Shown here: positions 1-39,631 of the stretch, one piece after another | Position numbering within the stretch: the stretch's first letter is position 1 | Layout of the letters: every line of letters starts with the position of its first letter | Source of the DNA: Ktedonobacteraceae bacterium | Lineage (GTDB): Bacteria > Chloroflexota > Ktedonobacteria > Ktedonobacterales > Ktedonobacteraceae | Length of the DNA: 39,631 nucleotides | NCBI GenBank assembly: GCA_019240835.1 | Contig: JAFAXQ010000290.1 | Location: forward strand, 1-39,631 | Direction of reading: 5' to 3' | Made by a program: the position numbers and the translations under genes | Notes under the pieces: model-generated | Databases searched by the model: none | What the model was told of the DNA's origin: nothing | Seen by the model: only the letters and a program-made list of their open reading frames with translations

Positions 1-1
1 T

Positions 2-559
2 GTCGTCGACTATATCTATCGTACCTACACCGATGCTTCAGAGGGCGAAATGACAGCACTGAAGTCAGAAGTTGTCAGCCGACGTGTCTTTGCTAAGATT
101 GGACAACAGTTGGGCCTCTTTCCTTTCATTCGTGTTGACATCGCCAACCTGCGTACTTTCAATGAGCGGTCGCGTGACTCGTTGTGTGCCGACGTGCTGG
201 AAGCTATCGTTGGCGCTATTCATATCGACCAAGGGGCAGAAGTGGCACACGACTTTGTGGCGCGCATTGTGTTCCCAATGGTAGAGCATGTAAAGTATCA
301 GGTATTGGATACCAATCCCAAAGGGCGCTTACAGAAAATCGTGTTGCAGCGTTCGGGGAACCTACCACGCTATCGCGTACTTGAGCAAAGTGGTCACAAT
401 AATGACCGTGTGTTCAAAGTGGGTGTGTTTGAACTAGACGTACTTCTGGGCACAGGTAAGGCTTCCAGCATTAAGGAGGCAGGGCGCTTAGCCGCTCGCG
501 CCGCCTTGGAACTGCTGGATGAGGAAAAACTTTCAACACCTATGTGTGACATAGACTAA
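2..559 (+). CDS. rnc: Ribonuclease III, 3' part (5' truncated by window)
   Basis: RNase III is an endonuclease for double-stranded RNA that matures rRNA and some mRNAs in the cytoplasm. The frame is open to the first base of the window, so the ATG at 50 is internal and the true start lies outside. Visible are the end of the catalytic domain, with the DVLEAIVGAIHIDQG segment that corresponds to the conserved D-x-x-E-A helix holding metal ligands, and a C-terminal double-stranded-RNA-binding domain (from NPKGRLQKIVLQ to ASSIKEAGRLAARAALELL). The family signature NERLEFLGD would lie upstream. The DNA methyltransferase starts 22 bp downstream, so the two may be co-transcribed. The family call is secure. 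Confidence 0.9.
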   Translation, partial: VVDYIYRTYTDASEGEMTALKSEVVSRRVFAKIGQQLGLFPFIRVDIANLRTFNERSRDSLCADVLEAIVGAIHIDQGAEVAHDFVARIVFPMVEHVKYQVLDTNPKGRLQKIVLQRSGNLPRYRVLEQSGHNNDRVFKVGVFELDVLLGTGKASSIKEAGRLAARAALELLDEEKLSTPMCDID

Positions 560-581
560 TGCTCTCAACGAATATTACACT

Positions 582-2321
582 ATGAAACACCCTAGAGTTT
601 GGGACTATGAAACGACACTGCCAAAAAAAGAACGTAAGATGCGTGGCCACTTCTCGACTCCTTTTCCTTTGGTCGAGCAGATACTCGATGCATGTGGCTA
701 TACGCTCGAAAACGATCTTACGCGGTTGTGTGTTCTCGACCCCGCCTGTGGTAGCGGCAATTTCCTCTTAGGAGCTGCCCGTCGTCTGCTCGCATCTGGG
801 CTACGCGGCAGGCTTACGCCTCATGCACTCTTGACTACCTTGCAGCGCAACCTCTGGGGTTTTGATCCTGATCCTGTAGCCTGCTTTCTTGCGGAGATGC
901 AGATGCGCGAACTGCTCTCTTGTGCCGACCTGCAGGAAGCACATCCACACGGTATGTCCTCAGTGCGTTTCCATATTCACCAGGCTGATGGGCTTACACT
1001 GCCTTGGGAGGAACGCGCACCAGTTGATATATTTCTGGCTAACCCTCCTTACCTCGCTATCAAGAACAACGATCTGAGCGGCTATCAATCGGCACAACAT
1101 CGTGGGCAGGTCGATAGTTACCTGCTTTTTCTTGATCTAGCTCTGCAAGTAGTACGCCCTGACGGCTGGATCTGCTTAGTGCTGCCGGATCCTGTTCTAG
1201 CGCGAAGCAATGCGGCCCAGCAACGAGGGCGTTTGCTCGCCGATACCACAGTGCATCACCTCTGGCACTTGTCTGAGGTCTTTCCAGCACAGGTCGGTGC
1301 TGTAGTCATCATCGCGCAGAAGCACCCGCCTAGGCAGAGTCATAGTGTGTCATGGATACGCAGTAAATGGATGCAAGCCGCACTACCAGTAACAACGCAA
1401 CTATCTCAGGTTCCTCAACACCTACTACGTAGCCAGCCTCATGCTGAACTGCGCTATTTGCTCAGCAGCAAACATGACACGCTTGTCGGACGCTTGCATG
1501 CATCTGTATGCACTACCTCTACTGCTGAGAATGGCCAATTTGTTCCACTTGAGCACATCGTCTCCATCCGTCGCGGTGAAGAGCTAGGCAAGAAGACAAA
1601 GTTGCTTGCCAAAACCCCGCCCACCGACAAGGGTGTATGGTATCCCGTCTTGCTTGGAGGGGTCGATGTACAAGCATACAAAACTCCCTGTGCTCAGTAT
1701 TGGCTTGCGCAAGATGCCATTGCCAAGCCTCTGGAGCGCTATCTCGCGCCTAAAGTTCTCGTTGTGAAGAGCACAGCACACCTGCAGGCAACATTAGATC
1801 TGCGTGGACATGTTGCACTACAGACACTTTACTTACTCAATCTACGCATTACTGAGCATAGCGACCATAAGGGAGGGTGGTGTGCTGGAAACGGAGAGCA
1901 TGGCGACCGCAAGGGAGGGTGGCATGCCGGAGATGGGGAGCATGGCGACCGCAAGGGATCGCCACTCCTATATACCCGGGAACAAGATGGGTATAGTAGT
2001 GACCGCAAGAGATGGCTATGTCAACTCTACTTTCTGCTGGCGTTGCTCAATTCGCGCCTTCTACGCGAATATGTGTATGTGTTACATACTGCCTACAAAT
2101 GGGTACAGCCACAAATAGAACAGTATGTGCTGGCGCGCCTGCCTATTCCGCTCGTCACAGCAGAGAAGAGGACGGAAATTAGTCGGCGTGCAAGGCAATT
2201 GTTGCTTGTTTACGCTGAGATATCCTCCGTTGTAGAATTGAAGGAACACAGTCACACACTGTATGAAGAGCTAGAGCTTGTTATTCGTGGGCTGTATGAA
2301 GACGCACTTTCAATCCACTAA
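582..2321 (+). CDS. Orphan adenine-specific DNA methyltransferase (TaqI/Eco57I-like)
   Basis: A 579-aa S-adenosylmethionine-dependent DNA methyltransferase, predicted to methylate N6 of adenine. Motif I (DPACGSGNFLLG) is near residue 52 and the catalytic NPPY motif (ANPPYL) near residue 153. The N-terminal KMRGHFSTPFPLVEQIL resembles the RG-x-F-x-TP entry of this family. The C-terminal half looks like a TaqI-type target-recognition domain, ending in LLALLNSRLL and IPL segments. No endonuclease domain and no adjacent restriction gene are seen, so it looks like an orphan enzyme. Residues 425-478 are an in-frame repetitive insertion (see the repeat entry) in a loop of the recognition domain. No clear Shine-Dalgarno site precedes 582; the ATG near 639 is an alternative start. 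It is also distantly like PglX/type IIG methylases but is much shorter. Confidence 0.85.
   Translation: MKHPRVWDYETTLPKKERKMRGHFSTPFPLVEQILDACGYTLENDLTRLCVLDPACGSGNFLLGAARRLLASGLRGRLTPHALLTTLQRNLWGFDPDPVACFLAEMQMRELLSCADLQEAHPHGMSSVRFHIHQADGLTLPWEERAPVDIFLANPPYLAIKNNDLSGYQSAQHRGQVDSYLLFLDLALQVVRPDGWICLVLPDPVLARSNAAQQRGRLLADTTVHHLWHLSEVFPAQVGAVVIIAQKHPPRQSHSVSWIRSKWMQAALPVTTQLSQVPQHLLRSQPHAELRYLLSSKHDTLVGRLHASVCTTSTAENGQFVPLEHIVSIRRGEELGKKTKLLAKTPPTDKGVWYPVLLGGVDVQAYKTPCAQYWLAQDAIAKPLERYLAPKVLVVKSTAHLQATLDLRGHVALQTLYLLNLRITEHSDHKGGWCAGNGEHGDRKGGWHAGDGEHGDRKGSPLLYTREQDGYSSDRKRWLCQLYFLLALLNSRLLREYVYVLHTAYKWVQPQIEQYVLARLPIPLVTAEKRTEISRRARQLLLVYAEISSVVELKEHSHTLYEELELVIRGLYEDALSIH
1854..2014 (+). 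repeat. In-frame 42-bp tandem repeat with hairpin core inside the methyltransferase gene
   Basis: Two consecutive 42-bp units (1854-1895 and 1896-1937) begin GAGCAT(A/G)GCGACC and are followed by a third, partial unit from 1938. That unit closes as the hairpin-like GGCGACC-GCAAGG-GATCGCC at 1944-1963. A fourth degenerate copy of GACCGCAAG lies near 2001. The period of 14 codons keeps the frame, giving EHSDHKGGWCAGNG, EHGDRKGGWHAGDG and EHGDRKG. The GGCGA/TCGCC core resembles hairpins in intergenic DNA elsewhere in this window (8621, 20756), suggesting a dispersed palindromic repeat that entered a coding sequence. Confidence 0.8.
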
Positions 2322-2352
2322 CTGCAAGCAATAAGCTTCAAGGAGCAGCCCT

Positions 2353-2775
2353 ATGGTTGATACTCGTCCAATTCGCGTATTGGTCGCTAAGCCAGGACTC
2401 GATGGACATGATCGTGGTGCGAAAATAATCGTTCGTGCTTTGCGCGATGCTGGCATGGAGGTCATCTATACTGGCATTCGCCAGACCCCAGAAATGATCG
2501 TAGAAGCGGCTATTCAAGAAGACGTGGACGCTATTCTTATGAGCATCCTCTCCGGTGCTCACATGGCCCTTTTCCCCAGGGTGATGGAGCTGCTCAAGCA
2601 CAACAATGTCGATGACATCCTCGTTGCCGCGGGTGGCATTCTGCCCGACGAAGATATTCCAGCGATTAAAGCGATGGGCATCAAAGGGTGCTTTGGCCCC
2701 GGCACTTCGACAGAAGAGATCATCAAGTTTGTGCGCGAGAATATACATCCAGAGCGCCTGAAGGCTGAGGTATAG
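2353..2775 (+). CDS. Methylmalonyl-CoA mutase small (cobalamin-binding) subunit
   Basis: This 140-aa protein is the B12-binding domain of an acyl-CoA mutase. It carries the DxHxxG motif (DGHDRG, residues about 17-22), whose His is the lower axial ligand of cobalamin. The later ILSG and GGILPDED segments are typical of the Rossmann-like B12 domain (S-x-L and GG motifs). It lacks the TIM-barrel substrate domain, so it would work with a separate catalytic subunit that is not in this window. The start is supported by AAGGAG about 9 nt upstream. The mutase GTPase chaperone gene follows after only 6 nt, a classic pairing, so the two are almost certainly one operon. Methylmalonyl-CoA is the usual substrate, but isobutyryl-CoA or ethylmalonyl-CoA mutases have very similar small subunits. 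Confidence 0.88.
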
Positions 2776-2781
2776 CACGCC

Positions 2782-3741
2782 TTGCAAAACATTGTTCAAC
2801 GTCTGTTGGATGGGGACCGTCGTGCTCTTGCGCGTATGATCACACTGATCGAGAGTGAGGTCCCTGCGGCGCATCGCTATCTTGCAGAGCTGCATCGGCA
2901 CGCTGGTCGTGCGCATATTATCGGAGTAACAGGCGCACCGGGTGCTGGAAAGAGCACACTTGTCACCCAGTTCGTACGAGAACTGCGCCATCGGCAACAC
3001 AAAGTCGGCGTAGTGGCCATTGATCCAAGCAGCCCTTTCACAGGTGGCGCTCTGCTGGGTGACCGTATCCGCATGATGGAACTGGCGGGCGACCCCAACG
3101 TCTTCATTCGCAGCATGGCGAGTCGTGGCAGCCCTGGTGGCCTTGCCTCCTCAACAGGCGATGTCATACGTGCTATGGGCGCTGCTGGTTTCGACCCCAT
3201 TATCATCGAAACTGTCGGCACCGGGCAGGCCGAAGTAGAGGTCATGCACAGTGCCCACACCGTGGTCGTCGTCTGCGCCCCTGGCATGGGCGACGAGATA
3301 CAGGCCATCAAAGCAGGCATTCTAGAGATTGCCGACATCTTCGTTGTCAGCAAAGCCGACAAACCTGGCGCAGATCAGGCTGCCGCCCAACTCTCCATGC
3401 TACTCAGCCTCGACCCCAATCGCCGTAAAGGGCCGTGGCGTATCCCCATCCTCAAGACCTCCGCCCTCAAAAACCAAGGCATCGTAGAGGTCGTCGATGC
3501 TATGCGGCAGCACCTCGCAGTTCTCAAAGAGAGCGGTCTGCTTGCCCAACGGGCGCAGCGCCAGGTGCGTAGCGAAGTCCAAGCTCTCGTCCTTCATGCT
3601 GTCATGCACGCCCTCAAAAGGCGTGTCAGCGAAGACGAGTGGAACGCTCTCATCGAAGCTATTACTACGGGTGAGCGGGATCCGTATAGTGTTGCTCGTG
3701 AGTTGTTGGAGCACATGGGCTTACAAATGGAGCAGACATAG
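2782..3741 (+). CDS. meaB: MeaB/ArgK-family GTPase, acyl-CoA mutase chaperone
   Basis: A 319-aa G3E-type GTPase that loads and protects adenosylcobalamin in methylmalonyl-CoA mutase (human MMAA, Methylobacterium MeaB). The Walker A motif GAPGAGKSTL is at about residues 51-60. The family block DPSSPFTGGALLGDRIRM, the switch segment ETVGTGQAEVEV and the base-recognition motif SKADKPGAD all follow in order. The start codon is TTG at 2782, 6 nt after the stop of the B12 subunit. The N-terminal sequence from here (RLLDGDRRALARMITLIE) matches the expected N-terminus, so TTG is preferred to any later ATG. The tight spacing suggests translational coupling with the mutase subunit. Confidence 0.93.
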   Translation: MQNIVQRLLDGDRRALARMITLIESEVPAAHRYLAELHRHAGRAHIIGVTGAPGAGKSTLVTQFVRELRHRQHKVGVVAIDPSSPFTGGALLGDRIRMMELAGDPNVFIRSMASRGSPGGLASSTGDVIRAMGAAGFDPIIIETVGTGQAEVEVMHSAHTVVVVCAPGMGDEIQAIKAGILEIADIFVVSKADKPGADQAAAQLSMLLSLDPNRRKGPWRIPILKTSALKNQGIVEVVDAMRQHLAVLKESGLLAQRAQRQVRSEVQALVLHAVMHALKRRVSEDEWNALIEAITTGERDPYSVARELLEHMGLQMEQT

Positions 3742-3866
3742 AAGCCTCGTGTAGCAATTGACAAAAGAGCAGAGTAACGATATCATCAATACCGTTGAAG
3801 TTCTCTCGCTCGAAATTTCGGGCGTAAAGCGAACTTGAAAAACAAAAAACTCTGGGGTAAAGTGGA

Positions 3867-4298
3867 ATGGAAGATTATCATGCTGCTTTCTTACAGCGCA
3901 CTATGGATGTGACCATCTTAGATACGAATGGTAGGCGTATAGCCGCTATCTACTTTGGCGGTGTTGTCATTGAGTGCCTTCTTAAGCATATAATACTTAA
4001 CTCCTTGCCAAAGGGCGCAAGAAAAGAATGGAAAACTGACACCTGTGACCCAGGTCATACTATCACCAACCCTGGGCACAGCTATCAAGAAGCATTGAAC
4101 CGTCACAACCGATTGCGATCACGTATACAGCAGTTCCCAGTTGTAGTAGGTTGGTTAAACGACGTTGAGAATCCAGAAGGCCATTTCATCAACATGCGTT
4201 ATGCGGGAAATGAACCTGACGATGAGAAATATAAACGGTGGGTAAAGTCATATCGAAGTCTTATGGGTTGGTTACGGGCACAAGCTACCAAACTATGA
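3867..4298 (+). CDS. HEPN-like small protein (predicted), partner of the KGGVGR ATPase
   Basis: A 143-aa, mostly helical protein. The segment RRIAAIYFGGVVIECLLKHII (residues 24-44) resembles helix 2 of HEPN domains (AYYLAGYAxECxLK). A GHSYQEALNR segment and a late MRYAG motif also fit the usual HEPN order. A classical R-x4-6-H RNase motif is not obvious, so it may be a non-catalytic HEPN or have a diverged active site. It lies 125 bp after meaB and 21 bp before the likely start of the large ATPase (3 bp before the ORF-track start), so the two genes look like one cassette. Ribosome binding is weak (GGGGT or AGTGGA). The HEPN assignment is from pattern memory only. HEPN proteins are common as effectors or sensors in toxin-antitoxin and phage-defence loci. 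Confidence 0.6.
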   Translation: MEDYHAAFLQRTMDVTILDTNGRRIAAIYFGGVVIECLLKHIILNSLPKGARKEWKTDTCDPGHTITNPGHSYQEALNRHNRLRSRIQQFPVVVGWLNDVENPEGHFINMRYAGNEPDDEKYKRWVKSYRSLMGWLRAQATKL

Positions 4299-4319
4299 TA
4301 AATGAGAAGGTATAGAGAG

Positions 4320-6989
4320 ATGCAGCATACGTGGCGACCGGTGCTCAAAAAAAATATTGAGGATCGCTTCATACAACATCCGCCGGAAGAGTGGTACGAC
4401 CTGACCATCTCGACTTCAGGCTTATTGAATATAACTATTGTAAGCGAGCACTTTGCAAATATAGCTGTGCCACAACGGCGTGAACAAATTGTGGATCTTC
4501 TTCATAAGTCTGATGCTCCCACGTCAATAGGCTTTCTATCTCTTTATACAATCAGTGAGGCTGACTTTATTGGTCTTTCTGCACCACTAACTACGCAGCA
4601 GAACGGAGTCTACAGTTGGTCCGACTTGACTCAACAAGCGATAAACGCCGCCGAAGCTCCCAAAATACAACGGCGTAAGCAACGTATTCCACGTACTATC
4701 ACTTTCTACTCATTCAAAGGCGGCGTAGGCCGCACAACTGCACTTACCCATGTAGCATGGATTCTCGCGATGCGAGGGCGAAAGGTTGTTGCTATTGATT
4801 TAGATTTAGAGGCACCAGGTTTGAGTTCTTTGCTCAATCTGACCCCGACACCCGAGCACGGTATCGTAGACTACTTCTACGAACGCTCCTATCTCCCAAA
4901 GGCTATAGAACCCAGCATCTCAATTGCCGAGATTTTTGGCGAGGTTCGTATTCCCGATGCACCTGGCCGTCTCTTTATTGTCCCTGCAGGTTCCCTTGAT
5001 CTTAACTATATCACGAAAGTTGATGACCTGCGTGCATCCGCTATTACTGAACGCGGTGAGGACCTCTGGTCTATCTTTTTTCGTGAGATCACTGAACAGT
5101 TGCAACCGGATATCATTCTTGTTGACTCCCGTACAGGTATCAACGAATGGGGTGCCTTTTCTTTGCTACGAGCCGCTGACCAAGCAATTGTCTTCCTCTA
5201 TCCTAACGAGCAGAATAAACGTGGTGTCGAGCTTCTCCTTGAGGCTCTTGCAGGCCAGGTTTCTGTGCAACTAGTTTTTTCGCCTGTACCATTTGGCGAT
5301 GCGGGGATGGAGAAGGTAAAAGAATATTGGCAGGTCTTACAGAGTCGCTTAGATACAGCAACCTTTCAGCCCAATTCAGAGTTGGATGAAGATATCCAAG
5401 AGACTGAAATCCAGCCAGAAATTGCGGAGCCAATTACTGTACACTATCTCACTGAACTTGCTCTGGCCTCGGGTTATCCTGTTCAGTCACTACTATCAAA
5501 TTACATGGCTATTGCTAACGTGGTCGATGAGGATACCACTGCAATTAGCCTCGAACAGGTTCTCAGCGATAGAGACCGTCGACGCAAGATTATTGAGAGC
5601 CTTGAGTTTTCTGAGGTAAATGCTGATGATCTTGATCGTAATCGCTTTCAGCGAACCCGTGACTTTGAGCGCTTCCTTGACGACACTACCTGCCTTATCC
5701 GAGGGCTAAAAGGTACAGGCAAGACAGCTCTTTATAAGCTTTTACTAAAATATGAGGACGTTGCTCGGGAGTGGTCAAAGCGGCTAGATCGCGTGACTTG
5801 CCTATCTGGACACGGTGGATTTCGCATTCGTCCGACTAGGGCTGAATTCGAACTGCTTGATCAGGCCATAGAGCAAAATGGTGGATCCTGGGAAGCATTC
5901 TGGCGTTCTTATTTGCTACTGCGTATGCATCTGGAAAATCGTCTTCAGCAATTTCTTAAAGGCAATAAAGATAAGTTTAGTCAGCTTCGATCTATTCTCA
6001 ATAAGGTACCGAGAGGAGTTGATCGCTGGCAAATAGAACATACCCAGACACTAGTAGAAATGGCAGTGAATGCCGAACTAAACTTGCTGGCAAAGGATGC
6101 ACTGGATGATATCAATAGACAGTTACGAAAAAGCAGTCAAGCCCTCTGGTTTCTTTATGATGACCTAGACGAGGATCTTCTTGAAAAGGGTAATCTACGT
6201 AAGAGGGCGTTGACAGGTTTGTTTCAACTTGTGCAAGCCTCTGACGCTCGTCGATTGACCTCTATTCGTTTCAAGATATTCCTGCGTGAAGATATCTGGA
6301 CTCGACTTGTCTTTGATAACAAGAGCCATCTCAATGGGCGTGATGTCATTTTGCAATGGACCCGTCTAGATTTTCTACGCTTAGCATTGCGTCAGGCACA
6401 GCAGTCAGAAGAGTTCAGGGATTTAGTGGACCGCTTTGCACCTGTTGAGAATATCGACCAGGCAGATGAAGCATTGATTGATAGAGCACTTCAGATATTA
6501 TGGGGAACTCGGCGAGAGCCAAATTTAAAATCTAAGAGTGTATCTAGGTGGGTTTATGATCGACTCACAGACTCCGGCGGAACCACGTTTCCGCGTAGTT
6601 TGAACAGTTTACTCAAAGAAGCCAAAAACTACGAGTTGACCTCCCATCGAAGTCAACCAGATCGCTTGCTTCAACCCAAATCACTTAATCAAGGACTATT
6701 TGCAGCGTCTCAGAAACGCTGTGCAGAAGTGAGAGAAGAATATCCTGAACTCGGACCATTTCTTGATGCACTTGTAGGTATTGAAGTTCTGGCGTCCGAG
6801 CAGAAGTTGAGTGAGGTGTGGCAAAAGACGGCACAAGGAATCTCATCTACATTTAGCGGTTTTGTTGACTTCTTGCTGAGTATCGGACTTATCGGGCTTG
6901 CTGAACTACAAGAAAAAGAACAAGGCTACCGATTCGCTGAAATTTACACTTATGGCTTCAATATGTATCGTGGAAAAAGGAAATATTAA
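4320..6989 (+). CDS. KGGVGR-variant ParA/MinD ATPase fused to a second P-loop ATPase domain
   Basis: A large (~889-aa) two-engine ATPase of unknown function, related to proteins databases call KGGVGR-motif variant ATPases. The SIMIBI (ParA/MinD) domain carries FKGGVGRTT near ORF residue 140, in which the P-loop lysine of KGGxGKT is replaced by arginine, then DLDLEAPGLSS (A' motif) and ILVDSRTG (Walker B). A second P-loop, RGLKGTGKTALYKLL, is near residue 468, with an acidic Walker-B-like WFLYDDLDED near 617. This half resembles P-loop ATPases of the Sll1717 type found near defence genes. The first ~90 residues form a separate small domain (see findings). I prefer ATG 4320 because GAGAAGG lies 9 nt upstream; the track start at 4302 has no ribosome-binding site. 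It sits 21 bp behind the HEPN-like gene. Confidence 0.75.
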   Translation: MQHTWRPVLKKNIEDRFIQHPPEEWYDLTISTSGLLNITIVSEHFANIAVPQRREQIVDLLHKSDAPTSIGFLSLYTISEADFIGLSAPLTTQQNGVYSWSDLTQQAINAAEAPKIQRRKQRIPRTITFYSFKGGVGRTTALTHVAWILAMRGRKVVAIDLDLEAPGLSSLLNLTPTPEHGIVDYFYERSYLPKAIEPSISIAEIFGEVRIPDAPGRLFIVPAGSLDLNYITKVDDLRASAITERGEDLWSIFFREITEQLQPDIILVDSRTGINEWGAFSLLRAADQAIVFLYPNEQNKRGVELLLEALAGQVSVQLVFSPVPFGDAGMEKVKEYWQVLQSRLDTATFQPNSELDEDIQETEIQPEIAEPITVHYLTELALASGYPVQSLLSNYMAIANVVDEDTTAISLEQVLSDRDRRRKIIESLEFSEVNADDLDRNRFQRTRDFERFLDDTTCLIRGLKGTGKTALYKLLLKYEDVAREWSKRLDRVTCLSGHGGFRIRPTRAEFELLDQAIEQNGGSWEAFWRSYLLLRMHLENRLQQFLKGNKDKFSQLRSILNKVPRGVDRWQIEHTQTLVEMAVNAELNLLAKDALDDINRQLRKSSQALWFLYDDLDEDLLEKGNLRKRALTGLFQLVQASDARRLTSIRFKIFLREDIWTRLVFDNKSHLNGRDVILQWTRLDFLRLALRQAQQSEEFRDLVDRFAPVENIDQADEALIDRALQILWGTRREPNLKSKSVSRWVYDRLTDSGGTTFPRSLNSLLKEAKNYELTSHRSQPDRLLQPKSLNQGLFAASQKRCAEVREEYPELGPFLDALVGIEVLASEQKLSEVWQKTAQGISSTFSGFVDFLLSIGLIGLAELQEKEQGYRFAEIYTYGFNMYRGKRKY

Positions 6990-7022
6990 TCGAAAAGAAT
7001 ACTTCAACATTCCCCCAAAGTC

Positions 7023-7221
7023 TTACTCTCCAATAGTCGCCAGTTGAAAGCGCAGCCATGCTACATCTGTGCTTTTCCCATACAGGCTGGCTTCCAGTTC
7101 CTGGCAGAGCTGACAGAGCCGCTGCATATTCACACCCGTCTCGACTTGCTTGAGGATATCAAAGGCGGAGAGTGCCGCTTGTCAGTGGAAGAGATATTCC
7201 CTTCGTACCCTCTTCTGTCAT
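7023..7221 (-). pseudogene. Small ORF coupled to the XRE-TPR regulator, apparently frameshifted
   Basis: An ATG overlaps the regulator stop codon as TAATG, the arrangement of translational coupling. It reads 20 codons (MTEEGTKGISLPLTSGTLRL) to a TGA near 7161. In another frame the same stretch continues as a convincing helical protein end (SAFDILKQVETG ... WLRFQLATIGE) to a TAA at 7023-7025. A single frameshift near 7161-7185 would join the parts into about 66 aa. It may be a broken gene, a sequencing error, a programmed frameshift, or simply a real 20-aa peptide. I do not recognise the family. Too short and split for the ORF track. Confidence 0.4.
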
Positions 7222-8522
7222 TACTCTTCCTCTAACACGAGCAAGCGGCGTCGCTTCCTGTCAACCAACCTTGCGCGTAACTGTGCCAACTCGATGGCGT
7301 CAGCATAGGTGGGATGTTGGCTCAGAGAACGTACCACCTGCCCAACGCGAAATATCCCAAGCTGAGATTTTAACTGCTCGAAGATGTCAAGGGCAAATCC
7401 TACAAGCTCCGTGGCATAGGGGTAGTGTCCCTGTATTTCTTCTGCCATCGCTCGGTAGAGATGATTGAATGCAAGAGGTCGTGAGTCTGGAAGAAATGCT
7501 TGGTAGTTCTTGTTCAGGGTATTCAATGCTTCAGTTGCATCCTTCGCCCGCACAAACCCGAGACCACGTATGTTCTGAACCCATCCCTCGTTAACAGGAC
7601 CAAGGCGATATAATGTTCCTTCTAGCTCTCCCGTCCCTACCAGCTTGCCGGAGCGATCAAGCAGGCGTAGTGCTTCTGCTTTGTCCGTCTTATCCTGTGC
7701 TCTCACGATAAATGTTGCCCCTGCTCTACCAGAAAAAGCTGCAAGCAGCGGTGTCTGTGAGCGTTGCGCATACGGCAATCCTGCCTGGAAGTCCGCTATT
7801 GCCGCTTCCACGTCGCCTGGGTTTCCTCGTTCAAAATAGACTGATCCACGTTCCATATAAGCAGCGGCTACCAGTTCAGGGTGTCTGATCTCGGGGACGT
7901 TGAGGCTGAGGGCCAGTTCGATGGCACTATCAGCATTGCGGAAGGCCGTTGGATACGCACGTCCACTACGGGCAACATCTACAGCCAGCAAGTAGTAGCC
8001 TAATAGAATATGTTGTCTTTCCAGTCGTTCTTGCCCGCTAAATAAAGAGAGGCTGTAACGCTGACTCCTGATATCCTGCTCAATCGCGTCTAACCTCTCC
8101 CGTGCTGTCGTAGTTTCATGTTCTGTCCAGAGAGCTGCGAGCGCTTGCTGTAACGCTTCAACAGACTTGACAACGGTGAGTTGTGCGGTGGTATGTGCTG
8201 CTGCTCCTGCCACGTGTGGCGCTGTAAGTGCGGGCATGCCTCGAAAGGTAGTGATCCCTAACAAAAATGGAGGGATACGAAGAGCCGAGGCAAGCGCACG
8301 GCGACGTGACATAGAATCAAGGAAGAGATGTTCATTTTCCATGCGTTCAACGGTCCTTTTCGTCACTCTTAGCACTCTTGCAAGTGCCTTGGTATTCATC
8401 TTACGTATTTCGCGGAAGTATTTGAGCACTTGCCCTGGTTTGGGCAAGCCGTCCTCGCCTTCCTCAAAGAGATGTCCATAGACGACTTTCCAGTCTTGAG
8501 TTGGTTGTACTGTTTCTCCCAT
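7221..8522 (-). CDS. XRE-family transcriptional regulator with TPR-like C-terminal domain
   Basis: A 433-aa predicted DNA-binding regulator. The N-terminal helix-turn-helix occupies about residues 30-90 (LKYFREIRKMNTKALARVLRVTKRTVERMENEH, then a helix ending in ALRIPPFLLGI). The remainder is alpha-helical with TPR-like pairs (YMERGSVYFERGNPGDVEAAIADFQ, LYRAMAEEIQGHYPYATELVGFALDIFEQL), a layout shared by peptide- or ligand-sensing regulators. It is transcribed away from the zinc-protein gene and towards the KGGVGR gene. A small ORF overlaps its stop. The perfect inverted repeat GTGCTGA-TAAT-TCAGCAC lies 21 bp upstream of its start and is a plausible auto-operator. The signal sensed is unknown. 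Confidence 0.78.
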   Translation of the reverse strand: MGETVQPTQDWKVVYGHLFEEGEDGLPKPGQVLKYFREIRKMNTKALARVLRVTKRTVERMENEHLFLDSMSRRRALASALRIPPFLLGITTFRGMPALTAPHVAGAAAHTTAQLTVVKSVEALQQALAALWTEHETTTARERLDAIEQDIRSQRYSLSLFSGQERLERQHILLGYYLLAVDVARSGRAYPTAFRNADSAIELALSLNVPEIRHPELVAAAYMERGSVYFERGNPGDVEAAIADFQAGLPYAQRSQTPLLAAFSGRAGATFIVRAQDKTDKAEALRLLDRSGKLVGTGELEGTLYRLGPVNEGWVQNIRGLGFVRAKDATEALNTLNKNYQAFLPDSRPLAFNHLYRAMAEEIQGHYPYATELVGFALDIFEQLKSQLGIFRVGQVVRSLSQHPTYADAIELAQLRARLVDRKRRRLLVLEEE

Positions 8523-8542
8523 ACATGCTTCTTTCTCTCATG

Positions 8543-8560
8543 GTGCTGATAATTCAGCAC
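8543..8560. promoter_or_regulatory. Candidate operator, 7-bp inverted repeat
   Basis: GTGCTGA and TCAGCAC are perfect inverted arms around the 4-bp spacer TAAT, just upstream of the XRE-TPR regulator gene. Size, symmetry and position fit a dimeric helix-turn-helix operator. The binding protein is inferred to be the regulator itself. Confidence 0.4.
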
Positions 8561-8620
8561 TACTCTCAACTAGTGTCAGTATAGGAGTAAGATCAACCTT
8601 CGTCAATCCCTCAAAAACTG

Positions 8621-8643
8621 AAAGCGACGTGCAACGTCGCTTT
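8621..8643. repeat. Palindromic hairpin element, AAAGCGACGT arms
   Basis: Perfect 10-bp arms (AAAGCGACGT / ACGTCGCTTT) with loop GCA lie in the 359-bp divergent region between the regulator at 8522 and the gene at 8882. The GCGAC/GTCGC core is shared with elements at 1944 and 20756. A short T run follows on the plus strand, but no plus-strand gene ends here, so it is more likely a dispersed repeat than a gene terminator. The rest of this intergenic stretch holds only the operator and promoter listed separately. Confidence 0.6.
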
Positions 8644-8783
8644 TGAAGCGCACATCTGAGCTGTCTTTTAGGTCAGAAGGCGAGCGCAACGATGTTTTAG
8701 TACATACCGTCTGCTTAATGTTTGTGTTTAGTGAAAACCAAGTCTCGCTGAGGCACTTCTTAAATCCCTGCCTAGTGTGCCTC

Positions 8784-8813
8784 TTGACGGACTGCATTAG
8801 GGTATGCTAATAT
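8784..8813 (+). promoter_or_regulatory. Predicted sigma-70 promoter for the small zinc-binding protein gene
   Basis: TTGACG and TAATAT are separated by 18 bp and lie 69 bp upstream of the ATG at 8882. The match to the vegetative consensus is good. Confidence 0.55.
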
Positions 8814-8881
8814 CATATGGAGAGAGTCGGAAATAATTTACCCCGATAAAGGCTAATAACTAAGAAAGAGGATATAGAGCA

Positions 8882-9124
8882 ATGAAGCTTCTCAGCTCCA
8901 ACGCAAAATGCTTTGTTTGTGAAACACCTCTTACGCTATGGCACACCCATACTTGCACGCAGTGCGGCAAACCTATTTGCAGCCGCCATGCCCACCTACT
9001 CAAGTGTCGTCATAGCTACGTTCTGTATTCCGTCTGTACGTGCTGCTCGTATGCCAAGGGAGAACAACTTCCCAGCGTAGTAAGCATTCCTGCGCCGAAA
9101 GTGATGCAGGCACAGTTTTCCTAA
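8882..9124 (+). CDS. Small zinc-finger-like cysteine-rich protein
   Basis: An 80-aa protein with four pairs of metal-binding candidates: CFVC (residues 12-15), CTQC (31-34) followed by CSRHAH, and CTCC (57-60) near the C-terminus. The CxxC-x15-CxxC-x4-C-x2-H pattern resembles AN1, B-box or treble-clef zinc fingers. There is no signal peptide or membrane segment. AGAAAGAGGATATAGAGCA provides a plausible ribosome-binding site, and a consensus promoter lies upstream. Function unknown; a protein- or RNA-binding role would be typical for the fold. It converges with the Q-rich gene at 9221 across a long imperfect inverted repeat. Confidence 0.65.
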   Translation: MKLLSSNAKCFVCETPLTLWHTHTCTQCGKPICSRHAHLLKCRHSYVLYSVCTCCSYAKGEQLPSVVSIPAPKVMQAQFS

Positions 9125-9139
9125 ATAGGAGTGCTGGCT

Positions 9140-9224
9140 GTAGGGGCATGATCTATCTTGCCCAAGGAGTGGGGTCAGCTATCCCCCCGGCCCCCCCCTT
9201 GGGCGTGATAAGTCATGTCCCTAC
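9140..9224. terminator. Long imperfect inverted repeat between convergent genes (bidirectional terminator candidate)
   Basis: The 28-nt arms (about 9140-9167 and 9197-9224) pair at about 23 positions around a C-rich centre. The right arm contains the stop codon of the Q-rich gene (9221-9223). It separates two convergent genes. The exact length of the C tract fixes the arm coordinates to within 1 nt. Confidence 0.6.
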
Positions 9225-9892
9225 TGGTTGCCTCCGAACATACCGCCCAGCATATCGCCAGCCTTCTTCTCAACTTGGTTCTCTAAATTGTCAAGAATGC
9301 CAGAAGCGGCCTCTTTAGCCTGCTGTGTGTACTGTGAGCCGCCAGGAATTTTGTTGCCGAACTGGTCGATGGCCTGATCAATCTGCTGTTCTGCCATCTC
9401 GCGTGGCTGATGAAGTGGACCATGCTGCTGCTGCGGGTTCTGGCCCTGACCATACTGATCCTGTTGTTGACCGTATTGGCCGCCTTGGCCCTGACCATAC
9501 TGATCCTGTTGTTGGCCATATTGGCCACCTTGACCTTGACCAGATTGGTCCTGCTGCTGACCGTACTGACCACCTTGGCCCTGACCAGGTTGGTCCTGCT
9601 GCTGACCATACTGATCCTGTTGTTGGCCATATTGGCCACCTTGACCTTGACCAGATTGGTCCTGCTGCTGACCGTACTGACCCCCTTGGCCTTGACCATA
9701 CTGACCCCCCTGCGAACCATACTGATCCTGTTGTTGGCCATACTGACCCCCTTGGCCTTGACCGTATTGGTCCTGCTGCTGACCGTACTGACCGCTCTGT
9801 GAGCCGTACTGGTCCTGCTGCTGACCATATTGACCTTGACCACCTTGCTGGCTCTGGCCTTGATTGTATTGGTCATACTCCTGATTGGGCAT
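9221..9892 (-). CDS. Q/G/Y-rich low-complexity (prion-like) repeat protein
   Basis: A 223-aa protein whose first ~150 residues are almost entirely Q, G, Y, D and S. It is built from repeats such as QYGQQQDQ and SGQGQGG (11- and 8-residue modules in varying order), with at least ten QYGQQQDQ-type units. The composition resembles prion-like or phase-separating domains of the FUS type, with regularly spaced tyrosines. The last ~65 residues are different: helical and charged (QIDQAIDQFGNKIPGG ... QAKEAASGILDNLENQVEKKAGDML), like the small DKIPGG helical proteins related to MT0933-type antitoxins. No signal peptide is seen, so it is probably cytoplasmic. It is divergent from the Fur gene with a ~260-bp gap. 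The reverse frame gives long false ORFs because of the repeats. Confidence 0.7.
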   Translation of the reverse strand: MPNQEYDQYNQGQSQQGGQGQYGQQQDQYGSQSGQYGQQQDQYGQGQGGQYGQQQDQYGSQGGQYGQGQGGQYGQQQDQSGQGQGGQYGQQQDQYGQQQDQPGQGQGGQYGQQQDQSGQGQGGQYGQQQDQYGQGQGGQYGQQQDQYGQGQNPQQQHGPLHQPREMAEQQIDQAIDQFGNKIPGGSQYTQQAKEAASGILDNLENQVEKKAGDMLGGMFGGNQ

Positions 9893-10090
9893 ACTCGATT
9901 ACCTGCTTTCCTTTCTTTAGTATGAAAATATACACAGTTTGTGGTGAGCGCTGCATCGCCTCTCAAGACAACGGGCTTGCGCCGTACGAGGCTCAGCGAT
10001 CTCACCTTTCTAACGACTCTAGTATAACACATTAGGAGGGTTGCTGTCGTTGCAGCAGAAACGCCTGGAATTATGAGATTATGCGTCTGA

Positions 10091-10120
10091 TTGCCAGTTA
10101 GAAGATAAAAATGGTAAACT
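10091..10120 (+). promoter_or_regulatory. Predicted sigma-70 promoter for the fur-like gene
   Basis: TTGCCA and TAAACT are separated by 18 bp. The predicted transcription start near 10127 leaves a short leader before the preferred start codon at 10153. Confidence 0.45.
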
Positions 10121-10152
10121 AAAGCAGCAGAGCAATGGAGAGCTTGATATAT

Positions 10153-10644
10153 ATGCAGAGCAACGAAACACGTAAAGACACCGATGCGAATGTGATCGCC
10201 GACAAAATTCGTGCGGTGTTTGACGAAACCAGTCAGCGCCGGACACGTCCACGTGAACTCATCGAGAAGCGTTTGGTAGAACTTGCTGCCAGTGGAGCCG
10301 ATTTCACAATTGACGACCTCTGGCAAGCCATGCGCCAGGAGAAACCACGCTTGGGGAGAGCTACCGTCTACCGTGCGCTGGAGAAGTTGGTCAATATGGG
10401 ATTGCTCGGTCGTATTGAGTTTGCCGATGGTACACATCACTATCGTGTCTGTGGCGACCGACATCACCATCACTTGACTTGCACGCAATGTCACTGTGTT
10501 GTAGAGGTGGATGTTTGTCTCCCTGAAGATCAGTTCACCGCTATTGGTAACCAGACAAAATTTGATATCGAAGGACACTCTCTCGCGCTTTTTGGTCGCT
10601 GTGAGGACTGCCGCAACCAGCAGGAACCTGCTGCAACCGTCTAG
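10153..10644 (+). CDS. Fur-family metalloregulator
   Basis: A 163-aa Fur-superfamily repressor (Fur, Zur or PerR-like). The N-terminal winged helix includes TIDDLWQAM and the recognition helix GRATVYRALEKL. The dimerisation domain has the metal-binding stretch RHHHHLTCTQC and a second CEDC pair near the C-terminus, which together form the structural zinc site. The sequence alone cannot separate iron, zinc or peroxide sensing. The ATG at 10153 is preferred to 10135 because GGAGAG lies 10 nt upstream of it. It is divergent from the prion-like gene and 49 bp before the phospholipase D gene. Confidence 0.87.
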   Translation: MQSNETRKDTDANVIADKIRAVFDETSQRRTRPRELIEKRLVELAASGADFTIDDLWQAMRQEKPRLGRATVYRALEKLVNMGLLGRIEFADGTHHYRVCGDRHHHHLTCTQCHCVVEVDVCLPEDQFTAIGNQTKFDIEGHSLALFGRCEDCRNQQEPAATV

Positions 10645-10693
10645 GCAATGGTCACATAGACAAACAAGGCGCGGGAGACGCAGGAGGTAATGG

Positions 10694-12367
10694 GTGCAGG
10701 CGTTCAATGGACCGCAAACACAGAACTGGTGGGCTACAGGTGATACACCAGTACGCAATGATTCTCACGTTTCGTATCTAGTAGACGGGCGTGCAACCAT
10801 GTTGACAATGTGCCGCCACTTTCTCAGGGCTAGTAAGTATATTTACCTCGCTAACTGGGGGCTTACAGCAGGGCTGGAACTCGTTCGAGGAAAAGATCGA
10901 CTGGCGGGACCAGATGGAAGCGTAGAACAAGAAGCGCTACTGAGTGAGCTGCCTGCAGAAGGTCTGCAAGAAGCTGATATCGCGTTCTGGTGTACTCACG
11001 ATCTCTCGGTGCAGGCGGTGCTGGGCTATGCAGTCAGCAAAGGCGTCGAGGTTAAGGTGCTACTCTGGAAGTGCCTGGAGTTCTTCTCACACTACAGTCC
11101 GCAGCAAGCATATGAACAACTCACGAAGATGGGTGTTACCTGTATACTCGATGACAGCTCTCTTGGCATTCTTCACCATCCTGCTGAGTCACTGCATCAG
11201 AAAATAGCCATCGTAGATGGCACGTATGCGTTTGTAGGTGGTATCGATCCATTGGTCGAGAAAAAAGGTGAGTTTGACCGCTGGGATACGCCCGCTCACC
11301 TTTTCTCCAATCCGCTACGCCATACGAAAGAGGGAACCAGTCCACACCCTTGGCACGATATCCACTCTCTTATCGAGGGGCCAGCGGCAAGTGATGTAGA
11401 ATACAATTTTCGCCAGCGTTGGAATGATGTTGTACATCGTCATGGCTGGAACAAGTTGCTCATACACGAACACCCGTTACCACCAGCACATGAGAGCAAG
11501 ACGACTGTACAGGTCGCTCGTACCATTCCAGAACAGACGTATCGGTTCGAGCCACTCATTGTGCGTGGTATTGCTCAATTTTATGCTCATGCGTTGAGCA
11601 ATATACAACGCTTCGTATACCTGGAAAATCAATATTTCTGGTTGCGCGTCTTCACAGGTATCGACATTTCCTTCATTGCAACAGAGAACCCCGAAATGGA
11701 ATACAATCTGCGTGCCCTCTCAGACGCCTTGCGACGAGGTGCTATGATGTCTATTGTTCTGCCCGATCACCCTAATGTAGGGCGTGCCTTCTCGGACGCC
11801 GGGTTACAACGTCTACGTGAGATGGTACCCCAGGCAGTGGAGGAAGGAAGACTACAAGCTTTCTGTTTAGCCACTTCGCAGCATGCGGAGGGGGCAGAAC
11901 ATTACCGCCCCATTTATGTGCATGCCAAAGCAGCGATTGTCGATGATGTGTGGGCAACTGTTGGCTCAGCTAATCTCAATAACCGAGGTATGCGCGACGA
12001 CGTTGAGATGAACGTAGCAACCCTTGATGCAGATCTGGCTCAGGGCTTGCGTCTTATGCTACAGGGTGAGCACCTTGGACTTGTCGAGGACGATGATCTT
12101 TTCGCAGTGTCTCGCTTGCTTGGTCAACAGGTGCAATCAACACAACAAAAGGAACAGGCCAAGCGTGTGCTACAGAATTTGCAAAGTACACTCGGCGACC
12201 CGGCTGTAGCTCTGCGCATGATGCACGAGCGCGCTTGGGATAATTTGCGACGCTATAAGGCAAAGCAGCCTTTGGTGGGACACCTTTTGCCTTACTTGTC
12301 GGCAGAAGAGGCACGACAGCAGGGGCTGAACTTCCGTGAAGAGCATGGTTGGATCGAAGAACCGTAA
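10694..12367 (+). CDS. Phospholipase D family protein
   Basis: A 557-aa PLD-superfamily enzyme with both HKD catalytic motifs: HQKIAIVDGTYAFVGGID (near residue 165) and HAKAAIVDDVWATVGSANLNNRG (near residue 413). The two halves form one active site that transfers or hydrolyses phosphatidyl groups through a His intermediate. Length and spacing resemble eukaryote-like bacterial PLDs more than cardiolipin synthases, which have N-terminal membrane helices; none is present here. There is no clear signal peptide. The start is GTG at 10694, placed 6 nt after AGGAGG; the ATG at 10690 is in another frame and stops after 17 codons. The carboxypeptidase gene follows within 45 bp, suggesting an envelope operon. 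Confidence 0.87.
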   Translation: MQAFNGPQTQNWWATGDTPVRNDSHVSYLVDGRATMLTMCRHFLRASKYIYLANWGLTAGLELVRGKDRLAGPDGSVEQEALLSELPAEGLQEADIAFWCTHDLSVQAVLGYAVSKGVEVKVLLWKCLEFFSHYSPQQAYEQLTKMGVTCILDDSSLGILHHPAESLHQKIAIVDGTYAFVGGIDPLVEKKGEFDRWDTPAHLFSNPLRHTKEGTSPHPWHDIHSLIEGPAASDVEYNFRQRWNDVVHRHGWNKLLIHEHPLPPAHESKTTVQVARTIPEQTYRFEPLIVRGIAQFYAHALSNIQRFVYLENQYFWLRVFTGIDISFIATENPEMEYNLRALSDALRRGAMMSIVLPDHPNVGRAFSDAGLQRLREMVPQAVEEGRLQAFCLATSQHAEGAEHYRPIYVHAKAAIVDDVWATVGSANLNNRGMRDDVEMNVATLDADLAQGLRLMLQGEHLGLVEDDDLFAVSRLLGQQVQSTQQKEQAKRVLQNLQSTLGDPAVALRMMHERAWDNLRRYKAKQPLVGHLLPYLSAEEARQQGLNFREEHGWIEEP

Positions 12368-12411
12368 TTGAAACTGATCTTGTGCAGGATATATATGGAG
12401 AAGATGGTTCG

Positions 12412-14085
12412 ATGCATAGAACACTGCCTCGTGAGGACGAACAACCAGGAGATTTGCCTACGTCTCATTCATCTCAACGCAATAGATCACCGAAGGCTTC
12501 CAAGAGATCCTCATTCGAGTACTATAGTGATGAGCATCCAGAGATTCCCAAGGTGAGGCGAGCCTCGCTCCGGGTTGAAGAGAAGCGCGGTTTGCCTTCA
12601 ACTACGGCCCGTAGGATGCTGCGCGCTTCATCTACGGCTAAAAAACCGCACGTTGAAGAAGTTTCGGAGGACAACTTCACTACAGAAGTTCGGGGCAGAG
12701 ATACTACCAAGAGCATTATGGTAGCGCGGTCGCACAGGCCAAGCGTATATGAGCCGCCAACTCTGACGCAACGACGTCTACGTGAGCGAAGTCAGCAGCC
12801 ACGCACGATGCTTGTCTATCTACAAGACCTCAGCCACAACCAGAACGTCATTCAGATTGGGACAATGGTGCTAGCGGGTTTGATTCTCTTGCCTATCGTC
12901 GTCAGTGCGCTAATCAATAGCTTTCATCCTGTCACGAGGGGACTCTCTTTAGCGGGGCCATATCTGCCCTCTACGAGTGTGCAACCTGCTGATCCTCACC
13001 AACTCTTCATTACCCCTACGGATATTGATCATCCCGCTCCACCGGTGTTTGCCACCGCAGCCTATCTGCTTGATGCCGATACTGATGCGACGCTCTATGC
13101 AAAAAATCCCTTTATGCACCTTCCAGTCATGAGCACAACCAAGCTCATGACGGCCATACTGGCGATAGAGCAGGGCAATCCTGATCAGAATATTACGATC
13201 AATGATACTATGCAGAACGACATCAACCAGCTTCCGTCGGATAGTACCCTCTTTGGGTTTAGGAAGGGAGAGACGTATTCTCTGCGCGATGTGCTCTACG
13301 GAATGCTGCTTGTTTCCGGCAATGATGCGGCTGTGGTGATTGCTGACGCACTTGGCGGCAACTTGCCACATTTCGTGGAGAGAATGAATGAACGTGCTAG
13401 CCAACTCGGTTTGCACGATACACATTTTATGAATCCACATGGCTTGCTGATGGATGGGCACTATTCCAGTGCCCACGATCTTGCTGTGCTCGGTCGCTAT
13501 GCTATGACCCTGCCCCTGTTCCGCCAGATTAGCGCAGCACAACAATACCACATCACTGATAATGGCAAGCACCAGGAGCATTACGCTATCAACGGCAATC
13601 AGTTTCTCTGGTGGTATCCTGGCGTCGATGGAGGCAAACCGGGCTGGGACGCTGCTAAGAATTTTGTTCAGGTTATATCATGCACACGCAACCATCATCA
13701 CCTGATAGGTGTCGTTATACACACTATCAATTGGTGGACAGATATGCGCGACCTGATGAACTGGGGTTTTGATTCCTTTAACTGGATTTCTCCTCACGAT
13801 GTAGATTTACAGCACCCCATCGTTTTCGATAGTGATGCCAATTACTTCTCTAGGGATACCAAGGACTTTACAATTCCTACTGCTGATGGTGGACGTTACT
13901 ATATCTACACAGGCTATAACATCTCTGGCCCTATTATGGATTACTTCGACACGGGTGGCGGACTCAAAACCTTTGGCTATCCAAACGCTATGCCTATCAC
14001 CTCGAATAACACTGTTATTTCTCAGCACTTCGAGCATGCTACTATCCAGTGTGATGGTGGAACAAAACAATGCAAGAAGGTATAA
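12412..14085 (+). CDS. Membrane-anchored D-alanyl-D-alanine carboxypeptidase (serine, PBP5-like)
   Basis: A 557-aa penicillin-binding-protein-type carboxypeptidase that trims the terminal D-Ala of peptidoglycan stems. Active-site motifs appear in order: STTK (SxxK, in PVMSTTKLMTAIL), SGN (in VSGNDAA) and KPG in place of KTG (in VDGGKPGWD). A ~150-residue basic, disordered cytoplasmic tail precedes one transmembrane helix (IGTMVLAGLILLPIVVSALI), so the catalytic domain is outside. A C-terminal ~90-residue domain of unknown role follows. The track start is TTG 12349, which overlaps the PLD gene. ATG 12412 has GGAGAAG 8 nt upstream and is preferred. Expressed with PLD and the glycosidase lipoprotein. 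Confidence 0.87.
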   Translation: MHRTLPREDEQPGDLPTSHSSQRNRSPKASKRSSFEYYSDEHPEIPKVRRASLRVEEKRGLPSTTARRMLRASSTAKKPHVEEVSEDNFTTEVRGRDTTKSIMVARSHRPSVYEPPTLTQRRLRERSQQPRTMLVYLQDLSHNQNVIQIGTMVLAGLILLPIVVSALINSFHPVTRGLSLAGPYLPSTSVQPADPHQLFITPTDIDHPAPPVFATAAYLLDADTDATLYAKNPFMHLPVMSTTKLMTAILAIEQGNPDQNITINDTMQNDINQLPSDSTLFGFRKGETYSLRDVLYGMLLVSGNDAAVVIADALGGNLPHFVERMNERASQLGLHDTHFMNPHGLLMDGHYSSAHDLAVLGRYAMTLPLFRQISAAQQYHITDNGKHQEHYAINGNQFLWWYPGVDGGKPGWDAAKNFVQVISCTRNHHHLIGVVIHTINWWTDMRDLMNWGFDSFNWISPHDVDLQHPIVFDSDANYFSRDTKDFTIPTADGGRYYIYTGYNISGPIMDYFDTGGGLKTFGYPNAMPITSNNTVISQHFEHATIQCDGGTKQCKKV

Positions 14086-14915
14086 AGATTTTTATGCTTT
14101 GCAAACACACCCAAAAACTCTGTCTGTTGGTTTGCCTGTTAGTAGGTGCATTTGTGGCATGTGGAGTATTTCCCGCTGTTAGCAACAATGGTATCTCTAC
14201 TAACACGCCCGACATTGCCAGAGTAGGAAACGCTCTCAATGTGTGGCAGCAGGCTGCACCAGGGGTTGAACTGCGTTATGAGTACTGGAAGAGTCCTAGT
14301 CCTAGCGGCGATACTGTCGTTATTACTCGCTTTGACCTGCACCGTATTCATCTGAAAGTGGAATATCAACCCGCGCAACCCATGATGCTGAGCAAATGGT
14401 TGGCGCAGGAGCACGCCATAGCGGCTATTAACGGTGGCTATTTCGATGCGCAGAACAACGCCACCGCTCTGGTCATATCTGATGGGCGAGCGTACGGTAC
14501 ATCATACGATGGCTTCGGTGGCATGCTCGCTGTTGATGCCCAGGGTAATGTGAACTTGCGCTCATTGCATCAACAAGCATATGATGCCAACAATGAGCAG
14601 CTTCAACAGGCCACACAATCAGCTCCTCTGCTCGTTCTCAACGGGAAACGTACACAATTCAGCGCCAATGCAGCCAGCCAGCGTCGCAGCATCGTTGCGA
14701 TGGACAAGCAGGGACGCCTACTACTCATTGTAAGCCCCCTAGCAGCCTTCACTCTTGACGAGTTGGCGGACCTGCTTGTCTCTTCCGACTTATCAATTGA
14801 CACAGCTCTCAATCTGGATGGCGGCAGTTCTACAGGTTTGTATCTCAAAGCGGGGAAGCAATACGTCACTATCGACTCACTGACGGCACTACCGCTTGTG
14901 ATCGTACTGGAATAG
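14070..14915 (+). CDS. Phosphodiester glycosidase (NAGPA-like) lipoprotein
   Basis: A 281-aa exported protein of the phosphodiester glycosidase family (PF09992, the fold of the human uncovering enzyme NAGPA). Diagnostic blocks are AAINGGYFDAQ near residue 118 and LNLDGGSSTGLYL near 254. The N-terminus has a hydrophobic stretch (LCLLVCLLVGAFVAC) ending in a likely lipobox, so it is probably a surface lipoprotein. Bacterial members are thought to act on glycan phosphodiesters of cell-wall polymers or on exopolysaccharide. The ORF overlaps the carboxypeptidase stop by 16 bp; ATG 14094 is an alternative start that gives a shorter, cleaner signal peptide. The clustering with two other envelope enzymes supports a wall or membrane role. 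Confidence 0.83.
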   Translation: MQEGIKIFMLCKHTQKLCLLVCLLVGAFVACGVFPAVSNNGISTNTPDIARVGNALNVWQQAAPGVELRYEYWKSPSPSGDTVVITRFDLHRIHLKVEYQPAQPMMLSKWLAQEHAIAAINGGYFDAQNNATALVISDGRAYGTSYDGFGGMLAVDAQGNVNLRSLHQQAYDANNEQLQQATQSAPLLVLNGKRTQFSANAASQRRSIVAMDKQGRLLLIVSPLAAFTLDELADLLVSSDLSIDTALNLDGGSSTGLYLKAGKQYVTIDSLTALPLVIVLE

Positions 14916-14940
14916 CTGACGGAAAAATGTTTTAATCTAG

Positions 14941-14987
14941 TAAGGATGGTAGTAGAGATAGCTGATCCATCTCTGCTACCATCCTTA
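14941..14987. terminator. Bidirectional terminator hairpin with embedded proS stop
   Basis: The 19-bp arms (14941-14959 and 14969-14987) pair with one G-U-type mismatch around a 9-nt loop. The gene on each side converges here, and the proS stop codon (14985-14987) is the outer end of the right arm. Confidence 0.8.
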
Positions 14988-16436
14988 GTATGCTCGTGCA
15001 AAAACGGCCTCACATGTAGCAGGCTTGCCTGTATAGAAGCATTTTCCCTGCACGCCGCCCTCCGGCTGATCAAGGGGAATGACGCGCAACGTCGCCTTCG
15101 TCTCTTCTTTAATAGCCAGTTCGGCTGCACGATCCTCGGCCCACTTCACGCGCACGAAGCCACGCTTTTCGGCGATGGTGTGCTTGAATTCTTCGTAACT
15201 ATCGGTGTAGTACGTATTGCTTGCCCGAAACTCAAGTGCGCGTTGAAATAGCGCATGTTGCACCTCTTCCAACAACTCGGGTAGCCGCTCTTGCAGAGCA
15301 TCCACGGCGACTGCTTCCTTCACGCGATTATCGCGGCGCACGAGCATGACGCTGTTGTTGTGCGCGTCGCGTGGCCCGATTTCCATACGTACAGGTACGC
15401 CGCGCATCTCCCATTCATTGAACTTCCATCCAGGCGTGTTCTCGCTCATATCCACCTTCAGGCGTACCTTGCCTCTGAGCATTTTTTCCACACGCTCTAC
15501 TAACGCTCCAACTGCTGACTTCTCTGCGTCTTTGCGCCAAATAGGCACAACTACTGTTTGATACGGTGCTAGACGCGGTGGCAGAATGAGGCCGGAGCTG
15601 TCGCCATGCACCATGATGATGCCCCCGATGATACGCGTGCTCACACCCCAACTCGTCGTGGCGCACAGCTTGCGTTGTCCGTCGGCATCTAAGTACTGAA
15701 TGTCGAAACCCTTAGCGAAGTTGTGTCCCAGGTTGTGACTGGTACCCGCCTGCAGCGCCTTGCCATCGCCCATCAGCGCCTCAATCGAGTAGGTGCGAAG
15801 CGCTCCTGCAAATTTCTCATTCTCGCTCTTGCGACCAACGAGTACGGGTATCGCCGCATCTTCCTCGGCAAAAGCCCGATACACTTCGAGCATCTGTAGC
15901 GTACGCTCTTGGGCCTCTTCGAGTGTACGATGGGCGGTGTGACCCTCTTGCCACAGAAACTCAGAGGTGCGTAGGAAGAGTGTCGTGCGCTTCTCCCAGC
16001 GCATCACGTTATTCCACTGGTTAATGAGTATGGGTAGATCGCGATAGCTCTGTATCCACTTGGCATAGCTATGACCGATGATGGTCTCGCTGGTGGGACG
16101 GATGGCCAGGGGCTCCTCCAGCTCTTCGCCGCCACCACGCGTCACCCATGCCACCTCCGGCGCAAAGCCCTCAACATGCTCTGCCTCCTTCTCAAGAAAA
16201 CTGCGGGGAATGAGCAGGGGGAAGTACGCGTTGACCACACCCGTTTCCTTGAAACGTGCGTCCATGAGCCGCTGCACGTTTTCCCAGATGGTGTAGCCAT
16301 AGGGACGAATAATCATGCAGCCGCGTACTGGAGCATAGTCGGCCAGCTCAGCCTTGCGTACCACCTGATTATACCATTGTGAGAAATTGTCTTCCTGGTC
16401 GGCAATCTCTTCTACATATTTTTCTTCGCTCGTCAT
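14985..16436 (-). CDS. proS: Prolyl-tRNA synthetase (short archaeal/eukaryal-type)
   Basis: A 483-aa class II aminoacyl-tRNA synthetase that charges tRNA-Pro. Motif 2-like MRWEKRTTLFLRTSEFLWQEG, the TSET motif and a C-terminal anticodon-binding domain followed by the ProRS-specific zinc-like tail are present, and the editing insertion of the long bacterial form is absent. The protein ends in VFARAY, and the C-terminal Tyr is typical of this ProRS class. The start at 16436 is preceded by AAGGAGAAGAT. It is expressed from its own promoter through a T-box leader. It converges with the glycosidase gene at a shared hairpin terminator. Confidence 0.95.
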   Translation of the reverse strand: MTSEEKYVEEIADQEDNFSQWYNQVVRKAELADYAPVRGCMIIRPYGYTIWENVQRLMDARFKETGVVNAYFPLLIPRSFLEKEAEHVEGFAPEVAWVTRGGGEELEEPLAIRPTSETIIGHSYAKWIQSYRDLPILINQWNNVMRWEKRTTLFLRTSEFLWQEGHTAHRTLEEAQERTLQMLEVYRAFAEEDAAIPVLVGRKSENEKFAGALRTYSIEALMGDGKALQAGTSHNLGHNFAKGFDIQYLDADGQRKLCATTSWGVSTRIIGGIIMVHGDSSGLILPPRLAPYQTVVVPIWRKDAEKSAVGALVERVEKMLRGKVRLKVDMSENTPGWKFNEWEMRGVPVRMEIGPRDAHNNSVMLVRRDNRVKEAVAVDALQERLPELLEEVQHALFQRALEFRASNTYYTDSYEEFKHTIAEKRGFVRVKWAEDRAAELAIKEETKATLRVIPLDQPEGGVQGKCFYTGKPATCEAVFARAY

Positions 16437-16445
16437 ATCTTCTCC

Positions 16446-16733
16446 TTACTTTCTCAAGAAATGCACATAAAAAACTCGTCCTTCACAAGGACGAGTTTGT
16501 AACCCGTGGTACCACCTCTCTTGAGCTATGCCTGATAGCACAACTCCACTTATAACGGTCTTGTCGCAACCGTCTCTCTCGTTAACGGTGAGATCTCCGG
16601 TCAGTTTCTCACTGACACTCTCAGGGGGGTTCGACGCGGTATCCATCTGCCGACTTGCACTCTCTCGGCTCGCTGCTCGACTACGCCAACGTGTACTGGT
16701 TCTGATCTGCGCATTATTGTTATGCTATTTCTT
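16446..16733 (-). promoter_or_regulatory. T-box riboswitch (tRNA-Pro sensing) upstream of proS
   Basis: On the minus strand the leader contains the T-box core GAGGTGGTACCACGGG (16518-16503). It is followed by a strong terminator hairpin, with 12-bp arms AAACTCGTCCTT/AAGGACGAGTTT at 16472-16498, and a T run. T-box nucleotides and the 5' terminator arm would form the competing antiterminator. Upstream, a Stem-I-like region has CAGTA and GAGAGAGTGCAAG elements, then GAACCCCCC, where CCC is a plausible proline specifier codon. Uncharged tRNA-Pro would favour read-through into proS. The T-box class is certain; the specifier is inferred from position only. Confidence 0.88.
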
Positions 16734-16739
16734 GTACCA

Positions 16740-16768
16740 AGGATACATCATCAAGGGTGGTGTGTCAA
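16740..16768 (-). promoter_or_regulatory. Predicted sigma-70 promoter of the proS T-box unit
   Basis: On the minus strand TTGACA (16768-16763) and TATCCT (16745-16740) are separated by 17 bp, immediately downstream of the FHA gene stop. The predicted start near 16733 begins the T-box leader. Confidence 0.7.
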
Positions 16769-16772
16769 GCGG

Positions 16773-17972
16773 CTACGTTTTGTGCTTGCTGGGTAGGCGT
16801 AGTGGCATGGGACCATTCATCTTGATGATAAGGGCAAGTGGAGCAGCGTGCATTGCCTGAGTGAGTTCATACTTCATATGAATATTACCTATACAGATGA
16901 TATCACCTATGGTGAGCAGATGCGGACTGGACAGTGGCTCATTATTCACCGTGGTACCATTGCGGCTGGAGATATCCTGCACATAGTTTTCGTCGTTCTG
17001 GCGCAAAAACTGGACATGCCGTCGTGAAATTGAGCTATCGTCAATCACAATATCACACTCAACGCCGCGTCCAACGATGGTAACGGGGCGGTCCAGCAAG
17101 AAACTCTGTCCCCTCATCTCTCCATCTTGAATGATGATAACTCCGCATATCTCAGTGTTGGAAGAAGGTGCTAACATCTCCTCGTCTTGCACAGACTTGG
17201 CATCTGGCAAAAGGTTGTCGTCATCGGTAAGTGAATCTAGCGAAGAGCGCCAGACGTGTTTTATAAGAGGATCGTTTTGACCAGAGAGCGTGTCGCCTTT
17301 CGACAGAGAAAGGATGAAAACGAAGCGGTGCGAACCAATCTGTAGCAAGTCATTCGACTCAATTTGTACGCAACCCCGCACGCGACGGCCCTTGACCAGT
17401 ATCCCATTGAGACTGTCGCAATCCGTAACATAGACCTGTCCTTCATCCCAAGCCAACTCAGCGTGGTGGCGTGATGCCATATCGTCATCCAGCCAGATGT
17501 CGTTATCCTCGCCTCGTCCGATAGTGACCACTACACGCTTCAATTCTAGGCGCTGTCCCTGGAAGCGTCCATTGCGATATTCAAGCCAGCCCCACGGCGT
17601 GTCTTCATTGTGGACAAAAGGCGCAATAACACCTGACTGGTATCGTGGCAACTGGGATCTTGCCTTATTGGATTTCTGGCTAGGAATGTGCGCGGCAGTC
17701 ATTGAGAGACGTGGCAGGGTGAAGAGGCAGTACGAGCAAGTAGTGCTTATCGGTATAACCCAGCCGAAGAGCACAATATAGACGAGCATGGTCTCGATCT
17801 CTGCTACTGAGAGTGTAGATTGGTCGTTGCTAAAGCGCAAGTCGTACCATACAATCGCGGGGAGCACGAGCAGCGCACAGATAACGCAGATAACAATAGC
17901 AGAGGCAAGTTGTCGCGTGGTACCACGCCTAGAGAGTGTCGTAAAAAGCGCATTCAGGGCGATCGTCACCAT
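16773..17972 (-). CDS. Membrane protein with two FHA domains
   Basis: A 399-aa protein with N-terminal membrane helices (ASAIVICVICALLVLPAIVWY and MLVYIVLFGWVIPISTTCSYCLF). Two forkhead-associated phosphothreonine-binding domains follow. FHA-1 has VTIGRGEDNDIWLDDDMASRHH near residue 150, and FHA-2 has VTIVGRGVECDIVIDDSSISRRH near residue 290 with NGTTVNN. It would recruit Ser/Thr-phosphorylated partners at the membrane. No good ribosome-binding site precedes ATG 17972. The frame is open upstream for 25 codons to the TAG of the transglutaminase-like gene, where an AGGAGG sits without a usual start codon (see findings). The proS promoter begins right after its stop. Confidence 0.82.
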   Translation of the reverse strand: MVTIALNALFTTLSRRGTTRQLASAIVICVICALLVLPAIVWYDLRFSNDQSTLSVAEIETMLVYIVLFGWVIPISTTCSYCLFTLPRLSMTAAHIPSQKSNKARSQLPRYQSGVIAPFVHNEDTPWGWLEYRNGRFQGQRLELKRVVVTIGRGEDNDIWLDDDMASRHHAELAWDEGQVYVTDCDSLNGILVKGRRVRGCVQIESNDLLQIGSHRFVFILSLSKGDTLSGQNDPLIKHVWRSSLDSLTDDDNLLPDAKSVQDEEMLAPSSNTEICGVIIIQDGEMRGQSFLLDRPVTIVGRGVECDIVIDDSSISRRHVQFLRQNDENYVQDISSRNGTTVNNEPLSSPHLLTIGDIICIGNIHMKYELTQAMHAAPLALIIKMNGPMPLRLPSKHKT

Positions 17973-18047
17973 GCAACACGCTAGCCCACCGTAACAACCG
18001 CCGCTAAACCATGTTGGAAAATCTACTGCGCTCGTCGTAGGTCCCTC

Positions 18048-19145
18048 CTATAACATTGGGGCAACACCGGCATTACGGGCGTCGCTCATCATAACTGTAT
18101 CTAACACTGTATGCTTTTTTAGGTTCTTAATATAGAGGGTATCCGTGTATATGTTTGCCGACTGCGCTGCAACGTTGCTATCTATTTCGACGGGATCCCA
18201 GTATTCGATGTGCTTATTATCCTCGGTAACTGCCACACCAAGAAATGCGTGACCAGGAATAATGACAATCTCAGCATGCAGACCTACCCGTTCTACTGCG
18301 GCTGCAAGCAGAGTCGTTAGCTCAATGCACATCCCACTCCCTACTTGTAATACCTCAAAGGGTAGTTTGATATATTCTGTACTTACATCGCTACTGTCAG
18401 GGCCTTGGTAAGGCACAGGCTCGGGAGAGTACTGAAGACGATAATCTTCTCGCATAGTATCATAGATAGCGTCAACCTGATCAATCACTTGCTGCGGCGT
18501 TGCCTTTGTATAACCGATCATACTAGCAGGAGTGGGTTGCTGCTGTTGCGGCAAGTAGTGTATCGCCGCTCTTGTTACCAGTTCCTGCACGGCTGTATCG
18601 TCTGGTGTGACCCAGGCGGCGATTCTTAGGCGGTTAGAACTCATCCACTGCATTTCCCAGCGGGAATGCAACAAGAGTGGAATATCATTCACGTAATAGC
18701 TATCTTTTCCCGTGTCAGTAACCTGGACATGGAGAAATGTATGCACATCCTGCGTGAGTCCACGTAGCACCTGACCATTGTTCAGCAATGTAGGAAGAAA
18801 GTTGCGTATCTGCGTATTCGTCGTTGCGTCTACAGGATGTGTTTCAGGATCGCTGAAGTTGGTGATAGTAACAGTGATGAGTAGCGTCATAGCAGTGTTA
18901 CTGCTATACTCCACGCTGAACAGGGGAGTATGGGTAGCGAGGTAGGATGGGTAGAAAGCGCTGAAAATTGCTGCAGGCGTACGCACACAAATATGTACTG
19001 GAGCTTTGTCGCTGCAATAGTGCTGCCTTGCCGTATTACTTTGCTGATAATAGGCGTATGCCCGTAGTGCGCTTACAACGTAGAACCCTGAGAGTCCCAG
19101 CAACACCCCTAGTATAAGGATTAGCGCGATGAGTTTTTTGCCCAT
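18048..19145 (-). CDS. Membrane-anchored transglutaminase-like (cysteine protease fold) protein
   Basis: A 365-aa protein with an N-terminal signal anchor (LIALILILGVLLGLSGFYVV) and an extracytoplasmic C-terminal transglutaminase-like domain. The probable catalytic triad is Cys in GSGMCIELTTLLAAAVERVG, His in IIPGHAFLGV and Asp in IEYWDPVEI, in the order and spacing of bacterial transglutaminase-core proteins. Bacterial members act as peptidases, amidases or cross-linking enzymes in the envelope. AGGAAACC supports the ATG at 19145. Its TAG stop is in the same frame as the downstream FHA membrane protein. The 143-bp gap upstream contains ACACAA-N10-TTGTGT. Confidence 0.72.
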   Translation of the reverse strand: MGKKLIALILILGVLLGLSGFYVVSALRAYAYYQQSNTARQHYCSDKAPVHICVRTPAAIFSAFYPSYLATHTPLFSVEYSSNTAMTLLITVTITNFSDPETHPVDATTNTQIRNFLPTLLNNGQVLRGLTQDVHTFLHVQVTDTGKDSYYVNDIPLLLHSRWEMQWMSSNRLRIAAWVTPDDTAVQELVTRAAIHYLPQQQQPTPASMIGYTKATPQQVIDQVDAIYDTMREDYRLQYSPEPVPYQGPDSSDVSTEYIKLPFEVLQVGSGMCIELTTLLAAAVERVGLHAEIVIIPGHAFLGVAVTEDNKHIEYWDPVEIDSNVAAQSANIYTDTLYIKNLKKHTVLDTVMMSDARNAGVAPML

Positions 19146-19224
19146 TGGTTTCCTGCTATGGTGTCTACACTCATGAAAAAAGTTCTTCAGAGCTACTGGT
19201 AGCGAACTGTAAAGGCTACAGTAA

Positions 19225-19246
19225 ACACAATGATATCATGTTGTGT
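19225..19246. promoter_or_regulatory. Inverted repeat ACACAA-N10-TTGTGT upstream of the transglutaminase-like gene
   Basis: Perfect 6-bp arms surround a 10-bp spacer that itself contains GATATC. It lies 80 bp upstream of the gene at 19145 and 43 bp after the glycosyltransferase stop. It could be an operator or a weak terminator. Confidence 0.3.
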
Positions 19247-19288
19247 CATAGCGAGCAAACATATGGGACTTGTGGGTGAATATCTCCC

Positions 19289-20668
19289 TCAGAGGGTGTG
19301 AGACTGCTCAAGCAGCGGCGCAGACTGCTCACTAACCACACGCTCCCATGTCGGGGATTCTAGGTCGATTCCCTGCTTACGTGCAAGAAACTCTAGTTTT
19401 CCCACAAGATTTTCAATGACATGATCCCATAGGAACTGTTGGGAGGTAAGATACCCTGCGTTGCGAATCCGCTCTTGCTCCTCAGGATGTCTGCGCAGGT
19501 GGAGTAAATAGCCCACGATTTCGTCTGGATCGTCTGTCTCGGTCACGATGGCATTCTCGAACGAAATGGCATAATCCTCGCCTGTGCTCCCCGTCACGGC
19601 TATGCCACGTGCTGCCATCACCTCTAAGGCAACAAGGCCAAATGGCTCATGGCCGCTGTTTGCCAGCGTTGCATCGGCAGCGGCGTAGGTTGTGCGCACG
19701 AACTCTTCTGGCAAGAAGAAGCGTAGGTTATAGATGTCAGCGTAGCCAGCATACTCGATTGCATCCATGCACTGCTCTATAGTGGGACGATGTGCTACCA
19801 CATCCTGAACGACGAGTCCTAGGTCACGGGCGCGTTGTAACACCTCGCCCCCGTGCGGTTCTATGCCGCCGCGCACAAGCAGTGTTACGGGATAGCCACT
19901 CTGCTTCAGGTGTGCCACAGCCTCAATGGCCATAAGCCAGCGCTTATCGGGATCGAAGCGCCCAATCTTGAAGAGGAAAAGACGCTGGGGATCGTTACGG
20001 CGTGTGATCGCACGCAAGCGTCGTACGGCTTCATGGTCAACAGCGTTGAGGTGACGCGTAGGAATGCCATTAGGAATGACCAAGGGATTCACGCCCAGAT
20101 TCCACATCCTATGCTTCATATACTTGCTGACCGTGCAGATTGTCGTTACATAATTTAGGCGACCCCAATTAATGCGGTGCAATGACATCAGGCTATTCAG
20201 ATTCCACAGCATGAGCACCTTCTGGCGTAGGCCGAGCCAGTGTAGCAGGTCAGAGGTATTACACATTACCTCGGCTGTGTGCCAATCTTCGCCCATGATG
20301 ACCACTGTCTTGCCCTCGAAGAGGGCTGGTCGCACAATCTCGCCGTAGACATGATAGGGGATGCTCTGGGTGTAATCGTAGAGTTTTTGTTCCTCACCAT
20401 CATACACACCGCTCAGATGATATTTGCTCACCCACTGCGACCAGCGCTTCAGGATCAGGCGGCCTCCCACACGCACTTCTGTTGCAGGTTTATAGGGGTC
20501 GCCAATAAAAATGAGGTGTGTGGTATATCCTTGTGTTGCCAGTGCTTCGCTCAACTCGGAGACACGGGTTCCTAGACCTCCGGCAGTAGAGTAGATATCA
20601 GGCCCTTCAAAACAAAGCAGAACAAATAGGGTATTCTCTGGCGTTATTGCTCCATCAAGCTGTATCAT
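19289..20668 (-). CDS. Glycosyltransferase, GT4/GT5 (glycogen-synthase-like, GT-B fold)
   Basis: A 459-aa GT-B glycosyltransferase. The N-terminal YSTAGGLGTRVSELSEALATQG matches the nucleotide-sugar loop of glycogen/starch synthases. The second domain has FKIGRFDPDKRWLMAIEA and the retaining-GT E-x7-E element NSGHEPFGLVALEVMA. No membrane segment is seen. The acceptor is not evident; glycogen, trehalose-related glucans or a surface glycan are possible. The track ORF starts at 20833, but ATG 20668 (MIQLDGA) has AAGGA 8 nt upstream and begins at the conserved domain. The longer N-terminus has no family resemblance and would run through a hairpin repeat, so I chose 20668. Confidence 0.82.
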   Translation of the reverse strand: MIQLDGAITPENTLFVLLCFEGPDIYSTAGGLGTRVSELSEALATQGYTTHLIFIGDPYKPATEVRVGGRLILKRWSQWVSKYHLSGVYDGEEQKLYDYTQSIPYHVYGEIVRPALFEGKTVVIMGEDWHTAEVMCNTSDLLHWLGLRQKVLMLWNLNSLMSLHRINWGRLNYVTTICTVSKYMKHRMWNLGVNPLVIPNGIPTRHLNAVDHEAVRRLRAITRRNDPQRLFLFKIGRFDPDKRWLMAIEAVAHLKQSGYPVTLLVRGGIEPHGGEVLQRARDLGLVVQDVVAHRPTIEQCMDAIEYAGYADIYNLRFFLPEEFVRTTYAAADATLANSGHEPFGLVALEVMAARGIAVTGSTGEDYAISFENAIVTETDDPDEIVGYLLHLRRHPEEQERIRNAGYLTSQQFLWDHVIENLVGKLEFLARKQGIDLESPTWERVVSEQSAPLLEQSHTL

Positions 20669-20755
20669 CAATATTATCCTTGTCGTAGTAGGGATATTGG
20701 GGCTTGTGGCCCCACAACAGGTACTGCTCCCATAGCGGGACGCGAGAAGGCAAGC

Positions 20756-20773
20756 GGCGACTTGTACGTCGCC
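20756..20773. repeat. Small palindromic element GGCGAC-N6-GTCGCC
   Basis: Perfect 6-bp arms with a 6-nt loop (TTGTAC) lie in the divergent region between the glycosyltransferase and mdh. The core matches the elements at 1944 and 8621. Confidence 0.5.
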
Positions 20774-20869
20774 CTCAAGAACAACTCTATTGCTAGTATA
20801 GCATAAAATGCCTGTGAGACTTACAATAGTCATAAGTCACCCTCATGCTTTTTTTGAAAGGATGTGTCA

Positions 20870-21796
20870 GTGCGCAGTAAGATAACTGTAGTGGGAGCTG
20901 GCTTTGTTGGCAGCACCCTCACTCAACGTTTGGCAGAACGCGACTACGCCGATATTGTCATGTATGATATTGTCCCTAACATGCCACAGGGCAAGGCACT
21001 TGATATGCTCCAGGCCGGTCCTGTGCTCGGCTATGACTCACTGGTAATCGGCACCAATGACTACGCCGAAACTGCTAACTCAGTTGTCGTCGTTATCACC
21101 TCCGGTTTCCCCCGTAAACCCGGCATGTCCCGTGATGACCTACTGAAAAAGAATCAGGAAATTGTTACACAGGTAACACAACAGGTCGTTAAGTACTCGC
21201 CCAATTGCATTATTATTATGGTGACCAACCCACTAGACGCAATGGCTCAGTTGGCTTTCCATGTCAGTGGCTTTCCGCGTGAACGCGTGATAGGCATGGC
21301 TGGTGTGCTAGACACGGCACGCTTGCGCTCCTTCCTTGCCCAAGAGTTGCATGTATCTGTGCATGACATTCAGACCTGCGTGCTGGGTGGGCATGGCGAT
21401 ACGATGATTCCTCTGTCGCGCATGTGTACCGTTGCAGGTGTGCCAATCGCACAACTCTTGCCCGCCGAGCGCATTGAGCAAATTGTACAGCGCACACGTG
21501 ATGGTGGAGCAGAGATCGTAAGACTGCTGGGCACGGGCAGCGCCTACTATGCACCTTCGGCCTCTGTTTTGCACATGGTTGATGCCATTTTGCTCGACAA
21601 GAAGATGATGATTCCTTGTGCTGTCTACCTGCAGGGTGAGTATAACATCAAGAATCTCTTCGTCGGCGTCCCTGTTCTATTGGGAGCTAAGGGATTGGAG
21701 CGAATTATCGAACTTGAGTTGAGCGAAGATGAGCATGTATTGCTGCAGAAATCTGCCGATACGGTAAGAGAACTGGTCAATGTCATGGGCATCTAA
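20870..21796 (+). CDS. mdh: Malate dehydrogenase, LDH-like type
   Basis: A 308-aa NAD-dependent malate dehydrogenase of the TCA cycle (malate to oxaloacetate). The Rossmann motif GAGFVGS is at the N-terminus, and the substrate loop [12 protein letters not shown] carries the two Arg residues and the MDH-type residue set. TNPLDAM and the catalytic-His segment [11 protein letters not shown] follow. Length and sequence match Chloroflexus-type MDH. The track start is GTG 20864. GTG 20870 ([11 protein letters not shown]) is better placed, 7-8 nt from AAAGGA, and gives the usual N-terminus. It converges with rsmI across a 20-bp perfect hairpin that contains both stop codons. Confidence 0.94.
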
Positions 21797-21840
21797 AGCA
21801 AAGCACGTTTCTGACTCTGCCAGAAACGTGCTTTGCTTTA
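21794..21840. terminator. Perfect 20-bp hairpin with both stop codons (mdh/rsmI bidirectional terminator)
   Basis: The arms TAAAGCAAAGCACGTTTCTG (21794-21813) and its exact reverse complement (21821-21840) enclose a 7-nt loop. The first three bases are the mdh TAA, and the last three are the rsmI TAA on the other strand. Confidence 0.92.
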
Positions 21841-22512
21841 CTTATGCTCTGCTCCTGCAATTACAACAATATACTCCCCTTTGAGCTTGCTGTGGCCTGC
21901 AGCCGATTGTAGTAGTGTCGAGAGTGTGCCACGTTCTATCTTCTCAAACATTTTTGTGAGGTCATTAGCTAAAGCTGCCTGTCTATCACCAAAGACTGCC
22001 AGGGCATCACGCAAGAAATCGTCGAGTCGGTAGGGGCTTTCGTAGAAGATAAGCGTATGAGGTGCATCTTTGTCGATTTCCAGAAACTTACGCCTTCCTA
22101 TAGTCTTGCGTGGTGGAAAGCCGCGAAAGGTGAAGCTATGCAGTGGCAGACCCGATAACACAAGTGCCATCACGAATGCCGTCGGGCCGGGAAGCATAGT
22201 AACTTCGATACCAGCTTTGATAGCTCGGCGCACCAGGGTGAAGCCAGGGTCGGAGATACCAGGGGTGCCCGCGTTCGTAACGAGCGCTACAGACTGGCCC
22301 TGTTTTAACAGCTCCTCGATGTGTTCACCAGCACGTTGCTCGTTGTGCTCGTGAAAAGCGATTTGTGGTTTTTGGATAGCGAAGTGTTTGAGCAACAGGC
22401 CGGTCTTACGAGTATCTTCACTAGCAATAATATCGACTGTACGTAGTGTTTCGAGGGCGCGTAGTGTAATATCGCCAAGGTTGCCAATAGGAGTTGCCAC
22501 CAGGATGAGCAT
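21838..22512 (-). CDS. rsmI: 16S rRNA (cytidine1402-2'-O)-methyltransferase
   Basis: A 224-aa tetrapyrrole-methylase-fold enzyme that 2'-O-methylates C1402 in the 16S rRNA decoding centre. It has the signature [11 protein letters not shown], the SEDTRKT block, [13 protein letters not shown] and [17 protein letters not shown]. It lacks the optional C-terminal helical domain, which is common. The track start at 22539 adds nine residues; ATG 22512 gives the standard [11 protein letters not shown] and has GAGGAGT about 8 nt upstream. It converges with mdh. Confidence 0.94.
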
Positions 22513-22632
22513 TATTGATACTCCTCTATTAAAATCCAATGGTGCCTGATTGTAAAAAATTTTCTTCCTAGTACGGAATCGATTCCTTCAGGTTCAATAT
22601 AATAAACGAGTGCTACACAGATAGAACATTTA

Positions 22633-22661
22633 TTGACAGGAAACTTGTAGTGTGTTACTAT
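22633..22661 (+). promoter_or_regulatory. Strong predicted sigma-70 promoter in the rsmI / XRE-TPR intergenic region
   Basis: TTGACA and TACTAT are separated by exactly 17 bp in an AT-rich 346-bp intergenic region. This would give a leader of about 190 nt before the gene at 22859. A second TTGACAGG occurs at 22731 with no equally good -10. Nothing else was recognised in this stretch. Confidence 0.65.
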
Positions 22662-22858
22662 CTAAGAAACAAGTTTTCTCTAGCTTATCGTCTTCATAAT
22701 TTCTGCACACTTTAGACTTCCCTCTACAATTTGACAGGCAAGAGTTCAAATGGGCGATATGCAGAAAAAGACGATGAGAGAATTCCATATTCATTGTAAG
22801 CATCCAAGCTATCGTAGTTCTATTTTAAAGTAAGTGTACCAGAAAGGAAGGAAGTCCC

Positions 22859-24241
22859 ATGCCATCCCTTGAGACTACAAATGTAGGGAAAGCGGTCGCT
22901 GCACGAGTTGGTACGAATATTCGTGAAGTTCGCACAAAATTAGGCATGACTCAAGCTCAACTGGCTGCGCCGGAGTTTTCAATCTCTTACATCTCTGCTA
23001 TAGAGAGAGGGAAAATTCGCCCTTCATTAAAAGCTCTCTCAATTCTAGCCAAACGCCTGGATGTTCCCCTCACCTTCCTGTTAGAGGGATCTCCATCTGG
23101 TGCTGCTGAGGCGCGTGCTGTAGGATACTCCCCTGCGGATTCAGGTCCGGATCAAAAGGTTGACGTAGATTTGTTGCAGGCAAGTGTGCTCATTCAGCAG
23201 AGAGCTTGTAAGGATGCACAACAACTGCTCAATCCCATTCAAGGAGAACGTATCACTACAGATCAAGCCTACCAATTATATCTTCTGCATGGCGAAGTAC
23301 ATATGGGATTAGGCGAGTATCAAGAGGCAGTGGTCGATCTGCGTACGGCCGTTTCTCAAGGTGAGAGTCTCAACGATGCGGAGTACACCGAGCGTGCTCG
23401 TAATCTTCTCGGGAAAGCGTACTTCTCTCTGTATAACTATACTTTGGCAATGGAGAACCATCTCAAATGTAATGCTGCCATTGAGAGCGGTCAGATTGTG
23501 GACCCCGTCTTTGCCCTGGATGTCTTCAGCAATCTAGCCAACGACTACTTTCGTCATGGCGACCTCGAAAAGGCTGTGTTGTTCTATCATCGTGCCCTGG
23601 AAACACTTGATAGCTTGGAGCGTGATACCAAGAGCTATGCACAGAAGTACATGGAGATTAGCCAACACTACAAGGCGATTGGCAAACTGGCAACAGCTCG
23701 CGATTATGCTATGCGTAGTCTTGCCATCTATGAGATGAGAGATGAGCAGAGACTAGTCGGGTTAACTCACCAGCGCCTGGGCAAGACGCTTGAGAGGCAG
23801 AATAGACTCGACGACGCTGAACAAGAGTATCGCATAGCGATAACTATCGAGCGCGAGCTCAATGATGAGGTTGCGGCCTCTACCTGCCTCACCTCCCTTG
23901 CGGAACTGCTGCTCAAGCGTGGCAAGATCGAGGAGGCCGAACAGAAGGCACAGGATTCCCTTACCTTTGCGCGCTCAAGTCAAGATGCGCAGACCCAAGG
24001 GCAAGCACTTATTGCTTTGGCACAAATTCGCCATCAGCAAGGGGATTTCAGTTCAGCCGATGCTTTCTTCACCCAGGCATTAGAGTTGCTGGATGCATCA
24101 AATGCCCATGAAATTGCCGCAGGTGCCTACTTCCGCTATGCGAATATGCTGGAGGAGCGAGGCGAGGTACAGCACAGCTTGACCGCCATCAAGAAAGCTT
24201 ATGAGCACCAACGTCAAGGAAAGCGTGGTGACCTCGAATAG
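22859..24241 (+). CDS. XRE-family regulator with tetratricopeptide repeats
   Basis: A 460-aa regulator. The N-terminal helix-turn-helix at about residues 15-75 is canonical (REVRTKLGMTQAQLA, ISYISAIERGKIRPSLKALSILAKRLDVPLTFLL). From about residue 95 there are about eight TPR repeats with the W/L-G-Y-A-F-A-P spacing (for example FSNLANDYFRHGDLEKAVLFYHRALETL and ALAQIRHQQGDFSSADAFFTQALELL). TPR-bearing XRE proteins often sense peptides or act as scaffolds. AAAGGAAGGAAG precedes the ATG. It converges with icd across overlapping hairpins. It is not closely similar to the regulator at 7221. Confidence 0.85.
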   Translation: MPSLETTNVGKAVAARVGTNIREVRTKLGMTQAQLAAPEFSISYISAIERGKIRPSLKALSILAKRLDVPLTFLLEGSPSGAAEARAVGYSPADSGPDQKVDVDLLQASVLIQQRACKDAQQLLNPIQGERITTDQAYQLYLLHGEVHMGLGEYQEAVVDLRTAVSQGESLNDAEYTERARNLLGKAYFSLYNYTLAMENHLKCNAAIESGQIVDPVFALDVFSNLANDYFRHGDLEKAVLFYHRALETLDSLERDTKSYAQKYMEISQHYKAIGKLATARDYAMRSLAIYEMRDEQRLVGLTHQRLGKTLERQNRLDDAEQEYRIAITIERELNDEVAASTCLTSLAELLLKRGKIEEAEQKAQDSLTFARSSQDAQTQGQALIALAQIRHQQGDFSSADAFFTQALELLDASNAHEIAAGAYFRYANMLEERGEVQHSLTAIKKAYEHQRQGKRGDLE

Positions 24242-24257
24242 GGGCCACGGACACCGG

Positions 24258-24317
24258 ATTATTAGCCTCTGTTTTAGAGGCTAATAATTCTGGCCCTGCA
24301 AAGGCCAGAATTATTAG
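24258..24317. terminator. Two overlapping, mutually exclusive terminator hairpins (XRE-TPR / icd junction)
   Basis: Hairpin A pairs ATTATTAGCCTC (24258-24269) with its complement at 24277-24288. Hairpin B pairs CTAATAATTCTGGCC (24281-24295) with its complement at 24303-24317 around a 7-nt loop. They share 24281-24288, so only one can form in a given molecule. The icd stop codon lies in the right arm of B. Confidence 0.8.
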
Positions 24318-25789
24318 TCTTCCCCTTGGTCTTTGGTGAAGCCTCGCTCTCCATTGAACCTTTGCAGTTTTTCAAGGTGCGCCCACTTGTGCTGAGTGGC
24401 GACTTGTTGCACCAAGTCGAAGATTTGTGCATCGATATCAGTGTTAGCAAGCCCTTTTGTAGTCTTTTTGAACAAGAAGCGGCATCGGTATTGATCGACG
24501 CATTCGGTCATCGCTCCTATTGCTGGATAGACCTTAGTGCCACGGTTTGAGATCAATTGCAGCGTGAAAGGGGTCTCAGATGTCAGTTTGGCGATGCTAG
24601 CTCCCAGTTCTTCCGGATCGAGTAGTGACTCGACGAAGATATCTGCCCCGATCACGCAACGGTCTGCGACGGAGGTCAGATCAAGGCTCATCTCTGGAAG
24701 GTGTAACGGTTTGCGCTCAGGCAAGGTCCATTGCGGCAAACTCCTGCCCAGGTTGCTAATAATCGCGTCGGTGAACTGCGTTGTCGATGCTGCTCCAACA
24801 TCGCCTATTACATCACGGGTATGTACACCCGACGCAAGCGTCACATGAAGGGCATTTTCAATGCTCTCAGCCGCTTCAAACTCGTCCAGGTGACGCAGCA
24901 TCATGGTTGCTGACATGATTAACGCTGTAGGGTTAATGACGTTTTTGCCAGCGTATTTCGGTGCTGAGCCATGCACAGCTTCGAAGATGGCGACTTTTTT
25001 GCCGATGTTGGCTGAGGGAGCGAAACCTAGCCCGCCGATCAGTCCCGAGGTGAGGTCGCTGAGAATGTCGCCATTCATGTTGGTGGTAACAATCACACTG
25101 AATTGCTCTGGCTTTTTGACGAGTTGATGGGCACAGTTGTCAACAATAATATGATGCGCCTCAATATCAGGATACTCTTGGGCGGCCTTCTCAAATGTGC
25201 GTTTAAGCGTACCCTCGGTCAGTTTCATAATGTTAGACTTGGTGGCACAATGCACACTTTTGCGTCCTTCGGAACGTGCGAACTCAAATGCTAGGCGCAC
25301 GATCTTTTCACAGCCCATGCGCGAAATTAGCTTGATACCCTGCGCGACGTCTGGCGTCTGCATATATTCAATGCCAGCATAGAGGTCCTCAATATTCTCA
25401 CGCACAATCACCAAGTTGATGCCTCGACCGCTATAGAGTGTGGGTACGCCAGGCATCTCACGTGCGGGTCGGATATTGCCGTAGGTCTCAAATAGTTTAC
25501 GTAAGGTGACGTTGGCGCTCTTCTCGCCATAGCCGACTGGAGTTTCCAGTGGGCCTTTGAGCACAACACGTGTTTTACGTATGGACTCAATCGTACTTGG
25601 TAATACACCTGACGGAATTCCTTGCTCAAAGACCCTAGCACCTGCCTGACACTCCTCCCACTCGATAGGAGCAGCGGCGGCTGCGATGATGCGTTGTACG
25701 GAGTACACAACTTCCGGTCCAACGCCATCGCCGGGAATGACGGTCACAAGTTTTTTCCCAGACGGCGTTACATAGACATTTTTACTCAT
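24314..25789 (-). CDS. icd: Isocitrate dehydrogenase (NADP), Thermus-type with C-terminal extension
   Basis: A 491-aa TCA-cycle enzyme (isocitrate to 2-oxoglutarate). It closely follows the Thermus thermophilus IDH as I remember it: VIPGDGVGPEV, the phosphate-binding YGEKSANVTLRKLFE, VRENIEDLYAGIE, TTNMNGDILSDL and EAVHGSAPKYAGKNVINPTA. The extra ~130-residue C-terminal domain (DIFVESLLDPEELG ... GFTKDQGED) is specific to that subgroup. The coenzyme is inferred as NADP. The track start is TTG 25801; ATG 25789 has GGAG 7 nt upstream and is preferred. With mdh it makes a small TCA neighbourhood. The 361-bp upstream region holds a structured leader and the 72-bp palindrome. Confidence 0.93.
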   Translation of the reverse strand: MSKNVYVTPSGKKLVTVIPGDGVGPEVVYSVQRIIAAAAAPIEWEECQAGARVFEQGIPSGVLPSTIESIRKTRVVLKGPLETPVGYGEKSANVTLRKLFETYGNIRPAREMPGVPTLYSGRGINLVIVRENIEDLYAGIEYMQTPDVAQGIKLISRMGCEKIVRLAFEFARSEGRKSVHCATKSNIMKLTEGTLKRTFEKAAQEYPDIEAHHIIVDNCAHQLVKKPEQFSVIVTTNMNGDILSDLTSGLIGGLGFAPSANIGKKVAIFEAVHGSAPKYAGKNVINPTALIMSATMMLRHLDEFEAAESIENALHVTLASGVHTRDVIGDVGAASTTQFTDAIISNLGRSLPQWTLPERKPLHLPEMSLDLTSVADRCVIGADIFVESLLDPEELGASIAKLTSETPFTLQLISNRGTKVYPAIGAMTECVDQYRCRFLFKKTTKGLANTDIDAQIFDLVQQVATQHKWAHLEKLQRFNGERGFTKDQGED

Positions 25790-26053
25790 TCTACTCTCCA
25801 ATTGGACCCTCTCACTCGACCGGGGAATATTCTCTCTTCTAGTGCATGCTCAGGCACCCTTTTCGGAAAAGAGTCTGGGTTGCATAACAATCCCGTCTGT
25901 TGTATCCTAGTACCACCCTGTTCGCTTTCACGCGGACCTTGCGGCAGTTCCCTACGAACTTTCGAGGATTGAAACAGACTAGCGATGCAGCAGAAAGCCA
26001 CGTTCGAGAAGCTCATGTGTGTCTTTTGCCCAGAAAGGGCATCTGGATGACCA

Positions 26054-26125
26054 ACAGCACGCTATTCAGACTGCCAACGAACTGCGTTCGAACGCAGTTC
26101 GTTGGCAGTCTGAATAGCGTGCTGT
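26054..26125. repeat. 72-bp perfect palindrome without spacer
   Basis: The bases 26054-26089 (starting ACAGCACGCTATTCAG and ending CTGCGTTC) are exactly reverse-complementary to 26090-26125, with the centre at TTC|GAA. It lies just downstream of the carbonic-anhydrase-like ORF stop and ~265 bp upstream of icd. There is no T run on either side. It could act as a terminator or a cruciform. Confidence 0.95.
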
Positions 26126-26150
26126 ATGTTGTAATTTCTCCCGCATTGTA

Positions 26151-26411
26151 TCACTCGGTAGGGTCTCTATCAACTAGCGTTAACCTGCCCGTGGTGATAT
26201 CAATCACAAAGCCATGTACAGGGATACGCGGCAGGTAGGGACTGTGGCGAATCGCCTCGACAACCTCTTTGACATTCAGGTGTATGTCAGTGAATGCTCC
26301 AAGCCAATTCATCAGGCCCTGCGCGTCGCCGAGATGTTCCTGTTCGATCAAGCGCTGCGGGTCTACACCCAATGCCTGCATGCTGGCCACTAGCCCTGCC
26401 TCGTTGCTCAA
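26151..26411 (-). pseudogene. C-terminal fragment resembling beta-carbonic anhydrase
   Basis: An 86-aa ORF whose second half (IHLNVKEVVEAIRHSPYLP ... VPVHG-like VHGFVIDITTGRLTLVD) matches the C-terminal end of beta-class carbonic anhydrases. The zinc ligands of that family (C-x-D-x-R and H-x-x-C) lie in the missing N-terminal half, so catalytic activity is not expected. The start would be TTG 26411 with AAAGGAGG about 12 nt upstream. The frame stays open a little further upstream into the rplI promoter without family similarity. It may be a decayed gene or a re-used fragment. Divergent from rplI. Confidence 0.55.
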
Positions 26412-26439
26412 GTCCGAGCGCTTCCTCCTTTCTAAAGGG

Positions 26440-26468
26440 TTGCACTCAAGAGATAGAAGGTGTATACT
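26440..26468 (+). promoter_or_regulatory. Predicted sigma-70 promoter of rplI
   Basis: TTGCAC and TATACT are separated by 17 bp, 70 bp upstream of the rplI start. It overlaps the 5' side of the divergent carbonic-anhydrase-like ORF. Confidence 0.65.
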
Positions 26469-26538
26469 AGCTCCCGTGATATCGATATGAGGAGGAAGGG
26501 GAGCCTTGCCCCGCCTCTATGAGGAGCTGTGTTTGAGT

Positions 26539-27021
26539 ATGAAAGTAATTCTTCTGCAGGATATTGACGGCTTGGGCAAGGCCGGAGATTTAAAAGATGT
26601 TTCCAATGGTTATGCCCGCAATTATCTTTTGCCGCGTCGGCTGGTAGCAGGTGCAACACCTGCCTTAATCGCCAATCGTCAGCAGCGAGTTGCCGCTGAG
26701 CAGCGTAGACGTGAGAAGCAGATGGAGTTAAACAAACAGCAAGCGGAGCGTCTGAGCCAGGTGGTACTGACCTTTAAAGCGCGTGTAGGCCGACAGGGCC
26801 GTCTCTACGGCTCTATTACCAGCCAGGATATTGCTACTGCTCTGCGTGAAAGCGAGAATATTGTCATTGATCGCCGCGTGATCGATATGCCCGAACCGAT
26901 TCGCGCTGTCGGTAGCTACAGCATTGCGGTGAAGGTTGCCACTAAACTGGAGCCAAAGATCACCGTGACTGTCATCGATCAGGCAGAACAGGCTAATGCT
27001 GAGCAGGGTAGCGCTGGCTAA
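26539..27021 (+). CDS. rplI: 50S ribosomal protein L9
   Basis: A 160-aa L9 protein of the large ribosomal subunit. The N-terminal domain MKVILLQDIDGLGKAGDLKDVSNGYARNYLLPR is the family signature. A long central helix (residues about 45-75) and the C-terminal domain follow. The track start at TTG 26506 adds eleven residues with no counterpart in L9. ATG 26539 gives the standard N-terminus, although GAGGAG is 12 nt away. TTG 26533 (6 nt from GAGGAG) would add only two residues and is also possible. Usual L9 partners (rpsF, ssb, rpsR, dnaB) are not adjacent, so here it is a single-gene unit ended by the hairpin at 27054. Confidence 0.94.
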   Translation: MKVILLQDIDGLGKAGDLKDVSNGYARNYLLPRRLVAGATPALIANRQQRVAAEQRRREKQMELNKQQAERLSQVVLTFKARVGRQGRLYGSITSQDIATALRESENIVIDRRVIDMPEPIRAVGSYSIAVKVATKLEPKITVTVIDQAEQANAEQGSAG

Positions 27022-27053
27022 ATGTGCGCAGCAATACCCTGACGCGATTACCC

Positions 27054-27103
27054 TGAATGCTTTCTAGCCTGAACGACGAGTCGTTCAGGCTAGAAAGCAT
27101 TCA
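27054..27103. terminator. Perfect 24-bp hairpin between rplI and the minus-strand operon
   Basis: The arms 27054-27077 and 27080-27103 are exact reverse complements (TGAATGCTTTCTAGCCTGAA...) with only GA between them. It lies between the convergent rplI and DJ-1 genes and would end the long minus-strand array. Confidence 0.9.
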
Positions 27104-27131
27104 ACTCACTTCTCGGAGTACAGCAGTCCAA

Positions 27132-27890
27132 TTATACCTTGGACTGCACTTTTACATCATTCAGTTTCTTGATAAAGGCCTCGGCGAGAGCCCTGGAGGA
27201 GTGGGGGTTCTGGCCCGTCACGAGATTTCGGTCGACTACAATGTGGGAGCCCCAGATGACGTCTCCCTTCTCGTAGATAGCCCCGAGTCGTCTCACCTCG
27301 ACCTCGAGCACAAATGGTAACCGGCCTGCCATATTGGTGGCCAATTCCTCACTGTGGGAGAAGCAGGTCATATGATAGCCTGCAAAGGGCCACTTGCTCT
27401 CGCCATCTCTCAAATTCAACAGCCCGCAGTGTCCATGGCAGACGGCTGCAATCGGCTTGTCCATAGCCATCACCCAACGGAAGAGTTGAGCCATCTCCTC
27501 GGAGTGGGCCATATCCCCGATGGCACCATGCCCGCCAGACAGGTAAACCGCATCATAGGAGGCGACCTGATCTTTGGTAAAGGTATCCACGTTCATTGGG
27601 GCCTTTAGGGCTGGCACGCTCTCAATTGTCCTGATATATTCTGCGGATTCTGCACTGTCATTGTTTTGTGAGCCGGCGGGTCTAACGTAGCGCATGAAGC
27701 CAGGGTCGATGCTAGTCTGGTCCACGGTTGGAGCAATGCCGCCGATGGTGGCGATATCGACGTCGTACTGCTCTTGCTTAAAGCGCTTGTACGGGACGGC
27801 GAACTCCTCGGCCCAGAAGCCAGAAGGATGCTCTTCGCCATCAAGTAAGTGGAGAGTCGCTCGGTTAGTGATGAGCATGAGAATTTTCAT
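27132..27890 (-). CDS. DJ-1/PfpI family protein (Hsp31/glyoxalase III-like)
   Basis: A 252-aa protein of the class I glutamine-amidotransferase-like superfamily. The nucleophile elbow AAVCHGHCGLLN has Cys-His in place, and YLSGGHGAIGDM forms the second active-site loop. FWAEEFAVPYKRF near the N-terminus resembles Hsp31/HchA-like members, which act as glutathione-independent glyoxalases, deglycases or chaperones. AAGGAGG lies 10 nt upstream. It is the last gene of the long array that starts with a GMC oxidoreductase; another DJ-1-like protein is encoded near the other end. A role in removing reactive aldehydes would fit this context but is inferred. Confidence 0.83.
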   Translation of the reverse strand: MKILMLITNRATLHLLDGEEHPSGFWAEEFAVPYKRFKQEQYDVDIATIGGIAPTVDQTSIDPGFMRYVRPAGSQNNDSAESAEYIRTIESVPALKAPMNVDTFTKDQVASYDAVYLSGGHGAIGDMAHSEEMAQLFRWVMAMDKPIAAVCHGHCGLLNLRDGESKWPFAGYHMTCFSHSEELATNMAGRLPFVLEVEVRRLGAIYEKGDVIWGSHIVVDRNLVTGQNPHSSRALAEAFIKKLNDVKVQSKV

Positions 27891-27954
27891 TGTTTATGAA
27901 CCTCCTTAAATTTTCCTGTTCTTGCCCCTATAGGCAGCAAATTGGAGAATGATA

Positions 27955-29442
27955 TTACGCTCTGTAGCCGTAGGCTTGCCAGTTTTGCAACACCCGCTCC
28001 TGAATCTCACGCGGATAGCGTGCGCGGAACGAGGTGCGCTGTGGGGTAGTCTCCGGCGTCCAATCGTCATGTGAAAGACAGTTGTAGATGGCTTTCGTCG
28101 TCAGGTACTCCAGCTTCTCCTTTGAACCAAGGAAAACTGGTAGGTTGCTATACCCTTCCTTCTGAAACAATATTTCGCCAATGCCGGGATGATAGCGCGA
28201 GGCAAAGGCCCAGAGCACTTCATTGGTATTGGCAGCGTCAACGTCGTCTTCCATCAGCCAGATCTTGGGGATGCCAAAGCCTGCTTTCGATCCCTCGAAA
28301 ACGAGATGACCAATTTTATCGATCAACTGTGTGCTATTGAAGCCTGTCCGTTGTCGCCAATCCTGTGGGACGGTGATGACCCAGATGTGATTGGCCGATT
28401 CCATCAGCATCCAGCACGTTGTTATCGGCAGACCTTGCTGGCGCAGTTCATAGAGAATCTGTACTGCATGTGGCAGACCCCAAGCCGTGTGGTCCTCTTC
28501 GACCGGCTCTCCTCCTGCTACAACGGTCATAATAGGATCATTACGATACGTCATCGCCGTCACGTGGAAGATAGGTTTGGGACGGCTCTCCAGTTCGATG
28601 TAACCAGTGTATTCGCCCATTGGACCTTCTAAGGCCGTCTCAGTGCGTGAGATATAGCCCTCAAGCACAATTTCCGCGGTTGCTGGGACCAGCAAATCGA
28701 CGGTTTCGCAACGCACCACGTCCACTGGTTCGCCAAAATACGCTCCCACATAGCCCGACTCGTCTACGTTTGGAGCCAATGGCATACCGCCCACGAATGG
28801 GAGAAAGGGCTCCACGCCGATTGCTACAGCAAAAGGGGTGGGTTTACCTAGCTTTTTCCACTCTGCATCAATCATGCCAAAATGCTGGTTCGGCACGACT
28901 AGGCCCGTCAAGCGGTTCTTGTCCACAACCATTTTGCGGGTGATCGACCAGTTGGTCCAGCGCTTGTCGGGGGTCTGTACGACGGTGATTCCATATGTAT
29001 CAATATAGCGTCCTCCGTCGCCTGCATGGATGAGGGGTGTTGGCAGGCGTAGCAAATCGACATCATCGCCGATTAGAATGTTTTCTTTGCAGGGACCGGT
29101 CGCAGCTTCGTGCGGCGGGATCGGCTGGCGGTGGTGGGCTGCGACGAGTGCCTCAATAATCTCTTGCCCGCTCGTATGAGCGTCCAAGCCCAGTGCGAGC
29201 GCGATACGTGAAAAGGAGAGACCCGTCTGGCGACTTAGGCCAGCAGGTGCGCCTAGCACCCGAAAACCTGGCTTGCAATCTTTGATGCGGTTGAAGAGCG
29301 GCGCAGGGGCGCGCAGATCGTAGGAGCGGCGAATGATTGCTCCAATCTCCAGGTTCCAGTCCACTTCCTTGTCAATAAGCTGTACTTCATCAATCTCTTG
29401 CAGGGCTGCAATGTATTCTCGTAAGTCTTTCAGACGCTTCAT
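27955..29442 (-). CDS. UbiD-family prenylated-FMN-dependent decarboxylase
   Basis: A 495-aa reversible (hetero)aromatic or alpha,beta-unsaturated acid decarboxylase. The likely prFMN-binding Arg is in WSITRKMVVDKN. The two catalytic glutamates are five residues apart in LEGPMGEYTGY, as in Fdc1/UbiD. NVDESGYVGAYFGEPVDVVRCETVDLLVP and ESANHIWVITVP are typical of the family. The track start is 29469; ATG 29442 (MKRLKDLREYIAAL) has GGAGG 5 nt upstream and gives the standard N-terminus. It lies 38 bp after ubiX, which makes its cofactor. The substrate cannot be read from the sequence: HmfF-like furandicarboxylate, pyrrole-2-carboxylate, and hydroxybenzoate types are all candidates. Confidence 0.9.
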   Translation of the reverse strand: MKRLKDLREYIAALQEIDEVQLIDKEVDWNLEIGAIIRRSYDLRAPAPLFNRIKDCKPGFRVLGAPAGLSRQTGLSFSRIALALGLDAHTSGQEIIEALVAAHHRQPIPPHEAATGPCKENILIGDDVDLLRLPTPLIHAGDGGRYIDTYGITVVQTPDKRWTNWSITRKMVVDKNRLTGLVVPNQHFGMIDAEWKKLGKPTPFAVAIGVEPFLPFVGGMPLAPNVDESGYVGAYFGEPVDVVRCETVDLLVPATAEIVLEGYISRTETALEGPMGEYTGYIELESRPKPIFHVTAMTYRNDPIMTVVAGGEPVEEDHTAWGLPHAVQILYELRQQGLPITTCWMLMESANHIWVITVPQDWRQRTGFNSTQLIDKIGHLVFEGSKAGFGIPKIWLMEDDVDAANTNEVLWAFASRYHPGIGEILFQKEGYSNLPVFLGSKEKLEYLTTKAIYNCLSHDDWTPETTPQRTSFRARYPREIQERVLQNWQAYGYRA

Positions 29443-29480
29443 CTCTTCCTCCAGGGTTATGTATGCCATCAGCCGAAATC

Positions 29481-30059
29481 TTAGTGCATGAGAGTTCCTT
29501 TCCAGCGCTGCATACCCTCCATCTCTATATCAAACAGGTCCAGGACGCGTCCCACTGCATTATCGACCAGTTCTTCGATTGTCTGTGGCCGGATATAGAA
29601 GGCAGGCATAGGAGGTGCAATGATACCCCCGCTCTCGGTCACGGCGAGCATACTGCGCAGGTGTCCTACCGTGAGCGGCGTTTCACGCACCATCAGCACA
29701 AGCAAGCGGCGTTCTTTGAGCACTACGTCAGCGGCGCGTGTGAGCAGATTGCTAGTGGTGCCGTGGGCGATCTCACTCATCGTGCGGATTGAACAAGGAG
29801 CGATAATCATGCCCATCGTTTTGAAAGAACCACTGGCAATAGCGGCTCCGATGTCGGTGACAGGGTACCAGACATCGGCTAGGTTCCGCAATTGCTGCGC
29901 TGAGAGATCGGTCTCATAGGCACGCGTCATCTCTCCTGCTTTGGTGACAACTAGGTGAGTCTCAATGCCTTGCTGCTTGAGCACTTGGAGCAAGCGCACG
30001 CCGTAGACCACGCCAGTCGCGCCAGTGATGCCAATAATCATGCGTCGTGGTTGGGTCAT
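29481..30059 (-). CDS. UbiX-family flavin prenyltransferase
   Basis: A 192-aa enzyme that joins dimethylallyl phosphate to FMN to make the prenylated FMN used by UbiD. The GITGATGVVYGVRLL N-terminus, the APCSIRTMSEIAHG block and RETPLTVGHLRSM with GGIIAPPMPAFY are family signatures. AAAGGAG precedes the ATG at 30059. It sits between coxM and ubiD with short gaps, so it is co-transcribed with its client decarboxylase. Confidence 0.93.
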   Translation of the reverse strand: MTQPRRMIIGITGATGVVYGVRLLQVLKQQGIETHLVVTKAGEMTRAYETDLSAQQLRNLADVWYPVTDIGAAIASGSFKTMGMIIAPCSIRTMSEIAHGTTSNLLTRAADVVLKERRLLVLMVRETPLTVGHLRSMLAVTESGGIIAPPMPAFYIRPQTIEELVDNAVGRVLDLFDIEMEGMQRWKGTLMH

Positions 30060-30119
30060 GGGCTCCTTTCTTCAGAATTCTCCCAGCAGGCGTATTAAAG
30101 GTACCTGTTTAAATATACG

Positions 30120-31001
30120 CTAATAGGACTCCTTTTTGGCACGACTAATTGCCTCAGTGAGTGCCCGCCGAGCATAGACGTGGATCAGTTGTGCCTTATA
30201 GGCAGCCGAGCCGTTCATGTCTGCCACAAGATCAATGTCCTTGCTCGCCTGATCAACTGCCTCTGCAATTGCAGTATCAGACCCATCCGTGCCTATCAGG
30301 GTGTGGGCAGCCGTGTGTGCCAGAGTAGTCATCCGCCCGGCACCAGAAATAGCGATCCGAGCTGCTGTGACGTGTCCACTGCACATACTGATCCAAGCCG
30401 CTACCCCGGTAATCGCCCATCCACTATGGCCACCGCGCACCCCTAGCTTCTCATATCCCCACCCCTCGCCTGGACGTCGCTTCGGTACGCGTAGTTCGAC
30501 CAGAATTTCGTTGGGCTGCAAGGCACTGCGGTGACCATCAACAAAGAACACCTCGGCAGGGATATCACGTGTGCCGTGTGGCGAGCGGGCGATCATGGCA
30601 CCCCCCAAGGCCAGGACTGCACAGCACTCATCACTAGCCGGGTCGGCATTGACCAGGGCACCGCACAGCGTTCCTCGCTGGCGTACCTGTCGGTCTGCGA
30701 CCCAACTGGAGGCGGTTGCCAGTAGCGGAACGGCGTGGCCCAATGTTGGGTGCTTGGCTGACTCTGCGTGGGTCAGCAACGTCTTAACGATGACGTCTCT
30801 CTCGGTCTCGCGCACTCCTGCCAGATCGGCCACATGGGCAATATCAACAAGCAGTGGAGGAGGTGCTATCAAGCGCTGCTTCAACAGAGGCAGAAGACTC
30901 TGCCCTCCCGCCAGGATTTTTGCCCCCACCGTTGAGGTAAGCGCCGCGAGCGCATCGTTGAGTGTAGTTGGTGCGGTATAATCAAAGGGACTGGGATACA
31001 T
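30120..31001 (-). CDS. Molybdenum hydroxylase FAD-binding medium subunit (CoxM/XdhB-like)
   Basis: A 293-aa FAD subunit of the xanthine oxidase/CO dehydrogenase family. [21 protein letters not shown] opens the domain, AGGQSLLPLLKQRL binds FAD, and TLCGALVNADPASDECCAVLAL is the second flavin loop, here with an unusual Cys-Cys. It passes electrons from the iron-sulphur subunit to the acceptor. The track start at 31064 would run through coxL; ATG 31001 has AGGAGG 7-8 nt upstream and overlaps the coxL end by 20 bp. Confidence 0.9.
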   Translation of the reverse strand: MYPSPFDYTAPTTLNDALAALTSTVGAKILAGGQSLLPLLKQRLIAPPPLLVDIAHVADLAGVRETERDVIVKTLLTHAESAKHPTLGHAVPLLATASSWVADRQVRQRGTLCGALVNADPASDECCAVLALGGAMIARSPHGTRDIPAEVFFVDGHRSALQPNEILVELRVPKRRPGEGWGYEKLGVRGGHSGWAITGVAAWISMCSGHVTAARIAISGAGRMTTLAHTAAHTLIGTDGSDTAIAEAVDQASKDIDLVADMNGSAAYKAQLIHVYARRALTEAISRAKKESY

Positions 31002-33342
31002 ATTGCACCTCCTTCGCCTGCTGAATCGCTTCCCAGACAGAGTGAGGCCGCAGCGGCATATCAAGGTGACGGACGCCTAGGGGCGCGAGCGCATCTAGGA
31101 CGGCATTCACCAGGGCTGGCGGTGCAGCAATGGCACCTCCTTCACCTACTCCTTTCACCCCAAGGGAATTGAGAGGTGATGGCGTGACGGTGCGGTGTAA
31201 CTCAAACGATGGAAGGTTCTCAGCGACCGGAATACGATAGGTGAGTAGCGAGTCTGAAAGGAGGTGACCCTGTTCATCGTAGATGGCTTCTTCCAGCAAG
31301 GCTTGCCCAAACCCTTGCGCAATTGCCCCATGCACTTGTCCATCCACAATCATCGGGTTGATCACCGTGCCGCAGTCATCCACCCCGACATAGCGCAGCA
31401 GCGTGACTACCCCGGTCTCGGGCTGCACCTCCACGATGGCCACGTGGGAGCCGAACGCCCACGTGAGACCACGTGGGTCGAAGAACACCGTCGCTTCGAG
31501 TCCGGGCTGTACGTCCGGCGGAGTTCTGTGATTGTGATAGGCGGTGACGGCAAGGTCTGTCCATGTGACCGTCTTGTCTATCCCATCGGCGTAGATGTGG
31601 CCATCGACGAAACGAATGGCGTCTGGCGTGGAGTTAAGCAGATAAGCCGCGATGACCGCCGCTTTCTTGCGGACGTGCTCAGCGGCCTTGGCCACAGCCG
31701 AGCCTCCGACACATGCCGAACGGCTGGAGAATGATCCCAGCCCTAACATGGCCCCCTTCGTGTCCCCTTGCAGAACGCTAATGCGTTCAAACGGGAAGGC
31801 AAGTATCGTGCTGGCAATCTGAGCCCAGACGGTTTCGTGTCCCTGACCCGATGGGCAGGTACCACTCGTCACGGTCAGCGAAGTATCGGGGTTTACCCGC
31901 ACGGTGGCTGACTCGCCGGACCCCGCGGGCAAGCCATAATTAGCGAAAGAGATGCCATAATCAGCCATCTCCGATGGAGCCAGACCTCCAGGCTCCACAA
32001 AGGTGCAGAAGCCAATGCCGAGATAGCGACCGTGTGCTCTGCCCTCTGCCTGTTGCCGACGTAAAGCGGGGAGGTCAATTGCATCCAGCAGTGTATCGAG
32101 GTTCGCTTCATAATTGCCCGAGTCCATTGTCACGCCCAAAGCAGTGGTCACCGGAAATTCCTGCGGCTTCCAGAAATTGCGACGCCGCAAAGTCACTGCG
32201 TCTATGCCAAGTGCCTTCGCAAGCAGGTCCATCATGCGTTCGAGATTATAGACCGCTTCGGGCCGCCCTGCCCCTCGATAGGAGTCGGTGGTCATCGTAT
32301 GCGTGCTGACACAATCAATCTTGAAGTGGATAGCAGGAATTTTATACGTGCCTGAGGCCGCTAGTTGTCCCAGAGCTGGAATAGCTGCTGTAAAGCATTG
32401 GCTATAGGCTCCCATGTCTGCGACTCCGATCAGTTCATAGGCAAGCAGGTCACCCTGCCGGGTAGCAACGAGAGTGGCGGTGGTGACCCATCCTCGTCCA
32501 TGCGTCGAGGCAACCATCGCCTCACGCCTCGTTTCAGTCCAGCGGATGGGACGGCCAAGTTGGCGCGAGGCGAAGCAGGTAAGAATCTCTTCGGCGTAGA
32601 CATTCAGCTTTGAGCCAAATGCCCCTCCAACGTCCGGGGAGATCACCCGCACGTTGCCAAGTGGCAAGCCGAACATCTTGCCGATGGCCCCTGCAACTCC
32701 AAAGGGCATTTGGGTCGTGGTCCACAGCGTTACTCGGTTTGTATTCCAATCGGCAAGACTCGCTCGCGGCTCTAGTGCAAGTGGAATGACTCGCTGATTG
32801 ACCAGACGCTGTGAGACAACCACCACATCGTCGCGTGTCTTTGCAGCGGCTACCGCTTTGGCGTCGCCTGTCTCAACCGTGTTGATAATGTTAGAAGGTA
32901 GGTCATCGTGGACTTTGAGAGAATTACTGGCCGCCACTTCGACGTCGATGAGTGCCTCCCGAGGCTCATAGGTGACCTCCACTGCATCAGCGGCATCTTG
33001 AGCAAGATAACGGTTCTCAGCCACGACCATCACGACAGCCTCACCAACGTGCTTGACGAAACCATCCGCTAAGAGCGGACGAAGCTTGCCACTCTGGTTG
33101 AGTGCCAGAAGTGGGCCAAGATGCTTCACGTCATCGAAGGTGTAGATGGCACGGACCCCTGGCATCTGCAGTGCTCGCGTCTTGTCGATTGCTGTGATGC
33201 GTGCATGGGCGTGAGGACTACGTACAAATATGATGGCCTTCTCGCCTGGTAACTTCACGTCATCCACGTAGCGCCCTGCTCCGCGAATGAGGGCAGCATC
33301 TTCCACTCGTTTGATAGCTGTGCCTATTCCAGCAATAGTCAT
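30982..33342 (-). CDS. Molybdenum hydroxylase large catalytic subunit, CoxL form II-like
   Basis: A 786-aa molybdopterin-cytosine-dinucleotide subunit. GGAFGSK, the active-site loop [17 protein letters not shown] and the catalytic-base motif [17 protein letters not shown] are clear. True aerobic CO dehydrogenases (form I) have AYRCSFR with the copper-binding Cys; the loop seen here is the form II AYRGAGR type. The enzyme is therefore probably not a genuine CO dehydrogenase but hydroxylates an aldehyde, heterocycle or acyl-CoA. The start overlaps the coxS stop as ATGA. Confidence 0.92.
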
Positions 33343-33842
33343 CTTCCTGCCTCCTCAAACAGCGATGCAGGAGGAGGAAGGCCTTGCAGTTTAGCAGCAC
33401 CATATTGAATTGCTCGCACAATGTTATGGTACCCTGTACAGCGACACAGATTCCCCTCCAAGCTCGCACGGATCTCCGCTTCACTAGGATTCTTGTTCTC
33501 TTGGAGTAGATCAATCGCGGACAGGATCATACCCGGCGTGCAATAGCCACATTGCAGCCCGTGCATCTCCCGAAATCCCTCCTGAAGGGGGTGTAGGGTC
33601 TCAGTAGACCCTACACCCTCAATGGTCGTAATGGTGCTTCCTATAGCCTGAACAGTAAGAATAGTACAGGACTTGACGGCTTTCCCATTCATCAGAACAG
33701 TACAAGCACCACAGAAGCTACTTTCACACCCTACATGCGTGCCGGTGAGCGCGAGATGCTCGCGGAGAAAATGCACCAGGAGCAAGCGTGGCTCGACATC
33801 GTGCGAGAGGAGTGTACCGTTCACAGTAAGTGTGACATTCAT
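33339..33842 (-). CDS. Molybdenum hydroxylase 2Fe-2S small subunit (CoxS-like)
   Basis: A 167-aa electron-transfer subunit with two [2Fe-2S] clusters. The plant-type ferredoxin ligands are in [21 protein letters not shown]. The alpha-helical cluster ligands are in CGYCTPGM and CRCTGY. Its start overlaps the AGE-STAS stop as ATGA, and its stop overlaps coxL the same way, so all three are translationally coupled. A 13-bp perfect inverted repeat lies inside the coding region at 33589-33618, encoding [10 protein letters not shown] where relatives have a short Gly/Asp loop. Confidence 0.94.
33589..33618. repeat. 13-bp inverted repeat inside the coxS coding sequence
   Basis: GGGTGTAGGGTCT (33589-33601) and its exact complement AGACCCTACACCC (33606-33618) surround the loop CAGT. 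It falls at a surface loop between the two iron-sulphur domains. Confidence 0.85.
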
Positions 33843-36061
33843 GATTTTCCTATCTTCGTGGCATCGTATGTTTCCATGGTCGTGAACTCTTCCCAGGCCC
33901 CCACACCCTGCAGGGCAGCTCTTACGTTCGCATTCGTGCCCACCACATAGAAGTCCTTATCTTCAGGTAGCTTTTCACGTGTGAAGCTTAAGGCCCGCGC
34001 CGCCTCTTTGGACATTGCCTGCAGGTTTTCCATGTGCAGGACAATCCGTTTTGGATTGGCAGCAACGACCTTGTCCAACTGTGCCTTGAAGACTGGGGTA
34101 GCTACTTCATTGAGGTTCCCAAACAAGGTCAACTGTGCCACGCCATCGGCTATAGTCAGTTCCGAGTCGAAGAGCGTTCCTGTTGGCGCGAGTCGCACCT
34201 GCACACGCAGTTCTTGGTTTACCGCAGGCTCAAGCGCTGGGCTGCCAGCCCAGCTTGGACGCTGCTTGAGGGGATGCTGTTCTTGCACGGTGGGCAGCTT
34301 AATAGTCATGGCCACTGGGTCGAAGTCGCTGTACGGAGCGCCGTTGATCAGCACTTCTTCGATGCGTACACTTCCTGGCGGCAGAATATCAGGCTGAACA
34401 CGCAAGATGTTATCTTTGAGTGCGCCTGGTTGCGGCTTGAAGTAGAAGTTCATCGGCTGCTTGTTGATCAGCAAGTTGGTGTAGACCGACGCTAGATAAC
34501 ACAACTCGAACGAGTGATAGCCGGACATTGAGTGGCTGCCTTTGAGCCGCTCCGTGCCCATCAGATAAGGGATACCGGTGGCCAGGACATTGAAATACAC
34601 GCCCCCGTTATCCTGGTCTGGGAAGAATGCGTTGTAGAAGGCCGACGATTCACGAGCTAGACGCTTATACTCAGGCTCTTTAAGCGAACCATGCAGGATC
34701 AAATACGCCAGGATGGCCTGTTCCTGCTGCCACCATGCCTTGCGGTCATGCCAGACGAAACGGTGCCACTCCTGACCTTGACCTCGAACACGTTCTAGCA
34801 CATCATACCAGGCCCCGCGCTGCTTATCCATGCCCACAGTCGGCATGATGCCTGCAATCTTCTTGGCCAAAGTCGTATAGCGCTCATTGGGTCGCAGGTG
34901 ATGAATGCGCATCAGATTCCAGGCAATTTTGAGGTTGTGTCCGACCACAGCGCGGTTTTGCTGCCAGCCCCAAGTTGTGTCATGGCTCCAGTCCTCATAG
35001 AATTTTTCCTGGACGAATGGGCTATGCTCATGGTCCGGGAAATGTTCGGCGATAGTATCGGCGGTATAGACCAGGAAATCGGCGTATTTGTCCTCTGCGG
35101 TTGCTAGCCAGAGATTGATCAAATAGGCAGGGGCATGGTCACCGACCGAGTTCCAGTTCTTGCGAGCACGGTCCTTACCCAGAGACTCAGCTCGTGGATC
35201 GAATGTCACCGGGTCGAGGTGAGAGAAATAGCCGCCTTTTTGCGTATCCAAATAGTATTTGTTGAACAGGTTGATGGTCATTTCGGCATCGCGCAGGATC
35301 CGCGGATCGCCTGTAGCGCGGTAGGTTTGGATCGGCCCGGCAAGAGCATAGATCTGCTCGTAGGCCGGAATAGCCTCGTAGTCGTCGCCGAATTCCGAAG
35401 CCAGGATCTTGCGTACACGCCCACCCTGCACGTCTATTCCGTGGTACCAGTACGCAATGTTCTGTTCTTCATCGACAGCGCGCAGATGGTCGCGCAGGTA
35501 CTCTGTCCCTTTTTCTGCCACTGTCAGGTAGCGCTCTTCCCCTGTCAGTAAGTAGGCCGAAGCGAACCCGTAGATCATGCGCGAGATGGTGTCGGTCTCC
35601 TGGCGAGTGCTCTCGATCTTCTGGCCTTCGACGGTTAGCTTGGTACGATAATTGCGGTAGTCGATATTGCCATCGGGGAACTGGGCGTTGTAATAGAACT
35701 CGGCCAGCGAGCGAATCTGTTTGATCCACCAGTCTGGCTCCTCAAAGCGATAGTCATCCAGCTTACGACCGGTCAGGATAATGTGCTTGGCCTCGAACGT
35801 GAACCCGCCCCCCTCGGGGTAGAAGATACCGTACGCGAACAGGTATTTGCCCGGGGTAAGTACGTCTTCCAGTGGTGCCCCTGGATCCTGGTACGGTTCG
35901 TCCAGATTGCGCAGCAGTTCCCCATAGGTCGTATCGGTGAGGGTCACCACGAATTCCCTATCGTCGGTTGTTTTCAGGCCGAACGTTTTCTTGCCTGTGT
36001 CAACAGGGGTGGTGACGTATCCGGCAATGGTATCCGCGAATGTGAAACGCATCTCGTTCAT
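33839..36061 (-). CDS. AGE-family (N-acylglucosamine 2-epimerase-like) protein fused to a STAS domain
   Basis: A 740-aa multidomain protein. Residues 1-95 are a beta-rich domain ([20 protein letters not shown] ... [10 protein letters not shown]). Residues about 100-530 are an (alpha/alpha)6 AGE barrel with [26 protein letters not shown] and [15 protein letters not shown], which carry the family's catalytic His and Trp positions. After a linker, residues about 640-730 form a STAS-like domain ([23 protein letters not shown] ... [20 protein letters not shown]), as in anti-sigma antagonists. The usual phosphorylated Ser is not clear. AGE enzymes isomerise or epimerise sugars. It starts 14 bp after glgX (AAGGAG present) and overlaps coxS, placing a sugar enzyme in a molybdenum hydroxylase operon. 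Confidence 0.82.
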
Positions 36062-36075
36062 GGATTACTCCTTTT

Positions 36076-38232
36076 CTAGCGAGAAATTAACACCACGACA
36101 CTACGATTGTGTACACCATAGACGCTTCCCTCAACCACTGTTTCTTTGCCCGGTTCCCCCACGTTCTCCGCAATATCATTGGGGGAATCCTGTGCTGTAT
36201 CTACGACTCTGTACCATTTCCTACCTGGCACTGTCGGGATATCAAAGTCGAGATCCTGCCAATCCATATTGAGCATGACGTGGATATCTGTATCCCCTGA
36301 ACCATCTTTGGCTGGGAAGCCGCCCATCGTAAAGGCCAGCACGGTGGAGCTGGGGTCGAACCACCCTGGGGCATTCAAGCGACACCCATGCCAAGAAATA
36401 TCAGCCAAACCACGTTGGTTCACCTGGCCTGTAAAAAAGCTATTACGATGTAAGCTACGATGAGTCTTACGGAAGGCAATCATCTTTTTGAAGAAGCGGA
36501 ACATATCCCGGTTCTTTTCGGCGAGGTCCCAATCGAACCAACTGATCTCGTTATCCTGGCAATAGGCGTTGTTGTTGCCTTTCTGGGTCCGTCTGATCTC
36601 ATCGCCAGCCACAAACATGGGGACACCTTGAGAAAGCATCAGGATAGCAGCAAAGTTCTTGACCTGGCGCTTGCGTAGAGCCTCAATGGCAGGATCATCC
36701 GTTTCGCCTTCAGCTCCACAGTTCCAGCTCAGGTTGTCGTTGATACCGTCGCGGTTGGCTTCACCATTGGCCTCATTGTGTTTGTAGTTGTACGACACGA
36801 GATCATTGAGCGTAAATCCGTCGTGGGCAGTCAGGAAATTGATGCTGTTGATCGGGAGCTCTCCTTCGGTGTGGAAGACGCTAGCGCTACCCGCAATGAC
36901 ATCGGCGACTGCTCCAACAACCACTTTTCCATCGAGGTATCCGCGGTCGCCCTTGACGAAGTGCCTGATGGTATCGCGGTAGCGCCCGTTCCATTCTCCC
37001 CAACGATAGCCTGGGAAGTAGCCAACTTGATACAGCCCAGCAGCGTCCCAGGCTTCGGCAATGACTTTGCTATCGGCCAGGATTTCTGAAAGTTCAATCT
37101 GCCAGATAACCGGTGGCTTGGCCAAAGGAATGCCGTCTTCGTCGCGGGACAGAATAGCGGCCTCGTCGAAGCGGAAACCGTCAACGTGCATTTCCGTCAC
37201 CCAGTATTCCAAGACATCGATAATGAGCTTCTCGGTGATGGGTTCGTTGCCATTGACGGTGTTGCCACACCCAGAGTAGTTCATATAGTATCGCTTGTCC
37301 TGAGGCGAGAGCATGTAGTAATGGTTGTTGGCAAAGCCTTTGAAGCTGATCATCGGCCCCATTTCATTGCCTTCGCTAGTGTGGTTAAAGACTACATCGA
37401 GAATGACTTCTATGCCTGCTTTGTGCAACGCCTTGATCATATCGCGGAACTCTGTAACGTGCTGTCCATATTCGGGGTTCACACAATACAAGCTTTGAGG
37501 GCAAAAGAAGCCGAAAGGGTCGTATCCCCAGTAGTTCGACAGCGGTTTGCCATCAGGATTGATTTGTTTCACTTCCTTATTGTCAAAGTCGAAGATCGGC
37601 AGCAGTTCGACGGCAGTGACGCCCAACTCCTTGAGGTATGGTATCTTTTCGATGACTCCGAGGAAGGTTCCAGGGTTGCGACAATTGGACGAAGGTGATT
37701 GTGTAAACCCTCGAACATGCATCTCGTAGATGATGGTTTCGTTCATAGGGTGATTCAGCGGACAGTCGTTTCCCCAGTCATAATTGGCTATATCAATGAC
37801 GATACTGCGCATGGAAGTGGCTGCATTATCGTTTGGAGTACAAGCAGCAACACGGTCCCACAGTGTGTTCGTATTGCCTCTAGCATACGGGTCGATCAGC
37901 ACCTTGTCCGGGTTATGGCAGTCTCCCTGGCCATGGACGTCCTGAGGGCCATCCACACGGTAGGCGTAGTGCAGGCCAGGTTTGGCTCCTCTCAAATAGA
38001 TATGCCAGAATTTAAAGGTCTTATAGGTGGTCGGATCCAGTTTAATCTCCTGAATTGGATCTGGATCATCATGGTCATCGAAGAGCAAAAGACTGACCGA
38101 TGTCGCACGGTCCGAGTACACAGAGAAGTTGACTCCCTGCTCGTCTGGTGTTGCTCCCAAAGGATGAGAACGTCCTACTTCAATTTGATAGGTGGGTGTA
38201 ACTACTTCCGCTTGACGCTGAGTAATACTCAT
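36076..38232 (-). CDS. glgX: Glycogen debranching enzyme, GH13 isoamylase type
   Basis: A 718-aa isoamylase-like enzyme that cleaves alpha-1,6 branches of limit-dextrinised glycogen. An N-terminal CBM48 (SHPLGATPDEQGVNFSVYSDRATSVSLLLFD) precedes the GH13 barrel. The four conserved regions are present: DVVFNHT, DGFRFDEA (nucleophile Asp), VIAEAWD (acid Glu) and FLTAHDGFTLNDLVSYN (transition-state Asp). The track start at 38268 lacks support; ATG 38232 has AGGAGG 7 nt upstream. glgP, glgC and glgA are not next to it. Confidence 0.93.
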   Translation of the reverse strand: MSITQRQAEVVTPTYQIEVGRSHPLGATPDEQGVNFSVYSDRATSVSLLLFDDHDDPDPIQEIKLDPTTYKTFKFWHIYLRGAKPGLHYAYRVDGPQDVHGQGDCHNPDKVLIDPYARGNTNTLWDRVAACTPNDNAATSMRSIVIDIANYDWGNDCPLNHPMNETIIYEMHVRGFTQSPSSNCRNPGTFLGVIEKIPYLKELGVTAVELLPIFDFDNKEVKQINPDGKPLSNYWGYDPFGFFCPQSLYCVNPEYGQHVTEFRDMIKALHKAGIEVILDVVFNHTSEGNEMGPMISFKGFANNHYYMLSPQDKRYYMNYSGCGNTVNGNEPITEKLIIDVLEYWVTEMHVDGFRFDEAAILSRDEDGIPLAKPPVIWQIELSEILADSKVIAEAWDAAGLYQVGYFPGYRWGEWNGRYRDTIRHFVKGDRGYLDGKVVVGAVADVIAGSASVFHTEGELPINSINFLTAHDGFTLNDLVSYNYKHNEANGEANRDGINDNLSWNCGAEGETDDPAIEALRKRQVKNFAAILMLSQGVPMFVAGDEIRRTQKGNNNAYCQDNEISWFDWDLAEKNRDMFRFFKKMIAFRKTHRSLHRNSFFTGQVNQRGLADISWHGCRLNAPGWFDPSSTVLAFTMGGFPAKDGSGDTDIHVMLNMDWQDLDFDIPTVPGRKWYRVVDTAQDSPNDIAENVGEPGKETVVEGSVYGVHNRSVVVLISR

Positions 38233-38272
38233 GTGTTTTCCTCCTGTGCAGCCATGCTCATCTGGCAATGAA

Positions 38273-38340
38273 TAGCCTCCGCTACAATGTTGTTCAGCCT
38301 ACATTCTGCAAACACGGCAATATTAAGAGGCTGGAGGCTA
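38273..38340. promoter_or_regulatory. Interrupted inverted repeat between the VOC gene and glgX
   Basis: TAGCCTCC (38273-38280) pairs with GGAGGCTA (38333-38340), and CAGCCT (38295-38300) can pair with AGGCTG (38328-38333) as an alternative. The outer right arm includes the VOC stop codon. It could be a weak terminator or attenuator within the array. Confidence 0.35.
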
Positions 38341-38763
38341 GATCTGCGGTGGATTCTCCTGATCGACATAGCCCTGGCTTATCTCCACGATATTCCCATC
38401 TGGGTCGGCTACCCAGACTGTGCGCCATCCAGGGATAAAGCTGTCAAAGTTCATTGGACCCAGGGTGATCTTTGCATCATCGCCCATCTCAGTTAACTTG
38501 GCGTCGACGTTGTCTACCATGAAAGCGATATGACGCCAGCCTGGGTACTGTGGCCCATCTGCACCAACGGGAGGGGCAGGTGCCTGTTTGGTCGCTTTGA
38601 AAAGCTCAAGGTAGACGTCTCCCGTCTTGATAAAGACAATCTGGTCTTCGCCAAGCGGTATCACTCGTGCTCGCTTGAAGCCAAAATATTTGCTATAAAA
38701 CCGCTCGCTAGCAAGCGGGTCTTTGCAGGATATTGCAACGTGTGAAAAGGTCAAAGCACTCAT
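38338..38763 (-). CDS. VOC superfamily (glyoxalase/dioxygenase-like) protein
   Basis: A 141-aa vicinal-oxygen-chelate protein. Two beta-alpha-beta-beta-beta modules are visible: HVAISCKDPLASERFYSKYFGFK with LELFK, and RHIAFMVDNVDAKLTEM with DPDGNIVEISQG. Metal ligands are probably His at the start of each module and Glu at the end (YLELF and NIVEI). Members include glyoxalase I, ring-cleavage dioxygenases and isomerases, so the reaction is uncertain. AGGAAGGAAAC precedes the ATG. It lies 30 bp after the DJ-1-like gene. Confidence 0.82.
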   Translation of the reverse strand: MSALTFSHVAISCKDPLASERFYSKYFGFKRARVIPLGEDQIVFIKTGDVYLELFKATKQAPAPPVGADGPQYPGWRHIAFMVDNVDAKLTEMGDDAKITLGPMNFDSFIPGWRTVWVADPDGNIVEISQGYVDQENPPQI

Positions 38764-38793
38764 TGTTTCCTTCCTAATACACTATTTCATACA

Positions 38794-39363
38794 CTACTTC
38801 TCAGCCAGCATATCTATGATCGTGTGCGCAAACAGGTGGCACAAGGGGCCTGACCGCCCCGTGACGAGGTCACCGTCCACTACCACGTCCTGATCAGTAT
38901 AAATGGCACCCATGTTCTTGACATCACCGATTAGGTTGTTGTGACACACAACCTTGCGGCCCCGTACCAACTCAGGTGTGGGAGCTACCAGCCACATGCC
39001 ATGGCAGATGATGCCCTTGAGGATGCTCTTCTGCGCGAAGACTCGCTTGAGAAAGAAGCTGGCGGGCGGCAGCTTGTTGACATCCTCAGTGTATCTGAGG
39101 CGGTCGGAGACGATAGCGGATGGGACGATGATGGCGGCAAAGCTGTTGAGGGTAGCATCATCCATGTTCTCAAAGCTTTCGTGACACTCAAAAGGAACCT
39201 TGTAGTCATGTCCCGTAAAGGTTAAGGAGGGCTGACCCCACAAACGCGTCAGGAAGTGCAGGTCTGCGCCTTCTTCGGGGAAGCGGTGTTCGTAGTAAAA
39301 GATTTCCTTTTCGTAGAAGTCGCTCTCGAACAGAATGCCTATCTTTTTTCCTTGCAGTTTCAT
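38794..39363 (-). CDS. DJ-1/PfpI family protein
   Basis: A 189-aa class I glutamine-amidotransferase-like protein. GILFESDFYEKEIFYYEHRF carries the conserved acidic residue after the first strand, and the nucleophile elbow is GIICHGMWLVAP (Cys-His-Gly). DLVTGRSGPLCHLFAHTII closes the fold. It is shorter and clearly different from the DJ-1 protein at 27132. GAGGAGG precedes the ATG. Likely aldehyde-related hydrolase, deglycase or chaperone; not specific enough to name. Confidence 0.83.
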   Translation of the reverse strand: MKLQGKKIGILFESDFYEKEIFYYEHRFPEEGADLHFLTRLWGQPSLTFTGHDYKVPFECHESFENMDDATLNSFAAIIVPSAIVSDRLRYTEDVNKLPPASFFLKRVFAQKSILKGIICHGMWLVAPTPELVRGRKVVCHNNLIGDVKNMGAIYTDQDVVVDGDLVTGRSGPLCHLFAHTIIDMLAEK

Positions 39364-39391
39364 AGTTGCCTCCTCAGCATAGAAAAACAGG

Positions 39392-39631
39392 TTATAGCCT
39401 CTGTAAGTCGTGGGTATTTTTGATCAGGTCGGAGGCTTTCTCACCAGCCATCAGGATGCCTGTGTGGCAGTTTCCAGAGGGAACAACGGGCATGATACTG
39501 GCATCAACGACCCTAAGCCCTTCAACTGCATGGACCCGCAACTGTGGATCCACCACGGACATATCATCCAGTCCCATCTTGCACGAACCGACCTGATGAT
39601 GATACGAATCGGCGTTTTTACGCACGAAATC
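39392..39631 (-). CDS. GMC-family FAD oxidoreductase, C-terminal part (5' end beyond window)
   Basis: Eighty visible codons, open to the last base of the window, so the ATG-like start in the track is internal. [11 protein letters not shown] carries the catalytic His of glucose-methanol-choline oxidoreductases. [29 protein letters not shown] is the C-terminal flavin-domain signature. NCHTG places a His where choline dehydrogenases have Asn, as in aryl-alcohol and glucose oxidases. Likely oxidises an alcohol or aldehyde. It lies 28 bp upstream of the DJ-1-like gene and is the first visible gene of the array. Confidence 0.88.

Follow-up and report, generated by a model that had tools for sequence, protein, structure and literature searches.

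The window (the whole stretch of 39,631 nucleotides of Ktedonobacteraceae DNA that was analyzed) contains two adjacent genes on the same strand, a small one and a large one (Table 1). The positions of both open reading frames agree with those in an earlier note on this DNA, which had been made from the letters alone and had proposed a self-contained cassette between meaB and a regulator. Both flanking genes were confirmed: meaB lies upstream of the cassette, and a gene for a TPR/HTH regulator lies downstream on the opposite strand. The spacing of 21 bp given in that note holds if the large gene starts at the ATG at 4320, and does not hold if it starts at the ATG at 4302, which leaves a gap of 3 bp. 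Nearly all intact homologous loci have gaps of between -4 and +21 bp, so the two genes appear to be translationally coupled.

Table 1. Positions of the cassette, its genes, and the domains and motifs they encode (numbering of the window).
Feature	Positions	Strand	Evidence
Cassette slot; low GC, not present at this locus in the sister species	3713-6993		Alignment to G228 (L155)
Small HEPN-T/AbiV-like protein (PDC-M28A-like), 143 aa, predicted	3867-4298	+	PADLOC, Pfam matches of the family, AF2, Foldseek
E36-C37-x-x-K40 (Ex3K of HEPN helix 2)	3972-3986	+	Invariant in 34 relatives (alignment)
His71, alternative histidine between helices 2 and 3	4077-4079	+	Invariant (alignment); alternative-site model (PMC3710099)
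Arg111-Tyr112; motif Arg of HEPN, positions +5 to +7 lacking His	4197-4202	+	Invariant (alignment)
Large protein, 895 aa: BolA-like, KGGVGR SIMIBI and Sll1717-family P-loop ATPase (PDC-M28B and C fused)	4302-6989	+	NCBIfam, PADLOC
BolA-like domain at the N-terminus (residues about 10-90), lacking the Fe-S-ligand His of BolA	4329-4571	+	PDB profile, Pfam, hhalign
KGGVGR-variant SIMIBI (MinD/ParA-like) domain	4689-5249	+	NF047398; Foldseek to MinD/ParA/Soj, probability 1.00
Deviant Walker A KGGVGRTT, residues 139-146, Arg144 for the P-loop Lys	4716-4739	+	Arg conserved in all 26 fused relatives
Second P-loop ATPase domain (Sll1717 family), C-terminal region modeled as winged-helix-like	5628-6935	+	NF047389; AF2 secondary structure
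Canonical Walker A G-L-K-G-T-G-K-T, residues 468-475	5703-5726	+	G468, K470-K474 invariant
Walker B-like WFLYDDLDED, residues 616-625	6147-6176	+	D620, L622 invariant
C-terminal remnant of a regulator, intact in the sister species	6994-7182	-	Reverse-strand translation against the C-terminus of the L155 regulator

Insertion slot and flanking genes

The cassette is a movable, low-GC insert. Its GC content is 44-46%, versus 52%, and a genome of the same genus (G228, contig L155) aligns at 91% identity to window positions 2016-3712 and at 92% to 6994-7182, with other DNA between; the stop codon of the large gene ends 4 bp before the conserved sequence resumes. The comparison of GC content and of a close relative that the earlier note had proposed thus shows an insert missing from the slot of the sister species. 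In G228 the slot (L155:5630-6643, between meaB and the regulator) holds a gene for a 337-aa DprA/SLOG-like protein, which matches the PADLOC models PsyrA (3.7e-69) and ShosA (1.6e-38), models that DprA itself may trigger. Judging from the remnant that directly follows the insert (Table 1), the regulator seems to have been replaced at the same variable spot as the cassette.

The gene beside the remnant (window 7221-8522, reverse strand) encodes an NsdA-like TPR regulator, with paralogues of 83% and 68% identity elsewhere in the genome. Also on the reverse strand, at 9221-9892, lies the gene for a Gln/Gly-rich low-complexity protein of about 220 aa with QYGQQQDQYGQGQGG repeats. On the other side, positions 582-2321 (forward strand) encode a DNA methyltransferase of the N6/Eco57I-TaqI type, absent from the first reading, with short, near-identical EHGDRKGGWHAGDG-like repeats in its middle; most of it aligns with the sister species, apart from a break at 1856-2015.

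Domains and conserved residues of the two proteins

By itself, the small protein matched no Pfam or NCBIfam family, and its assignment to HEPN rests on its relatives and on its fold. It matches the PADLOC model PDC-M28A (PDLC04558) with an E-value of 1.1e-4, and a relative from the same phylum matches this model at 8.1e-56. Pfam HEPN (PF05168) is matched by 18 of the 34 family members (best, 1.1e-8; the window protein itself is below significance), AbiV by five (up to 0.0066), and TIGR04498 by three (up to 5e-4), the window protein matching neither of the latter two. The AlphaFold2 model is all-helical (pLDDT 85), and a Foldseek search with it placed the HEPN chains 2q00, 4nqf, 1wol and Csm6′ at the top (probability 0.89-0.98); all matches with a probability of at least 0.89 were HEPN-bearing chains, with E-values that are not individually significant (best, 0.13). 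A sequence search of the PDB with the HEPN profile matched nothing relevant. Both the matches of the relatives and the structure prediction favor the HEPN-like character that the earlier note had suspected, and the small protein is a member of a HEPN family, with a predicted four-helix HEPN fold.

Seven residues (D14, E36, C37, K40, H71, R111, and Y112) are invariant in all 34 sequences, which share 16-64% identity with the window protein. The canonical RNase motif of HEPN, Rx4-6H, is absent: there is no histidine at the required spacing, and only a few of the 34 members have one. An alternative site, composed of Ex3K, an upstream histidine and the arginine of the motif, has been described for AbiV and for HEPN-T of the AF0298 type (PMC3710099), and the E36-K40-H71-R111 set fits the definition of this site, at which we predict that catalysis would take place.

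The large protein starts with a domain that the first reading did not contain. In the AlphaFold2 model its first ∼95 residues are ordered helix-strand-strand-helix-strand-helix, and a PDB search with a profile of 17 N-termini returned 15 matches at E ≤ 1, all of them BolA proteins (best, 9.6e-4). Pfam BolA matched 15 of the 17 N-termini at E < 1, weakly (best, 0.0017; window protein, 0.021); in genome-wide scans with this model the large gene ranks second in many genomes, after the true BolA, and it ranks first (0.075) in the genome of the window, where no true BolA was seen. A profile-profile comparison (hhalign) with genuine cyanobacterial BolA scored 29.8, whereas 60 column-shuffled controls scored at most 13.9. 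What the head has in common with BolA is the profile over the beta2-alpha2-beta3 half, and the order of elements. The histidine that is the conserved Fe-S ligand of BolA (the HALAL or HALA segment) is missing, replaced by GFLSL or a similar segment in 17 of 17 N-termini, so an Fe-S role in partnership with glutaredoxin (Grx) is unlikely; KH-like binding of nucleic acid or protein would be an alternative role.

Two P-loop domains follow, as the earlier note had claimed. NCBIfam assigns residues 130-316 to NF047398 (AAA_KGGVGR; 1.4e-50) and residues 443-878 to NF047389 (P-loop ATPase, Sll1717 family; 4e-39), both well above cut-off, and in PADLOC the protein matches PDC-M28B (3.9e-40) and PDC-M28C (2.5e-29). 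The AlphaFold2 model (mean pLDDT 82) matched MinD, ParA and Soj in Foldseek with a probability of 1.00. The KGGVGRTT motif that had been read as a deviant SIMIBI P-loop is indeed present: R144 stands where the KGGxGK[ST] Walker A of MinD/ParA has a lysine, the fold and family being otherwise those of SIMIBI MinD/ParA. Since G140-G141-V142-G143-R144 are invariant across 26 fused relatives, far beyond chance, arginine in place of the P-loop lysine is a family trait. The second P-loop, GLKGTGKTAL (residues 468-477), was equally confirmed, and its GxKGTGK core (G468, K470-K474) and D620 of WFLYDDLD are invariant in the same 26 relatives. We infer that the first P-loop would be poor in hydrolysis and that the second would be the engine; inactive MinD/ParA-like domains are on record in other bacterial conflict systems (PMC7159879).

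Linkage, occurrence and genomic context

The pairing of the two genes holds in other genomes. We collected 28 fused large genes (that of the window and those of 27 other loci, from cyanobacteria and from the phylum; one of them truncated at the end of a contig and another broken), and all 28 have a HEPN gene or its remnant directly upstream on the same strand; the cyanobacterial loci were gathered with the PDC-M28C model, so this collection was blind to HEPN. Conversely, a HEPN-profile search of the same genomes returned almost only cassette loci. The identities of the HEPN proteins and of the ATPases correlate across 23 loci (r = 0.95; 0 of 5000 permutations), so the partners have not been exchanged. 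The earlier note had made its proposal depend on this linkage, and the survey upholds it.

The distribution is patchy. The KGGVGR cut-off was passed in 8 of the 301 genomes of the phylum, and a HEPN match was found in 4 of the 29 genomes of the window's family (one of them weak and broken), the sister species having none. Because the nearest relatives of the large protein are fused cyanobacterial proteins (53-58% identity), with cassettes of its own family at about 30%, the cassette appears to have been acquired by horizontal transfer. A three-gene form occurs in the same phylum (L042, L043, L047), in cyanobacteria (L080, L082-L086), and on plasmids of Burkholderia, Calothrix and Enterobacter. 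Searches for close relatives returned no viral contigs, one distant phage match, and one genome among the genome contigs. Decay is frequent: one cyanobacterium, Chlorogloeopsis (L005), has a HEPN remnant of 44 codons beside an intact ATPase gene; at L108 the large gene is broken by a stop codon and an insert of about 1 kb, and the HEPN ORF is intact; L095 has a stop in its HEPN gene; and L087 has lost component B.

KGGVGR proteins with no HEPN gene (L046, L048, L049, L109, L112-L115) were set aside as other architectures. Among them, L109 and L112-L115 encode cousins of about 930 aa with another N-terminus, for which no HEPN gene was detected and of which those at L112-L115 are weakly Sll1717-like. 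We likewise set aside two free-standing HEPN genes from two cyanobacteria (L179:4831-5238 and L180:6350-6757), the partner of which is a different small gene: each of these related HEPN genes overlaps a conserved gene of ∼130 aa, possibly a separate toxin-antitoxin-like pair.

The earlier note had also proposed a survey of defence islands. The ORFs that adjoin the cassette are no richer in defence genes than controls, with 75 PADLOC families in 113 neighboring ORFs, as against 84 in a control set of 112 ORFs taken from comparable genomes (a crude count, since matches are not listed per protein), and we make no claim of enrichment. Some plasmid homologues do adjoin hsdR, a type III restriction gene or a TIR gene. 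Very large, uncharacterised genes lie next to the cassette at L100:68-3397, L110:7241-11959, and L111:6429-11078; a comparison with PADLOC gave no match for those of L100 and L110.

Candidate functions and relation to known systems

We put at about even the chances that the cassette is a mobile two-gene sensor-effector module, that is, an ATP-gated abortive-infection system of the HEPN type and the fused form of PDC-M28. In such a module the large protein would be the switch. Its second P-loop domain, with intact Walker A and Walker B motifs, would drive a conformational change or assembly by means of ATP, its KGGVGR domain, with arginine for the P-loop lysine, would mainly bind nucleotide or serve for docking, and its BolA-like and winged-helix-like ends would bind the trigger or nucleic acid; the large protein would hold the HEPN protein, which would act as effector. 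The two proteins would presumably form a complex that answers to a trigger and acts on an RNA target, and a defence role is plausible. In favor of this reading we counted the matches to PDC-M28A/B/C, the invariant E36-K40-H71-R111 set, the linkage and the co-divergence of the two genes, and also the patchy occurrence, the exchange of the slot with a DprA/PsyrA/ShosA-like gene, the horizontal transfer and the neighbors on plasmids; mobility, patchiness, slot exchange, plasmid neighbors and the HEPN partner are likewise what supports a defence role. Against the reading we counted the lack of enrichment among the neighbors, which gives the defence role no support, the non-significant E-values of Foldseek, the missing Rx4-6H motif, and the Chlorogloeopsis locus, in which an intact ATPase gene stands beside a mere HEPN remnant.

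The tight coupling of just two genes would also suit a toxin-antitoxin pair, in which the ATPase would be the antitoxin to a HEPN protein that is constitutively toxic, either as an RNase or by blocking translation, as has been proposed for the dyads of MAE_18760 HEPN and ParA/Soj; a HEPN and SIMIBI ATPase combination of this kind is on record as a proposal (PMC3710099), and the Chlorogloeopsis locus, where the ATPase gene survives and little is left of the HEPN gene, fits a toxin-first loss. We nevertheless regard such a pair as unlikely. The intact HEPN gene beside the broken large gene of L108 speaks against a freely lethal toxin, which would forbid this arrangement unless silent (the Chlorogloeopsis and L108 loci are one locus each, neither decisive); a double ATPase of 900 aa far exceeds the size that an antitoxin needs, and the HEPN protein is not of the MAE_18760 type that bears Rx4-6H.

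With the canonical motif missing, RNase activity of the HEPN protein may be absent, which would favor a non-catalytic adaptor or an RNA/nucleotide-binding subunit, the large ATPase being the active partner, for example in the handling of DNA or replication forks via its winged helix. The ParA/Soj-like fold of the SIMIBI domain and the winged-helix-like C-terminus are in keeping with this, as is Chlorogloeopsis, where the ATPase has persisted, at least for a time, with no intact HEPN partner and may have a role independent of it. Yet E36, K40, H71, R111, and Y112 do not vary among the 34 proteins, even at 16-20% identity; such constancy points to an active or ligand site and not to a scaffold, and makes the adaptor improbable in our view. 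We give still less credence to a non-defence accessory regulator, partition-like (plasmid or chromosome) or concerned with stress, that is mobile by chance gene transfer: the MinD/ParA-like domain and the immediate neighbors without defence enrichment would be expected of it, but the cassette is mostly chromosomal, patchy and repeatedly decayed, has a HEPN partner instead of a ParB-like one, and matches a catalogue of defence candidates. Also possible, though less likely than the sensor-effector module, is a separate kind of immune switch in which a BolA-derived sensor head, a SIMIBI pseudo-ATPase and an active AAA-like engine gate a HEPN effector with a non-canonical His/Arg/Glu site; if true, such a mechanism would be unrepresented among characterised anti-phage systems.

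The earlier note had called the system undescribed, which does not stand: its parts match PDC-M28A/B/C and two named NCBIfam families, and a dyad of MAE_18760 HEPN and a ParA/Soj ATPase has been proposed as a toxin-antitoxin (Anantharaman et al., 2013; PMC3710099). Entries under PDC are listed as candidates for phage defence and are uncharacterised (PMC12482510, PMC11514479); our literature search found no paper on PDC-M28, KGGVGR or Sll1717, no phage assay of PDC-M28, and no report of a BolA-like domain in such a context. Two questions become testable, namely whether PDC-M28 protects against phage, and whether a HEPN protein that lacks Rx4-6H and has the alternative histidine cleaves RNA.

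With the MAE_18760 dyad the window pair shares a HEPN gene adjoining a gene for a SIMIBI ParA-like ATPase; unlike that dyad, in which HEPN keeps Rx4-6H, it has a HEPN protein without this motif and an ATPase with two P-loop domains. The small protein for its part can be compared with HEPN-T (PF05168, AF0298 type) and AbiV, which have in common with it the Ex3K, the alternative histidine in the insert between helices 2 and 3, and the arginine without the histidine of Rx4-6H; the small protein differs from them in adjoining a SIMIBI/AAA ATPase and in its additional invariant C37, D14, and Y112. NF047398 and NF047389 are both present in the large protein, but they are names of domains, with no system or function attached, and the fusion to a BolA-like head and the HEPN partner lie outside them. 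The cassette has all three components of PDC-M28, in the order A-B-C; PDC-M28 consists of three separate genes, whereas here B and C are joined in one ORF with a recognisably BolA-like N-terminus, so that by sequence the cassette is a fused, two-gene form of this catalogued candidate. New here are the fused variant and the BolA-like head, beside which the non-canonical HEPN site is a further notable detail, and the uncharacterised PDC-M28 thereby gains an anatomy: a compact two-gene form, a BolA-like head, an invariant Arg-for-Lys P-loop, a second ATPase predicted to be active, and a predicted alternative HEPN site.
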